From a bacterium (GTDB lineage Bacteria; Vulcanimicrobiota; Xenobia; Xenobiales; JADMJV01): a stretch of 64,000 nt of DNA. The DNA is taken from assembly GCA_018266105.1 (NCBI GenBank), contig JAFEBA010000017.1, positions 61,022 through 125,021 on the forward strand, in the 5' to 3' direction. Position numbers and translations under genes: made by a program. Below, piece by piece: positions 1 through 64,000 of this stretch; the first letter of the stretch is position 1, and each line of letters opens with the position of its first letter. The notes below the pieces were generated by a model. The model was not told the DNA's origin, did not search any database, and was given only the letters and a program-made list of their open reading frames with translations.

Positions 1-233
1 CCCATCAGCACCGGCCCAATTCGTCCCAGCATCAGCGTGCCCAACCAGGAACCGACCAGACCTGCCCCCATGGCCCCCAGCCAGCCGTGCTCGATCTGAC
101 GACCTGGCACCAACGAATCCGCCGCGAAGCCCACTAAAGCAGCCACCAACAGCATCAAGAGAAAGCCCATAGCGTTTCCGATGAACCAGAAAGCCAGTAT
201 CAGGCCGGCGATAAGCATCAGAACGTTCAACAT
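1..233 (-). CDS. GlsB/YeaQ/YmgE-like small membrane protein (C-terminus outside window)
   Basis: The first 77 codons of a small integral membrane protein; the 3' end lies left of the window. The translation starts MLNVLMLIAGLILAF and is two to three hydrophobic helices with small-residue motifs (GAMGAGLVGSWLG near residues 56-68), the pattern of the transglycosylase-associated GlsB/YeaQ/YmgE family, which despite its name has no proven enzymatic role. An AGGAGT ribosome site (complement of about 241-246) sits correctly before the ATG. The family call rests on pattern only. Confidence 0.65.
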   Translation of the reverse strand, partial: MLNVLMLIAGLILAFWFIGNAMGFLLMLLVAALVGFAADSLVPGRQIEHGWLGAMGAGLVGSWLGTLMLGRIGPVLM

Positions 234-414
234 TATTCCAACTCCTCTACATCTCTATGTGCTGCTATTCATGCCTCGGAACCGTCCAGGCAACAAAGGT
301 GTCGGGTCCTCAGGCACCGGTATTTTGATCCCGTAAGCCGGGTACGTCCGCGCCTGCTGGCTGAAGGCCGTGGAAAACTATGCTGGAGTGGGGAAAGTGA
401 GGAGTTTTCAAGCA

Positions 415-588
415 ATGTTGCATTGGGCTTTAACTTTTATGATTTTCGCCATCATCGCCGCCCTTTTCGGCTTCACCGGGCTGGCGGCCAGCAGTGTCGG
501 CCTGGCCCATCTGCTCTTCAACCTCTTTTTGTTCACCTTCTTACTGGCCGTCATCTATCGGTTGGTTTCTGGCCCTCAATCCGTTTAA
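415..588 (+). CDS. DUF1328-family small membrane protein
   Basis: A 57-residue protein starting MLHWALTFMIFAIIAALFGF, which closely matches the DUF1328 (YtjA-type) family: two transmembrane helices with a conserved FGFTG(L/I)A turn between them. Function is unknown in the family. I chose the ATG at 415, preceded by GAGGAG at 399-404, rather than the in-frame GTG at 370, because the family normally begins at MLxW. It ends 12 nt before the next possible start, so it may share a transcript with the following gene. Confidence 0.8.
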   Translation: MLHWALTFMIFAIIAALFGFTGLAASSVGLAHLLFNLFLFTFLLAVIYRLVSGPQSV

Positions 589-600
589 ATCTGGAGGGTT

Positions 601-1215
601 GTGGCCCAGCTTGCCAAAGCAGGCAGCCACATGAAATTCCCCGAGTTCCTGGACTGGCTGGCTCGCCAAGACGTGCAGCGGATTAACTCTGAAGAGTTGC
701 TGGACAACGTTACGGTCGTGCTGGAGAATCTCCAGGAAAATGATCCTCGTTACGCCTGGATGGCGGTCATCGAGGACAGGCTGCTGGACGGGGAAATCCC
801 CACCGACCGACTTCTGGGGTTACCCGACCGCTTTCCCGGCGATCGTTCTCTTGAGGGCCGACTCCGTCAACGCGCCCGCCAGGCACCGGCCAAGCAACTG
901 GAGACCGAATCGATCCTGCGCTTACGCCGGGCTCTAGAAAGCTGGGAGGAAGACCCCACTCCTTTGCACGGCTACCTGCAATGGATGGAACTGCAGCTCA
1001 AGCAGTTCTGGCAGGAACATCAGCCCAGCCCGGCCGAGTTAAGCGGCGACGAACTGGATAAAGTGGCCGCCCGCCTGCTGCTGGAAGCCTTTGAGAACTG
1101 GAAGACGGCCTTGAAAAACGTCAGCCAGGGAGACTTCGAAGGAGGCCTGGGTCTGGCCATCCAGGCCAATCGCCTGCTGGTCGCCCTGCACGACCTGGAC
1201 GAGCGCCCTATCTAG
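601..1215 (+). CDS. hypothetical soluble helical protein
   Basis: A 204-residue protein of unknown function. No signal peptide or membrane segment is visible; the sequence is rich in Leu, Glu and Arg and looks all-helical. The GTG at 601 has a GGAGGG only two bases upstream, so the ATG at 631 (MKFPEFLDWL) is an equally plausible start giving 194 residues. It overlaps the end of the next, convergent gene by 8 nt. I do not recognise a family. Confidence 0.6.
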   Translation: MAQLAKAGSHMKFPEFLDWLARQDVQRINSEELLDNVTVVLENLQENDPRYAWMAVIEDRLLDGEIPTDRLLGLPDRFPGDRSLEGRLRQRARQAPAKQLETESILRLRRALESWEEDPTPLHGYLQWMELQLKQFWQEHQPSPAELSGDELDKVAARLLLEAFENWKTALKNVSQGDFEGGLGLAIQANRLLVALHDLDERPI

Positions 1216-2689
1216 CGGTCAGGTATTCCCCCAAGTGCTGGCTGCTGACGTGAGCCCTGGGAGCCACAAAACCTTTCGGTTCGCGAAGCGGCTTGGACCC
1301 AAACGTCTCGCGATACTCTGAATCAATGCGAGCCATGAACTGATCGTAAACACCTTTTTCCTTCAGCACTGCCGTGGTCTCAGCTTCCAATCCACCCATC
1401 ATTCCCAACAGCATCGGGTGAGTGCCGTCGGTGGTCTTCATGGGCGAAAAGGCCTCCCCATCATTGCTGGCAGACTCCCCTGCTCCCATCGGCCCCTGCA
1501 TCCGAGGAGCGGTCAGCATGTTGTGCAGCCAGGCCAGGCCGAAGTGGCCGGGCCCGGTCTTCTGGGCGAACTCCAGCAGCAATGGAAAGCAGCCGTAGAC
1601 TGCGAAAGTGTCGTTGGAGTGGACCGGTTGGCTTCCCACACCCTCGATACCGGCATCCGAGAGATAGCCCCCACGCGGTCCGTTGGTGGAGGTCGCCAGA
1701 CCCGGATAACCGCGCTGAACCGCGTTGTTGACGCGCACTTCCTCGCGAATGCGAAATAAGTCCCGATAACCTTTGTGGTCACGAAATGGCAGAAACAGGT
1801 AAGCCCAAGACTCGTGAGCCGAGCCCCAAAAACCCTGCCAGGTGCTGCCGTGTTTGGTCTCCACCCGTTTCATGCGGATGTCGTCCCAGATCTGATCCAC
1901 GGCCCCGTCGGGCAGGCCTTTGCCAAAAAGTGACAGGTAGTGAATGAGCATGCAGCCTTCGTGAACGCCGTGCTCGCCGGTCATGAAAGCCCCCGGGTGC
2001 AGGGCCTCGTAGCCGGTGTTGGGATCGCTGGGATTCTGGATGCGCACATCGCCGCGACAAGCCACCCCCTTGGGATCGTAGAACACTCGGGCCACGTTAT
2101 CCATCAACATCTGATTATAGGCCTGATATTTGCCGGCCAGTTGCTCGGCGCCGGCTTCGCGCAGAGCCTTCTCGGCGGTGAGCATGGTCCACATCCACTC
2201 GCCATTGTCCAGGCCGGGGATCTTGCCGACCCAGTCACCGTCCGGAACCACCTTGTCGCTGTGGATGTGATACCAGGGCAGGAAGCCCGCATAGCCGGGA
2301 TTCTGTTGCTGGAACTCCTGGTAGGCTGCCATCTTCTTCTCAAGCAACTGGAGGGCCGCCTGTTTGGCAGCTGCGGCGTCGCCACGGCCGACCACCTCCA
2401 CCGCCTTAGGGTCGCCCTTAAGGGCTTTAATGCACAGCCCCAAATCCAGGCACTCCTTGGAGGGTGCGCTCCAGTTGCGAGGGCTTTCCACCTGGCCGGT
2501 CTGGGCGTTCAAATTGACGCCGTCATAGACCAAACCACTGCGCGGGTCGTGGCAAGCTTCAAAGTAGTTGGCCTCGCTCTTGAGGAACTCATCCTGGAAA
2601 GACTGGGCTCTGGCCTCGTCGTTAAGAATCTCCGCCGTTGTGTATTTCTTGGCGAAGCAGAAGGTCGGCTGCTGAATGATCACAACCAA
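1208..2689 (-). CDS. predicted (alpha/alpha)-barrel protein, possibly glycoside-hydrolase-like
   Basis: A 493-residue protein without signal peptide. The C-terminal half (about residues 300-420) contains SAHESWAYLFLPF, then a Gly-rich stretch GLATSTNGPRGGY, then HSNDTFAVYG and WLHNM. This arrangement resembles glycoamylase-like (PF10091-type) and GH144-clan beta-1,2-glucanase barrels, where an acidic or His-rich pocket follows a G..AS.GP.GY segment. The resemblance is judged by eye and catalytic residues cannot be assigned. The start is a TTG or GTG with no clear ribosome site. It lies 45 nt downstream of the deiminase-like gene on the same strand, separated by a GGCCC/GGGCC hairpin. Confidence 0.45.
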   Translation of the reverse strand: MVVIIQQPTFCFAKKYTTAEILNDEARAQSFQDEFLKSEANYFEACHDPRSGLVYDGVNLNAQTGQVESPRNWSAPSKECLDLGLCIKALKGDPKAVEVVGRGDAAAAKQAALQLLEKKMAAYQEFQQQNPGYAGFLPWYHIHSDKVVPDGDWVGKIPGLDNGEWMWTMLTAEKALREAGAEQLAGKYQAYNQMLMDNVARVFYDPKGVACRGDVRIQNPSDPNTGYEALHPGAFMTGEHGVHEGCMLIHYLSLFGKGLPDGAVDQIWDDIRMKRVETKHGSTWQGFWGSAHESWAYLFLPFRDHKGYRDLFRIREEVRVNNAVQRGYPGLATSTNGPRGGYLSDAGIEGVGSQPVHSNDTFAVYGCFPLLLEFAQKTGPGHFGLAWLHNMLTAPRMQGPMGAGESASNDGEAFSPMKTTDGTHPMLLGMMGGLEAETTAVLKEKGVYDQFMARIDSEYRETFGSKPLREPKGFVAPRAHVSSQHLGEYLTAR

Positions 2690-2696
2690 AGTTTAA

Positions 2697-2710
2697 GGCC
2701 CTTTCGGGCC
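2697..2710 (-). terminator. GNRA-capped hairpin between two minus-strand genes
   Basis: Read on the minus strand, GGCCC-GAAA-GGGCC forms a five-pair stem with a GNRA tetraloop between the stop of the deiminase-like gene (2735) and the start of the next gene. There is no U-tract, so it could be a processing, stabilising or attenuating hairpin rather than a classical terminator. Confidence 0.4.
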
Positions 2711-2734
2711 TCAAAAGTTGCTGTTATTTGAACT

Positions 2735-4138
2735 CTACGCCTGCTTCTGCTCGTCAGTCACCTTGCGGTCAAGCACGTTGCTGATGCAGCGAATGGCGCC
2801 ACGCCAGCTGGTGAGGGCGGCCAGATTGAGCGGAATCACTTCGAAACCTTGCTTTTCATAGGTTTCCTTGGCGATGCCGTCCAGCACCGGCAGATCGTAG
2901 GTGGGCAAGAAAACGCGGCGCACCTTGCTGCCGTCCTCGCGGGTATAAGATTCCATCAGGCAGTTGTTATAGGTCAGCCAGGTCTTGCCGGGAGGCCCCT
3001 GCAGGTAGGGCAGGCGGTCGATCATGTAGCCTTCGCCGGCCACCTTGCGGGCGTTAACATCGAAATTGTGCTGCAGGTCCGGCTCGTTGACGGTACTCTC
3101 CTGCACCATCTCGCCCAGGGTGTCGTTCTCAGCCGGCAGACCCAGGGCCGCGTTCAGTCGAGCATTGTGCTCGGCTCGCACCTCGGGGGTCATATTGTTG
3201 ACAGCGTTGACGGCGATGGACGGGTCGCCCACCAAAATTTTGTCAGAGTCGATGGGCGTCATGCCCATGTCCATATGAAAGGTAGCCGGCTTCTCCACAA
3301 TTTCGGTGGTGGGGTCATCGTCGCCAATGATGGTGACCTTGTGACCATACTTCTGCTCGAACAGGTTGTGGGCCTGACTCAGCCAGACTTCCTGCTCCGG
3401 CAGATCCTGCCCCTTCGTCCTGAGCAGGTTATCGGCAAACTTGAAATCCGGGCTCTTGACCTGAGAAGTTGGATAGTCCAGACGCAGACTGCGCTCAAAA
3501 GGCGTCGCCACTCCCCCCTTCTTAGCAGCCTGATCAGCCTCATACAGGCGCTTGGCGGTGAGATAGAGGCTGGCGTATCCCAAGAAGGTTTCTTTGGGAT
3601 TGGAGACTTCGTCGCCGCCATCGGTTTGCAGGCGCTTATCAGCGTCAAACCCGAGACCAGGAACGCTGGCCGCGATCCGGGGCGGCAGCTTCTCGTCGTC
3701 GCCGTGAGGGCGCATGGTGGTCTGACCGAGCAGGGTGTTGCCTCCACCCACATTGCCCAGACCCACCATCTGATCGCGGGCCCACATGGTGATATTCAGG
3801 TCATCCGCCAGCTGTAAATTGAAGCGCTCGGGATTGGGGATCTGCTCGCGGGCGATCAGGTCACGCACTCCCTGGCGGTCGGCCTCGGTCTCAGTGGTGA
3901 TGGTGAACTGGACGTCCGAGTCCATGTTCTTGAACAGCTTGGTCCAGGCGCCTTCAACCTCTTTGCGAATCTGCCCGGTGGCCGAGCTGTCCAGCTGCAG
4001 AACCAGATGCTGAATCTTGCCGGTGGAGTCAGGATGCACGAAGGTGTCCTGAGGAACAGGCTCCTGTTGGCTCTGTTTGGGAGCGAGCGGGCGAGAGCTA
4101 CGAAGAGTCGGGCGAGAAGTGAGTGCGCTGACGGACAT
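2735..4138 (-). CDS. peptidylarginine deiminase / agmatine deiminase-like enzyme
   Basis: A 467-residue member of the guanidino-group-modifying superfamily (bacterial PAD and agmatine deiminase fold), which hydrolyses guanidino groups through a catalytic Cys. Visible markers are WARD (W119-D122), the GGD motif (G174-D176), FHMDM with H288 and D290, and the C-terminal GAIRC with C451 as likely nucleophile. The length and the large insertions around 180-270 are greater than in agmatine deiminases (about 350-370). Residues 1-35 are disordered and rich in Ser, Pro and Arg, with no signal peptide. Whether free agmatine or protein arginine is the substrate cannot be told from sequence. Confidence 0.75.
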   Translation of the reverse strand: MSVSALTSRPTLRSSRPLAPKQSQQEPVPQDTFVHPDSTGKIQHLVLQLDSSATGQIRKEVEGAWTKLFKNMDSDVQFTITTETEADRQGVRDLIAREQIPNPERFNLQLADDLNITMWARDQMVGLGNVGGGNTLLGQTTMRPHGDDEKLPPRIAASVPGLGFDADKRLQTDGGDEVSNPKETFLGYASLYLTAKRLYEADQAAKKGGVATPFERSLRLDYPTSQVKSPDFKFADNLLRTKGQDLPEQEVWLSQAHNLFEQKYGHKVTIIGDDDPTTEIVEKPATFHMDMGMTPIDSDKILVGDPSIAVNAVNNMTPEVRAEHNARLNAALGLPAENDTLGEMVQESTVNEPDLQHNFDVNARKVAGEGYMIDRLPYLQGPPGKTWLTYNNCLMESYTREDGSKVRRVFLPTYDLPVLDGIAKETYEKQGFEVIPLNLAALTSWRGAIRCISNVLDRKVTDEQKQA

Positions 4139-4217
4139 TTCGGAGGTTTCTCCTATCTGTTTTTTACAGCTTAAAGAAACCTGAAATCTCAGGTGTTAAC
4201 AAAAAGTAGCCCGTCGG

Positions 4218-4859
4218 CTATTTTTCCAAAGCATCCAATTCATCGAACGAATAATCGAGCAGGGGAAAGTTCTTCCAGCCTTTGTAGTCGAAATGCCACC
4301 ACTCGTGAGGTAGAACCTGAAAGCCCTCCGCCTCCATGACGGTGCGCAGCAAGTCGCGATTTTCGTGGGACTTTTTGCTGCCGCCGGGATAGTTGTAGGC
4401 CGCCCGAGGGGAGAATTCATCATAAGCCGAGGTCATTTCCAGGGCCTTGCCAGTTTTCAAGTCCATGAGGGTCAAATCCACCGCGCCACCACGGTTATGC
4501 TTGGAACCCTTTGCGGGATCAGCCACAAACTTGTGATTCTCAGGCGGAGTGTCATCCCACATCTTCTTGGTGATTCGCCAGGGACGATAGCCATCAAAGA
4601 CCAGCAAGGAAAGCCCGCGTCGGGTGAGACGATTCTGCACTCGCCCCAAAGCCTCGCCGACTTCTTTGCGGACGAAAATTCGCGGTTGAGGATAGAGTAC
4701 TTTCCTCATGAAGTTATTCTTGGTGGCGTAGCGCACTTCCAGATGCAGGTCCGGCACCACCCGTTTCAACTCCACCAACTGAGCCGCTCCCTCGGGATTG
4801 GGAGCTGGTTGGGACCAGGCCAGGCCGGTCAGGGCAAGCAAGCACACAAGCTGTTTCAT
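4218..4859 (-). CDS. D-alanyl-D-alanine dipeptidase, VanX/DdpX type (M15D)
   Basis: A 213-residue zinc dipeptidase that would cleave D-Ala-D-Ala. Residues 1-16 form a signal peptide (MKQLVCLLALTGLAWS), so it is periplasmic. The M15 signature is complete: H121 and D128 in SKHNRGGAVD, then E186 and H189 in HEWWHFDY, with the same 7- and 3-residue spacings as in VanX. No vanA or vanH homologue is nearby, which argues for a cell-wall recycling role like DdpX rather than glycopeptide resistance. It is divergent from the beta-helix gene at 4960. Confidence 0.88.
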   Translation of the reverse strand: MKQLVCLLALTGLAWSQPAPNPEGAAQLVELKRVVPDLHLEVRYATKNNFMRKVLYPQPRIFVRKEVGEALGRVQNRLTRRGLSLLVFDGYRPWRITKKMWDDTPPENHKFVADPAKGSKHNRGGAVDLTLMDLKTGKALEMTSAYDEFSPRAAYNYPGGSKKSHENRDLLRTVMEAEGFQVLPHEWWHFDYKGWKNFPLLDYSFDELDALEK

Positions 4860-4893
4860 CCGGGCCCACTACCACGCGAGGGGGGTCGAACCC

Positions 4894-4922
4894 TTGACAA
4901 CAGGGCCTGCTGGCTCATACCC
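4894..4922 (+). promoter_or_regulatory. sigma-70-type promoter for the gene at 4960
   Basis: A perfect TTGACA (-35, 4894-4899) is followed after 17 nt by CATACC (4917-4922), a weak -10. The spacing matches the promoter at 34793, which has CATACT. It lies in the 100-nt gap between the divergent dipeptidase and beta-helix genes and would give a leader of about 30 nt. Confidence 0.5.
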
Positions 4923-4959
4923 TGCAGGCTGCTTTATTTTGCCCCGTAAAGGATCCGTT

Positions 4960-5646
4960 GTGCTCGCAGATTTTTTTGACCTTGGAGATGAATCCGTTTA
5001 TCGAATTTTCGACGGATTGACCCTTCCCTGGGAACCCCTGGTTGGCCTGAAAGCCTTCGTGCGCGCCTATCTGGCCGAACACGGCACCCATCGTCCGGCC
5101 GACCTGCCGGAAGGAGTCATCATCCAGGGCGATGTGCACATTCAGGATGGAGCCAAGATCGAACCTGGAGTCTTCATCGGCGGTCCCAGTGTGATTCTGG
5201 CCGGAGCCGAACTGCGCTTCGGGGCCTATGTGCGGGGTGACGTTTTCGCCGCCGAGAAATCCCTCATCGGGCACGACACCGAGGTCAAGCACTCGTTGCT
5301 GCTGCCCGGAGCCAAGGCCGCTCACTTCGCCTATTTGGGCGACTCTATCTTGGGCCGCTCGGTCAACCTGGGTGCGGGAACCAAGCTGGCCAATGTGCGC
5401 GTGGACATGGGCAAAACCAGCGTCAAGGTCAAGATCGATGGCACCATCCACGACAGCGGCCTGCGGAAATTTGGAGCCATCCTGGGGGATCATGTGAGTC
5501 TGGGTTGTAATAGCGTCACCAACCCGGGCACGCTGATAGGAAAGCAGTCGTTGGCCTATGCCCTCTCCAGCCTGGCCGGCTACTATCCCTCGCACAGCCT
5601 AATCAAGCACAAGCAAAATCAGATCGTCGTACGCCGGCATAGTTAG
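4960..5646 (+). CDS. left-handed beta-helix (hexapeptide-repeat) transferase-like protein
   Basis: A 228-residue protein dominated by hexapeptide repeats (about residues 50-200; for example IIQGDVHIQDGAKIEPGVF), which fold into a left-handed beta-helix as in the acetyltransferase half of GlmU and other sugar-nucleotide enzymes. The repeat order and the turn NLGAGTKLANVRVD resemble the C-terminal half of bacterial UDP-GlcNAc pyrophosphorylase-like proteins; the nucleotidyltransferase half is absent. The GTG at 4960 has AAAGGA six bases upstream, so I prefer it to longer versions reading back into the dipeptidase region. The substrate is unknown. Confidence 0.65.
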   Translation: MLADFFDLGDESVYRIFDGLTLPWEPLVGLKAFVRAYLAEHGTHRPADLPEGVIIQGDVHIQDGAKIEPGVFIGGPSVILAGAELRFGAYVRGDVFAAEKSLIGHDTEVKHSLLLPGAKAAHFAYLGDSILGRSVNLGAGTKLANVRVDMGKTSVKVKIDGTIHDSGLRKFGAILGDHVSLGCNSVTNPGTLIGKQSLAYALSSLAGYYPSHSLIKHKQNQIVVRRHS

Positions 5647-5658
5647 GACCCACACACC

Positions 5659-7503
5659 ATGTCACAGCATCTCAGAAATATCGCAATCATCGCTCACATC
5701 GACCACGGTAAAACGACCCTGGTGGACGCCCTGCTGCGCCAATCCGGCGTCTTCCGCCAGAACCAGGAAATGACCGAGCGCGTTATGGACTCCAACGACC
5801 TGGAGCGCGAACGCGGCATCACCATTCTCTCTAAGAACACCTCGATTCAGTTCGGAGAACACACCATCAATATCGTGGACACCCCCGGCCACGCCGACTT
5901 TTCGGGCGAAGTCGAGCGCATTCTGGATATGGTGGACGGAGCGCTGCTGCTGGTGGACGCGGCTGAAGGCCCGATGGCCCAGACCCGCTTCGTGGTTCAG
6001 AAGGCCCTGCACTACGGCCTGGTTCCTATTCTGGTCATCAACAAAATCGACCGCCCCGATGCACGCGTCGAGCAGGTGGTTGACGAAGTGCTGGAGCTCT
6101 TCATCGAGTTAGGCGCCAACGACCAGCAAATCGATTTCCCGATCGTCTATGCCTCGGCCCGCTCCGGGATCGCCGGTTACAAGATGAGCGACGAAATGAA
6201 AAACATGCAGCCCGTCTTCGAGACCGTGGTCAAGCATGTGCCCGCTCCCAAGGGCGACCCCAACGGCCCGCTCCAGATTATGGTAACCAGCCTGGACTAC
6301 GACGACTACATCGGTCGCCTGGCCATCGGGCGCATCAAGCAGGGCACACTCAAAGCCTCACAGCAGATCTCCTTTGGTTCCTCGCTGGAGACCCTGAAAA
6401 CCGGGCGTATCAGCCATCTTTTCCGCTTCGAAGGCCTGAAGCGGGCCCAATCCGACCAGGCCTCGGTGGGCGATATCCTGTGTCTGGCCGGCCTGCCCCA
6501 GATCAGTCTGGGTGACACCATCACGGATAAAGAGAATCCTCTGATGCTGCCGGGTCTGACTATCGATGAGCCGACCCTGGCCATGACCTTCCAGGTCTCC
6601 GACAGTCCCAATGCCGGCAAGGAAGGCAAGTTCGTAACCTCGCGTCAACTGGGCGACCGGCTGCGTAAGGAGGGCGAGCGCAATCCCTCCATGCGCATCA
6701 GTCAGGGTGACTCCACCGACACCTTCGAAGTGTGTGGCCGCGGCGAACTGCATCTGTCCATTTTGCTCGAAACCATGCGCCGTGAAGGATATGAACTGGC
6801 CGTTTCTTCGCCGCGTGTTTTGATGCGTCGCGTCGACGGCGAACTCCAGGAGCCGATGGAAAACTTGACCCTGGACATCCCCGAAGAGTCCATGGGTGCA
6901 GTCATGGAGCGGATGGGCGAGCGCCGCGCGGAAATGACCAATATGACGGGCAGCGGCACCGGACGCATTCGCCTGGAGTTCTTAATCCCCATGCGCGGCC
7001 TGATTGGTTTCCGATCCGAGTTGCTGACCCAGACCCGTGGCTACGGCATCATGAGCCATCTCTCAGCTGGCTTCGGCCCCTACAAGGGAGAACTGGCTCC
7101 GCGCAACCGTGGCGTGCTCATCGCCTCTGAGCCCGGGCCGGTGACCTCTTACGCACTCTTGAACCTGCAGGACCGCGGCGTCTTTTTCGTCGACCCGGGC
7201 GAAGAGGTGTATATGGGTCAGATCGTGGGCGAAAACTGCCGCCCCGGCGACCTGGAAGTGAACATCTGCAAAAAGAAAGCGGTCAACAACATCCGCACCT
7301 CGAACGCGGAAGAGACGGTTAAGCTCAACGTTCCCCGCCGCATGAGCCTGGAACAGGCCCTGGAATATATCGCCGACGACGAGCTGGTGGAAATTACTCC
7401 CACCAAGATTCGCGTGCGCAAGGCCCTGCTCTCGCCCCACGACCGCAACCGGGTGCGCAAGCAGAAGGAAAAGGAAGCCGAGACGGCCTCAGCTAAAAGT
7501 TAA
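5659..7503 (+). CDS. typA: ribosome-associated translational GTPase TypA/BipA
   Basis: A 614-residue GTPase of the normal length for TypA. The N-terminus carries the P-loop AHIDHGKTT, then [10 protein letters not shown] (switch I), DTPGHADF (G3) and NKIDRPDA (G4), followed by domain II, EF-G-like domains and the TypA-specific C-terminal domain. It acts on the 30S/70S ribosome in stress adaptation and ribosome assembly. It starts 12 nt after the beta-helix gene and is probably cotranscribed. The identification is secure. Confidence 0.97.
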
Positions 7504-7591
7504 CCAATCGTTTACAAACAAAGAGGCGGTCCAAGGTCGGATTAACGTTGGAGGCCTACCCTGAGCTTCAAGAAAGTGAGGGTGTGGACAG

Positions 7592-8596
7592 ATGGAGATT
7601 CCCAGCTGGGCAGGTAAAGTCGCAACGGTAGCTGGTCTGAGCAATCCGATCACGGCCCCGGTGGTGGTTGGCAAATGGGTGGCCGATAAGGCCGCCTCGG
7701 CCCTGGGTCCCAAGACGGAAGCGCCCGCTCCAGTCGTGACCCAACCGGCTCCGGCCGCTCCACCCAAACCGGCTGTGATCAACGAGCAGCCTGGCGAGGT
7801 CAAACCCAAGTATAACGAGGATCCAGCTGCCCAGACCAATGGCGCTCAGAAGCTGGTTGGAGGCGACGGCAAATGGAACGGCGCCGACATCCTGAACAGC
7901 CAGACCCAGCTGAGTAAGGACGACCCCAGCTATAAGGCCGAGCAACAGAATCGCTGCGGACCCTCGGCCGTGCTGGCCTCCCAGGTGATGAAAGGCCCCC
8001 AGGCGACCGGAGATTTGGTCGGCAAGCTGGCAGGCAAGGTCGCCGACCAGGAGGGTAAGGATGAACTGATGGCCATTCAGGCCCGCATCAAGGAGGGCCA
8101 GGCCACCCACGAAGATTTGAGCCGGGTCCAGCACTACATGTATAAGCAATACCATGAGCCTGGCCAGAAGCCCGGCCTGACCACCTCTCAGTTGACCCAG
8201 ATGGAGACGGATCTAACCGGCGGCATCAACAAAGAGACGGGCCTGGCCGATTTCGACGGCGGCAAATCTTTCCGTACCACGGCCAAAGACCGTTCCGGCG
8301 TGGAAGAAAGCCCGGACAAGATGAAGGCCCGCCTGGAGAATCTGAAACCCGGCCAGAGCTTTGTTCAGTTCGTGGACACGGACGGCGACAACAAATTCAA
8401 CCACTACGTTCTGATGGGCAAAGACGCCAACGGCCGCTCCTACAGCTACGACCCCATGCCCAAGACCAATCAACCTCAGGTCATCTATCAGGATACCCGG
8501 CCTCAGGCCTACGGCGCCTACGCCGACGGTTCAATGGGCATCCAAGAGGCAGACGGCTCGCGCGGCCAGGCGATGGCTGGCGGCACGCTCAACTAA
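7592..8596 (+). CDS. C39-like (papain-fold) cysteine protease
   Basis: A 334-residue protein. A papain-fold catalytic set is visible: Gln118/119 and Cys122 in EQQNRCGPSA, His271 in FNHYVLMGKD and Asp287 in YSYDPMP, as in peptidase C39-like enzymes. Residues 40-75 are a Pro/Ala-rich disordered linker and there is no Sec signal, so the protein is either cytosolic or exported by another route. No transporter or bacteriocin gene adjoins it, which argues against a role as a leader-peptide peptidase of an exporter. The ATG at 7592 follows a GAGGG. Substrate unknown. Confidence 0.6.
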   Translation: MEIPSWAGKVATVAGLSNPITAPVVVGKWVADKAASALGPKTEAPAPVVTQPAPAAPPKPAVINEQPGEVKPKYNEDPAAQTNGAQKLVGGDGKWNGADILNSQTQLSKDDPSYKAEQQNRCGPSAVLASQVMKGPQATGDLVGKLAGKVADQEGKDELMAIQARIKEGQATHEDLSRVQHYMYKQYHEPGQKPGLTTSQLTQMETDLTGGINKETGLADFDGGKSFRTTAKDRSGVEESPDKMKARLENLKPGQSFVQFVDTDGDNKFNHYVLMGKDANGRSYSYDPMPKTNQPQVIYQDTRPQAYGAYADGSMGIQEADGSRGQAMAGGTLN

Positions 8597-8680
8597 CGGG
8601 TGGCCACCACCGGTGGTGTGCATTGCTGAGCACTGGAGGTGGCGCACCCCGTCGGGCAGCCGAAGGCGGGTGGCCACCAC
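8597..8680. repeat. direct repeat CGGGTGGCCACCAC, two copies
   Basis: The 14-mer CGGGTGGCCACCAC occurs at 8597-8610 and 8667-8680, 70 nt apart, in the gap between the protease gene and the next gene. Each copy contains the palindrome GTGGCCAC, so it could bind a dimeric protein or be part of a small repeat element. Confidence 0.5.
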
Positions 8681-8715
8681 AGGGGGCGGTCGGAAGCGGA
8701 GCGAAAAGGTTCAGA

Positions 8716-9225
8716 GTGAGAACGTTGTCACCCCTGTTGGCGGTGCTGATGGCCGTCTCGCTCTGGTCCTGGACTCGGAGTCAGCATTCGCCCCGGCTAA
8801 TTCCCACCCGGGCCAATGCGGCCGTACATGGCATCCATCTGGGAGACACCGAGAGCCAGGTGGTTCTGGGAGTGGGTAAACCGGACCAGGTGCGGCCCAT
8901 CCTGACCAAGGCCCGACCTCAGCGGAATGTGTGGACCTGGTCCAAACCGCACAGGCCCCCCGATCTAAGCGTCACCTTTGAAAATGAACGCGTATCGGCC
9001 GTCACGGGCACGAGCCTGACGGTCGGTAGCAAAGATTACGGACTGGAGGCCGTTGCCCGAACCGAGGCTGCCGCCTGGCTGGGCGAACCCACTTCTTCAG
9101 AACCAGTGCACGTGCAAGACGAATGGACAGGCACAGCCACCACCTGGAAGTTCCCGGAGTTGAGCGTGCAAATGCTCTGCCGCGAGGGCTTCGTGAGCTG
9201 CGTGAGCATCGAAGAAAACCGCTGA
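8716..9225 (+). CDS. secreted protein with SmpA/OmlA-like domain
   Basis: A 169-residue protein with an N-terminal hydrophobic segment (LSPLLAVLMAVSLWSW) that is a signal peptide or anchor. Around residue 40 the pattern GIHLGDTESQVVLGVGKPD matches the start of SmpA/OmlA-type domains, which occur in outer-membrane-associated proteins such as BamE. A second similar unit may follow (YGLEAVARTEAAAWLGEP). I chose the GTG at 8716 because longer frames run through the repeat region. Function is otherwise unknown. Confidence 0.5.
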   Translation: MRTLSPLLAVLMAVSLWSWTRSQHSPRLIPTRANAAVHGIHLGDTESQVVLGVGKPDQVRPILTKARPQRNVWTWSKPHRPPDLSVTFENERVSAVTGTSLTVGSKDYGLEAVARTEAAAWLGEPTSSEPVHVQDEWTGTATTWKFPELSVQMLCREGFVSCVSIEENR

Positions 9226-10317
9226 TCAGGCGGCTTTGCGCAGCATCAGCGGCAGCTCTGCGCGCTCTTCGGGAGCACCTTCGGCCGGAAAGAGAAAACG
9301 CAGAGCGTAAATCAGGCGGTGACCCCAGGCCCCCTCGGTATGAGCCTGCTGATCACCCACCACATGGCAGAGATCCTGACCCAGCCGATAGCCCAGCCTG
9401 GATTCGAGCTGTTCGCGCAGAGCAACGGTATGGTGAATGCAGTCGTTGTAGGGGCCGGCATTGCCCGAGTCGACATAAATCTTCAACGGACGGCGGGTCT
9501 GCCCTAACATCCGCTGCTGGAATTTCTTCAGCCACCAGGAGCCCGAGAGCGAAGCCACCTTACCAAACTGGTGGAAGTGGTCCCAGGCGATGCTCAGGGC
9601 GGCGACTCCGCCCAGGCTGGAGCCGAGCAATGCGCAATCCTGAGGTCCGGTGCGAGTGCGAAAGGTGCGATCGATGTGAGGCTTCAGTTCCTGACTCAGG
9701 AAGCGTGCGTAGCGATTATTGGCGCCACCATCTTCGGCCGGAACGTAGTCGTCCCAACGCCCGGCGGTGTGATCCACGGCCACCACGATGACCTCCTCGA
9801 CCTCGCCGCGACGGATGCCGCGGTCTAGCGAACGCTGAGCCTGCCAGCTGCCGAAAGAGCCGGATTCGAAAATATTCTGACCATCCTGCAGATAAATGAC
9901 GGGGTAACGGCGGGAGAGATGCTGACGGTAGCCCCTCGGCAGGTAGACGCGAAAGCTGCGGTGCTGACCCAGATTGTGCGAGTAGATGCTGGGAGGAGCG
10001 TCGCTGCTGTAGGCGCGGCGGGGCTTCTCCACGCGGGCGGCCGGACGATAGGTAAAGAGTTCCCCATCCTGGAGGAAACTGAGGCTGGTTCGACTTTCGT
10101 ACCAACGGTTGGCCGGGTCGCGATGCACTCCATCGCTGACATAGAATTCCACCACTTCTTGGGGCTCGACCGGGAGCGCACAGGTCCACAGATGCTCCAA
10201 CCCGGTGCGCCCGGCGCCTTCGCGCTCCATGGCACAGGTCTGGAATGAGTTTTCCCCCCGACGTCGCCAGTAGATGCTCGGCTTCTGAAAGCCGCTGTGG
10301 TAGTAGACTCGCTTCAT
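9226..10317 (-). CDS. alpha/beta-hydrolase, esterase D family
   Basis: A 363-residue protein without signal peptide. Residues 1-95 look like a small beta-sandwich, as in starch-binding-like domains fused to Fes-type esterases. Residues 115-345 are an esterase-D (PF00756) domain: RVYLPRGY, the oxyanion region VIYLQDGQNIF, nucleophile Ser234 in GSSLGG, and a C-terminal His (H326 or H333) in AHTEGAWGHRL. Members hydrolyse carboxylic esters such as siderophore or feruloyl esters, but the substrate here is unknown. It ends almost at the stop of the convergent upstream gene. Confidence 0.8.
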   Translation of the reverse strand: MKRVYYHSGFQKPSIYWRRRGENSFQTCAMEREGAGRTGLEHLWTCALPVEPQEVVEFYVSDGVHRDPANRWYESRTSLSFLQDGELFTYRPAARVEKPRRAYSSDAPPSIYSHNLGQHRSFRVYLPRGYRQHLSRRYPVIYLQDGQNIFESGSFGSWQAQRSLDRGIRRGEVEEVIVVAVDHTAGRWDDYVPAEDGGANNRYARFLSQELKPHIDRTFRTRTGPQDCALLGSSLGGVAALSIAWDHFHQFGKVASLSGSWWLKKFQQRMLGQTRRPLKIYVDSGNAGPYNDCIHHTVALREQLESRLGYRLGQDLCHVVGDQQAHTEGAWGHRLIYALRFLFPAEGAPEERAELPLMLRKAA

Positions 10318-10361
10318 CGTGTTATCAAGGTACGCGTACGGCCTGAAAAGATCTTGAACGA

Positions 10362-11609
10362 CTAGAGAACTTTTACCAACTGACCGATCAAATCGTCTTC
10401 AGCCTTCTTGAAGGGGGCTGCCGACCCGACGAATCCATTGAGAAGCAGGGCGAAACGATAGCGTTTGCCGCTGACGGCGGTAAATTCACCCACCAGACCG
10501 CTGACTCCGCTCATTGTGCCCGTCTTGGCCCTGACCTGACCCTCGGTGGCGCGACGCTTCATCGTCCCATCCTGACCGGCCCTGGGCAGGTAGTCCAGAA
10601 GTTCTGGCTGAGTCTGAAGCAGTTGCAGCAACTGGCGGCTGCTGACCAGATTGTAGCGAGAGAGGCCGCAGCCGTCCACCACGCGCAGATTTTGCCCGGC
10701 CCAGGCCCGCGGCAAGCTGCGGCGGAAACGGCGATAAAGACACTCCAGCACCAGATTGTCACTCTCGGCCAGACCTTGCACCAACATTTGCTGCACGGCT
10801 CGACTGCGGTGACTGACTTCAACCGCCGTACCTCCCTGGCCCGGCCCACCCGGAATCACTTCCACAGGTACGCGGTTGCGCTTGAACACTTCCACTAACA
10901 ACCGGGCGGCCGCCATTTCAGGACGTAGCATTGGAACCGTGACCGCTTCTTCCGTTCCCGGCCGCAAATTGCCGGCCATGACCCAGCTCTCCCACCCAGG
11001 GATCACCAGCATTTCGAAATCACCGGGCCGAATCAAGAAGTTCAGGGCCCCGGCCGGAGCCCAGGGCGGACCTTTGACCTGCAACTGCTGGCCGGACTGC
11101 AGTCGGAGGGGAACCAGCCCGTGGTCAAACACCAGCGCACTCAGAGGGGGGGCGAAACTTGAGGAAAGGTCGTCCCAGGACCAACCGGCCGGATACGGCT
11201 CCGGATCGGGCGGGGTGACCTCCAGCTGGATGGGCCCCTTGATCTTGGGAATCAGCTCCAAAGCGAGATTTTCGATGTCTCCAGAGGCCAGCTCGGGGTC
11301 ATAGTCGCCCACCAAACGAACGCGCTGCCCGACCATTTGCAAACGAGTCACCAGTTGCTGAGTCTGGCCACCTTGCTGAACGATGCCGGCCGCGGTCGCC
11401 AGTTTGAGAGTTGAAGCGGGCACCATCAAACGTTCGCTGTCCCACTCCAGCACCGACTGGCCCTGTTCGTCGCTCACACAGAAGGAAGAACTCATCCCTT
11501 CCCCGCCCGGCAATTTCTGCAGTCCCTCTCGCCAGGCGTCACCCAGGGCCCTGGTCGGCTGCGCATACACGGCCACCGACAGCGTCATCCAGATTAGCAA
11601 TTTCTTCAT
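10362..11609 (-). CDS. dacB: D-alanyl-D-alanine carboxypeptidase / PBP4 (S13)
   Basis: A 415-residue periplasmic peptidase with a signal peptide (residues 1-16, MKKLLIWMTLSVAVYA). The three penicillin-binding motifs are present: SxxK (S66-K69 in PASTLKL), SxN near residue 316 (GLSRYN) and KTG near residue 361 (AKTGTMSG). The large domain inserted between the first two motifs is typical of S13 enzymes. It trims D-Ala from peptidoglycan pentapeptides and cleaves crosslinks. It probably has its own promoter in the gap to the right. Confidence 0.88.
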   Translation of the reverse strand: MKKLLIWMTLSVAVYAQPTRALGDAWREGLQKLPGGEGMSSSFCVSDEQGQSVLEWDSERLMVPASTLKLATAAGIVQQGGQTQQLVTRLQMVGQRVRLVGDYDPELASGDIENLALELIPKIKGPIQLEVTPPDPEPYPAGWSWDDLSSSFAPPLSALVFDHGLVPLRLQSGQQLQVKGPPWAPAGALNFLIRPGDFEMLVIPGWESWVMAGNLRPGTEEAVTVPMLRPEMAAARLLVEVFKRNRVPVEVIPGGPGQGGTAVEVSHRSRAVQQMLVQGLAESDNLVLECLYRRFRRSLPRAWAGQNLRVVDGCGLSRYNLVSSRQLLQLLQTQPELLDYLPRAGQDGTMKRRATEGQVRAKTGTMSGVSGLVGEFTAVSGKRYRFALLLNGFVGSAAPFKKAEDDLIGQLVKVL

Positions 11610-11659
11610 GGGCGGCTATTTTTTCGAGCAGCTGGCGTATCCTTCGCGTTTGCAAGTCT

Positions 11660-11673
11660 TTCAATCGATTGAA
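11660..11673. promoter_or_regulatory. 14-nt perfect palindrome, possible operator
   Basis: TTCAATCGATTGAA is a perfect palindrome 51 nt upstream of the PBP4 gene, within the 469-nt gap (11610-12078) between it and the divergent XRE gene. That gap is more AT-rich than its surroundings. Apart from this site and the short ORF at 11991 I see nothing certain in it. The site could be an operator for the XRE regulator; this is inference. Confidence 0.3.
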
Positions 11674-11990
11674 TGTTATTGAATATAGGGTTGCACTGGC
11701 ATGCTGAGAATTTTTCCAGGGATTGATTGCTTCTCAAGCTTTTGATCGAGACCAAGTCGATTCACCACGGCCTTTGGTATGTTCCAGGTACGAACAAACA
11801 GAAAAACTAGTACGGACAAAGCTTACCTTGTACCGGAATCCTGCCGAGATCCATGGTAAACTAGAAAAAAAGTCTGAGGCGCGGAAGGTTTTCGATGGAA
11901 AACCAGAATCTTATTCATAGGAAGCGGACCACAGAGTGACACGACACCCCGAACATCTGTTTGAAAATTTCACCAAACGGGAGGGAATGA

Positions 11991-12074
11991 ATGTACTTCC
12001 AAGAACCGTTGGAATTCATTCGAGCAATTACAGACAGATATGCTTGGCAACGCTCTCAAGAGGAGGTCCAGTAA
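11991..12074 (+). CDS. 27-residue small ORF preceding the XRE regulator
   Basis: A short ORF beginning MYFQEPLEFIRAITDRYAW, with a strong GGGAGGG ribosome site at 11979-11985. Its stop codon (12072-12074) lies 4 nt before the regulator's ATG, and the regulator's AGGAGG site (12061-12066) is inside this ORF. Translation of the small ORF would therefore be coupled to the regulator, as in upstream leader peptides. No family recognised. Evidence is the good ribosome site and geometry only. Confidence 0.5.
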   Translation: MYFQEPLEFIRAITDRYAWQRSQEEVQ

Positions 12075-12078
12075 AATC

Positions 12079-12513
12079 ATGAGGAACCAGGCCTGGGCAA
12101 ACTACGTGCGCGATCGCCGTAAGGCTCGCCAGTTAACCCGCCGAAAGCTCGCCGAGTTGGCGAACATCGATCCGAGTTATGTAACTCTGATCGAACGTGA
12201 CGGATACGTACCCCGAAAAGACAAAGTGTTGGAAATCGCGCGGGCCATTCAAGCCGACGTCGATCACACTCTGTTGGTGGCGGGCTACGCTCCCGAACGG
12301 ATCCCGGTGCGCGACCTGTTAGAACGCATCGAAAACTTCAAGGCTGACAAGTGCTTAGAAAAAGAACTACGCACCGCCATCCGAGAATTGTTCAATTTGA
12401 CCGCTGGTGAGCAGCGGAAAGTCGCAGAAATGCTGAACGCGTATGTCAAAACCATCCGCGACCAAAAACCCAAAGTCCGCCGAGCGAAGCGCGCCGTAGG
12501 TAGCCAAGCTTAA
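12079..12513 (+). CDS. XRE-family helix-turn-helix transcriptional regulator
   Basis: A 144-residue DNA-binding protein. Residues 8-65 form a Cro/C1-type HTH (KARQLTRRKLAELANIDPSY with recognition helix around VTLIERDG). The rest is a helical region and a Lys/Arg-rich tail (KPKVRRAKRAVG). The start is the ATG at 12079 after AGGAGG; a TTG at 12040 would also be in frame. It is followed at once by a strong intrinsic terminator, so it is probably monocistronic apart from the leader ORF. Its targets are unknown. Confidence 0.8.
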   Translation: MRNQAWANYVRDRRKARQLTRRKLAELANIDPSYVTLIERDGYVPRKDKVLEIARAIQADVDHTLLVAGYAPERIPVRDLLERIENFKADKCLEKELRTAIRELFNLTAGEQRKVAEMLNAYVKTIRDQKPKVRRAKRAVGSQA

Positions 12514-12543
12514 AAAAGACCCAGGAAGGCCTAGGTGTCAAAA

Positions 12544-12570
12544 GCCCCGCGGCGGCGGGGCTTTTTTATT
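12544..12570 (+). terminator. intrinsic terminator after the XRE gene
   Basis: GCCCCGC-cggc-GCGGGGC (12544-12561) is followed by TTTTTTATT. It lies 30 nt after the regulator's stop codon. It is also the left part of the first copy of a 49-bp duplicated sequence. Confidence 0.9.
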
Positions 12571-12701
12571 TGGACATCGAGCAACCTCGCCACAATCGCC
12601 GAAATGGAGCGGCTCCGCCGCGACTGAAGGCACGCAGCGGGCGGGGTTGCGACCCCGCGGCGGCGGGGCTTTTTTATTTGGACATCGAGCAACCTCGCCA
12701 C
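12545..12701. repeat. 49-bp direct repeat, two identical copies with terminator core
   Basis: Identical 49-bp copies lie at 12545-12593 and 12653-12701, separated by 59 nt. Each begins with the GC-rich terminator hairpin and T-run and continues with GGACATCGAGCAACCTCGCCAC. The spacer contains CGCCGAAATGGAGCGGCT and CGCAGCGGGCGGGG. The second copy ends 39 nt before the ClpP-like gene start, so that gene must either tolerate readthrough or have a promoter inside the repeat. Confidence 0.85.
12653..12678 (+). terminator. second copy of the intrinsic terminator
   Basis: The hairpin CCCCGC/GCGGGG with TTTTTTATT is repeated here, upstream of the ClpP-like gene. Two terminators in series insulate that gene from the regulator. 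Confidence 0.75.
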
Positions 12702-12739
12702 GGCGGGCTTTTTCCAGGTCCCGGCGAATGCATCTCAAC

Positions 12740-13264
12740 ATGTCCGATCAAGTCTCCCAAATGATGGCCAAGATGCTCAAAGAGCGCATCGTCTACGTAC
12801 CCGACCCCATTACGGATGGTGTCGCTCAGTTGGTGACCGCCCAATTGCAAGCTCTCGAGAACGACTCTGAGCCAGCCAGCATGTACCTGACCGGAAAGGG
12901 AGGTCCGACCTCGGCCGTGATCGCCATCTACGAAGCCATGCGGGCGACCAGCTACGCCCTGCGCACGGTGGCAATGGGACGGGTGGAGGGCTGGGCGGCT
13001 CTATTGGTGGCGGCCGGGCAACCGGGTGCCCGCTGCGCCGGTCCTACAGCGCATTTCGTCGTCGGTCCACCCGAAGTGGATGGAGATGGGATGGATTTTC
13101 AAGCTTACCTTCAGAGGGTACGCAGTGTCAGCGACACGTTCTGCAAGATGCTGGCCTTCCACACCGGCCAGAGCCCCGAGAGCATTGCAGCCATCAAGCA
13201 ACCGCGACAGCTCACAGCCCAGGAAGCCATTCAATTCGGCTTGATCGACGCGATTCTGGATTAG
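12740..13264 (+). CDS. ClpP-like protein lacking the catalytic triad (ClpR-like)
   Basis: A 174-residue homologue of the Clp protease subunit: LKERIVYVPDPITDGVAQL matches the ClpP N-terminal handle and start of the fold, YLTGKGG the NSPGG segment, and FHTGQSPESI...AQEAIQFGLID the C-terminal helix region. All three catalytic positions differ: the GQAASMGA Ser is replaced in GRVEGWAA, the MIHQP His in VVGPP, and the Asp in KQPRQLT. It should be a structural, non-proteolytic subunit like cyanobacterial ClpR. The start is ATG 12740 or ATG 12728; neither has a strong ribosome site. No active clpP or clpX is in the window. Confidence 0.75.
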   Translation: MSDQVSQMMAKMLKERIVYVPDPITDGVAQLVTAQLQALENDSEPASMYLTGKGGPTSAVIAIYEAMRATSYALRTVAMGRVEGWAALLVAAGQPGARCAGPTAHFVVGPPEVDGDGMDFQAYLQRVRSVSDTFCKMLAFHTGQSPESIAAIKQPRQLTAQEAIQFGLIDAILD

Positions 13265-14280
13265 CCGACAAGGAAGCCCGCCAGCAAAGTGAAAACGCGC
13301 TCCACTTCGCGGGCGTGCCCCAACAGCATCTCGATCCGTTCGATCGCCTCGCCTTGCTGAGTCAGGCGCGCCAGCACGCGAAAGAGTGGCGCAGCCGACC
13401 AGTTCAGAAGCAGTCCCGCCAAAGGCCGATCGCAACGCAGATGCTGGCGGCGAAACCACAGGCTGCGACGATAACGTTCAAGCAAGCTTTCCTGCTCCAG
13501 AGGACAGGCCGCCCAATGCAGCAACTCCGCTCCGCTGCCGATATAATTGAATTGAGGGATCTTCAAGTCCCCTCCCTGCTCCAGAGCCTCGTCCAGTTCT
13601 TGCCACAGATGCGGTTCGTGATCCAGACAGGGCTTCAGAAGGGCGCCAATCACCAGTCGGCGGGCCAATCCCATGTCTTCCAGCTCACCAGAACCAGGGT
13701 CCAGCTCGTCCCAATCCCGGCCGTGCCGAGCCTGAACCAGGCAGCGCATCAGGCATAACGCCCATAACTCGTGCGTAACCGCCTCTTCGAAACGACGGTG
13801 AAAATCCAGAGACTCTTGCCAATTTCGCAGGCCAGTATCCACGGCCGGGTTCTGAGCCAGACAGGATTCAATCTCAAGCCGCTGCTCCGACAGAGGCGGT
13901 CCGGCCAGCTGAATCACCCCGGTGCAAGTGTAGGAGGCGGTGACGCGCAGTCCAGCGGGAGTCTCCACGAAGATCCAGGGGTATTGCTGGCAAAAATTGG
14001 GCTTGCGCCGGACCCCCAGATGACAGTGCAAAGCGCATAGATCATCTTGCAAGAATCGGCACCCCGCCTGATCCCGAGCCAGTCGAATGCGCCCATCCTC
14101 AGGAACAAAGGCCCTTTCCAGAGACAACCCCAGCTCAGCCAGGTAAGGCTCGACCAATCCCGGCAAATCCCGATGAACCCAGATATCCCAATCCTGACGA
14201 CAACTCTTGCCGCAACGGATGCATCCATAGCGAATTTCCGGGTCGAAAATCAAAGCTCTCCGGGATGAAAGCGTATCCAA
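13261..14280 (-). CDS. YkgJ/FliB-type cysteine-cluster protein
   Basis: A 339-residue protein with an N-terminal CIRCGKSC cluster (residues 20-27) and further cysteines in CRFLQDDLCALHC and KPNFCQQYPW, the pattern of the PF03692 family (YkgJ, FliB), which binds zinc or an iron-sulphur cluster. FliB methylates flagellin lysines, but most members are uncharacterised and no flagellar gene is nearby. Residues 150-339 are helical and unrelated to anything I recognise. Its start overlaps the end of the small membrane protein upstream, suggesting coupling. Confidence 0.75.
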   Translation of the reverse strand: MDTLSSRRALIFDPEIRYGCIRCGKSCRQDWDIWVHRDLPGLVEPYLAELGLSLERAFVPEDGRIRLARDQAGCRFLQDDLCALHCHLGVRRKPNFCQQYPWIFVETPAGLRVTASYTCTGVIQLAGPPLSEQRLEIESCLAQNPAVDTGLRNWQESLDFHRRFEEAVTHELWALCLMRCLVQARHGRDWDELDPGSGELEDMGLARRLVIGALLKPCLDHEPHLWQELDEALEQGGDLKIPQFNYIGSGAELLHWAACPLEQESLLERYRRSLWFRRQHLRCDRPLAGLLLNWSAAPLFRVLARLTQQGEAIERIEMLLGHAREVERVFTLLAGFLVG

Positions 14281-14468
14281 AGAGAGACTCCACCCATCGC
14301 CAGCAAAGCAAAGCTCAACGCCCCCCAGGCGAAAACCGGAGTGACCCGCTTGGTTCGCCGGTAGCCCCGAGTCGCCGGCCAGAGAGAGATCACCGAAAAC
14401 AAGAGACAGAATGCAGCCACATCCACTCCATAGACGCGCAGCGCATCCAAAAGCAGAGTGACCCCCAA
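14250..14468 (-). CDS. small membrane protein of unknown function
   Basis: A 72-residue protein with two hydrophobic segments (about residues 12-30 and 45-64) separated by a basic loop (RGYRRTKR). It overlaps the start of the cysteine-cluster gene by 31 nt and begins 28 nt after the 6-phosphogluconolactonase stop, so it probably sits at the end of the pentose-phosphate transcript. No family recognised. Confidence 0.6.
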   Translation of the reverse strand: MGVTLLLDALRVYGVDVAAFCLLFSVISLWPATRGYRRTKRVTPVFAWGALSFALLAMGGVSLWIRFHPGEL

Positions 14469-14496
14469 CCAGAGGTAGTAAGTAAGACTTTCGATA

Positions 14497-15177
14497 CTAG
14501 CCGCCGAGTTCGGCTGCGGCCGCTTGGTCTACAAAGAAATAGGTGGCCTCCCGGCCGCGGACGCCAGCAGCGGGATGGCGCCCGTCGCGCAGGACCTCAC
14601 GCAGGGCGGCGGCTTTCCCTGCGCCCGTCACCAGGAAAAGGACCTCTTTTGAGAGATTGAGATATGGATAGGTCATGCTCAGTCGATGGCTGTTGAACTT
14701 CTCCACCCAGTTGGCTATGGCCCAGCGATTCTTCTCATCCAACCCCTTGCTGTCAGGAAACAACGAGGCGGTGTGGCCATCATCCCCCATACCCAACAGG
14801 CACAGGTCGACCCCCTGGGGATGCGCCCGCAAAGTCTTCTCGTAGTCCTCAGCACTGGCTTCGGCTGTCTCCAGAATCTTCCAAGGGTGACTTTCCCCGA
14901 CACCGGAAATGCGATCCAGCCAGGCTTCTTTAACCATGCGAAAGTTGCTATCGGCGTGGTCAGGAGGCACGAACCGCTCATCCCCCCAAAGCAAGTGCAG
15001 ATCGGTCCAGTTGAGGGGCTGCTCGGCCAGCATCCGGTAAAGCTCCTTGGGGGTCGTCCCCCCCGCCAGGCTAACCCAGAAAGGCCCCCCTCTGGAATGA
15101 CGCTCGATCCAGAACTGGAGGGCAGCCCGCGCAACCGCGGGCCCATCCGCGAAAACTTCGATCTTGGGTTGACTCAT
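14497..15177 (-). CDS. pgl: 6-phosphogluconolactonase
   Basis: A 226-residue enzyme that hydrolyses 6-phosphogluconolactone in the oxidative pentose-phosphate pathway. The sugar-phosphate isomerase-like fold shows SLAGGTTPKELY near residue 40, WGDERFVPPDHADSNF near residue 66 and GMGDDGHTASLFPD near residue 130, all diagnostic of the family. It overlaps opcA by 4 nt and is the last enzyme gene of the tal-zwf-opcA-pgl operon. Confidence 0.95.
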   Translation of the reverse strand: MSQPKIEVFADGPAVARAALQFWIERHSRGGPFWVSLAGGTTPKELYRMLAEQPLNWTDLHLLWGDERFVPPDHADSNFRMVKEAWLDRISGVGESHPWKILETAEASAEDYEKTLRAHPQGVDLCLLGMGDDGHTASLFPDSKGLDEKNRWAIANWVEKFNSHRLSMTYPYLNLSKEVLFLVTGAGKAAALREVLRDGRHPAAGVRGREATYFFVDQAAAAELGG

Positions 15178-16333
15178 ACCGCCTCCGGCTGCAGGTTGCC
15201 GCTCATCTCCAGGAGCGTCTCCAGCGATTTTTCAAACAACCAGTCCCGCCGATCGGTCTCCAACTCCTGCCCCATCAGAGCCAGGTTGTTCAGACGTTCC
15301 AGATGGAGCCGATGGCCTGAAGCTCCACTAGAGCAGGCCGGGCCGGTCGCTCCCAGGACCAGGGTCGAGCTGTTATTGGAATCCCGCTCAACCGACAGGC
15401 GGAAGGACTGGCCCTGGAATTGACCACGGAAGCTGACCCTGACAGGGCGTCCCAACAGTTCCGCGTCGTCCGTACTGCGTGTATAAAAGCGCATGGTCAC
15501 GGGCTGAAAGCCCACTTCGTAGCCTCCAGGCACGGCGTGCAGGGGCTTACTCAACTTCCAGTCAAGCTGATGGCTCAACCAGGAGGCCAGATAGAGGACC
15601 GACAGGTGCGGAACCGTATCTCCCGGCTGCGACCAGCCTTCCAACTCAACCGACTCCACCGACTTGAGCAGGGGCCGTCGATCCGGACGGTCAAACAAGC
15701 TGGCGATCCAATCTCGCCAGACGTGAAGCCGTGCCCAACTCACGTCGGTAAAGGCCTGGGTAGCCAGGTAGGGATCATGGATCAGCTTCCACAGGGGCAG
15801 AAGGGGGGCGAGCACTTCCTCCAGACTCTTGCCACCCTGAACTCCGCTATCCACCACGAGGCGCGTGCAATTCTCAACCAGGGCCAGGAACCAGCTGGAC
15901 TCATAAGGCGGATGCCCACGCCAGATGGTCACCATCGGCAGACCGTCCACCCAAAGCGGAGCCACCATGCTGGGCAAAGGCTTTCCGTCGTCAGGGAAAT
16001 GCAGTCCCACCAGATCACCGGCGGGATGTTCCTTGCGGGTGTACTGGGCCAGCAGCCCCTGAACCGGGCCCTGGTAGTCGGAATCAAAAACCACCACCAC
16101 CGTCCGCCCCGGATAGTGCTGCATCAACTCGTCCAGATCTTTATCCAGACCCGCGGCATCTTCTGGCGAACCGCACAAAATCAGAAGATTATGGGTGCAC
16201 AATCGGGCCTGATACTCTTCCGGATGGGCTTTCTGGTGCTCCTGATAGAGCTTGGCCAGGGTACCCGGCAACTTGTGCGGGTCCACTTCCACCGTATCTT
16301 TGAGGAAGAGGAGTTTGCGAAAATCTTCCAGCT

Positions 16334-16337
<4 letters not shown>
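15174..16337 (-). CDS. opcA: glucose-6-phosphate dehydrogenase assembly protein OpcA
   Basis: A 387-residue protein located directly after zwf with a 4-nt overlap, the usual place of opcA in cyanobacteria and actinobacteria. OpcA promotes oligomerisation and redox activation of G6P dehydrogenase. Supporting text includes the N-terminal RLCTHNLLIL strand region, SDYQGPVQGLLAQY, and VSWARLHVWRDWIASLFD in the middle, which matches the conserved DLxWxRLxxWR segment. Sequence and position agree, so the identification is good even though the family diverges fast. Confidence 0.88.
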
Positions 16338-17862
<1,525 letters not shown>

Positions 17863-17866
<4 letters not shown>

Positions 17867-18975
17867 ACCGAGAGAGTCTGCACCGAGCGCTTGATTGTAT
17901 CCACCAGGTCCGCATAGGACTCGGCAAACTTGTCTACGCCTTCCTTCTCCAGAGTATTCAAGGTTACGTCCGCCAGGTCCACGCCGACCTCTTTCAAGGT
18001 AGCCAGGGTTTGAGCCGCCTCTTTCAGGTGAGACTCGGTCAGGGTGGGCTCGGTCTTGCCGTGATCCATCACCGCTGTCAGGGTGGCCTCAGGCATGGTG
18101 TTCACGCAGTGAGGACCGACCAGTTCATCCACATATAGGGTATCCGAATAAGCCTTATTCTTCGTGCCGGTGCTGGCCCACAGAGGTCGCATAATTTGGG
18201 CTCCCTGACTGGCCAGCTTCTGCCAGCGCTCGGAAGCAACTCGCTTCAGGAACTGCGCATAGGCGGCCCGAGCATTAGCCACGGCCACTTTGCCCAGCAG
18301 CGCTGCTTTTTGCTCATCCGACAGGGTCAACTGGGCCAGTCGCTTCTCGACCTCGGTGTCTACACGACTGACAAAGAAACTGGCGACCGTGGCAATGTTG
18401 TCGATGGGGTGACCGGCTTTGAGTCGAGCCTCCAGTGCTTCCATGTGCACCGTCATCACTTCGTCATAGCGCTCCACCGCGAAAAGCAGAGTAACGTTGA
18501 CGTTCATGCCTTCCTCCAGCAAAGCCCTCAGCACGGGCAGGCCTTCCTGGGTGCCGGGAACCTTGAGCATCAGGTTGGGCCGGTCCACTTTCGGCCACAA
18601 CTTTTTACCCTGTTCAATGCTGCCCTGGCTGTCGCGAGCTTTGGTTGGGTCCAACTCCAGGCTGACAAAACCGTCCTTGCCGCCGCTTTCCTTGTAGAGA
18701 GGGAGAAACTTGTCGCAGGCGCCCTGAACATCGGCCACCATCAACTCCCAACAGATATCCTCGGGACTCAAGCCGGCTTGCGAGAGCTTACGAATATCTT
18801 CATCGTAGGTCTTGCTGCCGCGGATGGCGCCTTGAAAAATCGTGGGGTTGGAGGTCTGCCCGCGCATCCCTTTGTCGACCCATTCCTGCAGAAAGCCGCT
18901 GTGCAGCATGTCCCGGCTGAGCGAATCGAGCCAGACCGACACACCCTGATCCAAAAGCTTCTTCAACATAAGCAC
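17863..18975 (-). CDS. tal: transaldolase
   Basis: A 370-residue transaldolase, the long form found in cyanobacteria and actinobacteria. It starts SVWLDSLSRDML near the N-terminus, includes GQTSNPTIFQGA, and the Schiff-base Lys lies in NLMLKVPGT. It transfers dihydroxyacetone units between sugar phosphates in the non-oxidative branch. It is the first gene of the operon, with an AGGTGC before the ATG at 18975; the promoter should lie in 18976-19015 or further upstream. Confidence 0.95.
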
Positions 18976-19015
18976 CTCCAGTCAAAAACGTCCTCTTGAC
19001 TGGCTTTAACGGCCC

Positions 19016-19342
19016 CTAGGTGGAGTCCTGTTTGGCCTCATTGCGCTTGTGGACCATCACTCCCGCGGGGATCGCAAGAATGCCTAAGCCGCCCAGGATA
19101 AAACCGACCGGTCCCGCCAGCCAGCCAAGAACAGTGCCAGCCAGGCTGAGGGCGGTATTCAGTCTCTGGGGAAAGTGAATCAAGGAATCCAAAGCTGTGG
19201 GAACTCTGCGCGCCAGAGCCTGAGGAGAAATGCTGACCAGATCTTGCAATCCCGAGACAGCCACGGGTTGCTCAGCCAGTACCGGCTGGAGAAGCTTGTA
19301 AAAGTGGGGGTTCGGAACTCCGCCCATCGCGTTGACCTGCAT
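19016..19342 (-). CDS. hypothetical protein with one hydrophobic hairpin
   Basis: A 108-residue protein of unknown function. The first 65 residues are polar; residues 66-95 are hydrophobic and Gly-rich (LAGTVLGWLAGPVGFILGGL), enough for one or two membrane passes, followed by a basic tail. The start MQVNAMGG lacks a signal peptide. It precedes the pentose-phosphate operon on the same strand with a 40-nt gap. Confidence 0.5.
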   Translation of the reverse strand: MQVNAMGGVPNPHFYKLLQPVLAEQPVAVSGLQDLVSISPQALARRVPTALDSLIHFPQRLNTALSLAGTVLGWLAGPVGFILGGLGILAIPAGVMVHKRNEAKQDST

Positions 19343-19397
19343 TCCGATCAGTATGAATGGAACGGGATAAAGCCCGCAAAAATCGGGCCAACGGATG

Positions 19398-20396
19398 TTA
19401 TTCAGATGTAGTCATATCCAGAGCCAATCCCACCGGGTCGGCAAATCCGGTCTGAGCCCCCTGAATCCTGCGCAGGGGCGCGGGTCCCCCGTTCACGGTT
19501 TCGGGGGTATCGAAGACAAACACCGCCGCGGCGCCAGCGTCGACCACATAGAGTTCATCCTTATCGGAACGTAAAGCCATTTGCTGGGGTCGGCTGAGCT
19601 GAGTGGCAGTTCCCTGAATCATCGCCGTAGGCGCGATATTGCCGTCGATTGAATCTGAGTTATCGAATCGGATAATGGATGAAGTGCATCCCACAAAGAG
19701 CTGCTTATTGATAAATAGAAGCGATTGCGGGGCCAGTAATTTCGTATTGGTCCCAATGATGTAGCGGTTAGGCGGCACGTTGCCGTTGACCGTGGAAGCG
19801 CCATTGAAGACCAGCAGCGCCCCGGCAACCGGATCGGCCACCCAGAGACGATCGTTGGTGGTGTCCAACCAGATGGCCGAGACGCTTGTGATTTTGGTGC
19901 TGGACCCACTGAGAGTTCGCAAAGGGGCTGTAGCTCCATCAATGGTGGAGGCGCTGCCGAAGACAACCACACTGTTGCTGCCGCCGTTGGCCACGTACAG
20001 TTGGTCACGACCGGCGTCGAGCTGAACCGAAACCGGACGGCTCAACTGAGTTCCGACGCCCATGAGGCGCCGGCGAGGTGGCACCCCCTCGGACGCATTC
20101 AGCACATCTTCGAAAAAGAGAATGGAATTGTCGCCCCCGTTGGGAACGATCAGGCGTTTGCTGGTGACATCATAGGCGAGTTGTCCAGGTTGAGAGAGGT
20201 ATGTGCTGGCGCCGCGGATCCAGGTTTGGGGAAGAATGGCGCCCTCGGCTTTGCTGGCGTGCTTGAAGTGCGCGATGCTTCCGCCACCGCGATTGGCGAT
20301 GAGCAGGTCTCCTTTGCCCAGATCCTCGGCTTCCTCGGTGGAACAGCCCGCGATCAGCAAACCCGCCCCCAACAGTCCGGCCAGCAATGCCCTCAT
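19398..20396 (-). CDS. beta-propeller lipoprotein
   Basis: A 332-residue lipoprotein: a signal peptide with lipobox LLIAGCS places Cys18 as the lipidated residue. The mature part is made of six or seven repeats of the pattern (L/I)xVxxGGxNSIxxFxxA, for example RLIVPNGGDNSILFFEDV and QLYVANGGSNSVVVFGSA, which fold as a YncE/NHL-type propeller. Such proteins are usually ligand-binding scaffolds. The ligand is unknown. Confidence 0.75.
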   Translation of the reverse strand: MRALLAGLLGAGLLIAGCSTEEAEDLGKGDLLIANRGGGSIAHFKHASKAEGAILPQTWIRGASTYLSQPGQLAYDVTSKRLIVPNGGDNSILFFEDVLNASEGVPPRRRLMGVGTQLSRPVSVQLDAGRDQLYVANGGSNSVVVFGSASTIDGATAPLRTLSGSSTKITSVSAIWLDTTNDRLWVADPVAGALLVFNGASTVNGNVPPNRYIIGTNTKLLAPQSLLFINKQLFVGCTSSIIRFDNSDSIDGNIAPTAMIQGTATQLSRPQQMALRSDKDELYVVDAGAAAVFVFDTPETVNGGPAPLRRIQGAQTGFADPVGLALDMTTSE

Positions 20397-20432
20397 GAGG
20401 CCGGGTTGCGCTCCCCAATCAGCAATTCCTGT

Positions 20433-20927
20433 TTACTGCGTGACTAGAAACCAGTTGCTGAGCAGATGCCCCAGGTCCAGGTTGACCATTTCGGCCTGCA
20501 CGCGTCCGCCAGCCATCTGACCGGTCAGAGCGCCGTCATTGCTCAGGTTCAAATCCACCTGACCTCCCCCTGCCTGGCCGCGCACGAAGCCCTGATGCAG
20601 GTCGAAGTTCAGGTCAATGGGCTGGCCACCGGCGTTCCCGGTGGCTTTGTGGCAATCATAATCCACCGTCATCTGATAGCGTGCACCGTTCGCCCAACCC
20701 TCGAGCTTGACCAACTGGGGACTCCATTGCTGCTTCAGTTCCACGCTTTGGCCGTGGGCCCGCCCCGTGACCGATGTGCCTTCAGAACTCGTGCTAATCT
20801 GCACCTGATCCCCAAAACTATCGCCACTGATGGTCTGCTGACGGCGATTAAAGTTGAGGTCGGCTGTCCCGCCAGGAAATTGGCCGCGAATCCAGCCAAA
20901 CTGGGGCGTGCCCTTATGAATCATCAT
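20433..20927 (-). CDS. hypothetical beta-rich repeat protein
   Basis: A 164-residue protein made of short beta-strand repeats with the rhythm GGxxxDLNFxxxxxxxxGxxxGxxV (GGTADLNFNRR, GGQPIDLNFDLHQG, GGQVDLNLSNDG). No signal peptide or membrane segment. It lies 36 nt upstream of the propeller lipoprotein on the same strand. Not recognised; the repeats suggest a small barrel or beta-solenoid. Confidence 0.55.
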   Translation of the reverse strand: MMIHKGTPQFGWIRGQFPGGTADLNFNRRQQTISGDSFGDQVQISTSSEGTSVTGRAHGQSVELKQQWSPQLVKLEGWANGARYQMTVDYDCHKATGNAGGQPIDLNFDLHQGFVRGQAGGGQVDLNLSNDGALTGQMAGGRVQAEMVNLDLGHLLSNWFLVTQ

Positions 20928-21026
20928 CGTGTCTGGTGCTCCCTTGGGCCGGAATCTCAGGTTCCAACTCCGCCACCAGTCTATCCAGTTCGATCCATCC
21001 GGAGCTTTGCCAATTTGTAAATCGGG

Positions 21027-21506
21027 CTATTGCTTCTTGAAATTCAGGGAGGCGGAGTTGATGCAATAACGCAGTCCGGTGGGCTGGGGGCCGTCTTCAA
21101 AGACATGCCCGAGATGGCCGCCACAGTTTGCGCACTCAACCTCTACCCGCTGCATACCCCAGCTGGTATCGGTTTCCTTGAGCACGGATTTCTCTTCAGC
21201 CGGCCGCACAAAGGACGGCCAGCCCGTCCCGGATTCGAACTTATCTTCTGACTTGAACAACAGCTGACCGCAACCGGCGCAAAAATAAAGACCCGGGTCG
21301 TGGTTATTGTAGTACTGGCCAGTGAAGGCGCGCTCGGTTTCCTTGTGGCGCAAGATCTGGTATTGCTCGGGATTCAGCTGCTTCTTCCACTCCTCGTCGC
21401 TGTGAGTCACAGGAAATGAGTGCGGGCCAGGGGTCTGAGCCGAGCCGGGCTGAGCGGCGCAGCCGGCCAGCAGCAGCGCTACGGCCAGGCAAATTCGATT
21501 CCACAT
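21027..21506 (-). CDS. msrB: peptide-methionine (R)-S-oxide reductase, lipoprotein form
   Basis: A 159-residue MsrB. The start is the ATG at 21506 ([17 protein letters not shown]): this gives a signal peptide with a lipobox and Cys16. A longer reading frame would run through a tandem repeat. Two zinc-binding CxxC pairs (CAGC and CANC) and the catalytic Cys in RYCINSASL are present. It would repair oxidised methionine at the cell surface or in the periplasm. A second, cytosolic MsrB is encoded at 36086. Confidence 0.92.
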
Positions 21507-21520
21507 GCTGTATGCTTCTC

Positions 21521-21635
21521 GCGTCTCCCCCTGGACCCCCCTCAACCTTTGTTCCAGGGGGGACTGCGTCTCCCCCTGGACCCCCCTCAACCTTTGTTCC
21601 AGGGGGGACTGCGTCTCCCCCTGGACCCCCCTCAA
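21521..21635. repeat. 45-bp tandem repeat, two full copies and a partial third
   Basis: Units at 21521-21565 and 21566-21610 are identical and a third is cut after 25 nt (21611-21635). Each unit holds an inverted repeat CCCCCTGGA/TCCAGGGGG around an 18-nt loop, so each transcript copy can form a strong hairpin. The array separates the divergent msrB and RMD1-like genes and probably carries their promoters or acts as an insulator. The unit length is a multiple of three, so frames run through on both strands, but signal-peptide evidence places msrB's start outside it. Confidence 0.9.
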
Positions 21636-21652
21636 AGGGTTATCTGGGATCG

Positions 21653-22465
21653 GTGTCCTATAAAGTCCAGGTGCCTGAAACTGCACTTCGCAAGTTGTCC
21701 ATGGTGTCTCACCATTTGGGCCGGCGCATTCGTCTGGAGGATGCAGCCCGCGCCTTTGTTGACCGCATCGTGGAAAAAGCCAAGTCCGAACTGTGCCTCA
21801 CTTTGGGGGACGGCTGGGTCTATCTGTTCGCGTTCGGCTCGGTCGTCTTCATCGACGTAGAAGCGCCCAAGGCCGAGGTCTTCACTCAAGACCTGGCCAC
21901 TTATGTCGAGGGGCAAACCGAGCACCTGAGCGATGACGTCAATGTCATCATCGATCCGAACGGCAAAGACAAAGTCCACTTTGACCGGATCGTGCTCCAA
22001 GAGGTCAATCAGCAGAAACTTCGCCTGCTGAGTCTTGTCCTGGCTCAGTCCACCACCCTCGAGCACTTTGAAAAGCAGGTTGAGGAACTGCTCGACCGGG
22101 CCGCCGCCTTCACGGACGCCATCGCATCAGGCAACACGATGCGTCACACCGTCAAAGAAATGATGGGATTTCTGGGCACCGGACTGGCCACCCGCCGTCA
22201 AATCGTCAGCAATCTGGCCATCCTCGATTCCCCCGACATCGTCTGGGAAGACCCGGCGCTGGACACGATTTTCCAGGAACATAAAGCCAATTTTGAACTG
22301 ACCAGCCGCTACCGTACCCTCGAACACAAACTGCGTCTTATCCACGAAAGCGTAGAAGTGTTGGTGGATATCAGCAACACGCGCCAGACCCACGTCCTGG
22401 AAATCGTGGTGGTCTTGCTCATCGCCGTGGAAGTCATTCTGGCCTTCATCGGTCATGGGAGGTAA
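21653..22465 (+). CDS. RMD1/DUF155-family protein
   Basis: A 270-residue protein with the layout of the RMD1/DUF155 family: an alpha/beta N-terminal domain with [18 protein letters not shown] (about residues 50-67), a long helical middle, and a single C-terminal membrane segment ([19 protein letters not shown], about residues 248-266). Eukaryotic relatives sit in mitochondrial membranes; the bacterial role is unknown. I chose the GTG at 21653, just downstream of the tandem repeat, because the longer frame translates the repeat. Confidence 0.75.
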
Positions 22466-22470
22466 GGAAA

Positions 22471-23307
22471 ATGGAATTCATTCGCTGCCAACAGCCTGGA
22501 GTGGCACGCGCCCTGGAATGGGCTGCCCAGGAGGGCTGGAACCCCGGCCAGCACGACGCGGCCACCATGTTTGCAGCCGATCCGGGTGGATTCTGGCTGG
22601 GTCAATTGGGTGACCGTCCGGTGGCCAGCCTCTCGGCGGTGCAATGGAACGACGACTTTGCCTTCATCGGCCTGTATATTGTGGTTCCCGAGGAACGAGG
22701 CAAGGGCTACGGCTGGCAGCTCTGGCAGCATGTGGTGGAAACCCACGCCGGCAAGTGCCTCGGCCTGGACGGAGTGGTGGCCCAACAGTCAAACTATGCT
22801 CGAAGCGGTTTTCAACTGGCCCACCGCAGCCTGCGTTGGGCCGGTCACGCCGGTCAGTTCACAGGGAAAAGCCCTGCGGCAGTGCCGCTGCATCAGCTCG
22901 ACCTGAACGAGCTGGCCAGACTGGATAGCGCAGTCAGCCCGGCCGATCGCCCTCAGTATTTGAAAGCCTGGCTGGAGCAGCCTCACAGTCGCTGTTGGGG
23001 CCTGGCCGAACACGGGCGCGCGGAGGGATTCGCCCTGGCCAGACCCTGCCTGACCGGCTGGAAAGTCGGTCCCTTGATCGCCAAAACACCCGATCAAGCT
23101 CGCACTCTGATGTACGCCTGCTGCGACGGCCTGGGCTCGGACACTCCCGTCTTCATAGACACACCGGAGCCGAACGCGGCGGCCCAACAGCTCTTCAGCG
23201 AGGCTGGCTTCACGGTGAGCTTTGAGGTGGCCAGGATGTATACCAAACCCGTACGCCAGCATCGGCTGGATTGGCTCTATGGCGTCACCAGCTTCGAAAT
23301 GGGTTAA
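22471..23307 (+). CDS. GNAT-family N-acetyltransferase, two-domain
   Basis: A 278-residue protein with an N-terminal GNAT domain: substrate-facing strand IGLYIVVPEERGKGYGWQLW contains the acetyl-CoA signature (R/Q)GxGxG/A at residues 75-80. The C-terminal half (about 140-278) is the second, GNAT-like domain found in YitH-type enzymes. It starts 5 nt after the RMD1-like gene and its 3' end overlaps the GH114-like lipoprotein gene by 29 nt, so the three are probably cotranscribed. The acceptor substrate is unknown. Confidence 0.8.
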   Translation: MEFIRCQQPGVARALEWAAQEGWNPGQHDAATMFAADPGGFWLGQLGDRPVASLSAVQWNDDFAFIGLYIVVPEERGKGYGWQLWQHVVETHAGKCLGLDGVVAQQSNYARSGFQLAHRSLRWAGHAGQFTGKSPAAVPLHQLDLNELARLDSAVSPADRPQYLKAWLEQPHSRCWGLAEHGRAEGFALARPCLTGWKVGPLIAKTPDQARTLMYACCDGLGSDTPVFIDTPEPNAAAQQLFSEAGFTVSFEVARMYTKPVRQHRLDWLYGVTSFEMG

Positions 23308-24148
23308 ATTTATGGTCGGCGCGGGACTGCTGGGCTGCTCTTCCCAACCTCCCGCTCCCAGCCGCTGGCAGCAGGTGGACCGCTTCGTCTGTCAGTTGCA
23401 GAACCTGGACCCGGCCCGGGTGCCCAATACCGACCTGCTGATCACCGATCCCACCCAAGATGGACGTACGCCGCTGAGCGCCTCGGAGATGGCCCGACTC
23501 AAATCGAAAAGTCCCCTCTTGCTGGGCTATCTGAGCCTGGGCGAAGCAGAAAACTATCGTCCCTACTGGCAGAAGGGCTGGAGACCGGGCCGGCCAGCCT
23601 GGTTGGGACCCAGCAATCCCGAATGGGGCGGCAACTATAAGGTCCACTACTGGGATCCCGCCTGGCACCGGCTGGTCAACCAAAACGCGGACGAAATCAT
23701 CGCTCAGGGCTTTGACGGACTCTTTCTGGACGTAGTGGATGCCTGGGAATTCTGGGAAGCCAGACGCCCCCAGGCCAAAAAAGAGATGATCCATCTGGTC
23801 GGCCTGCTGGCCGAGCACACCCGCCGCCAAAAACCTGACTTCGGCATCTTTCTCAACGGCGGTGACGGACTTCTCCAGGATCAGCGACTGCTGGAGTGCA
23901 TCACCGGAGTGGTAAAGGAAGAGATGTTCTTTGGACTGGGCGGCGATGGTCAGGCCAGTCCGCCTGAGTTCACCAGAGATTGCCAGGCTCGCCTGAAGCC
24001 GGCCGTTCAGGCCGGTAAACTGGTGCTGAGCATTGACTACACCAATGACCCGGGCCAAAAACGCCAGGCTCGCGAAAACGCGCGTAAAGCCGGCTACCTG
24101 GAGTTTATTGGAGCACGCAACCTGGATCGGATTCCGGCCGACCCCTGA
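23279..24148 (+). CDS. GH114-like endo-alpha-1,4-polygalactosaminidase, lipoprotein
   Basis: A 289-residue protein with a short signal and lipobox LLGCSS (Cys18). The body is a TIM barrel of the GH114/TM1410 type: LLGYLSLGEAENYRPYW (about residues 85-101), GFDGLFLDVVDAW with the likely catalytic Asp (about 145-157), FLNGG, and a late LVLSIDYTNDP strand. Relatives, including the hydrolase half of PelA, cleave galactosamine-rich exopolysaccharides. The ATG at 23279 lies inside the previous gene. Confidence 0.8.
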   Translation: MASPASKWVKFMVGAGLLGCSSQPPAPSRWQQVDRFVCQLQNLDPARVPNTDLLITDPTQDGRTPLSASEMARLKSKSPLLLGYLSLGEAENYRPYWQKGWRPGRPAWLGPSNPEWGGNYKVHYWDPAWHRLVNQNADEIIAQGFDGLFLDVVDAWEFWEARRPQAKKEMIHLVGLLAEHTRRQKPDFGIFLNGGDGLLQDQRLLECITGVVKEEMFFGLGGDGQASPPEFTRDCQARLKPAVQAGKLVLSIDYTNDPGQKRQARENARKAGYLEFIGARNLDRIPADP

Positions 24149-24168
24149 GCGGAAAATAAAGCGAGACT

Positions 24169-25452
24169 TTACTCCTGAGCTTCGCGCAGGGCTCGCAAGA
24201 CATTCTCCTTGAAAGCCTGATTGGGAGCCAGGTCCAAAGCCTGACGCATGTCGGCCACAGCCTGCTCCTGGTGACCCATGGTCAGATGAACAAAGCCGCG
24301 GTCCAGATAGCCCTGGGCGTATCGGGGGCTGATCTTCAAGGCGGTGGTGTAGTCCGCCAAGGCCTGATCGTACTTCTGGGTGTCCTCGTAAACCGCCGCC
24401 CTTTCCATGTAAGCGAAAAGGTATTCGTTGTTGAGACTGATGGCCTTATTCAGATCAGCTAACGCCAGGTCGTATTGCCGAGCGCCTCGGTAGACCACCC
24501 CGCGGCCGTAGTAGGGTTCAGCCAGGCTCGGATCCAGGCTGATGGCCTGGGTAAAGTCAGCAATGGCCTTGTCGTACTCTTTCAGGCCATTGTAGGCAAA
24601 ACCCCGGCCCATCCAGGCGCGCGATTCGCGAGGGGTCAGTTCGACGGCCTTGTTGTAGTCCGCCAGAGCCTTATCCCAAGTCTCCAGCTGTAGATAGACG
24701 CCACCACGCGAGGTATAGGTGAGCGAACGAGCAGGGTCCAACTCAATGGCCTTGCTGTAGTCATCACGAGCCTGAGTCCAGCGCTGGGTCATCTCGAAAA
24801 GGTAGCCACGCTCGACCCAGAAGAACGTGTTGTTCGGCTCCAGGGCAATGGCCTTGTTGAGATCCTGTTCGGACTGCTCCCACTGGCTGTTGAGCGTGTT
24901 ACAGTGAGCCCGGACATAGTAGGCCGTGGCCAGGTCCTTTTTGAGTTCGATGGCGCGGTTGGCATCCGTAAGGGCGTTACCGAAGTCGCGGAGTTCACTG
25001 TAGGCCACGCTGCGGGCGGCATAAGCCAGAGCCTGCATCGGCTCAAGCTTGAGAGCCTGGTCGCAGTCGGCAATGGCTAGCTTATATTTGCGTAGATCGT
25101 TGTAGACATAGGCGCGCTGCACGTAGTGAGCCGGATTCTTCGGTTCCAGGGCGATGGCCGCGTTCATGTCCCCCAGGGCCTGGTTGTGTTCCCCTAGCTT
25201 GGACAAAACCTGAGAACGCTCGGCCAGCATCTGTGAATGACGAGGATGGATGGTCAAAGCCATGGTCAGGTCGGTTAGAGCCTGAGAGGGTTTGCTCAGT
25301 TTCAGGTAGGCCTGAGCACGGCCCCGGTAGCTCTGCCAGGCCTTAGGATGAGCCTTCAGGTCCTGGCTGTAGCGATCCACCAGGCGCGAATAGTCTTCTG
25401 CCGCGGCCCCCAGCGAAAGAGCCAGTATCAATCCAAGCAAGCGCGTTTTCAT
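24169..25452 (-). CDS. secreted TPR-repeat protein
   Basis: A 427-residue protein with a signal peptide (MKTRLLGLILALSLGAAAE). The rest is about eleven tandem tetratricopeptide repeats with the classic spacing, for example ALTDANRAIELKKDLATAY and ALADYNKAVELTPRESRAW. TPR domains bind peptides and assemble complexes, and in PelB they hold the PelA hydrolase/deacetylase; this periplasmic set may serve similarly. It is divergent from the deacetylase gene at 25551. Confidence 0.85.
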   Translation of the reverse strand: MKTRLLGLILALSLGAAAEDYSRLVDRYSQDLKAHPKAWQSYRGRAQAYLKLSKPSQALTDLTMALTIHPRHSQMLAERSQVLSKLGEHNQALGDMNAAIALEPKNPAHYVQRAYVYNDLRKYKLAIADCDQALKLEPMQALAYAARSVAYSELRDFGNALTDANRAIELKKDLATAYYVRAHCNTLNSQWEQSEQDLNKAIALEPNNTFFWVERGYLFEMTQRWTQARDDYSKAIELDPARSLTYTSRGGVYLQLETWDKALADYNKAVELTPRESRAWMGRGFAYNGLKEYDKAIADFTQAISLDPSLAEPYYGRGVVYRGARQYDLALADLNKAISLNNEYLFAYMERAAVYEDTQKYDQALADYTTALKISPRYAQGYLDRGFVHLTMGHQEQAVADMRQALDLAPNQAFKENVLRALREAQE

Positions 25453-25550
25453 GGCCCGCCGGTTCGCCCTGAGGCCTCGAGATCCCCCTCCGGCCTGGAA
25501 GGGCCAGGATTCCATGAAGGATTCTCTTTTGCTTTGACGACCATGATTGA

Positions 25551-28500
25551 GTGCGAAAGCTCGTTCTCATCTTCTGCCTGCTGCTCGTCAGCCTCAATGC
25601 AGTGGCCGCTCCGGCCCGAAAAATGCTGGTTCTTTACAAGTCGTCGGAGAAAATCAATCCCAACGATTACGAAGTGAAATGGCACCTGGAGCCGGTTCTA
25701 AACCAGCAGGGCTGGAAGCTGACCTATCTGGACTGCGATAAAGGGCTGCCTGACGACGCAGCCATGGCTGACTATCAAGGAGTCTGCAGCTGGCATCGCA
25801 CCGCTGTCTACAAAGACCCCACCGCCTACGTGCGTTGGATGCGCTCTCAGGTGGTGTCGGGTCGCAAAATCATTGTTTTCGGGAACTTTGGCGCCTTCAC
25901 GGCCGACCAGAAGACCTGGCTCGGCAACGATGTCCTCAATGAATTCTTCCTGCCTTTTGGGCTCGACTACGCTGCCGCCTATAGCGGGGACTCTAAACAG
26001 CTCCAGGTGGTCGGCAACAGCAAGGCCACCCCCCCCACTCCGCTGAGCTACTACCTGCTATTCCGCTCCAGCAATCCCGACAACACCCCCTGGTTGACCG
26101 TCAGCCGCAAAGATTTGGAAAAAAGTGAGAGCGCCCTGGTCGTGGTCACACCTCACGGCTGCATGGTGGGCGAGACCTATGCTTATCAGATGGACGGCAA
26201 GAAGGTCCGCTGGCTGGTCGATCGGGCCAAGCTCCTGGCCGAAGCCACGGCTGCCCCCTCTGTGGCTAATCGAGTCAGCAGCGGCGGCCATCTGCTGGCC
26301 CTCTACAAGAGTAGCGAAGGCTTCGACGACAGCACGAACTACATCGCCCGTTTTCTGGCCGGGCCCCTCAAAGAACTCGGTTACACCTTTGATTGCTACG
26401 ATATTCTGAAAGGTCCGCTGCCGGCCGCCAGTATGTCCAAATACAGCGGCATCATCAGCTGGTATCAGACCGCTTCCATGGAAAATGCGGCCGCCTACTG
26501 CAACTGGCTGGCCCAGCAAATCATGGCCGGCCGCAAGGTGGTTGTGATTGGCAATCTCGGGGCTTTCCAGGAGCTGGATTCAAAGTCCAATCCACCCACA
26601 GAACGCTGGTTGCTGCCCAACGAATACAACAGCTTCCTATACCCCTTCGGGCTTGAATTCAAGGGAATGTGGACCAAAGACCCGGCTTTGCTAAAGATCA
26701 GCAGTCGCGACGCGGCCATGATCCCCTTTATGGAACAGCAATACGTAGGCCATTACTACTGGATTCAGGCCATCAACCCCGAAGACAAAGCCTATCTGGT
26801 GCTCAGCCGGAGCGACGCGAAGAACTCCGAAAGCGCCGTTGTGGTCCGCACCCCCTATGGCGGGCTGGCCCTGGAAAGTTACCTGTTCCGAGATATGAAC
26901 GGCAAAGGCGACTACCGATGGCATGTTGACATGAAACGCTTTCTGGCCGATTGCCTGACCTATAAGCCTTCCAAGCTGCCGGTGGCTTCCACCATCAAGT
27001 GGAGCCCCACCCCACTCAAGCAAATCAGCGGAGCCGAGACCCTGCCCAGAGTGGCCGGTCTTCCCAGCGGCACCACCGAGATCAAACGTCGCATTCTTGC
27101 CTTTTACCAGCGTGACCAGAAAGAAGGCAGCGAGAAAAACCGTGTCCACGACAATGTGGAAACCTTCCTCAATCACCTGGGACTGGTGGTTGATTACCGG
27201 GCCATAGAAGACGGCCTTCCCAGTAACGCTGAAATGGAACAATACCGGGGAATCATCACCTGGTTTCTGGGTGCCTCTGTGCCCGATGCCCAGGCTTACG
27301 GCGTGTGGCTCAAAGCTCAGATCGAAGCGGGCCGAAAACTGGTAATCCTGGGCGATTATGGCGCCTATCAGGACAAGAACCTGACCACCCAGGTTGACCC
27401 CTCTCCCACCTTCAAAGCCCTGGGTATTGATTGGCGTGCGGCTTCGCCGGTCAGCGGCATTCGCCTGAATCGCACCAACCTGGTCAGTATGGGACCGCCC
27501 TCCATAGAATACATGGACGAAGCCATGTGTAAGGGCGAGCACCCCATCAACCTGAGTGACAACGATTTGAAGAAGGGCTGGCCCGTCTACCTGTCGGCCA
27601 ACCCGGCCAACAAGGTCTATCTCAAGGTCAAAGATCCGGAAGGACAGATCTGCGACGCCGTGACCGTCACCCCTAATGGGGGCATCGTAGCCGGCGAATT
27701 CCTGCTTTTTGTGCCTCCGGCCATGCCTTTACGGGTTGAATCGAGCGACCCCAATCGCAACGGCCCGGCCGTTGCCGATGAAGTCGAACTGCCCGAGTTG
27801 CGCATCGACGCCTTCCGTTTTTTTGCCGAAGCTTTTCAAACCGCCGACCTGCCGCGCTGCGATGTGACCACGCTCAACGGTAGCCGCATCTTCTTTACTC
27901 ATATCGACGGCGACGCCATGCAGGGCATGTCACTGATCGACCGCGGCAGCCTGAACGCTGAAATGCTCTACCGCGAAATCTTTCAGGTCTATCAGATTCC
28001 GACCTCGGTCAGCTTTGTAACCGACAACCTGCAATTTAAGGCCACTCCTACCTATAAGCGCGAGCTGGAGGCGGCTCGCCGCATTCTGGCTCTGCCCTGG
28101 GTCGAAGCCGACTGCCACACCGTCAACCACCCCTTCAACTGGCGCCTGGGAGACCTCAAGCGAAAACCGGGCGACAACGAGGGCGGCCTGGTACGCCTGC
28201 CTCCCGACAACCACCTGGAAATTTGCGATGCCATCGACTTCACCAATCAGTTGGTGTGTCCGCCCGGCAAGCGGGTGAAGACCCTGTTCTGGTCCGGCAT
28301 GTGTAACCCCAGCGAGGAAGCCCTCAAATTCACCGATGGCATGGGCTGTTCCAATCTCAATGGTGGAGACCCGGTCTATGATTCCATTCACCCGTACCTG
28401 GTAGGCGTCTCCCCGTTATATGCCCAGGTAGAAGGTCGATATCAATTTCACACGTGTGCGGCCGGCGATTTTTACTACACCGGAGCCTGGACCAAAGACT

Positions 28501-29174
28501 ACGACGGCATGAAGCGCCTGATAGAATATTTCAATTACACAGAGGAGCCGCGCCGACTTAGGGCAATGAACCTCTACTATCACTTCTACCTGGCGGAGCG
28601 CGAATTGGGAATTGCCGGCTTGAAAATCGCCATGGACTGGGTTATGGCCCACAAACCGGCCTACCTCTTTGCTTCCAACTACGTGGACATTGTCCGCGAT
28701 ATGATCGTGGCCCGTTTGGGCCGGGACGCCCAGGGTAACATCGTGGTCAGCAACTCGGGCGCGATGCGCACGATCCGCTTTGACGATCAAAGCAAGCGTC
28801 CGGACCTGTCCAAATCAGCTGGCGTGATTGGCTACAACACGGCCGGAAATCGGCTCTATGTGCATCTGGACGACAGCAGCCTGCACCGTATCGCTCTGGC
28901 TGATAGTCCGGCCAACAATCGTCCCTATGTGGAGCGCGCTTCGCATTACATCAATAATTGGAAGCTGAACGGCAACTCGCTCAGCTTTAGCTTGAAAGGA
29001 ACCGGGCCCGCTTCGTTCTCCCTGCTGGGAATGGATCGGAACGCCGGCTATAAAGTCAGCCTGGGGGGCCAACCCGACAAGGTGGTTCGGACCGACAGCT
29101 CCGGACGACTCAATTGGGACGGCACGTTGGTCAACTATGAAGGTACGTATTCAGTCAAGATCAATAAACAGTAG
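25551..29174 (+). CDS. PelA-type polysaccharide deacetylase with three N-terminal repeats
   Basis: A 1207-residue secreted protein (signal peptide, residues 1-20). Three repeats of about 200-270 residues begin near 24, 244 and 511, each starting (L/I)LxLYKSSE or similar and containing GRKxxxxGxxGAF/Y. From about 777 follows a deacetylase domain: FTHIDGD with the likely metal/base Asp, and CHTVNHPF near 855 with the HxxxH metal pair, as in the PelA deacetylase family CE18. A C-terminal beta-sandwich is likely (about 1050-1207). It would deacetylate an aminosugar exopolysaccharide. A GTG start. Confidence 0.75.
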   Translation: MRKLVLIFCLLLVSLNAVAAPARKMLVLYKSSEKINPNDYEVKWHLEPVLNQQGWKLTYLDCDKGLPDDAAMADYQGVCSWHRTAVYKDPTAYVRWMRSQVVSGRKIIVFGNFGAFTADQKTWLGNDVLNEFFLPFGLDYAAAYSGDSKQLQVVGNSKATPPTPLSYYLLFRSSNPDNTPWLTVSRKDLEKSESALVVVTPHGCMVGETYAYQMDGKKVRWLVDRAKLLAEATAAPSVANRVSSGGHLLALYKSSEGFDDSTNYIARFLAGPLKELGYTFDCYDILKGPLPAASMSKYSGIISWYQTASMENAAAYCNWLAQQIMAGRKVVVIGNLGAFQELDSKSNPPTERWLLPNEYNSFLYPFGLEFKGMWTKDPALLKISSRDAAMIPFMEQQYVGHYYWIQAINPEDKAYLVLSRSDAKNSESAVVVRTPYGGLALESYLFRDMNGKGDYRWHVDMKRFLADCLTYKPSKLPVASTIKWSPTPLKQISGAETLPRVAGLPSGTTEIKRRILAFYQRDQKEGSEKNRVHDNVETFLNHLGLVVDYRAIEDGLPSNAEMEQYRGIITWFLGASVPDAQAYGVWLKAQIEAGRKLVILGDYGAYQDKNLTTQVDPSPTFKALGIDWRAASPVSGIRLNRTNLVSMGPPSIEYMDEAMCKGEHPINLSDNDLKKGWPVYLSANPANKVYLKVKDPEGQICDAVTVTPNGGIVAGEFLLFVPPAMPLRVESSDPNRNGPAVADEVELPELRIDAFRFFAEAFQTADLPRCDVTTLNGSRIFFTHIDGDAMQGMSLIDRGSLNAEMLYREIFQVYQIPTSVSFVTDNLQFKATPTYKRELEAARRILALPWVEADCHTVNHPFNWRLGDLKRKPGDNEGGLVRLPPDNHLEICDAIDFTNQLVCPPGKRVKTLFWSGMCNPSEEALKFTDGMGCSNLNGGDPVYDSIHPYLVGVSPLYAQVEGRYQFHTCAAGDFYYTGAWTKDYDGMKRLIEYFNYTEEPRRLRAMNLYYHFYLAERELGIAGLKIAMDWVMAHKPAYLFASNYVDIVRDMIVARLGRDAQGNIVVSNSGAMRTIRFDDQSKRPDLSKSAGVIGYNTAGNRLYVHLDDSSLHRIALADSPANNRPYVERASHYINNWKLNGNSLSFSLKGTGPASFSLLGMDRNAGYKVSLGGQPDKVVRTDSSGRLNWDGTLVNYEGTYSVKINKQ

Positions 29175-29193
29175 AAGGTAGAGTAGAGGAACT

Positions 29194-30972
29194 GTGAACA
29201 AACGCAAACTATTGGCGGCGCTATTACTGACGGGAATGACGGGGTCATTCGCCCCGGCCTGGGCCGACGACGACCCGGCCGCAGACACCACCCCCGTCGC
29301 TGAAGCCACCGTCAGTGACTCCAAAGCTGAGGCACAGAAAGCCCTGGCCGAAGGTCGGGAGCTCTACCGCAAAGGCTTCAGCGAATCCGCCATCGTACAA
29401 TATCGCAAGGCCATCGACCTGGATCCGGAAAATCCCCAGGCCTATGAAGAGCTCGGCAAGATTCTGACGGAAACCAAGAACAACGCTTTCGCCATCACCA
29501 TTTACAACAAGTTGGCTGAACTGCAGCCGGAGAATTTGAAGTGGCGGGAGATCCTGTTTGAGCTCCACACCGCCTACGAAATGCCTCGCGAAGCGGCCCA
29601 GGACGGCGAGATCTTGCTGGCTGCACGTCCCAACGATCTGACCCTGATCAAGCGTCTGGCTGAAGTCTACAAAGGCTACGGGCTCAGCGATAAGTACGCC
29701 GACACCCTGGTAAAGGGCGCGGCCATCAGCAACGACGCCAAGATGTATTACGATGCCGGCGAAGCCTACCTGGCCGCCGACATGAAGTCTCAGGCGGTGG
29801 ACGCTTACCGCCGCGCGGCCGAGTTGGAGCCCAGCAACCTGGAATACCAGAACGGCTACGGCAAGGCACTCAACGCCAACGGCGACAGCGAAGCCGCCCG
29901 TGCTCACTATGACAAAGTGGCCAAGCAATTTCCGCAGGCCCAGGGCCTGAAGGATCGCCAGGCCGAAACGGAGCTGGCGGTGGGAGACCGAATGCTCACC
30001 GCTCGCCGTTTCGTGGCCGCTCGCAAAGCCTATGAGCACGCTCGCGAACTCAACGGTGGAGCCGCTAACACCGGTCTTGGAGCCTCCATCAACGAGCGCA
30101 TCGACAAAGCCAATCGCCTCAACCACGTCTATGTGGAGAACCCCATCTACTTTGGTCAGCAAGGCGACAACCACTTCGTGGAAAACCAGACCATCGTCGG
30201 TATTCCCATGCAGGACGACGACGTCTCCTTCCAGATCATCAACGACTACCGCTTTGCCCGCGCTTCGGGCCAGGGCCAGTCAGAGTTCGCCAGTCAGCAA
30301 CTGGGAGTGGACTGGAAAACAGACGAATACACCAATGTCTATGCACGGGCAGGTACGTTCGGTATCTTCCAGGTTGGCCTCAACCACCAGAGCGACCGCC
30401 TCACCGCCGGGGTTCAGGTACGCCGCGACATCGTCACCTATACCCCCCAGGGCATTCGTGACCGTCTCAGCTACATCGGTGGCAACGCCAATGCAGCATA
30501 CCAGTTCAACGACTGGTTCTCCTTAGGTGGAGCTTTCTCGGCCTATCACTATGGCGACAGCATCTTCGAGTACACTTACAACATCGGCCCGCGCCTGACC
30601 CCGGTCAATCGTCCAAACGATTTCATCTGGGGCATCGGCTACAACCACGGCGGCGTCTTCAACCAGCGCGACGCCAACCAGCTACAGCGCTTCGGCCCCA
30701 CCAACTTCCAGGTCGACTCCATCGGCACCGATATCGAGCACTGGATCAGCAAGGACTTCCGCTATCGCCTGGGCTACTACCGCTCGTTCAGCAACGCAGG
30801 CATCGATGGAAACACCTTCCTGGCAGGCTTCGACTGGCAGCTCAACGAGGGCTCCTATGTCTGGTTGAATGGTGAATACGGTAACTTCCTGGCCGGCCGC
30901 GTTCAGCCCGGACTTTTCTCCACGAATAACAGCAACTGGCTGATCAACGGCGGCGTCCACGTCACCTTCTAA
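29194..30972 (+). CDS. PelB-like outer-membrane TPR/beta-barrel protein
   Basis: A 592-residue protein with a signal peptide, then about six TPRs (residues 40-290; for example ESAIVQYRKAIDLDPENPQA) and a C-terminal domain (about 310-592) of alternating amphipathic strands that ends in NGGVHVTF, the terminal-Phe signal for outer-membrane barrel insertion. This TPR-plus-barrel plan is that of PelB, which exports Pel polysaccharide. It starts with GTG 19 nt after the deacetylase gene. The barrel was inferred by pattern and the number of strands was not counted. A strong terminator follows. Confidence 0.75.
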   Translation: MNKRKLLAALLLTGMTGSFAPAWADDDPAADTTPVAEATVSDSKAEAQKALAEGRELYRKGFSESAIVQYRKAIDLDPENPQAYEELGKILTETKNNAFAITIYNKLAELQPENLKWREILFELHTAYEMPREAAQDGEILLAARPNDLTLIKRLAEVYKGYGLSDKYADTLVKGAAISNDAKMYYDAGEAYLAADMKSQAVDAYRRAAELEPSNLEYQNGYGKALNANGDSEAARAHYDKVAKQFPQAQGLKDRQAETELAVGDRMLTARRFVAARKAYEHARELNGGAANTGLGASINERIDKANRLNHVYVENPIYFGQQGDNHFVENQTIVGIPMQDDDVSFQIINDYRFARASGQGQSEFASQQLGVDWKTDEYTNVYARAGTFGIFQVGLNHQSDRLTAGVQVRRDIVTYTPQGIRDRLSYIGGNANAAYQFNDWFSLGGAFSAYHYGDSIFEYTYNIGPRLTPVNRPNDFIWGIGYNHGGVFNQRDANQLQRFGPTNFQVDSIGTDIEHWISKDFRYRLGYYRSFSNAGIDGNTFLAGFDWQLNEGSYVWLNGEYGNFLAGRVQPGLFSTNNSNWLINGGVHVTF

Positions 30973-31000
30973 GCCGGATCGACCTGCAAACAAACAAGAA

Positions 31001-31029
31001 AGCCCGTCCAAAAACGGGCTTTTTTTATT
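31001..31029 (+). terminator. intrinsic terminator
   Basis: AGCCCGT-CCAAAA-ACGGGCT (31001-31020) is followed by TTTTTTATTT. It ends the deacetylase/porin operon. The A-rich left flank and the convergent gene on the other side suggest it may serve both directions. Confidence 0.92.
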
Positions 31030-32482
31030 TATCCAGGGAATTCAGACCCTGGCTGGCTTCGGCCATACCGGGCACCAGGTCCAACGCCTGCAGGTAGCGC
31101 TGACGGGCCTGGGAGAGCTGGCGCATGTTTTGCAGGCATTGAGCCTGGAACACCAACAGCATGGCATCGCGACCCTGGCGGCGAGCGGTTTCCTCGTAAA
31201 ACCAGAGAGCACGGTCGAAAATTCGCAGGCTATCATAGATGTGAGCCAACCAGAACGTGACATTGGGCGCGCCCCGAAAGAAATAATCGTTGGCCCAGGT
31301 CTCCTCCAAGATCTGCAGCAGCTCCAACCTTTCGCCGTAGCTGTAGTTCTGCAGGTAGGCAGGGATTTGCCTGGCCACCGCCGCCAGGCCATTCGGATCA
31401 CACAGATTCAGCCGCAGGAAGCCCAGTAAGCTTCGCAGCTGAACTTTGTTCCGATAGGGTGCGTAGGTCTCGCTGCAGTTATTGAGCGCGTTGGCGCGAG
31501 CGAAACATTCCTCAAAGGTGTAGCGAAGCTGGGGCCCACAATCGAAGTCGCCCAGGAAGACCGTCTGCACTCCATCCAACACCTCCCGCCGGGTCATCAG
31601 GGCCGTGCGGAAACCCAGGCTCAAAGCGTGAAAGTTCACCATATGGGAGAAGCAGCCGCCCTGGTGGATGGTGTGAGGATGAATGGGATAGACAGTCATG
31701 CGATCGGGGACCGTGAAACCCCGGTCCGAGGCCAGCACTGCCAGCGGAGCCAGCCCGCGCAGGCGCTTCAGACAGTCCAGGGCTCCTACCGGAACCGTGA
31801 AGGCCCCTTCCCGGACGTTCCGGGCATAGTGATCCAGAACCCCCTCCAGATGGGGGGGATAACGGTCACTGACCTCAGCGTAACTGCGCCGAACTTCAAC
31901 CTGTTCAATCTCGCCCAGCTCGGGCTGCAGCTCGATGAGACACTCTTCAAGACCCTTGGGCGTGACCCGAAACTCATCGTGCGGCATAGAATCGAAAACG
32001 TAGTTGGCCAGCACCAAAAGCGCCTGACCGCCCGTATCCAGACGTGTGCCCGACTTCTCCAGGAAAAGGATGTCTTCTCGTCCCGGCTCCATCACGCAGA
32101 AGTCCACTCTCGGACCCAGCTCCTGAAGCTTAGGATGCTGTCGCCAGAACTCCAGATTGTCTGGCACAATATCACTCAGCACCAGACAGAAAGGCAGCTC
32201 CTTCAAGCGCTCAAAGTAGGCCAGCTTGCGCGTCAAGTCGCGCACCAACTGACATGCGAATCGGCCAATACCGCTGCCCAGTTCCAGCAGGTAGAAGACC
32301 CTCTTGGGATCGGGTGGATGATCTTGCCAATAGGCCAGAATCAGTTCAGCATACGCGTCCGTGAAGACCTGACTGTTGGTGAGATGGAAGGGGGTTCGAT
32401 CCTCCCAGGCGGCTACCCCCAGCTTCTGGTAGTAATCTTGCTGAATCTTCCACAGGCCGCTCTGGGAAACCGGCGTGGGCAC
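31025..32482 (-). CDS. SAM-methyltransferase-like protein with C-terminal TPRs
   Basis: A 485-residue cytosolic protein. A glycine-rich motif I, YLLELGSGIGRFACQLVRDL (about residues 64-83), indicates a Rossmann methyltransferase fold. The text VLANYVFDSMPHDEF matches motif regions of MidA/NDUFAF7-type (PF02636) enzymes, which methylate protein arginine. Residues 400-485 contain two or three TPR-like repeats (ALWFYEETARRQGRDAM, ARQRYLQALDLVPGM). The methyl acceptor is unknown. It is 6 nt downstream of the GH114/FN3 gene, so the two are probably cotranscribed. Confidence 0.65.
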   Translation of the reverse strand: MPTPVSQSGLWKIQQDYYQKLGVAAWEDRTPFHLTNSQVFTDAYAELILAYWQDHPPDPKRVFYLLELGSGIGRFACQLVRDLTRKLAYFERLKELPFCLVLSDIVPDNLEFWRQHPKLQELGPRVDFCVMEPGREDILFLEKSGTRLDTGGQALLVLANYVFDSMPHDEFRVTPKGLEECLIELQPELGEIEQVEVRRSYAEVSDRYPPHLEGVLDHYARNVREGAFTVPVGALDCLKRLRGLAPLAVLASDRGFTVPDRMTVYPIHPHTIHQGGCFSHMVNFHALSLGFRTALMTRREVLDGVQTVFLGDFDCGPQLRYTFEECFARANALNNCSETYAPYRNKVQLRSLLGFLRLNLCDPNGLAAVARQIPAYLQNYSYGERLELLQILEETWANDYFFRGAPNVTFWLAHIYDSLRIFDRALWFYEETARRQGRDAMLLVFQAQCLQNMRQLSQARQRYLQALDLVPGMAEASQGLNSLDK

Positions 32483-32487
32483 GGAAT

Positions 32488-34395
32488 CTACCTGATCTCA
32501 GCTTCGATTAACTGGTTGCGTCGGCTCTCATTGCCGGCATCGTCGACACTGGTGACCCAGAGCTGATACTTGCCTGCTCCCAGGCGCGGGAGTTCCAGGC
32601 TGGTGTCCTCGGTCCGCACAGGAATGCGATATTTTTCACCTTTGCCCAGGCAATAGACCTTGTAGGTCTTGGCGCCCGGCACGGCCGCCCAGCTCACGTT
32701 GAAAACCCCGGCCCGAGCATTGATCACCACTTCCTTGGGGGACGAGGGCGGAGTACAATCCTCGGCCCGACCCAGGATGGGGCGACACAGGTTGCCTTCA
32801 TTGGGCCCATCCAGAGCTGAAACCGCAAAATAGAAAGGCTGATTATTTTGCAAACCGGTTACCGTATAGCTCCGTCCCTGGGTCGTGCCCACCGGGGTCA
32901 GCGACCAGGGATTGGCTCCCTGGTAAATGCGGAAGCTGTGAGAACCCGGATCCTTCCAGGACAATTTGACACTGCTCTCCAGAGGAGTGGTCGTAAGTTC
33001 GCTTACCTGGGCGGGTCCGGCAGAGGTGGCTGTCGTGAAGCTCACTTCCAGATAGCTGGTGCGGCAGTTTCGGCTTTTGCCCACAACTCGAGCATAGACG
33101 GTGTAGGTTGTGCCCTTTTCCAGTCCAACGCCCTCGACCAGACCAGGCTTGCTGTAGTCCACACGTACCTGATCCTGTAAGGCAGTGTCTCGCTTCTCTT
33201 TACCGACCCGGACGTCCAGGAAGAGATCTTTGCCCAGCACGCGACCGTCGAGTTTGCTGACTTCATACTTCAGTTGAAATCGTCCCAGCGGTAACTCCTG
33301 AACGCTCAGGTTGCCCAATTCCGGGGGTGGGGCTCCATTCTCTGGGAAAATCTCGGAAATGGGAGCTCCCAAACCCTGCAGCAAGGGGTCGGAAACATAG
33401 TTCGAAATGCCCTGACGACCCACCAGATCCTCGATCGAATGCATCAGTGGATAGAAGTCGTCCTGACTGGGGTCCAGATAGTTGATGTAAAACATGTGGA
33501 AGCCGTACCTGGCTGCCGCAGGAAGCACCGGGTCCTTCAGATAGCCCACATCCCCAACCGCCCAGGGAGAGACAATTCCTCGCTTCGCACCCCAGTCCCA
33601 AATGCAATATAGGCTCTCATAAAGCAGCCCGTCGATGCTGGAGACGTAAGCCTGGGTATCGCTTTCCAACAGAAACATGCCGCGGTTGGCCAAAATGATC
33701 CTTTGCGGATAGGCTTTACGAATCGCCTTCAACAGACCGGCCATGTGGCTCTGGCTGAAACTGTAGTTGCCCCACGGCGAAGCTGTATCCAGCGTGTCCA
33801 GAAAAAAACCATCCACCTGCAGTTCATTCTGCAGCCTGGCCATTTTGCCCAAAACGATCGCCTGCCACTGAGCGTCGGCGGGATCCACATAGTAGCTACC
33901 CCAGACCCCGTTCTCGTCAGGCACACCGTCCTGACCGGGAACGGTTACCGGCTTGCCGTTCTCGGCGTAACGCCGCTCCCCGTTCTTCTCGAAAACATAA
34001 CTGACCTGATCGAGATAACGGGTCGGGTAGTTTTGCTTTTCCTGACGCCAACTCTTGTTGAGATAGGCGGTGGGGCCGGCTCCTGGACGAGGGGGGCCGG
34101 CCGGGACCTGGTCGTCTTCACCGATGGTCACGTAGCCCAGCACGATCACATCATCGCTGGTGCCCGCCTGACCATCTTTGCCGCGCTTGAGTTGCCCGAT
34201 CAAATCGGGGGTCAAATTGCCGAAGTCATCACCCGGATGCACCACCACCAGATCGAACTGGTGGGCGCGCTGAATCATCTCGGGGGTCCAGGCGCCATAG
34301 CATATAGCGTAATCTTTGGGTGGCCAGCGCGGATGTTGCGGCTTGGCCGCCACCGGAAGGGCCAGCAGCGCTAGGGCCAGCAGCGTTTTTCTCAT
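32488..34395 (-). CDS. secreted GH114-like hydrolase with fibronectin-type domains
   Basis: A 635-residue protein with a signal peptide (MRKTLLALALLALPVAA). Residues 20-380 form a TIM-barrel of the GH114/TM1410 group: WTPEMIQRAHQFDLVVVHPG, VLGYVTIGED, and VDGFFLDTLDTAS with the probable catalytic Asp. Residues 400-635 hold two or three fibronectin-like beta-sandwich domains (for example SSVKLSWKDPGSHSF and AGVFNVSWAAVPGA). A second GH114-type protein next to a PelA/PelB-like pair fits a role in trimming a galactosamine-type exopolysaccharide. The start at 34395 was chosen for the signal peptide. Confidence 0.8.
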   Translation of the reverse strand: MRKTLLALALLALPVAAKPQHPRWPPKDYAICYGAWTPEMIQRAHQFDLVVVHPGDDFGNLTPDLIGQLKRGKDGQAGTSDDVIVLGYVTIGEDDQVPAGPPRPGAGPTAYLNKSWRQEKQNYPTRYLDQVSYVFEKNGERRYAENGKPVTVPGQDGVPDENGVWGSYYVDPADAQWQAIVLGKMARLQNELQVDGFFLDTLDTASPWGNYSFSQSHMAGLLKAIRKAYPQRIILANRGMFLLESDTQAYVSSIDGLLYESLYCIWDWGAKRGIVSPWAVGDVGYLKDPVLPAAARYGFHMFYINYLDPSQDDFYPLMHSIEDLVGRQGISNYVSDPLLQGLGAPISEIFPENGAPPPELGNLSVQELPLGRFQLKYEVSKLDGRVLGKDLFLDVRVGKEKRDTALQDQVRVDYSKPGLVEGVGLEKGTTYTVYARVVGKSRNCRTSYLEVSFTTATSAGPAQVSELTTTPLESSVKLSWKDPGSHSFRIYQGANPWSLTPVGTTQGRSYTVTGLQNNQPFYFAVSALDGPNEGNLCRPILGRAEDCTPPSSPKEVVINARAGVFNVSWAAVPGAKTYKVYCLGKGEKYRIPVRTEDTSLELPRLGAGKYQLWVTSVDDAGNESRRNQLIEAEIR

Positions 34396-34417
34396 CCCCG
34401 CTGCTTCTCGCCCAGCG

Positions 34418-34669
34418 TCACTTTCCTTCCGCTTTGGGAGTCTGTGGAGGGAGCGCAGGCGGTGACGCCACCGGAACCCTGTGCAGGGAGTCCCAGAGAT
34501 TGCGGAGCTCATTCTTCTCTTTATCTGAAAGCGTAGCCGCCTTCTGAGGCTTCCAATCGTCTCGGGACATATCTTTGAAAGCTTCGCGCATGCGCGGTGA
34601 GAGCTTTTCTTTCCAGTCCTCGGCGCTGGCCGGTAAACCCAGCAGCAGCATTAAGAAAATCGCTTTCAT
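34418..34669 (-). CDS. small secreted protein
   Basis: An 83-residue protein with a signal peptide (MKAIFLMLLLGLPASA), a charged helical middle (WKEKLSPRMREAFKDM; KEKNELRNLWDSL) and a Pro-rich tail. No cysteines. It has a GAGGAG-type ribosome site and lies 22 nt upstream of the GH114/FN3 gene, which suggests the same transcript. No family recognised. Confidence 0.65.
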   Translation of the reverse strand: MKAIFLMLLLGLPASAEDWKEKLSPRMREAFKDMSRDDWKPQKAATLSDKEKNELRNLWDSLHRVPVASPPALPPQTPKAEGK

Positions 34670-34792
34670 TCACTCCTCCTCGGCTATGAATACACAGTAT
34701 AGCACAACTGGCCGGCAAGCCCGAGGCTGACCGGCTCTAAAACGGATCACGAGCCAACAGGATTGGCTAACCGAAAACATACGAAAAACCTA

Positions 34793-34821
34793 TTGACACC
34801 GGGGGGTTCAGGCCGCATACT
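34793..34821 (+). promoter_or_regulatory. strong sigma-70-type promoter
   Basis: TTGACA (34793-34798) and CATACT (34816-34821) with the ideal 17-nt spacer. Transcription would begin near 34828 and read a leader of about 146 nt before the deoxyhypusine-synthase-like gene. It lies in the 304-nt gap (34670-34973) between two divergent genes. Confidence 0.75.
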
Positions 34822-34827
34822 CCGTCA

Positions 34828-34973
34828 CTGGGAAGGTTGCCGCGAATGCGTGAAAACGCCCGTCCTACTTGACCTTGAGAAGGTAGTCAGGATGAGCGTG
34901 ACTCCCCCTGTCCCCTCCTTTTGGTCGTGATTCAGAGCCGAAACGACCCCAATACCAAAGGAGGATCCCCTTG
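34828..34973 (+). ncRNA. structured 5' leader, possible cis-regulatory RNA
   Basis: The leader can form a closing stem GGGA (34830-34833) with TCCC (34903-34906), enclosing GCGT-GAAA-ACGC (34848-34859) and CTACTT/AGGTAG (34865-34870 with 34881-34886), so a multi-stem domain sits between promoter and gene. After it come pyrimidine-rich CCCCTCCTTTT and the AAAGGAGG ribosome site, which are complementary and could pair to block translation. I do not recognise a known riboswitch class. Confidence 0.45.
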
Positions 34974-36035
34974 ATGAAACACTCCGTGGAGGTGAGGAAC
35001 TTTCTTCGCCATCACTTTCGCCACTTCAATGCGGCCGCAGTTGTCGATGCCGCCGAAGGTTATTGCAAACACATTGAACAGGGTGGCCGCATGTTGCTGG
35101 CCATGGCTGGCGCTATGAGCACAGCCGAAATCGGTGTTTCCCTGGCCGAGATGATTCGCGCCGGCAAAGTGCACGCCATTAGCTGCACAGGCGCCAATCT
35201 CGAAGAGGACCTCTTCAATCTGGTCGCCCATGACCATTACCGCAGAATTCCCCACTGGCGCGATCTGACGCCGGCGCAGGAACAGGAACTGCTGGACGCC
35301 CACCTCAACCGCGTCACCGATACTTGTATTCCCGAGGGCGAAGCCATTCGCCGTCTGGAATCGGTTCTTCTTGAAGAATGGCAGCGAGCCGACCAGTGCG
35401 GCGAGCGCCTCTTCCCTCATCAATTTCTGTACCGCCTGATTCGCTCCGGAAAATTGGAGCAGTTCTACCAGATCGATCCCAAAGATAGCTGGATGGTGGC
35501 GGCGGCCGAAAGGAATCTGCCCATCTTTGTGCCGGGCTGGGAAGATTCCACCACAGGTAACATCTTTACTAGCTATTGCCTCAAGGGCATCCTCAAGAAT
35601 CCCCACACCGTGCGTTCGGGCGTGGAATACATGATGGAACTGGCCAGCTGGTATGAACGCGAAAGCAAGTCCACTCCCTGGGGCTTCTTCCAAATCGGCG
35701 GCGGCATCGCTGGCGACTTCCCCATCTGCGTGGTTCCCATGCTTCGTCAGGACATGGAACGAGAAGAAGTTCCCCTCTGGGCCTACTTCTGTCAGATCAG
35801 CGACTCCACCACCAGCTACGGCTCTTACTCGGGAGCCACACCCAATGAGAAAATCACCTGGGAAAAATTGGGCTCGGACACTCCCAAATTCATGGTTGAG
35901 TCTGACGCCACGATCGTAGCCCCGTTGATCTTCGCCTACGTCCTCAGCGAGGCTCCACCGAAACGTGAGCGGTCTCCTCTGCGCAACCGGCGCATTCGAC
36001 CGGCGGTGCGCTCAACCAGCCTGGTGCTCAACTAA
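34974..36035 (+). CDS. deoxyhypusine-synthase-family protein
   Basis: A 353-residue protein of the deoxyhypusine synthase fold, with NAD and polyamine sites as in SpeY-type enzymes: RMLLAMAGAMSTAEIGVSL (about residues 38-56), SCTGANLEED, FVPGWEDSTTGNIF, FFQIGGGIAGDFP and SGATPNEKITWEKLG, where the Lys corresponds to the enzyme's catalytic Lys. Bacteria lack eIF5A, so relatives are thought to make homospermidine or related polyamines. The C-terminal 25 residues are Arg-rich and not typical of the family. It has AAAGGAGG before the ATG. Confidence 0.85.
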   Translation: MKHSVEVRNFLRHHFRHFNAAAVVDAAEGYCKHIEQGGRMLLAMAGAMSTAEIGVSLAEMIRAGKVHAISCTGANLEEDLFNLVAHDHYRRIPHWRDLTPAQEQELLDAHLNRVTDTCIPEGEAIRRLESVLLEEWQRADQCGERLFPHQFLYRLIRSGKLEQFYQIDPKDSWMVAAAERNLPIFVPGWEDSTTGNIFTSYCLKGILKNPHTVRSGVEYMMELASWYERESKSTPWGFFQIGGGIAGDFPICVVPMLRQDMEREEVPLWAYFCQISDSTTSYGSYSGATPNEKITWEKLGSDTPKFMVESDATIVAPLIFAYVLSEAPPKRERSPLRNRRIRPAVRSTSLVLN

Positions 36036-36037
36036 AA

Positions 36038-36070
36038 GAGAGCCGGTTCGCAAGGACCGGCTCTCTTTGT
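36038..36070 (+). terminator. intrinsic terminator
   Basis: GAGAGCCGGT (36038-36047) pairs with ACCGGCTCTC (36056-36065), followed by TTTG. It starts three bases after the deoxyhypusine-synthase-like stop codon. Confidence 0.85.
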
Positions 36071-36085
36071 CAGGAAGCCAGGAGT

Positions 36086-36481
36086 ATGGCTAAAATCGAG
36101 AAATCCGACCAGGAGTGGCGCGAGCAACTCAGTCCAGAACAGTACCGCGTGTTGCGTCAGGGTGGAACCGAGTATCCCGGCACCGGTGAATACAACCACC
36201 ATAAGGAAATCGGCAGCTACCATTGCCGGGCCTGCGGGGCCGAGTTATTTACCTCAGACGGAAAGTACGACTCCGGCTGCGGCTGGCCGGCTTTTTGGGT
36301 CGCCGCCGCCGGAGACCGCATTCGTCGCCTGGAAGACCTGAGCCACGGAATGCGCCGTGTGGAGGTGCGCTGCGCCGACTGCGACAGCCACCTCGGCCAT
36401 GTCTTCGAGGACGGGCCAGAGCCGACCGGCGAACGCTACTGCATCAACTCTGTCTGCCTGCAGTTTCGGCCCAAGTTGTAA
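36086..36481 (+). CDS. msrB: peptide-methionine (R)-S-oxide reductase, cytosolic
   Basis: A 131-residue MsrB without signal peptide. Structural zinc pairs CRAC (residues 48-51) and CADC (97-100), CGWPAFW, and the catalytic Cys in RYCINSVCL are in place; FEDGPEPTGERYC is highly conserved. It reduces methionine R-sulphoxide in the cytosol. It follows the terminator, so it has its own promoter or receives readthrough. Confidence 0.94.
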   Translation: MAKIEKSDQEWREQLSPEQYRVLRQGGTEYPGTGEYNHHKEIGSYHCRACGAELFTSDGKYDSGCGWPAFWVAAAGDRIRRLEDLSHGMRRVEVRCADCDSHLGHVFEDGPEPTGERYCINSVCLQFRPKL

Positions 36482-36553
36482 CCCGATTTCAAAAAAATTT
36501 GAGGGCTTTAACCTAGGGTGATCCGTGCAGGATTACGCACAGGAGGCTCACCC

Positions 36554-37447
36554 ATGATCAAAGCAGGCCAGACCGTTACCGTTGGCTCTTACAACGTCAA
36601 GAATATGTTTGCCAAGGAGGACATCGCTCCGGGCAACCGCACCCGCCCCAAACCCGAATTCGAGCTCGAGGCTCTCAGCCGGGTGCTTAAGAACGCCGAC
36701 GCCGACGTGGTTGCCCTGCAGGAGCTTTCCTCGGCCAAGACTCTCAACAAGTTCATGCAGGACTATGGCCTGGACAAAATCTACCCCAATGTCGCTCACA
36801 TCAACGGCAACAGCGACCGTGGCATTAACGTGGGCATCATCTCCAAGTATCCTTTCGAGACCGTCATCACCCACAAGGATCAGGAGTTTCCCCTGGTGGA
36901 CGGCTCAGGCAACACCAAATTCAGCCGTGATCTGCTGCGTGTCGACGTCAACACCGACGGCAAACCCGGTGCCGAACTGACCGTTTACACCACCCACTCC
37001 AAGTCACGCCGCCCCAACGAAGGGGACGGCCCCAGCTCCGACACCCAGCGTATCAGCGAAGGTCGAGCCATGCGTCAGATTGTGGAACAGGAAATGAAGC
37101 CCTACCCCAATCGCCTCTTCGTCATGACGGGTGACTGGAATGACAACACCAACGACGCCTCCGTCCAGGAAGTCTTGAATCCCAAGGATGGCCGCGAAAA
37201 GTTCGTAGACAGCCTGTCCAACCTGCCAGAGAACGAGCGCAACACCTGGCCAGCCAACCCCAACGCCGGACACGGTCACGACCCGGAGCAGTTTGACCAC
37301 ATCGTCTACGCCGAGTCCAAGGCTGGACAGATGCTGGGGTCCACCATCCATCGCTACAATGCCACCGAAGATGGCAAGTACAAATGGCTGTCCTCCGCGG
37401 CTTCCGACCACCTGATGATCTCCGCCAAGTTCAGGCTCGAAGAGTAA
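36554..37447 (+). CDS. endonuclease/exonuclease/phosphatase (EEP) family protein
   Basis: A 297-residue protein of the DNase I/EEP fold. Metal and catalytic motifs are visible: SYNVKNMF (residues 11-18), VALQELSS with the catalytic Glu (about 53-60), GDWNDN near 194, and the final SDHLMISA near 285. It might cleave nucleic acid, sphingomyelin or inositol phosphates. There is no signal peptide. The ATG at 36554 follows a perfect AGGAGG at 36541. A terminator lies after it. Confidence 0.82.
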   Translation: MIKAGQTVTVGSYNVKNMFAKEDIAPGNRTRPKPEFELEALSRVLKNADADVVALQELSSAKTLNKFMQDYGLDKIYPNVAHINGNSDRGINVGIISKYPFETVITHKDQEFPLVDGSGNTKFSRDLLRVDVNTDGKPGAELTVYTTHSKSRRPNEGDGPSSDTQRISEGRAMRQIVEQEMKPYPNRLFVMTGDWNDNTNDASVQEVLNPKDGREKFVDSLSNLPENERNTWPANPNAGHGHDPEQFDHIVYAESKAGQMLGSTIHRYNATEDGKYKWLSSAASDHLMISAKFRLEE

Positions 37448-37484
37448 TTTAGGGCTGTTGGCGGCAGGCCAGTAGCTAAAAAGG

Positions 37485-37510
37485 GGACCCGAGCAGTCGG
37501 GTCCTTTCTT
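37485..37510 (+). terminator. intrinsic terminator between convergent genes
   Basis: GGACCCGA-GCAG-TCGGGTCC (37485-37504) is followed by TTTCTT. It stands between the EEP gene and the convergent DUF2165 gene. Confidence 0.85.
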
Positions 37511-38002
37511 CTATTCGGAAGGCTCTGGCTGGCCCAGCCAGAGCAGGATCAACCCGTGAATTGCAAACAATCGACCGGCCGCGCTGGTGCCGTCCCAATG
37601 GCTGGCCTGCCACATCATAAACCACTCGCCACCGATGCTCGTAAAGCCGCAAAAGAACAAGAGCAGGACCAAGGTCAGGCCCTGCACCGCTCTTGCTTTG
37701 GCGGCCGTGAAGCCGGCCTGAGCGGATCGTAAAGCCCTCAACAGACCCAACCCTCCACTCCAAAGCAGAGCACAGGAAGCCCCCTCGGTGGCGATAATCA
37801 ACCAGTAGACCGCGTGCTGCAAGCCCGGAGCGTGGATGGCTCGCCAACTGCCTCGATTGGTCTCCACCACCGAATCCATGCTCAATACGTGCTGGACGAA
37901 GGACAGGTTGGTGGGGTAATCCACCAGGTTATTGAAGACCACGATGGTCCAGTGCAAAGCCGCGGCCAGCACCAGGACGACTTTAGACAGCCTCCAGCTC
38001 AA
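37511..38002 (-). CDS. DUF2165-like integral membrane protein
   Basis: A 163-residue protein with four hydrophobic segments. FNNLVDYPTNLSFVQHVLSMD followed by a second TM pair and GGEWFMMWQASHWDG near the C-terminus match the DUF2165 small integral membrane family, whose function is unknown. I place the start at TTG 38002, which overlaps the previous gene's TGA (TTGA) and has GAGGA just upstream. It is probably translated by coupling to the PH-domain gene. Confidence 0.72.
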   Translation of the reverse strand: MSWRLSKVVLVLAAALHWTIVVFNNLVDYPTNLSFVQHVLSMDSVVETNRGSWRAIHAPGLQHAVYWLIIATEGASCALLWSGGLGLLRALRSAQAGFTAAKARAVQGLTLVLLLFFCGFTSIGGEWFMMWQASHWDGTSAAGRLFAIHGLILLWLGQPEPSE

Positions 38003-38502
38003 GCGTCCTCGCGATACCGCACTCCACGGCGCTTCTGCTCGGCCAGATAGGCGGAGCGGATGGTTTCGCGCACCTTTTCGGGGTCTTTCACGTTCTCCAG
38101 AACGATCTCGGGATGCTCGGGATTGGTGGTCACCAAAGTTACATCGCCCAGGCTCCACATGCGCTCACCCAGGTTTTGAGTGAAGGTGGCTTCGCGCACG
38201 TGAACCAGGTCGACCTCGTGCAAACTCCGAGAGAAGACGCCCTTATAGATACGCAGTCGCTGATTGGTGAGCTCGTAGTTCTCGCCCAGTCGCATGAAGG
38301 GTTTGCCCGTCCAGAGCACCTCTTCACTGTCGGGTGGCTTGGGGCGGTCCAACCGATCCAGCGTGGCAAAGACAGCGTCGGAGCAGGCCCGAGTCAACGC
38401 CTGCAACTGGGCGGCCGGCAATGCCGAAATCTCGATTCCGCCTTCCTCTAGCGAGCGATAGAACGCCTGGGAAAATTCACCGCGAAATTGCTCTTTATCC
38501 AC
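37999..38502 (-). CDS. bacterial PH-domain protein
   Basis: A 167-residue soluble protein. Residues 60-155 have the pattern of a bPH_2 (YdbS/YdbT-like) domain: VLWTGKPFMRLGENYELTNQRLRIYKGVFSRSLHEVDLVHV with the W..P, T..R and I/V turn elements. The N-terminal 45 residues are helical. Such domains bind lipids or proteins, but no partner is known. Its 3' end overlaps the DUF2165-like gene, and its own start overlaps the sirtuin gene by 8 nt, so these three form an operon. Confidence 0.65.
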   Translation of the reverse strand: MDKEQFRGEFSQAFYRSLEEGGIEISALPAAQLQALTRACSDAVFATLDRLDRPKPPDSEEVLWTGKPFMRLGENYELTNQRLRIYKGVFSRSLHEVDLVHVREATFTQNLGERMWSLGDVTLVTTNPEHPEIVLENVKDPEKVRETIRSAYLAEQKRRGVRYREDA

Positions 38503-39295
38503 CTTGAATCGCCTTTACAACTCGAACTAGCCCCGTGCTGGCGCTTTCGCGCAGCCAGCGTCCCCCCTGCTGCTCAGCCAACTGACTGAAGGGATTGGGC
38601 TGGGGATTGATGTCCACCAGGAAAGCCCCTCGCTGGGCAGCGATAAATCCCATTTGCACCGGAAGATTGGTCGCACCGGAGGTTCCCACCGATACCAGAG
38701 TCACAGCTTTGGCGGCCGCGCTGCGACTGCTATCGTAACGAAAATGCTCCTCGTTGTAGCACTCATCGAACCAGAGCACGTGGGGTCGGGCCCAGGTGCC
38801 GCAGCGGGGACAACGCAAAAGGGCCTGTTGCTCCGGACTAAGCTTCTGACCCTTAGCAAAGGGCAGGAACCCTTCGCCCAGCGGATAGTGCTCGGGCGTA
38901 CAGTTCTCGGCACAGCGGAAGTAGTCAATGTTGCCGTGAACCTCGAAGGTACGCCCAGGGCTGTTGCCGGCCCGCAAATGCAGACCGTCCACATTCTGAG
39001 TAACCAGCAAGAATTGATCACCCAGAAGTTTTTCCGCTTCCACCAGGGCCAGGTGACCGGTATTGGGCTGAGCCGCCCGACACACGGCACGTCGATAGAG
39101 ATACCAAGCCCAGACTTCGGCCGGCATCTGCGTGAAGGCATAGTGAGTGGCCAGTTCCTGGGGGTGATATTCCTTGGCCCCCACCGTCCAGTAGCCTTCC
39201 TCACCACGGAATGTGGGAATCCCGCTCTCGGCCGAGATGCCGGCTCCCGTCGAAAAGATTCGCAGTCCCGGTTGACTCATTCGTTGCAATGACAT
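38495..39295 (-). CDS. cobB: NAD-dependent protein deacylase (sirtuin)
   Basis: A 266-residue sirtuin. The NAD-binding GAGISAESGIPTFR (near residue 18), TQNVDGLH with the conserved Gln-Asn-Asp, a catalytic His in VHGN, and zinc pairs C..C (FRCAENC) and CPRC are all present; VSVGTSG follows. It removes acetyl or acyl groups from lysines using NAD+. A longer frame starting at 39367 would overlap the divergent FHA gene; ATG 39295 gives the normal sirtuin N-terminus. Confidence 0.92.
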   Translation of the reverse strand: MSLQRMSQPGLRIFSTGAGISAESGIPTFRGEEGYWTVGAKEYHPQELATHYAFTQMPAEVWAWYLYRRAVCRAAQPNTGHLALVEAEKLLGDQFLLVTQNVDGLHLRAGNSPGRTFEVHGNIDYFRCAENCTPEHYPLGEGFLPFAKGQKLSPEQQALLRCPRCGTWARPHVLWFDECYNEEHFRYDSSRSAAAKAVTLVSVGTSGATNLPVQMGFIAAQRGAFLVDINPQPNPFSQLAEQQGGRWLRESASTGLVRVVKAIQGG

Positions 39296-39344
39296 GGCCT
39301 GAAACGATTCCTGGCCAAGTTGACAGAATCCCCCCGACCCAACT

Positions 39345-40061
39345 ATGTTAAAGAGTACTGTGCACATTGCGGGATTCTTGCAGCAAGTCGGTGGTCAGTT
39401 TTCAAAACCTCCGTTGCGGGCGGCGACCTCGCCTGATGCCGCCCCCGAAGTCGCCGACCATCTCAGCCTGGAAAGCCCCAATCGCTATCTACAACAGCCT
39501 GACGGCCGGCAACTGGCGCTCCCTGAGCAAGGTCGCTTTCAGATCGGCCGCCACGCCGACTGCCAGGTCCAACTGGACGGAGACCTGGTCAGCCGACGTC
39601 ACTGCCAGGGGGAATTTCGCAACGGCCAGCTCTGGCTTCGCGACGGGTCCAGCAATGGAACCTTCGTAAACGGGAAGCAACTGCCCCCGAACCAGTGGGT
39701 GGAAGTGCCCAGAGGCTCACAGCTTGGGTTCGGACAGTCAGTTCACACCCTGGAACTGGGCTCCCGCCACGCGGGCGAAACCATACAAGGGCCCGAGGGA
39801 AAGGTCTTTGAATGGCCGGCCGAGCAGCAAATGGTCCGGGTGGGCAACGCCGAGGAGAGCCACCTCAAGCCGGGCCAGGCCAATGTCAGCAACCATCACG
39901 CCCTGCTGCGCAAGATCGGCGACAAAGTTATGGTCATGGACACTCAGTCGGCTGCCGGCACCTTTATCGCAGGCGAGCGACTCAAGCCCATGGCCTGGAC
40001 CGAGGTGCCCCAAGGGAAAGGGGTTGCCTTTGGCAACCCTGAGAACAACTGGCTGATCTAG
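39345..40061 (+). CDS. tandem FHA-domain protein
   Basis: A 238-residue protein with two forkhead-associated domains. The first (about residues 60-135) is clear: FQIGRHADCQVQLDGDLVSRRH, then DGSSNGTFVNG with the Ser/Asn phosphothreonine-binding set. The second (about 155-235) is weaker: VRVGNAEESHLK, VSNHHA and SAAGTFIAGERL. FHA domains bind phosphothreonine peptides; no Ser/Thr kinase is in the window. It is divergent from the sirtuin gene with about 50 nt between them. Confidence 0.85.
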   Translation: MLKSTVHIAGFLQQVGGQFSKPPLRAATSPDAAPEVADHLSLESPNRYLQQPDGRQLALPEQGRFQIGRHADCQVQLDGDLVSRRHCQGEFRNGQLWLRDGSSNGTFVNGKQLPPNQWVEVPRGSQLGFGQSVHTLELGSRHAGETIQGPEGKVFEWPAEQQMVRVGNAEESHLKPGQANVSNHHALLRKIGDKVMVMDTQSAAGTFIAGERLKPMAWTEVPQGKGVAFGNPENNWLI

Positions 40062-40276
40062 ACGTTATCCTGGTGAGTGACTTCCATCACGCGCTGCATC
40101 AGCCGTTTGCGTAAGCGACTATAATTCCAGAGAGCGAAACCCAGAGTCCCCCCCACCAGTGTGTATTCGGCCGTCAGAATGGGGACTCCATTGAAAGCGC
40201 CTGTGCCACTGAGGATCGGCTGCAATGCGCCCAGCAGGGTACCCGCGGCCGCTCCGATGCACATAAAGAAGATCAC
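40058..40276 (-). CDS. small membrane protein
   Basis: A 72-residue protein with two membrane helices (MIFFMCIGAAAGTLLGALQP and a second near residues 35-53) and a basic C-terminus (RLRKRLMQRVME). Its start overlaps the upstream small membrane gene by 4 nt, so the two are an operon. Function unknown. Confidence 0.55.
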   Translation of the reverse strand: MIFFMCIGAAAGTLLGALQPILSGTGAFNGVPILTAEYTLVGGTLGFALWNYSRLRKRLMQRVMEVTHQDNV

Positions 40277-40515
40277 TGGCCGACCTTGGCGGCGTTGGGG
40301 CCGGGCATGACCCAGCAGAGCGCGAATATCGTCAGGCCCATCAGCGGACCCAGCGGAGTGTGAGGCCGGGTGACCGGAGCGGGGGCGCGTGGGTCATCCA
40401 TGGGCATATTCCCCTGGGGCAAGGGCGAACGTGCCTGCAACTGCTGCATCAGGACATGCAGCAACACGCCCACCACCAACCCCGTGATTAACCCTTGCTT
40501 CCAGTAATAACCCAA
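40273..40515 (-). CDS. small membrane protein
   Basis: An 80-residue protein with two membrane helices (residues 8-24, ITGLVVGVLLHVLMQ, and 55-72) joined by a Pro-rich loop (DDPRAPAPVTRPHTP). It lies 13 nt downstream of the M20 hydrolase gene and overlaps the next gene by 4 nt. No family recognised. Confidence 0.55.
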   Translation of the reverse strand: MGYYWKQGLITGLVVGVLLHVLMQQLQARSPLPQGNMPMDDPRAPAPVTRPHTPLGPLMGLTIFALCWVMPGPNAAKVGQ

Positions 40516-40528
40516 GTTTTCTCCTCAG

Positions 40529-41797
40529 TTAACCGCCTACGTGCTTGAGCGTCTTGTCCACCAGCAGCAAGAAAGCGCGGATGGACTTCTCCAGGTGTTC
40601 GGCGGGCGTGTCTTCTTCCTTGCAATGACTTAGCCCGTTGGAGCTGTAGGCAAACATCATAACGGTGGGCATGTAGGGAACCATTTCGGCCGCATCGTGG
40701 AGGGGACCGGAAGGAAGCCGGTGGGCATCTCCGGTGATTTCACGCACGGACTCCTCGCAAAGATCGAGCAGTTTGGGATCAAAGGGGCGGGGTTCGATGG
40801 TCCACAGTCGCTCCCAGCGGACGGTCACGTTGTTGTCTTTGGCCGCCTGATGTGAAGCCTCTTGAGCTTCTTTGTACATCTGAGCCAGTACGTCTGCGTC
40901 CAGAGCGCGCTGATCCAAGGATATCTCGCATTCACCCGGTACAGCCGTTACGATACAGGGCTCCACCTTGACCACGCCGACCGTGCAAACCACATTGGCC
41001 CCGGGCTTGCTGTGCTTCTTACCGATCTCGCGAATGGCCAGGGCCGTCTGGGCGGCGGCCAGAAAAGCGTCCCGCCGCATGGGAATGGGGGTTGAGCCCG
41101 AATGCGCGGCCTGACCCGAGAAGAAGATCTTGTGGCGTTCCACACCGAAGGTGCCCATCACGACCCCGGTGCTTTTGTTCAGAGATTCCAGCACCGGGCC
41201 TTGCTCGATGTGCAGCTCAAGGTAGGCCTTGCCCGGAATCTTTTTCAGGTACTCGTTGCACTTTAGAGCTTCCTGGATGTCGATCCCATTCTCTTTGAGC
41301 GCGTCGATCAGCCTCACCCCCTGACGATCGGCCAGATGATCCACTTCCGAGAACTGCAAGGAACCACCCGCACAGGATGAGCCATAGAGTGAGCGACCAA
41401 AACGGGCTCCCTCTTCGTCAGCCCAATCCACCACTCGCAGGCTGGCGGCAGGCTTCTGGCCAGACTCCACATAGTAGCGAAGGGCTTCCAAACCGGCGAT
41501 CACGCCCAAACAGCCATCCAGCCAGCCGCCATTGGGAACCGAATCCAGATGGCTGCCGATCAACACGGAGTCAGAGGTCGAACCTTCCAGGGTCACCCAC
41601 AGGTTGCCGGCGGGATCACGCTCAACCGGCAGTCCCAACGCCTTCACTTTGTCCAGGTACCATTCGCGAGCTTTGCGCCAGATGGGTCCGAAAGCCAGGC
41701 GCTGGGCGCCATGTTCATCGGACGTGAGCTGGGCCAGCTCCTTGAGATCGGCGACGACTCGCTGGGCTCGTTGCACATCGCTGACGGTGGTGGACAT
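40529..41797 (-). CDS. M20-family amidohydrolase (N-carbamoyl-amino acid hydrolase / ureidoglycolate-type)
   Basis: A 422-residue zinc amidohydrolase. The dinuclear-metal motifs are GSHLDSVPNGGWLDG (H83, D94), DEEG (E128-E129) and HIEQGPVLE (near 193), which are diagnostic of the allantoate amidohydrolase/carbamoylase/beta-ureidopropionase group. These enzymes release ammonia or carbamoyl groups from ureido compounds. Which substrate is used cannot be told. ATG 41797 was chosen; it starts the conserved domain after ten residues. Confidence 0.85.
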   Translation of the reverse strand: MSTTVSDVQRAQRVVADLKELAQLTSDEHGAQRLAFGPIWRKAREWYLDKVKALGLPVERDPAGNLWVTLEGSTSDSVLIGSHLDSVPNGGWLDGCLGVIAGLEALRYYVESGQKPAASLRVVDWADEEGARFGRSLYGSSCAGGSLQFSEVDHLADRQGVRLIDALKENGIDIQEALKCNEYLKKIPGKAYLELHIEQGPVLESLNKSTGVVMGTFGVERHKIFFSGQAAHSGSTPIPMRRDAFLAAAQTALAIREIGKKHSKPGANVVCTVGVVKVEPCIVTAVPGECEISLDQRALDADVLAQMYKEAQEASHQAAKDNNVTVRWERLWTIEPRPFDPKLLDLCEESVREITGDAHRLPSGPLHDAAEMVPYMPTVMMFAYSSNGLSHCKEEDTPAEHLEKSIRAFLLLVDKTLKHVGG

Positions 41798-41879
41798 AGT
41801 AGCGGCCTCCGTGGGGGAAAGATGGCGGAGAATTCCCATTTGCCAAGGTCGCCTCCTCCCCCGGGCCGAAGCCCGTCCC

Positions 41880-42059
41880 ATGGAAATCCAACCAGGCCCC
41901 GAGGGCACCTTTTATCTCGTCAAGGACGGCAAGCGTTTTGGTGAAGCTGTTTTCTGGGAGGGTTATGACATACCCACCATCAGCTACAATACCCCGCCTG
42001 GCCTGACTCAAGAAGAAGAGGAGCAGGTTCGCAATCTGCCCAGCCCCTGGAAGAAGTGA
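41880..42059 (+). CDS. hypothetical small protein
   Basis: A 59-residue protein beginning MEIQPGPEGTFYLVKDGKRF, with beta-strand-like alternation and a Glu-rich C-terminus (TQEEEEQVRNLPSPWKK). No strong ribosome site precedes ATG 41880, but codon usage and sequence composition look coding. It stands divergent from the M20 gene and immediately before a structured intergenic region. Not recognised. Confidence 0.45.
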   Translation: MEIQPGPEGTFYLVKDGKRFGEAVFWEGYDIPTISYNTPPGLTQEEEEQVRNLPSPWKK

Positions 42060-42063
42060 GTCC

Positions 42064-42238
42064 GGCCCGAAAGGGCTCAGCCTCCCAGTTCCAAACACCC
42101 TGTTCAGGGAAGCAGGAGACTTTGAGGCGAACCTGTGAGCCGTAAGTCTCCAGCGAACCGAACAAGAGTTGGGAACCAACCGAGTCGCGTGCCCTGAAGT
42201 TTGATTCTCATCGATGGCGTGGCACGCGACGGAGGCTA
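42064..42238. ncRNA. highly structured intergenic region, possible small RNA
   Basis: Several nested inverted repeats lie between two convergent genes: GGCCC-GAAA-GGGCT (42064-42077); an outer stem AGCCTCC (42079-42085) with GGAGGCT (42231-42237); CCCT/AGGG (42098-42109); GGAGACTT (42115-42122) with AAGTCTCC (42144-42151); and GTCGCGTGCC (42184-42193) with GGCACGCGAC (42221-42230), which abuts the outer stem. Together they make a multibranched fold of about 160 nt. Either strand could be transcribed. There is no U-tract, so more than a simple terminator is implied. It is not 6S, SRP or RNase P RNA by pattern. Confidence 0.4.
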
Positions 42239-43231
42239 GTCTCCCAGATGACTCTCGGTGAGCAAATAATTGCGAACGTAGTCGAACACGCCCTCACGCA
42301 AGGTGTATTTCTGGTAGTCCAACTCCAGTTCCGACAGCTTCTTCATATCGGCCTGGGTGTGATACTGGTAGCGCTCGCGCAACCCCTCGGGCATTTCGAT
42401 GTAGTCGATCTGAGGCAATTGGCCCATCGCATCAAAGACGGCCTGAGCCAGCTCGTTCCAGGTGTGAATGTCACCCGAGCCCACATTGTAAAGGCCGGTG
42501 GCCTCTGAGGTAGCCAGCTTAACCGTAATCTCTGCGGCCTCTTTGACATACAGGAAATCTCGGCGCTGCTCGCCATCGGCATATTCCGCGCGATAGCTAC
42601 GAAACAGCCCTACTCGGCCACTGGTCTGAATCTGCTCGAAGGCTTTGTTGACTACGCTGCGCATGTCGCCCTTGTGTTGCTCGTTCGGACCGTAAACATT
42701 AAAGTATTTCAGCCCCAGCAGCCGATCGAACCAGCCCTGTTTCTCCGCGTGGCAATCCAGCAAATGCTTGGAGTAGCCGTAGGCGTTGAGGGGGCGCAAT
42801 CGATTCAGAGCCACCTTTTCAGAAAAACCACGCGAGCCATCGCCATAGGTTGCAGCCGAGGAGGCATAAACCATGCGCACATCGCGATCTAGACACCATT
42901 CGGCCAACTCTCGCGTAAAAGCGTAGTTATTGTCCATCAGGTAGGCGGAATCACGCTCGCGCGTGTCTGAGCAGGCCCCCAGATGGAAAACGCAACTGAC
43001 CGGTCCCAGACGATCTGGAGCCTCGCGCAGGCGCCGGCGCAGTTCAGTGCCCTCCAGGTAATCAAAAAACGACAGCGCGGCCAGGTTCTTCCATTTATCG
43101 CTCTTGTCGAGCGCATCGACCACGAGAATATTCTCTCGAAACTGCCGATTGAGGAACCAGATGACCGCGCTGCCGATCAGACCTGCCCCACCTGTTACGA
43201 TGATACGACCGTCTAAGGCGGAGGAGGACAA
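42236..43231 (-). CDS. hldD: ADP-L-glycero-D-manno-heptose 6-epimerase
   Basis: A 331-residue short-chain epimerase: IIVTGGAGLIGSAV binds NADP, and LGACSDTRERD, YASSAATYGDG, AYGYSK with the catalytic Tyr and Lys, and KYFNVYGPNEQHKGDM are the marks of HldD/RfaD. It makes ADP-L-glycero-D-manno-heptose for the LPS inner core, so the organism is expected to have LPS. It lies 3 nt after the stop of the next upstream gene set (rpmB group), in the same direction. Confidence 0.93.
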   Translation of the reverse strand: MSSSALDGRIIVTGGAGLIGSAVIWFLNRQFRENILVVDALDKSDKWKNLAALSFFDYLEGTELRRRLREAPDRLGPVSCVFHLGACSDTRERDSAYLMDNNYAFTRELAEWCLDRDVRMVYASSAATYGDGSRGFSEKVALNRLRPLNAYGYSKHLLDCHAEKQGWFDRLLGLKYFNVYGPNEQHKGDMRSVVNKAFEQIQTSGRVGLFRSYRAEYADGEQRRDFLYVKEAAEITVKLATSEATGLYNVGSGDIHTWNELAQAVFDAMGQLPQIDYIEMPEGLRERYQYHTQADMKKLSELELDYQKYTLREGVFDYVRNYLLTESHLGD

Positions 43232-43234
43232 GAT

Positions 43235-43417
43235 TTACTCCGCCTCGGCGGCTTGCTTGCCCTTACGGTATTCCAGGGGAATGAACTTGCCCTTTTGCTC
43301 GGCTACTTCACGCAGCCACTTGGAACCGCCGATGCGGACCCAGTCGCGACCTTCGATAGGACCGGCGGAACCGCGACACTTCTTCTCACCGGGTTTCTTA
43401 GCAGAACCTTTAGCCAT
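43235..43417 (-). CDS. small basic protein encoded with ribosomal protein L28
   Basis: A 60-residue protein with 17 Lys/Arg residues, beginning MAKGSAKKPGEKKCRGSAG. Its start is 6 nt after the rpmB stop and its end 3 nt before hldD, so it is cotranscribed with L28. The N-terminal KG..K..G.K.RGS.G rhythm recalls the 30S protein THX, but the C-terminal half does not, so I leave it unassigned. A ribosome- or RNA-associated role is inferred from position and charge. Confidence 0.6.
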   Translation of the reverse strand: MAKGSAKKPGEKKCRGSAGPIEGRDWVRIGGSKWLREVAEQKGKFIPLEYRKGKQAAEAE

Positions 43418-43423
43418 TGGAGT

Positions 43424-43654
43424 CTAGCCTTTCTTGGCGTACTTGCGGATGGCTTTTTCCACTCCGCCGAGCTTCTTGATAGTGCGCAGGGCACGCGCGG
43501 AAACCCGCAGCTTGACCCAGCGATCTTCGCTTTCGAGGAAGAAGCGTTGCTCGATCAGGTTGGGTAACCAACGGCGGCGCGTCTTCCGCTGCGAATGGGA
43601 GACTTTATTGCCAGAACCGGGTTTCTTTCCCGTCAATTCACACACGCGAGACAT
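43424..43654 (-). CDS. rpmB: 50S ribosomal protein L28
   Basis: A 76-residue L28: [38 protein letters not shown] and [17 protein letters not shown] are strongly conserved. Normal L28 length is about 60-80. It is the first gene of the rpmB-small protein-hldD group. Confidence 0.96.
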
Positions 43655-43723
43655 GATGGACTCCTTACCGAAAAAACAGTTTTGCCATTAAATGCCAACC
43701 GGGCGGCTCTGTCAAGTGTTGGC

Positions 43724-44509
43724 TCAGAGATCGGAGCGGTGATAACGCCACCAGCTCAGGCCAATGAAGAGCACCAGATAGCCTAAGGCAAAAGCCTGAA
43801 GCACTTCCATCCCGGGTGCATCCGGGCTGATCCGCTTGGCCACGTCCTTCCACAGCGGAAGAGGAAGCAACTGATTGGCTAGCCGGAGCGGCGCGTAGTA
43901 TTCGACGTGGCGTAGGAAAAAGCTCAGAAAACCAAAGACCACAAACTCCAGGGACACCGAATAAACCAGAAAAATCGCCAGGCTGACGATGCCGCGCCGG
44001 ACCAAAAAACCCAGAGCCAGCGCAAAGAAGTTGTAGATCAGGCACTGCTCAAAGAAATAGAGCAATCGATCGGCACCCTCCAGCGAGGGTGGGGAAGAGT
44101 GAGTGGCTGCCAACAAAGTCGCCAGCAGAGCCACCCAGAAGACGGAAACCAGGGTAACCCCCAGCGTCACCATCACCTTGGCCAGAAAGAACTGCGCGCG
44201 GCTCCAGCCATCCAGCAAGTTTTGACGGTGAGTTCGACTCTCGAACTCGTTGCAAACGTTGAGCAGAATCAATACGCAAGGCAAGAAGTGAAACCAGCTG
44301 GCGGTCCAGGTGACGGTTGTCCAGACCTCGGGATAGCGAAAAGCAGTAATCTTGTCGACTGCATTGTGAATGGCCGGGTTCAGCGAAGCCTGCCGATCAA
44401 TCGTGCGCGAAATCAGGAAAAGCAATCCGAACAGACTGGCTGGATAGATCGTCATCAGGATCCAGAAGGGCTTATACCGCTTCAACTTGAGCCATTCGAT
44501 CTTCAGCAT
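43724..44509 (-). CDS. ABC-2-type transporter permease
   Basis: A 261-residue membrane protein with six hydrophobic segments (for example residues 18-36, ILMTIYPASLFGLLFLISR, and 97-120). The N-terminal KLKRYKPFWILM and a following periplasmic loop fit ABC-2 permeases such as the CcmB/NatB or bacitracin-export type. Its ATG shares a base with the ATPase stop codon (TGATG). With the ATPase upstream it forms a two-gene exporter; the substrate is unknown. Confidence 0.8.
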   Translation of the reverse strand: MLKIEWLKLKRYKPFWILMTIYPASLFGLLFLISRTIDRQASLNPAIHNAVDKITAFRYPEVWTTVTWTASWFHFLPCVLILLNVCNEFESRTHRQNLLDGWSRAQFFLAKVMVTLGVTLVSVFWVALLATLLAATHSSPPSLEGADRLLYFFEQCLIYNFFALALGFLVRRGIVSLAIFLVYSVSLEFVVFGFLSFFLRHVEYYAPLRLANQLLPLPLWKDVAKRISPDAPGMEVLQAFALGYLVLFIGLSWWRYHRSDL

Positions 44510-45384
44510 CAGTCCGTCAACTCCAAAAAGCGACTCTCCAGCGTCTTCTTGCGCAGAACCAGGTGCCCGAGCGTCTGGCCACCTTCCAGGCAGTAATGAT
44601 TCAACTCGCTCGGCTTCATTGCGCCGGCCTCAAAGACTACGTTGAGACAGCCTTCGCCCCGCTGGACTTTCGGATTCAAGGGATGCTTCTGCAGCAGCGC
44701 CTGCAGCGCCTCGAGGTCGTCACTCTTGACCTCAAGCCGGTCCTCATCGCGCAGCACATCCTCCAGAGGCCCCTGGGACAACACCTTCCCTTTTTTCAGG
44801 ATGGCCACGTGGGTGCAAACCTTTTCCACTTCGTCCAGCATGTGGCTGGCCAGCAGCACGGTCTTTCCTCCCCCGCGCAGATCTCGAATCAACTGGCGCA
44901 CATCGGCGATGCCGGCGGGGTCGAGACCGTTGGTCGGCTCATCCAAAACCACCACCTCGGGTTGACCGATCAGGGTGGCGCCGATCGCCAATCGCTGCTT
45001 CATTCCCAAGGAATACTTAGAGAAGGGCATGCTCTCGTAACTGTCCAGACCCACGCTTTCCAGAGCCTGGCTCAAACCGTCTCGTCCTCGCCCTCGCAGC
45101 TCGGCCACGATCTCGAGGTTCTCGCGACCTGTCAAATAGGAGTAAAAATTGGGGGTCTCCAGCAAAGCGCCGCGCTTCAAACCCGGAGCCCAGCGAAAAC
45201 TGCCGCGGCTGGCCAGCAAAATCTCCAGCACGATTCCCAGCAAAGTGGTCTTCCCGCTGCCATTGGGGCCCAGCACCCCAAAAATACTACCGGCCGGAAC
45301 CTCCAGGTTCACTTCCTGGAGGGCCTGAGTGGAGCCATAATTCTTGGCCAGGCCCTGAACACTGAGAATACTCAAGGCGGACAC
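44509..45384 (-). CDS. ABC transporter ATP-binding protein
   Basis: A 291-residue ATPase: Walker A GPNGSGKTT (near residue 41), Q-loop region LLETPNFYSYLTG, signature YSLGMKQRL, Walker B VVVLDEPTNGLDPAG and the switch His in LLASHML. The C-terminal 80 residues are a regulatory domain typical of ABC-2 (CcmA-like) ATPases. I chose GTG 45384; TTG 45375 is possible. Translational coupling (TGATG) joins it to the permease. Confidence 0.88.
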   Translation of the reverse strand: MSALSILSVQGLAKNYGSTQALQEVNLEVPAGSIFGVLGPNGSGKTTLLGIVLEILLASRGSFRWAPGLKRGALLETPNFYSYLTGRENLEIVAELRGRGRDGLSQALESVGLDSYESMPFSKYSLGMKQRLAIGATLIGQPEVVVLDEPTNGLDPAGIADVRQLIRDLRGGGKTVLLASHMLDEVEKVCTHVAILKKGKVLSQGPLEDVLRDEDRLEVKSDDLEALQALLQKHPLNPKVQRGEGCLNVVFEAGAMKPSELNHYCLEGGQTLGHLVLRKKTLESRFLELTD

Positions 45385-45484
45385 CCGCAGGGGAATAGGC
45401 GCGCCGGAGTAGAAGCCAGGTGAACCATGGGTGGGTCGAATTCGGTTTTCTGGGAATCCTTCCTGGCAAGATTTGTGGAAGTTC

Positions 45485-46252
45485 ATGCTCAATCGTAGAC
45501 ATCTGGTGCCAATGGCGCTTCTCCTCAGTTTATTCGGCTGCGGTGGCCGCGCCGGCAATATGAAAGCCCAAGAATATAAAGGCCACTTCGAAGCAACAAA
45601 GGAGGGCCTGGTTTTCCAATGTCCCACCAGTTGGGACATTCGGGAAAACGTGGAAGGCCATCGAGTGATCGCGCGATCGCCGCTCGAGAGCAAGACCGAC
45701 ACCTTCCAGGAAAATCTAGTCGTGTCGGGACCCGTCCCGGCCGCCAGCCTTGAAGAGATGCACACCAAGGCCGAGTCGGAACTCAAGAAACTGGACCACT
45801 ACCAGGCTCAGGCGGCTCCGGCCGACGTGCTTGACTTTGACTATCAGTTCAACGGGCAGGACCTGCATGGTCGCGCCTATCTTCTCAAACTCAAGGACAA
45901 GAACGAGTACTGGTTGGCCCAGTTCACGGACGCCAGGGCCGATTTCCCAGGCCATGAAGCCGCCTTTGTGCAAATTATGGCCAGTTGGGGAATGGCCCCA
46001 GGCACCACACCCACCCCGGTCGTAAACGTGCCTTCCAGCGCGACCCCGGCTGCCAGCCCCACTCCCGAAGGGAGCACCACGCCGGCCGAAACCTCAACCC
46101 CGGCCGCCAGCGCCACACCGGTAACCCCGGCAACTCCGGTCGCCAGCTCGACTCCGGTCACCGGCGCCACTCCCGCAGCCCCTTCAACTCCAGCCGCCAG
46201 CTCGACCCCGGTCGCCAGCGCAACCCCGGTCGTCAGCCCGACGCCGAAGTAA
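45485..46252 (+). CDS. lipoprotein with Thr/Pro/Ala-rich tail
   Basis: A 255-residue protein with a signal peptide and lipobox LSLFGCGG (Cys20). Residues 30-175 look like a PsbP/DUF1795-type alpha-beta domain: GLVFQCPTSWDIRENVEGHRVIARSP, then SLEEMHTKAESELKKL, then YLLKLKDKNEYWLAQFT. Residues 180-255 are a low-complexity tail built of (A/S)(T)PV(A/T)(S/G) units, likely flexible and perhaps glycosylated. It is divergent from the ABC exporter operon. Confidence 0.65.
   Translation: MLNRRHLVPMALLLSLFGCGGRAGNMKAQEYKGHFEATKEGLVFQCPTSWDIRENVEGHRVIARSPLESKTDTFQENLVVSGPVPAASLEEMHTKAESELKKLDHYQAQAAPADVLDFDYQFNGQDLHGRAYLLKLKDKNEYWLAQFTDARADFPGHEAAFVQIMASWGMAPGTTPTPVVNVPSSATPAASPTPEGSTTPAETSTPAASATPVTPATPVASSTPVTGATPAAPSTPAASSTPVASATPVVSPTPK
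46021..46249. repeat. degenerate tandem repeat encoding an Ala/Thr/Pro/Ser tail
   Basis: Short imperfect units such as GCCAGCTCGACTCCGGTC recur through the 3' end of the lipoprotein gene, all in frame. Such tracts vary in copy number between strains in other bacteria. Confidence 0.6.
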
Positions 46253-46254
46253 GC

Positions 46255-47487
46255 TTGCCCCGGTTCCTGCTCTCTGTCCTGATCGGCCTGAGCTGCACGT
46301 TGATCTTTGCCTGGAGCGGAACCCTGGCTCGTCCATACGCTTACAGACACTCCTGGTATCCCAAAGCCTGGCGGCCTGAGCCCTATACGGGCCAGACCAG
46401 CCTGCCGCTCAGTCAGACCCCTGAGATGCAGAAAAAATGCCACGACCTGTGCGAAGCCACCGGGCTACAGCTACGCCGTCAGGTTCAAGACGGCCAAGCG
46501 GTCAAAATTGTCACGCCCGGTCCCTATACCCGTTGCCCCACCAGCGGCCTGGACTATGGAGTCATGAACTGGGGAGATTTTATTGTGGTCTGTCCCGGCC
46601 AGGCCCACAAACAACCGCTCTTCTGGGACTCCCGTTGCGGTGAAGTGCTGAATGAATGGCGCACCCCCTCCACTATGGACGATGATGCCCGCCTTCGAGA
46701 CCACTGGCTTCACGCTCACACCTGCTATGCCATCGGCGACTACGCTACAGCCCGGGCCGAGTGCGAGAAAATTCGGGCCATGGGTAAGAGCGAGGGAGAT
46801 CTTCTGGCCGTGCAAGTCCACCTGGCCTCGGGCCAACCAGAACAAGCCCTGAAGCTGTGCGATGAAAACCTGAAGAACGGCCAGGACGATAGCTGGCTTC
46901 AGGCCCGCTATAGCTGCTTGCTTGACCTGGGTCGAGCCAAAGAGGTCCTGGAAGGCAAACCCGGCCCGGTAGAGCGTTGTATGGCCCAACTTGAGGCAGA
47001 CCAAGATGAAGAAGCCGCCCGCTCGCTGGCCGAACTGAGTGACCAGGCACTGTTCAAAGCCTATGGCCTGATGGCCCTGAAGCGTTACGATGAAGCCCGC
47101 CGAGAATGCTCCAACGCCATCCGTGACCAGGGTTGGCAGGCCGATTACACCGGCAACGCCATCGTGGTGGGGGTCCTCTGCGACTGGCTGAAGGGGGGCG
47201 CGGATGATGACGCCCGCCAGTTTTTGAGCAAGGGCTTAAAGGAAGCGCCCAAAACCTGGCCTTATCCCCTGCTACGCTACCTGAACCGCGAACTGTGCGA
47301 ACAAGAGCTGCTTGAAATGGCCCAACCCAACCTCTCGCATCGAATCGAGGCTCGCTTCACGATTGGGTTTGATCTGCTGGCCCAGCGCAGCGACCTGGCC
47401 CACGCGCGCTCATTGCTGAGGGAAGCCGAACCCTATGGGCATTTCTTTGAGTCCATGACGGCCCACTCTCTACTTAAAAGCCTCTAA
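46255..47487 (+). CDS. secreted helical-repeat protein
   Basis: A 410-residue protein with a signal segment (FLLSVLIGLSCTLIFAW). Residues 70-150 are Cys-containing (CHDLCEATG, RCPTSG, VVCPGQ, SRCGEV). Residues 155-410 are TPR-like helical pairs (HTCYAIGDYATARAECEKIRAMG; GLMALKRYDEARRECSNAI). The start is TTG 46255, two bases after the lipoprotein stop, so the genes are probably coupled. No family recognised beyond TPR. Confidence 0.6.
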   Translation: MPRFLLSVLIGLSCTLIFAWSGTLARPYAYRHSWYPKAWRPEPYTGQTSLPLSQTPEMQKKCHDLCEATGLQLRRQVQDGQAVKIVTPGPYTRCPTSGLDYGVMNWGDFIVVCPGQAHKQPLFWDSRCGEVLNEWRTPSTMDDDARLRDHWLHAHTCYAIGDYATARAECEKIRAMGKSEGDLLAVQVHLASGQPEQALKLCDENLKNGQDDSWLQARYSCLLDLGRAKEVLEGKPGPVERCMAQLEADQDEEAARSLAELSDQALFKAYGLMALKRYDEARRECSNAIRDQGWQADYTGNAIVVGVLCDWLKGGADDDARQFLSKGLKEAPKTWPYPLLRYLNRELCEQELLEMAQPNLSHRIEARFTIGFDLLAQRSDLAHARSLLREAEPYGHFFESMTAHSLLKSL

Positions 47488-47528
47488 GAGCGACGAAATA
47501 AGCTCCCGCAGCCCGCGACATCCGCTCC

Positions 47529-48572
47529 ATGCGCATTTCCAGATTGCTCTTTGTTTTGCTGCTCGGGCTGGCCTGTTGGGCTCGCAGCCGGCCGGCCCGT
47601 TGGCTGGAAGACTGCGAGGTGCAGAGTTCGCGTCGCTCGGGCTCACTGATCCTTCATCCACTGGTTGGAGGTCGCGAATCGTTGCCCCGTTGCCGTTCGC
47701 TGGATTCGGCCCTGATGCAGGAAGAAATCGTGGTTCGCGAGGTCCGCGAGGAGGGTGATGTCAATCGTCTGGTGGTGGAAAATCGTGGAGACCGGCCGAT
47801 TTTCATAATGGCCGGAGAAATCTTGAGCGGCGCCCGCCAGGACCGAGTTCTCAAGAACGATCTCTGGTTGCCCGCCGATTCGGGAGAGGTAACGGTGGCT
47901 GTCTACTGCGTCGAGCACGGGCGCTGGGGTTACAAAGGCGACCGGCGCAAGTTTGAGTCCGGAGGCTCTATCAGCAACCTGCGCGTGCGTCAGGCGGCAA
48001 TGTCCGAAGCCGGCCAGGGCGCAGTCTGGGACTCGGTGGCCGAAACCCAGAAAGCCAACGGGGTAGCCTCACCCTCGGGAGCGCTGATGGTGGTCTATGA
48101 AGATGGGCGACTTTCCCGACGTCTGGACAATGTGGTGGCCGACCTGCGCGAAATGCCCGAGGATTATCCCGAAATGAACGGTGTGGCCGTGCAAATTGAC
48201 GAGCGCATTGTGGCTGTCGACCTTTTCCCGGATCGTCGCCTGCTGGTTTCACTCTGGCCTAAGCTGGTGCGCAGTTACGCTCTCGAGTCGCTTGGCTCAG
48301 ACTCCCATCAATCGGTCCTGAGCCGTCCCCAAGTCGAACGCTTTCTCAACGAGGCAGCGACCACCAGCTGGTCGCTGAGCGACACTCCCGGCCGGGGCGA
48401 CCTCTACTCCATGCACGATGGTGGTCTGGACGGCCAGGCCTTGCAGGAACCCGAGGGTCTGGCCCATCTGCAAATCTTGGGTTGGCACAACCGACGCAAA
48501 CCGGTGCGGACAGATCCTTCCCCCTGGCCGCCGGCCATCGACCTGGTCAAACCGACTCGACCCCGGCGTTAA
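47529..48572 (+). CDS. secreted ARPP-1/DUF6569-type protein
   Basis: A 347-residue protein with a signal peptide (residues 1-19). IMAGEILSGARQDRVLKNDL and VTVAVYCVEHGRW (about residues 92-140) match the conserved core of the ARPP-1 (DUF6569) family, where a Gly-rich GGxQDR segment precedes a Cys-Val-Glu strand. The family's function is unknown. Its 3' end overlaps the convergent gene by 4 nt. Confidence 0.7.
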   Translation: MRISRLLFVLLLGLACWARSRPARWLEDCEVQSSRRSGSLILHPLVGGRESLPRCRSLDSALMQEEIVVREVREEGDVNRLVVENRGDRPIFIMAGEILSGARQDRVLKNDLWLPADSGEVTVAVYCVEHGRWGYKGDRRKFESGGSISNLRVRQAAMSEAGQGAVWDSVAETQKANGVASPSGALMVVYEDGRLSRRLDNVVADLREMPEDYPEMNGVAVQIDERIVAVDLFPDRRLLVSLWPKLVRSYALESLGSDSHQSVLSRPQVERFLNEAATTSWSLSDTPGRGDLYSMHDGGLDGQALQEPEGLAHLQILGWHNRRKPVRTDPSPWPPAIDLVKPTRPRR

Positions 48573-49291
48573 GGCTGAACCTTCACCCAATCGTCCTCGA
48601 TCAGCTTGTAAATCGGACCTTTTTCCACCGCGACGCGGTCGTCGAGATGCTTGATCTTCCTGGAATCAAACAGACTCCAGCGCTTCCATTCGGTTTTCCC
48701 GTAGAGGACGTCCAGACGCTGCTGGCCCTCGCGGGTGCGACCGGAAATCAACAACTGGCTCAGGCGCTCATCCTTGCGATCCAGGTGAACCACCACCATC
48801 TCATCCACCGACTTCCAGTCCTGCTCCCTGGTCAGAGTCTGCTTGGAGGAAGGAGTCAGCTTTTGCAAACGTTCATTCTCCCAGACATTCAAGTCGACGC
48901 GAGTTTTCTCCGCATCCTCGGCGTAACCGGTCTGCACCGCCCGGGCCAGCAGCCGGGGACGCTGCTTGCTGGCCTCGACCTGCTCCGAGCGCAAAACCTG
49001 CTCAGGCCAGGGCAATTGAAACAGCAACCCCTGGAAAGCAGCTGTCTGCAATTCACGATCTCCGCCGCTGTCGGACTGCTCCAACAAGCGCAAGCATTCC
49101 ACGAACCTGCCTTCAAGGTAGGCGCGCCGAGCCGGACTGAGGCGCGACTCGTCATCCCCTCGCCTCAACATCCAGGCCAGACGGCCGTATTGCTCCTTGC
49201 GCTCCTGATTCCACTGACGCCTTTGCCAGTAGAAGCCGCCCAAGAGCAGCGCGCTCAGGCAGCACATTCCCAGCAGCCGCCAGTTGACCAT
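48569..49291 (-). CDS. hypothetical membrane-anchored protein
   Basis: A 240-residue protein with an N-terminal anchor (residues 5-20, RLLGMCCLSALLLGGF) and a charged helical body. RRAYLEGRFVECLRLLEQSD around residue 55 could be one TPR. The C-terminal WKRWSLFDSRKIKHLDDRVAVEKG has beta character. No family recognised. Confidence 0.5.
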   Translation of the reverse strand: MVNWRLLGMCCLSALLLGGFYWQRRQWNQERKEQYGRLAWMLRRGDDESRLSPARRAYLEGRFVECLRLLEQSDSGGDRELQTAAFQGLLFQLPWPEQVLRSEQVEASKQRPRLLARAVQTGYAEDAEKTRVDLNVWENERLQKLTPSSKQTLTREQDWKSVDEMVVVHLDRKDERLSQLLISGRTREGQQRLDVLYGKTEWKRWSLFDSRKIKHLDDRVAVEKGPIYKLIEDDWVKVQP

Positions 49292-49365
49292 TGCTCACAC
49301 TTAGGCGCGCCAGGCAGAAAACTTGCCCCAGCGGGGAAATCTTTCCCAAAGTTGAATTCGTTCTG

Positions 49366-50145
49366 ATGCGGGCCTCGCTTCCCTCAATACTCTTCGCCTC
49401 CAGCCTGTTGGGCGGACTGGCCGCGCTGGGCGTAGCCTTCGAATCTCGACCTGAGCCTTCTCAGGGGCAGCTTCGGATTCTCAGTGAACCCTCGGGTGCG
49501 ACCGTTCTGCTGGACAACCGAGAAGTCGGAAAAACTCCTCTCATACAGACCCCCTCCTCAGGCAAACACACGGTCAAGCTTAAGTTGGACGGATTTATCC
49601 CAGAGGAATCAGGAATCTCCTATCGGGAGGGTGAAAGCCAGTCCCTTCACCTGCGCCTTAAGCCACTGGCCGGAACTCTGGTCATCAAAGACCTTGACAA
49701 GGCCAGGGTCCATCTCGGCCCCGGCATCCCTCAGGAACTTGAGGGCAAAGGACCTTGGAAGTTAGCGCCCGGCAACTATGAAATCACCGCCGTGCGCGGC
49801 CCCATCCCCGCCAGGCCCAGGCGCATCGAGATCAAAGCCGGGCAAAACCTGGAGGTCGCCTTGGACTGGCCAGCCCTGCCGGTCGTCCCTCCCCCATTGC
49901 CGGCCGTTCTCCCACCGTCAGGCCAAATCTCGACTCCACCTCCGCCGCCGATCAGCAGTTACGCTCCAAGGCCTCCGGCCTATGTGGCGCCGCGTTACAA
50001 CCAATATCAGCCGCCCCGGCCCGTCTACCGACCGTCGCAGCCTCTTTTCACGCCGATTCCACCCTCCCACGATGAACCACCGCCTCCACCACCCCCGCGG
50101 AGCTACCCGGGCGGCGGAGAGCCGATCTTCACACCCTTGCCCTGA
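49366..50145 (+). CDS. PEGA-domain protein with Pro-rich C-terminus
   Basis: A 259-residue protein with a signal or anchor (residues 5-26). A PEGA domain follows: RILSEPSGATVLLDNREVGKTPL (about residues 35-57), then HTVKLKLDGF and a second beta domain (about 95-160). Residues 165-259 are very Pro-rich (PPPPP and YQPPRPVYRPSQP), as in proteins that span or bind the cell wall. ATG 49366 was chosen for the signal. Its last 43 nt overlap the convergent gene at 50103. Confidence 0.72.
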   Translation: MRASLPSILFASSLLGGLAALGVAFESRPEPSQGQLRILSEPSGATVLLDNREVGKTPLIQTPSSGKHTVKLKLDGFIPEESGISYREGESQSLHLRLKPLAGTLVIKDLDKARVHLGPGIPQELEGKGPWKLAPGNYEITAVRGPIPARPRRIEIKAGQNLEVALDWPALPVVPPPLPAVLPPSGQISTPPPPPISSYAPRPPAYVAPRYNQYQPPRPVYRPSQPLFTPIPPSHDEPPPPPPPRSYPGGGEPIFTPLP

Positions 50146-50783
50146 AGCTCGCGTCGCCAGATCTCGGTCAACTCAGGATCGGGATCAGGCAGTCCCATGC
50201 CCTTCATCAACTCCACCACTTCCAGGCCACTGCGCGCGTCGCGCATTCGCAGGGTAGCGCGGCGCAAAACCTTGAGAGTCAGGAACTGGTTGGCATCCTG
50301 GTCTGGGGAGCTGAAAGCTCGCCGAGCAAAAATATAGGAACGAATCGGATCGAGCTGTTTTTCAGCCAGCAGCGCCCGTCGAAAATTGAGGGCGTAGGAG
50401 CGCGGATTGTACAGCAGCCCCTCGTCCACCAGGTCTACCGCGGCACGGGTTTGCCCATAGCCCTCTTGAAGGTCGTAAGCAATGACATCGTAGGCGTCGG
50501 CAAAGGTGGGGTCAAGGTAAGTCACCATCCGCAACAGTGGAATCACTTCCTTTTGCTGAAAAGCGTCCACCCCGGCTGCATCTTGCTGCTCGTGGTAGAG
50601 GTCGGCCTTAAACCAGAGCACCCGGGCCACCAGGGTTCTTCCCTCCCCCAAAAGATCCAGGAAAAGGTCTTGAGCGCGATAGATAGGCCGGGCCGGTTGA
50701 TAGCGAGCATGCTGACCCACCAGCACCTGAGCCATCGCGGCCACACCCAACCAGCAAAGCAACATGAAAGGCCCTCGCTTCAC
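50103..50783 (-). CDS. secreted TPR-like protein at the end of the YcaO/ABC operon
   Basis: A 226-residue protein with a signal peptide or anchor (MLLCWLGVAAMAQVLVG). Residues 60-190 are TPR-like helices (VIPLLRMVTYLDPTFADAYDV, AVDLVDEGLLYNPRSYALN). It overlaps the upstream gene by 4 nt, which places it last in the operon running from 55261. It may be a periplasmic partner of the exporter; this is inference. Confidence 0.55.
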   Translation of the reverse strand: MKRGPFMLLCWLGVAAMAQVLVGQHARYQPARPIYRAQDLFLDLLGEGRTLVARVLWFKADLYHEQQDAAGVDAFQQKEVIPLLRMVTYLDPTFADAYDVIAYDLQEGYGQTRAAVDLVDEGLLYNPRSYALNFRRALLAEKQLDPIRSYIFARRAFSSPDQDANQFLTLKVLRRATLRMRDARSGLEVVELMKGMGLPDPDPELTEIWRRELQGKGVKIGSPPPG

Positions 50784-51109
50784 CGGACTTTAAACCCCCG
50801 ACGACGTGCGATGTGGAGGTAAACAGGCAGGAGAATCAAGCTGAAAATCCAGGGCATAATGGATTTTCGAGCGATCACGGGGATTCCGATTCCGGCGCGC
50901 TCGCGTTGAGCCTCAGCGATCATCATATTGAAGACGGCCGGCTTGGTCTGATCCTTGGCGCTGGGTGCGGCCTCATTCTCTTCCTCTTTCCCCATAATGT
51001 TACTGAGAGCCTGACGCTTCTCATCCAGCGGAGTCGAGCTGGCCGTGGGGGTGGGTTGGGCCCAGGCCAGACAGGGAAGCAAGCAGCAAAGAACCAGCGC
51101 CAGTCTCAC
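50780..51109 (-). CDS. signal-peptide and one-TM small protein in the YcaO/ABC operon
   Basis: A 109-residue protein with a signal peptide (MRLALVLCCLLPCLAWA) and a C-terminal membrane segment (IMPWIFSLILLPVYLHIA) followed by a basic tail (RRRGFKVR). The middle is polar. It overlaps its neighbours by 4 nt at both ends. It has no Cys after the signal and few Ser or Thr near its end, so it does not look like a YcaO substrate. Function unknown. Confidence 0.55.
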   Translation of the reverse strand: MRLALVLCCLLPCLAWAQPTPTASSTPLDEKRQALSNIMGKEEENEAAPSAKDQTKPAVFNMMIAEAQRERAGIGIPVIARKSIMPWIFSLILLPVYLHIARRRGFKVR

Positions 51110-51882
51110 AGATCCCTCTTTTCGAAGCGAATGCCGGCCAACATGAGAAACAGAGTGACCCAGCCCATCGCGTAAACGAATTCATAGAAATGGTAGCTTG
51201 GGATGATGTGGATGTTGTGAACCACGGGATACTTGAGGCGAAAGACTTCGAAGTTTGGCAGAAAATCGCGAGAGCCGTCCACGATGTTGGCCAGCCACTC
51301 ATTGCCGCGGTCCTCGCGCAGAAAAAAGCGAGTGAAGGCGGTGGAAAGGCCGCCCACCACATACAGGAAAAAGCCCATCACGCCAGCCAGCGGAGGACTG
51401 GCCAGGGTGCTGAAACACAAACAGGCGGCCACCAGCACGGTACATTCCAGGGAGTAACCGAGGGCTGCCGCATACAGGGCCGGGTCAAAATAATGAGAGA
51501 GTCCGGCCACGCCGACCCCGAGGGCCGTGGCCAACAAGAACATACTGCCCACCAGCAAAACAGCCGTTCCCAAGAATTGCCCGGCCAGGTAGGAGACACG
51601 CGCCACCGGGCGCGAGAGGAGCGGGTAGATGGTTTTGCGCTCGATGTCCAGTGGCACCACGCTGGAGCCCAACATCAAAGCCATGGCCACGCCGTAGTAA
51701 CTCAGCAAGGTCAGGCCAAAATCCTTGGCGGTTAACTCAAAGGCCTGCAGGCCCATGCTGAAGGTATTCACGTAAGCCGGCAAAGCCAGCATCACAAACG
51801 CCATAAAGACCGTGATTAAGTGCACCTGACGGCGGACGTTCTCCATCAGCTGCAGACGAGCGATTTCCAGGATAGCTCTCAT
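51106..51882 (-). CDS. ABC-2-type transporter permease
   Basis: A 258-residue membrane protein with six hydrophobic segments. The conserved N-terminal helix IARLQLMENVRRQVHLITVFMAF and SSVVPLDIERKTIYPLLSRPVARVSYLAGQFLG (about residues 72-104) are characteristic of NosY/ABC-2 permeases. It pairs with the ATPase directly upstream (4-nt overlap). The neighbouring YcaO and DUF3299 genes suggest a peptide or metal-linked substrate; this is inference. Confidence 0.85.
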   Translation of the reverse strand: MRAILEIARLQLMENVRRQVHLITVFMAFVMLALPAYVNTFSMGLQAFELTAKDFGLTLLSYYGVAMALMLGSSVVPLDIERKTIYPLLSRPVARVSYLAGQFLGTAVLLVGSMFLLATALGVGVAGLSHYFDPALYAAALGYSLECTVLVAACLCFSTLASPPLAGVMGFFLYVVGGLSTAFTRFFLREDRGNEWLANIVDGSRDFLPNFEVFRLKYPVVHNIHIIPSYHFYEFVYAMGWVTLFLMLAGIRFEKRDL

Positions 51883-52811
51883 GATTTTTTGGCTCCCTGA
51901 GCTCGGGTGATTTGATAAAAGACGTCTTCCAGGCTGTGCTGCACGGTATTCAAACGGCGAATGCTGCAGCCTAGAGTCAGGCAGCGGGCCACAAAGGCGT
52001 CAGCATCTTCTCGACCCAGGGAAACCCGGTGGAGTTCCCCGACCTCATCCGAGACGGGCTCCAGACTCGGAAGCTCGGCCAGCGCCTGAGGGGACGCCTG
52101 CAGCACCAATTCCACCTTCTCGCGGTTCTCGGTCAACTCGGGGATGGTTCCGCAAACCTGCAGCTTGCCGTTGTGAATGATAGCGGCCCGGTCGCAAACC
52201 GCCTCGACCTCGCTCATATAGTGAGACGAAAAGAAAACCGTGATGTTGCGGGCTCGCAAAGCCACCAGAATGTCGCGCAGATCGCGCTGGGCGAATGGGT
52301 CCAAACCAGAGGTCAATTCGTCCAGGATGAGCAGCGGGGGATCTCCGACCAGAGCCTGAGCCACACCGAAGCGCTGTTTAAGTCCTTTGGACAGCTCGGA
52401 GATACGACTGCGACGACGATGGTCTAGCTTAACCGACTCCAGCGAGATCCGGCAGCGTTCTTCCACCTGTTTGTCGGGCACGCCAGCCAGGCGCGCATGA
52501 ATGCGCAGCAACTCCTCGACCGTCATAAACTCGTGGTAAGTGGCCACTTCAGGCAGGTAACCGACCTTGCTGCGAGCAGCCAGTGTGCCGGCCGGCTCCC
52601 CAAAGATTTCCGCCTGACCGGAAGTCGCCTGCGATAGCCCCAGCAAAATCTTAATGCTGGTGGACTTGCCGGCCCCATTAACACCAATATAACCGAAGAT
52701 CTCGCCTACCCTGACTTCCAAGTCCAACCCACGCAAAGCTTCCACTTTCCCGCGTCGGGTTTGATAGGTCTTCGTCAATTGTTGCAATCGAATCGCTAGT
52801 TCGCCTGCCAA
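51879..52811 (-). CDS. ABC transporter ATP-binding protein
   Basis: A 310-residue ATPase with Walker A GVNGAGKST (near residue 43), signature ISELSKGLKQRFG, Walker B LLILDELTSGLDP and switch His in FFSSHYMSEVE. The unusual E in DELTSG replaces the P of DEPTSG but keeps the catalytic Glu. It is of the CcmA/NosF class that pairs with ABC-2 permeases. It overlaps the DUF3299 gene by 16 nt and the permease by 4 nt. Confidence 0.9.
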   Translation of the reverse strand: MAGELAIRLQQLTKTYQTRRGKVEALRGLDLEVRVGEIFGYIGVNGAGKSTSIKILLGLSQATSGQAEIFGEPAGTLAARSKVGYLPEVATYHEFMTVEELLRIHARLAGVPDKQVEERCRISLESVKLDHRRRSRISELSKGLKQRFGVAQALVGDPPLLILDELTSGLDPFAQRDLRDILVALRARNITVFFSSHYMSEVEAVCDRAAIIHNGKLQVCGTIPELTENREKVELVLQASPQALAELPSLEPVSDEVGELHRVSLGREDADAFVARCLTLGCSIRRLNTVQHSLEDVFYQITRAQGAKKS

Positions 52812-53296
52812 CCTGTCGGCTTCCCTTCTTGAATTTCCACTCTTTCGGCCACCATTCTGTACAGAGAGACGACTGCCCCTTCCTCAATTTGCTCACCAAC
52901 CTCAAAAGTTCCCTCCACCGCCAGAGGTCGATCCATATTCATTGGGACAGCTGTGCCGGGCCGAAAACGGACCAGAACCCATTCATTCATGGCCGGAGTC
53001 TTACCATAGCAGCACAGCGCTTGATTGCGCACCAACACGAAAGAGGCCACATTTTCGCCATCCATTTCAACCGGCATCATGTAGCCCACGACCCGGAGAG
53101 ACCGACCGTTCAGTCCTGTAATCGCCCGCGGCAAGCTCACGGGATGAGGCTTTTTAGAGAGAGGCGATAGGCTGGGAGTATAGGCGAAACTGGCAAGTTC
53201 TTTCCAGGAGATATCTCGGAACTCTATTTTGGGGCCACCACAGGCGAATAAGAGGGCAGACAGCAAACCGTAAATCAACACTTGAAGCCTACGCAT
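52796..53296 (-). CDS. DUF3299-family lipoprotein
   Basis: A 166-residue lipoprotein: MRRLQVLIYGLLSALLFACGG gives lipobox Cys19. The mature part shows RVVGYMMPVEMDGENVASFVLVRNQALCCYGKTPAMNEWV, the DUF3299 pattern with a Cys-Cys pair and a Met-rich loop, which suggests binding of a soft metal. The family is often encoded beside ABC-2 transporters of the NosFY kind, as here. Function is otherwise unknown. Confidence 0.75.
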   Translation of the reverse strand: MRRLQVLIYGLLSALLFACGGPKIEFRDISWKELASFAYTPSLSPLSKKPHPVSLPRAITGLNGRSLRVVGYMMPVEMDGENVASFVLVRNQALCCYGKTPAMNEWVLVRFRPGTAVPMNMDRPLAVEGTFEVGEQIEEGAVVSLYRMVAERVEIQEGKPTGWQAN

Positions 53297-53336
53297 TTCT
53301 TAGCTCCAGGGTTCAACCGGGTTCATGCAAACCCTA

Positions 53337-54791
53337 TCAACTGAACGGGTGAAACGGCGGCTTGCCGCCGATTCCGAGTCCACGCAGAGATGGTGATAGG
53401 ACCTTCACCACGGTCCATCCCATCATTTCCGCCCAGGCACACTCCAACCTGCACCAATAAATCCTCTCCTCGCCCAGCAATTCCCGCCACTGCGGGCAAG
53501 GGGGTTGGTCCGCCTCAATCGGCAAGGAAACCATCTCCTTCCATCGAGGAACTGGCTCACGCCAACCCCAGGCTGCATGGTCGGCAAAACTGGAACAATG
53601 CGATGGGACAGCAGGTTGCTGGCGCGAGAGAACCTGAAAATTGTGCTTCGCTTCCTGGCGGGCTCTCTCGACGCCCTTTGGCCCGGCGGCACTCCCCCAG
53701 GCACCCCGGCCCCGACGACCACGAAAAGCCAGGAAAACAGGCCCGGGCAACATCCACAAATCCGAGGCCAGGCGCCTCAGATCGGTCGCCCTGCCCGAGC
53801 GCCAGGCCCGCCACCATCGGCGCAGGGCGTCTCGTTCCAGTAACTCCCAAAAGCCCGCCTGCAGCGCCTGGCTCAAACTGGGGCCGCAAGCCAGCCCGTG
53901 ACTTAACTGCTGCCCGTGAGGGCGAGGCACCTCGCCCAAGTAAACCAGTCCGCTCCAACAATGGCGCCCCCCCCTGAAGCCCAGGCGGCGCACCCAAATC
54001 CTTTCTTGAGAACACGGTTGAAGGGCGGCCCAACGCTCGAAGAACTCAGCCAGTGCGGCCCTTCGCGCCTTGCCCCGGTCATGGTTGGCACCGCTTGAAG
54101 CGGCCGAGCCCAGACGCAAACTGACCCGCCACAACCCACCCTGTCGCCTCTCCACCAGGTTCTGAATGGGCCCGCAGACAGGATGTACCCAGCTCTCCCA
54201 GGTGGGAATCCAATCCACACTGGCCCCGCAATCGCAATCGGGATGGGGCAGAACTCGCCCTCTGTAGAGCTTGCCACCTCGCAAGTAGTGGAGCCAACCA
54301 GGATCAGGGGCCTCAGGAAGGCGGGATTCGCCCGGCCAGCTAAGACTGAAATCGGGCCAGGCTTCCAGACGTTGCCACCATTCCGACCCGTGATGACGTC
54401 CCATCCACCAGCACATGAGGCAGCCCAGACAGGGCAGTCCAGACTGATAGTGATAGCGCCAACAGCCGCCCTCGCCGTCCCCCTCCAGGGTGTAGACGCC
54501 CGGGTGCTTCAGAGACTTCCAAAGCGAGGGCTGAAAGGCTAGCCCCGAAGCCTCTTGCGGAGGCTCCCAGCTCAGGGCGCCCTGGCTGCGCAGAAACTCT
54601 CCGAAAGGAACTTCCTGGGGCGAGAGCTGGCGAGGCTGCTCCAGGGACGCAAGGAGTTGCCGAAGCACAGGCACGAGTGCGGCGTCTTCAATCAGTTGCC
54701 AGCCAGAAAATGAATTTGCCCAGACGAGAGAAGTCCCGTCCGGGCAAAAGTAGACCGGCTGAGAGCCGGATCTATAGTAGACTTTGGAAAT
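53337..54791 (-). CDS. YcaO-domain cyclodehydratase (TOMM/RiPP type), possible ATT start
   Basis: A YcaO enzyme, which uses ATP to turn Cys, Ser or Thr of a peptide into azolines, or backbone amides into thioamides. The YcaO core has ALAEFFERW and ELLERDALRRWW (ATP/Mg-binding Glu residues), and the C-terminus ends GKPPFHPF, similar to the Pro-rich tails of TOMM cyclodehydratases. A CLGCLMC zinc motif lies in the N-terminal half. The first canonical start, GTG 54674, gives 445 residues, but 39 upstream codons are open and read like a peptide-binding (RRE-like) domain, VYFCPDGTSLVWANSFSGW. They reach an ATT at 54791 that overlaps the preceding stop codon (TAATT). I include the extension. Confidence 0.75.
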   Translation of the reverse strand: MSKVYYRSGSQPVYFCPDGTSLVWANSFSGWQLIEDAALVPVLRQLLASLEQPRQLSPQEVPFGEFLRSQGALSWEPPQEASGLAFQPSLWKSLKHPGVYTLEGDGEGGCWRYHYQSGLPCLGCLMCWWMGRHHGSEWWQRLEAWPDFSLSWPGESRLPEAPDPGWLHYLRGGKLYRGRVLPHPDCDCGASVDWIPTWESWVHPVCGPIQNLVERRQGGLWRVSLRLGSAASSGANHDRGKARRAALAEFFERWAALQPCSQERIWVRRLGFRGGRHCWSGLVYLGEVPRPHGQQLSHGLACGPSLSQALQAGFWELLERDALRRWWRAWRSGRATDLRRLASDLWMLPGPVFLAFRGRRGRGAWGSAAGPKGVERARQEAKHNFQVLSRQQPAVPSHCSSFADHAAWGWREPVPRWKEMVSLPIEADQPPCPQWRELLGEERIYWCRLECAWAEMMGWTVVKVLSPSLRGLGIGGKPPFHPFS

Positions 54792-55261
54792 TAGTAACGG
54801 CTGGAACGGCTATCGCCGCGACCACCGCGGTCATATCCGCCGCCACCGCCGCCACCGCCGCCACGACGTGGCGGGCTGTGGGAAGAGAAACAATCCCGGC
54901 AGTATACCGGACGCGAACCGCTCGGCTGGAAGGGAACTTGCGTTTCCTTGCCACACTCGGCGCAGACAGCGTCGAACATTTCGCGGCGCGGGGCGCCGAA
55001 GCTTCCACCGCCTCCGCCAAATCCGCCGCGGTCTCCACCGCTGCTTCCGAATCCACCGCGATCTCCACCGCGGCCTCCGCGGTCGCTGAATCCGCTACCA
55101 CCGCCACCGTCACGGGACGAACGACGGTTTTGGCGACAATTGCTGCAGCGCCGGGGCTCGTTGGTGAAACCTTTGGAGGAGTGGAACTCCTGCTCACCGG
55201 CCGTGAACGTGAACGGCGCCTTGCAATCTATACAGGTTAGGGTTTTGTCTACGAATGACAC
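54791..55261 (-). CDS. zinc-ribbon protein with RGG/Gly-rich linkers
   Basis: A 156-residue protein with two zinc ribbons: FVDKTLTCIDCKAPFTFTAG with RRCSNC (residues 2-40), as in the probable zinc-ribbon family PF13451, and VCAECGKETQVPFQPSG with PVYCRDC (about 95-125). Gly/Arg-rich segments (RGGRGGDRGGFG; a run of nine Gly) join and follow them, typical of RNA-binding proteins. GTG 55261 has GGAG eight bases upstream. It is the first gene of the operon with the YcaO enzyme. Confidence 0.78.
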   Translation of the reverse strand: MSFVDKTLTCIDCKAPFTFTAGEQEFHSSKGFTNEPRRCSNCRQNRRSSRDGGGGSGFSDRGGRGGDRGGFGSSGGDRGGFGGGGGSFGAPRREMFDAVCAECGKETQVPFQPSGSRPVYCRDCFSSHSPPRRGGGGGGGGGYDRGGRGDSRSSRY

Positions 55262-55422
55262 TCGACAGGCTCCTTGATGACTTATGTAGAGCTCGGCTGT
55301 CGAGGCACGACTGTTGTCCCTAGGGTTTGGGTTGTGTCTACGCTCCCACCCCAACTCGAGCGCAAACAACAGGAAATCTCGAACGACCTTGCTACTGTGT
55401 GGGGAAATTCCCCCACCAAGTC

Positions 55423-55452
55423 AGGGTAGCGCATGGGGTCCTTCTGTGTCAA
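55423..55452 (-). promoter_or_regulatory. sigma-70-type promoter of the zinc-ribbon/YcaO operon
   Basis: On the minus strand TTGACA (complement of 55447-55452) is followed after 18 nt by TACCCT (complement of 55423-55428). Transcription would begin near 55416, giving a leader of about 155 nt that includes the palindrome GGGGAAATTCCCC (55401-55413). Confidence 0.6.
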
Positions 55453-55467
55453 CTAAAATAAGGCCTT

Positions 55468-57006
55468 TCAGACCCGCGCCTGCTCTAGAAGAGAACGTCC
55501 AGTCATCTCTGCAGGCACATTCAAGCCCATCAAATGGAGGATTGTGGGAGCTACGTCACCCAGAACCCCTCCCTCGCGAAGATGCGCATCTTTGGGCCCG
55601 CCGATCAGAATGCAGGGCACAGGATTGGTGGTGTGAGCGGTGTGCGGAGCACCATTTTCGTCGATCATCACCTCGGCATTGCCGTGGTCAGCCAGCACAA
55701 TGACTGCTCCACCCTGCCCCAGAACCTCCTCAACCAGCAGACCAAGCCCCTGATCGCTGGCCTCGCAGGCCTTGATGGCGGCCTCTAAAGAACCGGTATG
55801 ACCCACCATATCCGGATTTGCGAAATTAATTAAAACAAAGTCGTCTTTCTTTTCCTTCAGCCTGCTGAGAGTGTCTTGAGCCAGCGCGGGCTCGCTCATC
55901 TCCGGCTGCAAATCGTAGGTCGCCACCTTGGGAGAGGCGACCATGTGGCGGTCTTCTCCAGGGAATGGCTGCTCCAGAGTAGCATTAAAGAAGTAGGTGA
56001 CGTGGGGATACTTCTCCGTCTCGGCGGTGTGATACTGACGCCTGCCCGCCGCGCTGATCACCTCAGCCAGACAATGAGTCAGAGGAGGCAGGGCAAAGGC
56101 GAATGGCCGCTTGACCTGCTCGCCATAGCTCATCAGCGAGACATAATGTAAATTCTGAATCACCTTAGAACGTTCGAATTCTTTCCATTCCGGCCCGTTT
56201 AAGAGCGCCGCGCTCAACTGCTTGGCTCGATCAGCTCGAAAATTGAAAAAGATCCAACCGTCGCCGTCCTGCATTTCTTCCGCTCGACCCACCACCGTGG
56301 GCAGGATAAACTCATCCGTCTCACCCCGCTGGTACGCCTTCTGGACCGCCTCGCGAGCGCTATCGGCCTGAAATTCACCCTGGCCGCTCACGATCGCCTT
56401 ATAAGCCCGAGTCACCCGTTCCCAACGCTTGTCGCGATCCATCGCGTAGTAGCGACCGATCACCGTGGCCACTCGGTAGTCCCCACCTCCGCGAGCCAGG
56501 TAATCCTCCAACTCGCCCAGATATTCCAGCCCAGAATCGGGCGGAGTGTCCCGTCCGTCCGTAAAACAGTGCACTCTCAGCTTCTCAATGCCCTGGCGAC
56601 GGGCCAACTCGACCAGAGCCAGCACATGGCTAAGTTCGCTGTGCACTCCACCCCGACTGACCAGCCCCCCCAAATGAAGCGTACCACCATCAGCCTTGAC
56701 CTTATTGCAAATCTCGAGAAAGGCTTCGTTCTTAAAGAAGCTCCCGTCTTCAATGGAGGCGTCCAGGTAAGTCAGACTCTGCATCACCACACGGCCGGAG
56801 CCCAGATTGAGATGGCCCACTTCCGAGTTGCCCATCTGGCCTCGAGGCAGCCCCACGGCCAGGCCCGATGCCTCGAGCTGGGTGTGAGGCCAGCTGGCCC
56901 AGTAGCGGTCGAAATTGGGCGTATTGGCGAGTTCCACAGCATTACCGGGTCCGGGGGGGGCGATTCCAAATCCATCGAGAATGACCAACATAACGGGACG
57001 CATCAT
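55468..57006 (-). CDS. gpmI: 2,3-bisphosphoglycerate-independent phosphoglycerate mutase
   Basis: A 512-residue glycolytic enzyme of normal length that interconverts 3- and 2-phosphoglycerate using two manganese ions. The alkaline-phosphatase-like start VMLVILDGFG (metal Asp), GQMGNSEVGHLNLG with the phosphoserine (near residue 61), HCFTDGRDTPP, NFRADRAKQL, FANPDMVGHTG and ADHGNAEVM are all present. Start ATG at 57006 or 57003. It ends 16 nt from the next upstream gene's stop, all on the minus strand. Confidence 0.97.
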   Translation of the reverse strand: MMRPVMLVILDGFGIAPPGPGNAVELANTPNFDRYWASWPHTQLEASGLAVGLPRGQMGNSEVGHLNLGSGRVVMQSLTYLDASIEDGSFFKNEAFLEICNKVKADGGTLHLGGLVSRGGVHSELSHVLALVELARRQGIEKLRVHCFTDGRDTPPDSGLEYLGELEDYLARGGGDYRVATVIGRYYAMDRDKRWERVTRAYKAIVSGQGEFQADSAREAVQKAYQRGETDEFILPTVVGRAEEMQDGDGWIFFNFRADRAKQLSAALLNGPEWKEFERSKVIQNLHYVSLMSYGEQVKRPFAFALPPLTHCLAEVISAAGRRQYHTAETEKYPHVTYFFNATLEQPFPGEDRHMVASPKVATYDLQPEMSEPALAQDTLSRLKEKKDDFVLINFANPDMVGHTGSLEAAIKACEASDQGLGLLVEEVLGQGGAVIVLADHGNAEVMIDENGAPHTAHTTNPVPCILIGGPKDAHLREGGVLGDVAPTILHLMGLNVPAEMTGRSLLEQARV

Positions 57007-57014
57007 TAAAAACC

Positions 57015-57341
57015 TCAGTCCGCTAGAATCTTGCGCAGCTCGTGACTATCCAGCCATAAACCGCGACACTCCGGGCACACATCCACAGGCACGCCGCGCA
57101 CAATAAAGACTTCCATCGTCAACTTGCATCGCGGGCATTGCAACTGGCCTTCGGGAACCTCACGCTTCTTTTCGAACGCGATGGGTTCGAAAAAAAACTG
57201 CGGTTTGTCCACCGTGCACACCATCGTCTCGGGCACCTGATCGTCGAACCACAGACCATCACAAAGGGGGCATTCATCCACCGTGAAGTTGGACATCGTG
57301 CGGCTACGCAAGGGCTCGATGCAGTTGGGACACAGGTGCAT
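57015..57341 (-). CDS. tandem TFIIB-type zinc-ribbon protein
   Basis: A 108-residue protein with two zf-TFIIB-like (PF13453) units: CPNC...VDECPLCDGLWFD (residues 4-33) and CPRCKLTMEVF...VDVCPECRGLWLDSHEL (about 69-103). Each binds one zinc with CxxC pairs and ends in the conserved GLW. The role is unknown. It precedes gpmI by 8 nt. Confidence 0.85.
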   Translation of the reverse strand: MHLCPNCIEPLRSRTMSNFTVDECPLCDGLWFDDQVPETMVCTVDKPQFFFEPIAFEKKREVPEGQLQCPRCKLTMEVFIVRGVPVDVCPECRGLWLDSHELRKILAD

Positions 57342-57387
57342 GCAGGAAAGCTTCCCACCCTAAACGTAGCCCACCTGCTCACCTTCC

Positions 57388-57942
57388 ATGGAACATCACT
57401 TTTTTGCCTACTGCCCGCTCAGCTACGACGGCGACTTCTACCCGGAGGCACCTCCTGGTTGCGAACTGACGCCGTTGTTTCAGGCCAGCCCCGGCCTGCT
57501 GCTGTGCATCTGCCACATCACGGACCACTTGCAACTGGAAGCAGAATTCGAATCCATTCGCCCCTATCTGGTGGGCGAACGCATGCATCGCTTGCTGCAC
57601 TCTGGCATGCGCTGGCCTCCAGCCCTGGCACTGGCTCGACTGCGTTGCGCTGATTGGCCCGTGGAACAGTTGGGCCTGGACGAGTTCGAAGATCGGATGA
57701 TCCCGCTGCTCCAGCAGTGCCTTCAGCGTCAGAATCGCATCCCGGCCCAGCTGCTAGAAGCGCGCAGCAACGCCACCGATCTGACCCGAGGAGAGTATTT
57801 TTGGGTCACTCAAGGCCACGAAGACAGCCGCTGGGTCCGCTGGGTGACCACCGATTATCGCACTTGCGAGGGACCGCCCGATCTCTTTCACTGGCCTCGG
57901 AGTCCACGCGCCAATGAAGGGGAACCCTCCCCCACCACGTAG
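57388..57942 (+). CDS. hypothetical protein
   Basis: A 184-residue soluble protein. The N-terminal part (YCPLSYDGDFYPEAP, LLLCICHITDHLQLEAEF) has alternating strands and helices; the C-terminus is polar and probably disordered (RSPRANEGEPSPTT). No motif is recognised. It lies 11 nt before the OleA-like gene and so may be part of that operon. Confidence 0.55.
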   Translation: MEHHFFAYCPLSYDGDFYPEAPPGCELTPLFQASPGLLLCICHITDHLQLEAEFESIRPYLVGERMHRLLHSGMRWPPALALARLRCADWPVEQLGLDEFEDRMIPLLQQCLQRQNRIPAQLLEARSNATDLTRGEYFWVTQGHEDSRWVRWVTTDYRTCEGPPDLFHWPRSPRANEGEPSPTT

Positions 57943-57953
57943 ACAGCAGCCTC

Positions 57954-58970
57954 ATGTTGCTCCAAAATGTATGCCTGGAAGGGGTTGCCTACGAGCTACC
58001 CGCCTACGTGATGACCACCGACGCCATCTTCGATGAACTTGCCCCGATGCTGGAGCGTCTCAAGATTCCCCAGGAAGCGATCGCGGCCGCATCCGGCGTG
58101 GAAGAACGACGGTTTTTCCCCGCCGGCACGACCATCGTGGAGAGCAGCACTCGAGCAGCTCGCAAGGTTTTAGAGAAAACCGGCGTCGACCCGATGGACA
58201 TCGGCTGCATTGTCAGCACATCAGTCTGCAAGGATTACATCGAGCCTTCCATGGCCAGCATTGTCCACGGCGAACTGGGCCTATCACCCAGTTGTCTCAA
58301 CTTCGACATCGGCAATGCCTGCCTGGCCTTCATGAACGGTGTCTCGATCGTCGGCGACATGATCGCTCAGGGACGGATCAAGGCGGCCCTGATCATCGAT
58401 TCGGAGTCTTCCCGGGAAGTGGTGGAAGCCACCATTCGCCATCTGCTCAAGCCGAACATCAGCGTGGCCGACTTCCAGCTGCACTTTGCCGCGCTGACCC
58501 TGGGGTCGGGAGCGGTGGCGGCGGTGCTGACCCACAGCAGCATATCCAGGACCGGCCATCAGGTGATCGGCCATGTCAACGTGGCCGACACTCGTCATCG
58601 CAACCTGTGCCTGGGCAACCGCACCGAGATGACGGTCCAGGCCCGCCCGCTGATGGAGGCCGGAGTCTCGCTGGCCAACCGCACCTGGCAGAAATGTCAG
58701 GAAGTCTTCGGCTGGAGCGATGATAAAATCGACCTCTACGTCGGTCATCAGGTTGGCCGGCGCCACTACGAGGTTCTCTTTAGTTCTCTTGGACTCAACC
58801 AGGCCAACTCTTTTGTGACCTATCCCTTCCTGGGCAACGTCGGTCCGGCCTCGGTTCCGCTCACCCTGGCGCTGGCCGAGGAGGCTGGACGCCTCAAACC
58901 CGGTTCGCGGGTGGCGCTGATGGGCATCGGTTCGGGCCTGAACTGCTCCATGATGGAAGTGCGCTGGTGA
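57954..58970 (+). CDS. thiolase-fold 3-oxoacyl-ACP synthase III / OleA-like enzyme
   Basis: A 338-residue condensing enzyme. The catalytic triad of the KAS III group is present: Cys123 in GNACLAFMNG, His265 in YVGHQVGRRH, and Asn near 296 in GNVGPASV. SGVEERRFFPAGTT resembles OleA rather than FabH. OleA joins two fatty acyl chains head to head in olefin synthesis, while other members make polyketide starters or lactones. No oleB, oleC or oleD is in the window, so the product is open. Its stop overlaps the next gene. Confidence 0.8.
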   Translation: MLLQNVCLEGVAYELPAYVMTTDAIFDELAPMLERLKIPQEAIAAASGVEERRFFPAGTTIVESSTRAARKVLEKTGVDPMDIGCIVSTSVCKDYIEPSMASIVHGELGLSPSCLNFDIGNACLAFMNGVSIVGDMIAQGRIKAALIIDSESSREVVEATIRHLLKPNISVADFQLHFAALTLGSGAVAAVLTHSSISRTGHQVIGHVNVADTRHRNLCLGNRTEMTVQARPLMEAGVSLANRTWQKCQEVFGWSDDKIDLYVGHQVGRRHYEVLFSSLGLNQANSFVTYPFLGNVGPASVPLTLALAEEAGRLKPGSRVALMGIGSGLNCSMMEVRW

Positions 58971-60370
58971 GCGACGACCTCCACCCTCTGGTGGAGGCGG
59001 CTGACGAGGCCAGTGCCCGCCCCGCTCCGCCTCAAGTCATCTTGAGCCCGGAAGCGGCCGAGAAGTCACCGGGGTTCGGCGAGGCCCTAAAGGGCTTGAA
59101 AGCTTCAGGCCCGGCCTACTGGCTGGTTAACCTGGTTAATTTCAGCGACGGCATCGCCTACTTCGGCATTCTGAATCTGCTGGTTCTGTATTTTTCCAAG
59201 GACCTGCATATCGCCGATCAGTATGCCTCGATGTACGTCTCGGTGCTGACCGGCCCGGTGGCCCTGCTGATGGTGCCCGGAGGTTGGATTTCCGACCGGG
59301 TGGGCACGCGCAACGCGATCTCGCTGTCGCTTCTGCTGGGCGCTCTCGGTCGCGGGGGCCTGTGGGCCTGCACTCACCTTTCCCCAAACATGGTCCCGTT
59401 CGGGGTAATCACCTCCCTCCTGACCATGGCCCTGGCCACCGGCATCCTTCAACCCGCTCTCTATGCCGGAGTCAAAGAGACCACTCCGACTCGATACGCC
59501 AGCATGGGCTTCAGTCTGCTTTACGCCATTATGAACCTGGGAATCGTGGCTGAAAGCGCCATCTCTCCCTTCATTCGAACCGATTCTGGACTGGGCTGGG
59601 GAATTCGTGGCGTGCTGGCCGTCATGGTCGCCATCACCGTGCTGCAACTGGTCATTCACCTGCTGGCCTTCCCCAAGCTTTCAACAACTCAGACCGCCTC
59701 GGACAGCCAGGATGGGATCGGAATCGGCGGAACCCCAGAGGCGCCAGCGCCCAAAGGCACAATCTTCAATCTGCGCTTCTTTTACTTCATCTTCATCCTG
59801 TTGCCGGTGCGAACGCTCTTTGCCCATCAATGGCTGACCGTTCCCGACTATATTTTTCGTTGCTTTGATCAATCCGTGGCCGACCGCTACGAGTGGTTCA
59901 CCGGTCTCAATCCGCTGGTGGTCATGGTCGCCGTTCCACTCTTTTGTCACCTGACGTCCCGAGTCCATGTCTTGCGCATGATGATTATCGGTACGGCCGT
60001 GAGCGCCGCCGCCACCTTCCTACTCTCGCTGCCCCCCGATCCGACCCGACTGATCGCCTATGTGATTGTCTTTTCGCTGGGAGAAGCACTTTGGGCCAGT
60101 CGCTTCCTGGAATACATCGCCGCCCTGGCCCCGCCGGGCCAGGTGGGGCTGTACATGGGCGTGGCCAACCTGCCCTGGTTTTTAGCCAAGTTCACCACCG
60201 GTTTCTACTCGGGATGGATGCTCACTCATTACCTTCCCAAGTCTGGACAGCTGAACCCGGAGGCACTCTGGACGCTTTATGGTCTGATCGCTTGCGTCAG
60301 TCCGGTCGGACTTCTCATTGCTTATCCCTGGTTACGGGCTGGAGACAAAGAAAATGCGGGTGAACCTTGA
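58967..60370 (+). CDS. POT/MFS-type transporter
   Basis: A 467-residue membrane protein with about twelve hydrophobic segments. SDGIAYFGILNLLVLYFSKDL, then GGWISDRVGTRNAISLSLLL (the MFS loop 2-3 motif) and LQPALYAGVKETTP fit the proton-dependent oligopeptide (POT) branch of the MFS. Residues 1-45 are a polar N-terminal tail. A GTG start overlapping the condensing-enzyme stop by 4 nt implies coupling, so the transporter may handle that enzyme's product or a related solute. Confidence 0.78.
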   Translation: MSDDLHPLVEAADEASARPAPPQVILSPEAAEKSPGFGEALKGLKASGPAYWLVNLVNFSDGIAYFGILNLLVLYFSKDLHIADQYASMYVSVLTGPVALLMVPGGWISDRVGTRNAISLSLLLGALGRGGLWACTHLSPNMVPFGVITSLLTMALATGILQPALYAGVKETTPTRYASMGFSLLYAIMNLGIVAESAISPFIRTDSGLGWGIRGVLAVMVAITVLQLVIHLLAFPKLSTTQTASDSQDGIGIGGTPEAPAPKGTIFNLRFFYFIFILLPVRTLFAHQWLTVPDYIFRCFDQSVADRYEWFTGLNPLVVMVAVPLFCHLTSRVHVLRMMIIGTAVSAAATFLLSLPPDPTRLIAYVIVFSLGEALWASRFLEYIAALAPPGQVGLYMGVANLPWFLAKFTTGFYSGWMLTHYLPKSGQLNPEALWTLYGLIACVSPVGLLIAYPWLRAGDKENAGEP

Positions 60371-60392
60371 ATACGTCAACAGGAGGTGCTGA

Positions 60393-60623
60393 ATGAGTCT
60401 GTCCAAACAAGAGGCCCAGCGTCTTTTGGAGCGGGTTGGCAAACTGGAGAACCAGGTAGCCAGCCTCAAGTTTAAGCTGGAAGCTTTCGAAAGAATCCTG
60501 AGGCCCGAGGAGCTGATGCGCCGCGTCAAAGAGGGCATCGCTGAAGAAAAACGCAAAGCAGAAGCTGCCAAAGTCGACATGGCCGCGGCGGCCGAACTGC
60601 TGGGCCGCAAACCGGTGACTTAG
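60393..60623 (+). CDS. small coiled-coil protein
   Basis: A 76-residue highly charged protein predicted to be a coiled coil (EAQRLLERVGKLENQVASLK and FKLEAFERIL heptads). Good ribosome site AGGAGG at 60381-60386. It lies 22 nt after the transporter gene and 2 nt before the next. Not recognised. Confidence 0.6.
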   Translation: MSLSKQEAQRLLERVGKLENQVASLKFKLEAFERILRPEELMRRVKEGIAEEKRKAEAAKVDMAAAAELLGRKPVT

Positions 60624-60625
60624 GC

Positions 60626-61354
60626 TTGTTTTTAGAGGTCTTCTTCGTAGCCGCGGCCGGTTGGCTGCTTTTCGGGAATTTGGAGACGCAATCGCGTGTC
60701 CAGCGGATCAACCGTGCCCTGGAGGAAGGCCGTCCTTATGACTTTCTGCGCGACATCGACCTGGAATTGGAGCGTCGCCCCAGCGGCCCCCTCTACGAAT
60801 TACTCAAACTCAACCGCTCGGCCGGGTTAGTTTACATCGGCCAGTTCGATGAGGCCCTGGTCGCTTTGCGCAGCGTCAATCGCCCCAAACTGAGCGCCGG
60901 CTGGTGGGGTCGTCAGAAGAAGTTTACCGATGCCCTCTACTACAACAACCTGCTCTACACGTTGCTGTGCGCTCGGCGCTATCAGGAAGCGGTGGAAGTC
61001 TGGAGTGAATCGGCCGAGAAAATCGTGCCCCGCACAGGACATCCCCTGCTCGATCACTGCTTGAAAGGCACGGCCGCAACCTACCAGTATCACTGCGGAG
61101 ACCTGCCCATCGCGCGTGAGACCCTGGAGCGGCTGCTGCAGGAAGCCAATATCCCCAGGCTCTACAAAGCCCACCGCCTCTACTATCTGGGCCGCATCGA
61201 TCTGTTCGAAGGTCGCTTTGACCTGGCCATGCAACGCATCGAGGAGGCTGCCCGACTTGCCCCTAACGGCTTTCTGGCTGAGGAGCCCAAGCGGCTGACC
61301 ATGGGCGAAGAACGCATCCCCAACCCGGGAGCGGGTCGGGCCATTCCGCTTTAA
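60626..61354 (+). CDS. membrane-anchored TPR-like protein
   Basis: A 242-residue protein. The TTG start at 60626 gives an N-terminal anchor (FLEVFFVAAAGWLLFGN). The body contains TPR-like repeats: GLVYIGQFDEALVALRSVN, LLCARRYQEAVEVWSES and GRFDLAMQRIEEAARLAPNG. It is two bases downstream of the coiled-coil gene. Function unknown. Confidence 0.6.
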   Translation: MFLEVFFVAAAGWLLFGNLETQSRVQRINRALEEGRPYDFLRDIDLELERRPSGPLYELLKLNRSAGLVYIGQFDEALVALRSVNRPKLSAGWWGRQKKFTDALYYNNLLYTLLCARRYQEAVEVWSESAEKIVPRTGHPLLDHCLKGTAATYQYHCGDLPIARETLERLLQEANIPRLYKAHRLYYLGRIDLFEGRFDLAMQRIEEAARLAPNGFLAEEPKRLTMGEERIPNPGAGRAIPL

Positions 61355-61414
61355 TCACCCGAAATTCACCCAAGTCGGCACAGGCGCGGCTTTGTTCTTT
61401 TCGAAGCCTTGTCT

Positions 61415-62590
61415 GTGAAAATTCTCTTTTTCTTGATACTGCTAAGCCTGACCGCCTGGAGTCAGACGCCCCAGCTGTCTCAACCCGGGGGGGAAGAGAG
61501 CTGGCTCCAATTCCTGGACAACCGGCGGCTTACGGTCGACGAAGGCAACGGCTTCTGGCTCTGGGACGTAGGCCAGCGCAGGCTTGTTGCCCATCCGCAA
61601 GGACTGAAACGTATTCTGCAACTCACTGCCAGCCCCGACCACCGCTACCTGATCGCCAGTGACTACCCCAGTTGCGCCCGAGTGTACCGATTCTCGGATT
61701 GCCGCCCCCTTTACGCTTACCAGCCACAAAATCCCAATCCGGACGGTTCCTATGAGATTCAATTCAGTAGCGACGGCAGCAGTATGCTGCTCCTGGGAGC
61801 TTCCCATGGAGCCAGCAATCCCGACCCGAGAGTGCGTCAGGTGGATCTGGCCAGCGGGCGGGAAATTCGAAGCTTTGACTTCGGCCACAAACGTGCCAAC
61901 CGCAATTCCATCCTGTGCGGCCCCAGGATGCGCATGGCCCGCGCCGCGGGCACTCGGCTTCAACTCTGGGACCTGAAAAGCGGCCGCCAAATGGCCCAAT
62001 CCACCCTGCCCGAAAACTTTCCTCGCCTCAGCCCTGACGCAGAGGGCTTTGTCTGCGACACCGGCCAGCACAAGGCCCTCTATGCTTGGGACGACCTGCA
62101 CAAAATCCGTGACCTGGACCCAGACCTGAGCAACGAGCAGCCGCGGGCGAGTCCGGACGGAAAGCTGCACTGGAGCAAAGACGAACAATTCTTCAAGGTC
62201 ACGCGAGATTCAGATCAGAAAGTCATCTACCAGGGTCCGGCCAGCCATATGCTGGAGAACTGGCTCAGCCTGGGCTTTCAGATCTACCCCAATCAACCAT
62301 CCAACCGTGTCGACCCGGTCTACGACTTTGATGGTCGAAAAATCGGAACACTGCCGCGAGTCATGCTGGGCTACCCTGACCACGGCCTGATCAGCGACCA
62401 GCCAGGCTACGGTGGGCCCTTAACCTTATACGATTACCGGAAAATCAAGCCCGTCGGTCATCTCAGTTTTGCCACGCCACCCGCCTACAGCCCGAACGGG
62501 AAAGTCATGGCTGTATTGACTCGTAAGGGTGTGCTGCTGATCGACATAAGCGCGACCCTGGCGGTAGGAAGAATCGTGCCCTGCCCCTAG
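61415..62590 (+). CDS. secreted WD40/beta-propeller protein
   Basis: A 391-residue protein with a signal peptide (MKILFFLILLSLTAWS). The rest has WD-like repeats spaced about 45 residues: FWLWDVGQRRLVAH, LQLWDLKSGRQMAQ, with DG/SPDGK turns (RASPDGKLHWSKD, AYSPNGKVMAVLT). Such propellers are binding scaffolds. A GTG start at 61415 was chosen over TTG 61409. Confidence 0.72.
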   Translation: MKILFFLILLSLTAWSQTPQLSQPGGEESWLQFLDNRRLTVDEGNGFWLWDVGQRRLVAHPQGLKRILQLTASPDHRYLIASDYPSCARVYRFSDCRPLYAYQPQNPNPDGSYEIQFSSDGSSMLLLGASHGASNPDPRVRQVDLASGREIRSFDFGHKRANRNSILCGPRMRMARAAGTRLQLWDLKSGRQMAQSTLPENFPRLSPDAEGFVCDTGQHKALYAWDDLHKIRDLDPDLSNEQPRASPDGKLHWSKDEQFFKVTRDSDQKVIYQGPASHMLENWLSLGFQIYPNQPSNRVDPVYDFDGRKIGTLPRVMLGYPDHGLISDQPGYGGPLTLYDYRKIKPVGHLSFATPPAYSPNGKVMAVLTRKGVLLIDISATLAVGRIVPCP

Positions 62591-62837
62591 AGCGGCGGCA
62601 GCTTCTGCTGCAACACCTGATCGCAGCTCTGGATATGCTTGCCCACGTGAGCGATCTGCCGATCGATATTTGAGAGGCGGCCGCATCCCGGCTCCGGCTC
62701 AAGAACTCGACCTGCTCGCGCAATGCATCCCTTTCTGAACGGACAGATTCCGGCGAACTGGCCAGACGAGCCTGATGACTGGCCTGAAATTCGACTCGGC
62801 GGCCGAGCCGGAAAGCAAGAGCGGGTGGTATCGTCAT
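62587..62837 (-). pseudogene. small coiled-coil ORF with an apparent frameshift
   Basis: On the minus strand ATG 62837 opens a coding-like frame (MTIPPALAFRLGRRVEFQAS and ERDALREQVEFLSRS). Near 62683 its coding character moves to another frame (SNIDRQIAHVGKHIQSCDQV), which ends at TAG 62587. The two halves join if one C is added in the GCGGCCGCCTC run. This may be a real mutation, a sequencing error in a GC-rich run, or chance. The protein would be about 84 residues, charged and helical. It lies between two plus-strand genes. Confidence 0.4.
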
Positions 62838-62887
62838 CTCCAAAGGTTAGCAAGAGGTTGCCGTGGTAAAATGTCTGTTGCGTGTCT

Positions 62888-63856
62888 ATGCTGCCCTGGC
62901 TCCGCCTCCTCACCGCCCTGGTTCTGGTTTTCAACTGCTACCTGCAGGCCCGGGCTGAATGGGGAAATGATGACGAAATCGATACGGAGCTGAACTCCGT
63001 CAGCAATTGGGGGCGTTGGGGAAACGAAGATCAGCTCGGCACCCTGAACTATCTGACCGACGCGTCGCGTCTGCGAGCGGCCGGCCTCATCCGGACCGGA
63101 CGTACTGTTTCCCTGGCCCGACCGCTGAGCATGCTGCCGGCCAACCTACGCAAGGGCAGCTATCATCTGCTCAGTTACACCGATCCCGCCCCCGGTGAGT
63201 CCGGTTGCCTGGACAATATCGCGATGGTCTTCCACGGCTTCAAAGTCACCCACATCGACGCCCTCTGCCATTTTTTTACGCCGCTCGGGTCCCAAGGCAT
63301 GTACAACGGCTTCAGCCTCAACCACATTACGCCCACGGGCGCGACCCGCCTCGGAGTTGAAACCATGGGTGAGCGCGGAATCGTGGGCCGCGGAGTCTTG
63401 CTCGACGTGGCCGCTCTGCGAGGCCGACCCCTGGAACCGGGCTCGGCTATCTACCCGTCTGACCTGGAGGCGGCCGAAAAACTGGCCGGAGTGCGCGTCG
63501 GCGAGGGAGACATCCTGTTCATCCGCAACGGCGCGGGTGATGCCAACCAGCTGACAAGAGCCAGCGGCTTGCACCCCAGCTGTTTACCCTGGCTTCACCA
63601 AAGGCGAGTGGCTGTGCTGGGCGGGGACAGCGACAACGACGTTCATCCCCCCCTGCCCGGCCTGAAACGTTGGGCCGAACCGATTCATATGATCGCCCTA
63701 CCGTACATGGGGTTACCCCTGCTGGATCAGGCTGAACTGGAAGCGCTCAGCCTGACTTGCAAAGAATACGGCCGCTGGGAGTTCTTCGTGAGCCTGGCCC
63801 CCTGGCGCTTCATCGGCACGACCGCCTCTCCCGTCAATCCGCTAGCCGTATTCTAA
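62888..63856 (+). CDS. cyclase-family hydrolase (kynurenine formamidase-like), secreted
   Basis: A 322-residue protein with a signal peptide (LPWLRLLTALVLVFNCYLQARA). The metal-binding motif of the cyclase family (PF04199) is visible as THIDALCHFF near residue 120; the usual HxGTHxDxPxH is partly altered (FHGFKVTHIDALCH). VGRGVLLDV and GDILFIRNG are typical. Relatives hydrolyse N-formylkynurenine or isatin. The signal peptide makes tryptophan catabolism less likely. ATG 62888 or GTG 62882. Confidence 0.75.
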   Translation: MLPWLRLLTALVLVFNCYLQARAEWGNDDEIDTELNSVSNWGRWGNEDQLGTLNYLTDASRLRAAGLIRTGRTVSLARPLSMLPANLRKGSYHLLSYTDPAPGESGCLDNIAMVFHGFKVTHIDALCHFFTPLGSQGMYNGFSLNHITPTGATRLGVETMGERGIVGRGVLLDVAALRGRPLEPGSAIYPSDLEAAEKLAGVRVGEGDILFIRNGAGDANQLTRASGLHPSCLPWLHQRRVAVLGGDSDNDVHPPLPGLKRWAEPIHMIALPYMGLPLLDQAELEALSLTCKEYGRWEFFVSLAPWRFIGTTASPVNPLAVF

Positions 63857-63880
63857 TCCATCAGACACTGCACCACAAAA

Positions 63881-63908
63881 TAAAAAAGGCGCCGTGGTAA
63901 GCGGCGCC
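63881..63908 (-). terminator. intrinsic terminator for a gene at the right edge
   Basis: On the minus strand GGCGCCG (complement of 63902-63908) pairs with CGGCGCC (complement of 63888-63894) and is followed by TTTTTTA (complement of 63881-63887). Confidence 0.88.
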
Positions 63909-63918
63909 CGACAAGGGA

Positions 63919-64000
63919 TTAGTGCCCGATCGTAAACATCCCAGCTTTCGCTGATAGACTGAGTATACTCAGCCCGCGCAGCAAAGCGTTATTCGCACGA
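63919..64000 (-). CDS. C-terminal end of a gene extending beyond the window
   Basis: Reading from the right edge, one minus-strand frame is open over 27 codons and ends TAA at 63919-63921, eleven bases before the terminator. The last residues are SLSAKAGMFTIGH. Too little is visible to assign a family. Evidence is the open frame plus the well-placed terminator. Confidence 0.5.
   Translation of the reverse strand, partial: RANNALLRGLSILSLSAKAGMFTIGH

What the first reader, a model, noticed from the sequence alone, without database searches (positions are those of the whole stretch)
50103..55452. Seven-gene YcaO cyclodehydratase / ABC exporter operon without an obvious precursor
Seen: seven minus-strand genes (zinc-ribbon RGG protein, YcaO enzyme, DUF3299 lipoprotein, ABC ATPase, ABC-2 permease, signal/TM protein, TPR protein) follow one promoter; four junctions overlap by 4 to 16 nt and the zinc-ribbon/YcaO stop and start abut. 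The YcaO protein has a zinc motif, a possible peptide-binding N-terminus and a PHPF-like tail, all features of TOMM RiPP cyclodehydratases. Established: TOMM loci commonly pair a YcaO enzyme with an ABC exporter. Inferred: this may be a peptide-modification and export locus of a new type, with the DUF3299 lipoprotein suggesting a metal-related product. No Cys/Ser/Thr-rich short ORF was found inside the operon.
Basis: partly seen in the sequence, partly recalled or inferred. Interest (0 to 1): 0.72.

Follow-up and report, generated by a model that had tools for sequence, protein, structure and literature searches.

The report
Orphan peptide-modifying enzyme with hidden start
A draft genome related to the Vulcanimicrobiota holds a compact gene predicted to encode a peptide-modifying enzyme; the gene is missing or broken in two close relatives that keep the transporter genes beside it, and part of its predicted substrate-grip domain lies ahead of every standard start codon, so its substrate likely lies elsewhere in the genome.

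Summary
The seven genes are there, but they are not one peptide-export system. Same-genus genome G002 has the whole block without the YcaO gene; in G004 the YcaO gene is broken while the transporter genes are intact; in G005 the DUF3299/ABC/TPR genes exist with no YcaO found. ABC ATPase, permease and TPR homologues sit together without YcaO in 10 of 11 permease loci examined. The YcaO reading frame runs 36 codons upstream of the first ATG/GTG/TTG, through a strong terminator-like hairpin whose counterpart G002 also has behind the zinc-finger gene. Those 36 residues resemble relatives with ordinary starts and complete a predicted RRE fold (AlphaFold pLDDT 92.5), though their substitution pattern alone does not show translation. 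The protein is a shrunken one-chain relative of LynD/TruD: RRE, zinc-binding E1-like remnant, YcaO. Relatives lie behind other genes, one directly behind ribosomal protein L20. Seven active-site positions are kept in 28 of 28 members, while K61, N181 and N187 are kept in 0 and E191 and Q293 in 1. No precursor, TfuA or SagB was found. Likely an orphan RRE-guided amide-activating enzyme; substrate and start codon are unknown.

The parts
53337..54782 (-). YcaO-family gene as I read it (481 codons plus stop); first standard start GTG at 54674
54675..54782 (-). 36 codons of the YcaO frame upstream of any ATG/GTG/TTG; strands of the predicted RRE
54552..54782 (-). predicted RRE domain, residues 1-77
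54222..54548 (-). E1-like remnant with cysteines C118, C121, C183, C185 (481-residue numbering), residues 79-187
   Evidence: zinc binding inferred
53340..54209 (-). YcaO domain, residues 192-481
54715..54748 (-). terminator-like hairpin (15 bp stem, T-rich tail) inside the YcaO frame
54755..54769 (-). small upstream hairpin, also inside the YcaO frame
54789..54791 (-). ATT codon overlapping the zinc-finger gene's stop (TAATT); AT[TC] in frame at this aligned place in the 3 intact same-genus genes; possible non-standard start
   Evidence: function inferred
54791..55261 (-). treble-clef zinc-finger / RGG protein gene
52796..53296 (-). DUF3299 lipoprotein; part of the YcaO-independent block
51879..52811 (-). 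ABC ATPase; YcaO-independent
51106..51882 (-). ABC-2 permease; YcaO-independent
50780..51109 (-). signal/TM protein; YcaO-independent
50103..50783 (-).

Best explanation
The YcaO gene is a single gene set into a conserved gene block that close relatives keep without it, and it encodes a compact one-chain protein predicted to fold as a leader-binding RRE, an E1-like remnant that likely holds zinc, and a YcaO domain, which likely activates backbone amides of a peptide encoded elsewhere in the genome. In the inferred reaction the RRE pairs with a leader segment of the substrate, and the YcaO domain uses a nucleotide and Mg to phosphorylate a backbone amide, giving azolines or a related amide product. 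No azole-forming oxidase of the SagB type was found, so oxidation to azoles is less likely. Translation of the RRE is likely coupled to the upstream gene, by re-initiation at a near-cognate codon at or near its stop. Ribosomes that enter this frame would run through the terminator hairpin, so read-through into YcaO could favour itself (inferred). The ABC/DUF3299/TPR genes next door are a separate system. Shown: synteny, empty site, broken copy, open frame, motif counts. Predicted: folds. Inferred: substrate type, chemistry, zinc, start mechanism.
Confidence: 0.5

Rival explanations
1. It modifies a folded cellular protein rather than a RiPP precursor, as E. coli YcaO thioamidates ribosomal protein uL16.
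For: No precursor nearby; one relative overlaps rplT; PMC13063428 (abstract, passages, sections 30 and 33 seen) shows an orphan YcaO acting on uL16 and raises the same possibility for others.
Against: This family has an RRE-like N-terminus, which E. coli YcaO lacks, and three members measured are basic (pI 9.1-10.5), opposite to the acidic uL16 group. TfuA not found, though E. coli lacks it too.
Confidence: 0.2
2. It is a catalytically altered YcaO that binds a peptide through the RRE and acts as a carrier or regulator, not as an ATP-driven enzyme.
For: K61, N181, N187 kept in 0 of 28, E191 and Q293 in 1 of 28.
Against: E75, E78, R79, E199, E202, R203 and E290 kept in 28 of 28; purifying selection.
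Confidence: 0.15
3. The 36 upstream codons are not translated; they are conserved because they form the zinc-finger gene's terminator, and the protein starts at GTG 54674 without a complete RRE.
For: Codons 1-22 are nearly frozen (5, 7 and 8 of 22 codons differ in the three pairs), as a hairpin would be; codons 23-36 lack third-position bias; G002 has a homologous hairpin without YcaO, though with a weaker fold score (z -2.4); gene callers start 9 of the 15 relatives in A1 at residue 37 or 39.
Against: G003 has no standard start before codon 52, yet its codons 37-51 change mostly at third positions; relatives carry similar residues behind annotated upstream starts; the residues complete the RRE.
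Confidence: 0.15
4. YcaO plus the ABC genes form a peptide modification and export locus.
For: Adjacent genes on one strand in G000, G001 and G003.
Against: Block without YcaO in G002 and G005, broken YcaO with intact ABC in G004.
Confidence: 0.05
5. The YcaO protein is made as a -1 frameshift fusion to the zinc-finger protein.
For: The YcaO frame is the -1 frame and is open through the zinc-finger stop in G000, G001 and G003.
Against: No slippery heptamer seen by eye; the linker is not conserved.
Confidence: 0.05

Closest known systems
LynD / TruD fused cyanobactin cyclodehydratases
   Same: E1-like part and YcaO domain in one chain; best Foldseek hits
   Different: 481 aa against 775-781; E1 part cut down to residues 79-187; nucleoside-side residues replaced; no gene cluster found
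McbBCD microcin B17 synthetase
   Different: separate chains, with their own precursor and export genes (recalled)
E. coli YcaO (uL16 thioamidation, PMC13063428)
   Same: YcaO gene with no precursor nearby
   Different: no RRE and acidic pI in E. coli YcaO
MccB / PbtF / TbiB1 peptide-binding domains
   Same: N-terminal 77 residues align over the domain
   Different: two helices of 4 or more residues in the model rather than three; low Z

Membership tests
fused azoline-forming YcaO cyclodehydratase (LynD/TruD type) | YcaO domain | tested here: met
fused azoline-forming YcaO cyclodehydratase (LynD/TruD type) | E1-like zinc-binding part in the same chain | tested here: met
fused azoline-forming YcaO cyclodehydratase (LynD/TruD type) | conserved ATP/Mg residues | tested here: inconclusive
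   7 positions kept in 28 of 28; K61, N181, N187 in 0, E191 and Q293 in 1 of 28
fused azoline-forming YcaO cyclodehydratase (LynD/TruD type) | C-terminal PxP motif (PMC7136475 passage) | tested here: inconclusive
   window ends PPFHPFS (PxxP), relatives end PHPFA or PHPFG (PxP)
fused azoline-forming YcaO cyclodehydratase (LynD/TruD type) | TIGR03604 over its curated cut-off | tested here: not met
   38.8 bits against 219.25
TOMM RiPP gene cluster | precursor gene nearby | tested here: not met
   14 intergenic ORFs of 15-120 aa in 47-59 kb, none precursor-like; short ORFs overlapping genes were not judged
TOMM RiPP gene cluster | SagB-type azoline oxidase | tested here: not met
   TIGR03605 no match in own genome, positive in 8 of 14 controls; genome 94.7% complete
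TOMM RiPP gene cluster | dedicated exporter | tested here: not met
   the ABC genes occur without YcaO
[quoted passage not shown]
TfuA-YcaO thioamide synthetase | TfuA | tested here: not met
   PF07812 no match in own genome, positive in 1 of 14 controls
E. coli YcaO uL16 group | acidic pI, no RRE | tested here: not met
   pI 9.1-10.5 in three members; RRE-like N-terminus

The most novel reading that the evidence does not exclude
A family of solo, miniaturised RRE-zinc-YcaO enzymes with a rewritten nucleotide pocket lodges directly behind unrelated genes in Vulcanimicrobiota. In two unrelated places its members start without ATG, GTG or TTG, at near-cognate codons at or near the stop of the gene ahead, and in this clade that gene's terminator doubles as RRE coding sequence, so translation and transcription of the enzyme are gated together.
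Probability: 0.27. Interest if true: 0.72.

Novelty: new variant of a known kind. Interest (0 to 1): 0.5.

Why it matters
Orphan YcaO enzymes have recently been shown to act outside RiPP clusters (uL16 thioamidation, PMC13063428). This family adds a one-gene version that keeps a substrate-grip domain but has no precursor in sight, so its substrate could be a distant peptide or a cellular protein. The near-complete loss of five nucleoside-side residues, with seven other active-site positions kept in all 28 members, poses a direct test of how YcaO enzymes hold ATP. If the non-standard start is real, gene callers cut off part of the RRE in many members (9 of 15 relatives in alignment A1 and the four L20-type proteins begin at residue 37-39), so such enzymes are under-annotated. 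The empty site and the broken copy are a caution against reading gene adjacency as a biosynthetic operon.

Tried and rejected
Exporter operon: rejected on synteny. Precursor search: 14 intergenic ORFs of 15-120 aa in 47-59 kb; the best conserved ones lie in the zinc-finger gene's 5' leader and are conserved on both strands, so the constraint looks like one on nucleotides rather than on a peptide. Other routes: TfuA and SagB not found, with positive controls; Nif11 not found (3 controls positive); NHLP not found, but its control was empty, so uninformative. Rfam gave nothing at 49-58 kb up to E 1. A first genome-contig scan with the single protein returned no relative, a miss of that method, since the profile scan then found 16 loci: L094-L097 are genomes already in hand, L098-L109 are weak or partial matches that I did not examine further (L098 only by one pattern). 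Papers: searches. In one search none of the 7 papers naming the phylum held the word YcaO. DUF3299: 4 papers listed, none opened. The E. coli ATP-contact residues beyond E202 were not found in a held paper and are recalled (Dunbar 2014, not read). G148 and G147 carry further YcaO-like proteins without the S[HN]G...ExxER pattern I scanned for; not pursued.

Limits: five of 30 phylum loci gave no usable frame and were dropped, and of the 25 kept L021 was read in a wrong frame and L044 may be (long branch); without these two the controls keep K61, N181, N187, E191, Q293 in 22, 21, 20, 21, 20 of 23. L021 was left out; E. coli and L044 have long branches. dS values are saturated. P0001 is the window's own protein, so there are 16 relatives, one (P0011) partial; only the 8000 candidates sharing most words were scored. 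A3 holds 28 rows; P0001, P0006, P0011, P0012, P0013, P0018, P0031 and the masked L014 gene were left out. hides ABC ATPase hits under 130 bits; four of its 13 loci come from one genome (G005), and one is a second copy in the window's own genome.
Full report
Where it is. The window is part of contig 60 of an 8.4 Mb draft genome (94.7% complete). Its named relatives are MAGs of Vulcanimicrobiota / Candidatus Eremiobacterota. The genome holds one YcaO match by PF02624; 46 of 149 genomes of the phylum have any.

Observation. All seven genes exist. The overlaps are real (16, 4, 4, 4 nt). The claim that the zinc-finger stop abuts the YcaO start fails for standard start codons: the first ATG/GTG/TTG of the YcaO frame lies at 54674, 116 nt downstream of the stop, and a strong terminator-like hairpin sits between (54748-54715; fold z -7.0, 0 of 200 shuffles as stable).

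The YcaO gene and the transporter genes are separable. I located the window's genes in the four other genomes of the genus. G003 and G001 carry the block from the phosphoglycerate mutase gene to the ARPP-1 gene in the same order with YcaO (the G001 contig ends in the mutase gene). G002 carries the same block with no YcaO: its zinc-finger stop and DUF3299 start are 157 nt apart on one contig. G004 carries the zinc-finger and transporter sides on two contigs, and its YcaO is frameshifted and lacks the YcaO domain, the sequence passing from the cysteine region straight to the C-terminal tail within one contig. In G005, another genus of the family, DUF3299, ABC ATPase, permease and TPR genes are together, while neither the protein nor the family search finds a YcaO. 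The permease gene is found in 14 of 18 genomes of the class. Of the 13 loci I fetched for comparison, 11 have a permease; 10 of these have ATPase and TPR homologues beside it, and none of the 13 has a YcaO hit. The transporter is therefore a unit that does not need YcaO.

The hidden start. The first 36 residues of that model lie upstream of every ATG, GTG and TTG in the frame. In G000, G003 and G001 the first standard start is codon 37, 52 and 36. The residues align with the N-termini of relatives that begin at annotated upstream starts (P0016 20 of 36 identical, P0019 12 of 36, L017 9 of 35), and they form the strands of the predicted RRE (pLDDT 92-96). In G003, codons 37-51 precede its first standard start and still differ from G000 and G001 mostly at third positions (11 of 17 and 10 of 17), so they look translated. 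Codons 23-36 do not show this (5 of 14, 5 of 11, 4 of 9), and codons 1-22, which cover the hairpin, are nearly frozen. The case for translation of residues 1-36 therefore rests on homology and fold, not on substitutions. G002, without YcaO, has a homologous hairpin behind the same zinc-finger gene, with a weaker fold score (z -2.4, 3 of 200 shuffles as stable). Three codons before the domain the three intact genes have AT[TC] in frame (the broken G004 copy has ATC out of frame); in G000 and G001 it overlaps the zinc-finger stop. In G006 a relative (L018) lies behind ribosomal protein L20, its frame begins with CTG overlapping the L20 stop (CTGA), and its first standard start is again codon 37. 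Termination-reinitiation at overlapping genes is known in bacteria (PMC6728339, title and start of abstract seen in the listing). Use of near-cognate codons here is inference. A frameshift fusion is not excluded.

The active site. On an alignment with E. coli YcaO (L093) and 25 other YcaO frames of the phylum, the family keeps E75, E78, R79, E199, E202, R203 and E290 in 28 of 28, and position 286 is R or K in 28 of 28. K61, N181 and N187 are kept in 0 of 28 (N181 is H in all 28), E191 and Q293 in 1 of 28. The other YcaOs keep K61, N181, N187, E191 and Q293 in 22, 22, 20, 21 and 20 of 25. That E202 matters comes from PMC13063428 (E202A in a figure legend); the roles of the other residues, and the split into metal side and nucleoside side, are recalled. 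The simplest reading is that metal and phosphate are still held while the nucleoside is held differently, or that the nucleotide has changed.

Family and selection. The 28 members form one side of a branch (92/99). YcaO evolves under purifying selection (dN/dS 0.15-0.18, like DUF3299 at 0.17-0.19 and less constrained than the ABC genes at 0.04-0.08; dS saturated). Members whose DNA I could read sit behind a zinc-finger gene, behind rplT, and at two other places.

How it likely works. The RRE would bind the leader of a substrate encoded elsewhere and the YcaO domain would activate backbone amides. The substrate is not known, and none was found near the gene. TfuA and SagB are not found, so thioamide formation by the TfuA route and azole formation are less likely than azolines. 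A protein substrate, as for E. coli YcaO on uL16, is the main rival.

Verdict. The exporter reading falls. What remains is a new variant of a known kind, with a start-codon puzzle that a simple experiment can settle.

Noticed in passing
window 55262-55467 (-): The 206 nt between the phosphoglycerate mutase gene and the zinc-finger gene are strongly conserved: the 139-nt query 55262-55400 matches at 90-97% in the 4 other genomes of the genus and in none of the other 13 of 18 class genomes; no Rfam match. It may be a structured 5' leader.
   Followed up: partly
L018:8979-8982: A related YcaO frame in G006 overlaps the rplT stop by 4 nt as CTGA, with no standard start until codon 37.
   Followed up: partly
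G004: L015 / L016: The orthologous YcaO is a broken copy (frameshifts, YcaO domain gone) next to intact ABC genes, while another YcaO of the family (L014) lies elsewhere in that genome.
   Followed up: yes
G000:C107:89151-89921: Second copy of the permease (67% identity) with ATPase and TPR homologues beside it in the window's own genome.
   Followed up: no
L115 (about 5420-7762, -) and L116 (2-1162, +): Other YcaO-family proteins of the class (over the PF02624 cut-off) that end in PHPF but do not show the S[HN]G...ExxER pattern I scanned for.
   Followed up: no
window 50103-50145: The TPR-like gene (-) and the PEGA-domain gene (+) overlap tail to tail by 43 nt.
   Followed up: no
L014:6676-7356 (-): A nitroreductase-family gene (PF00881) lies near the relative in G004; possible oxidase partner or chance.
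   Followed up: no
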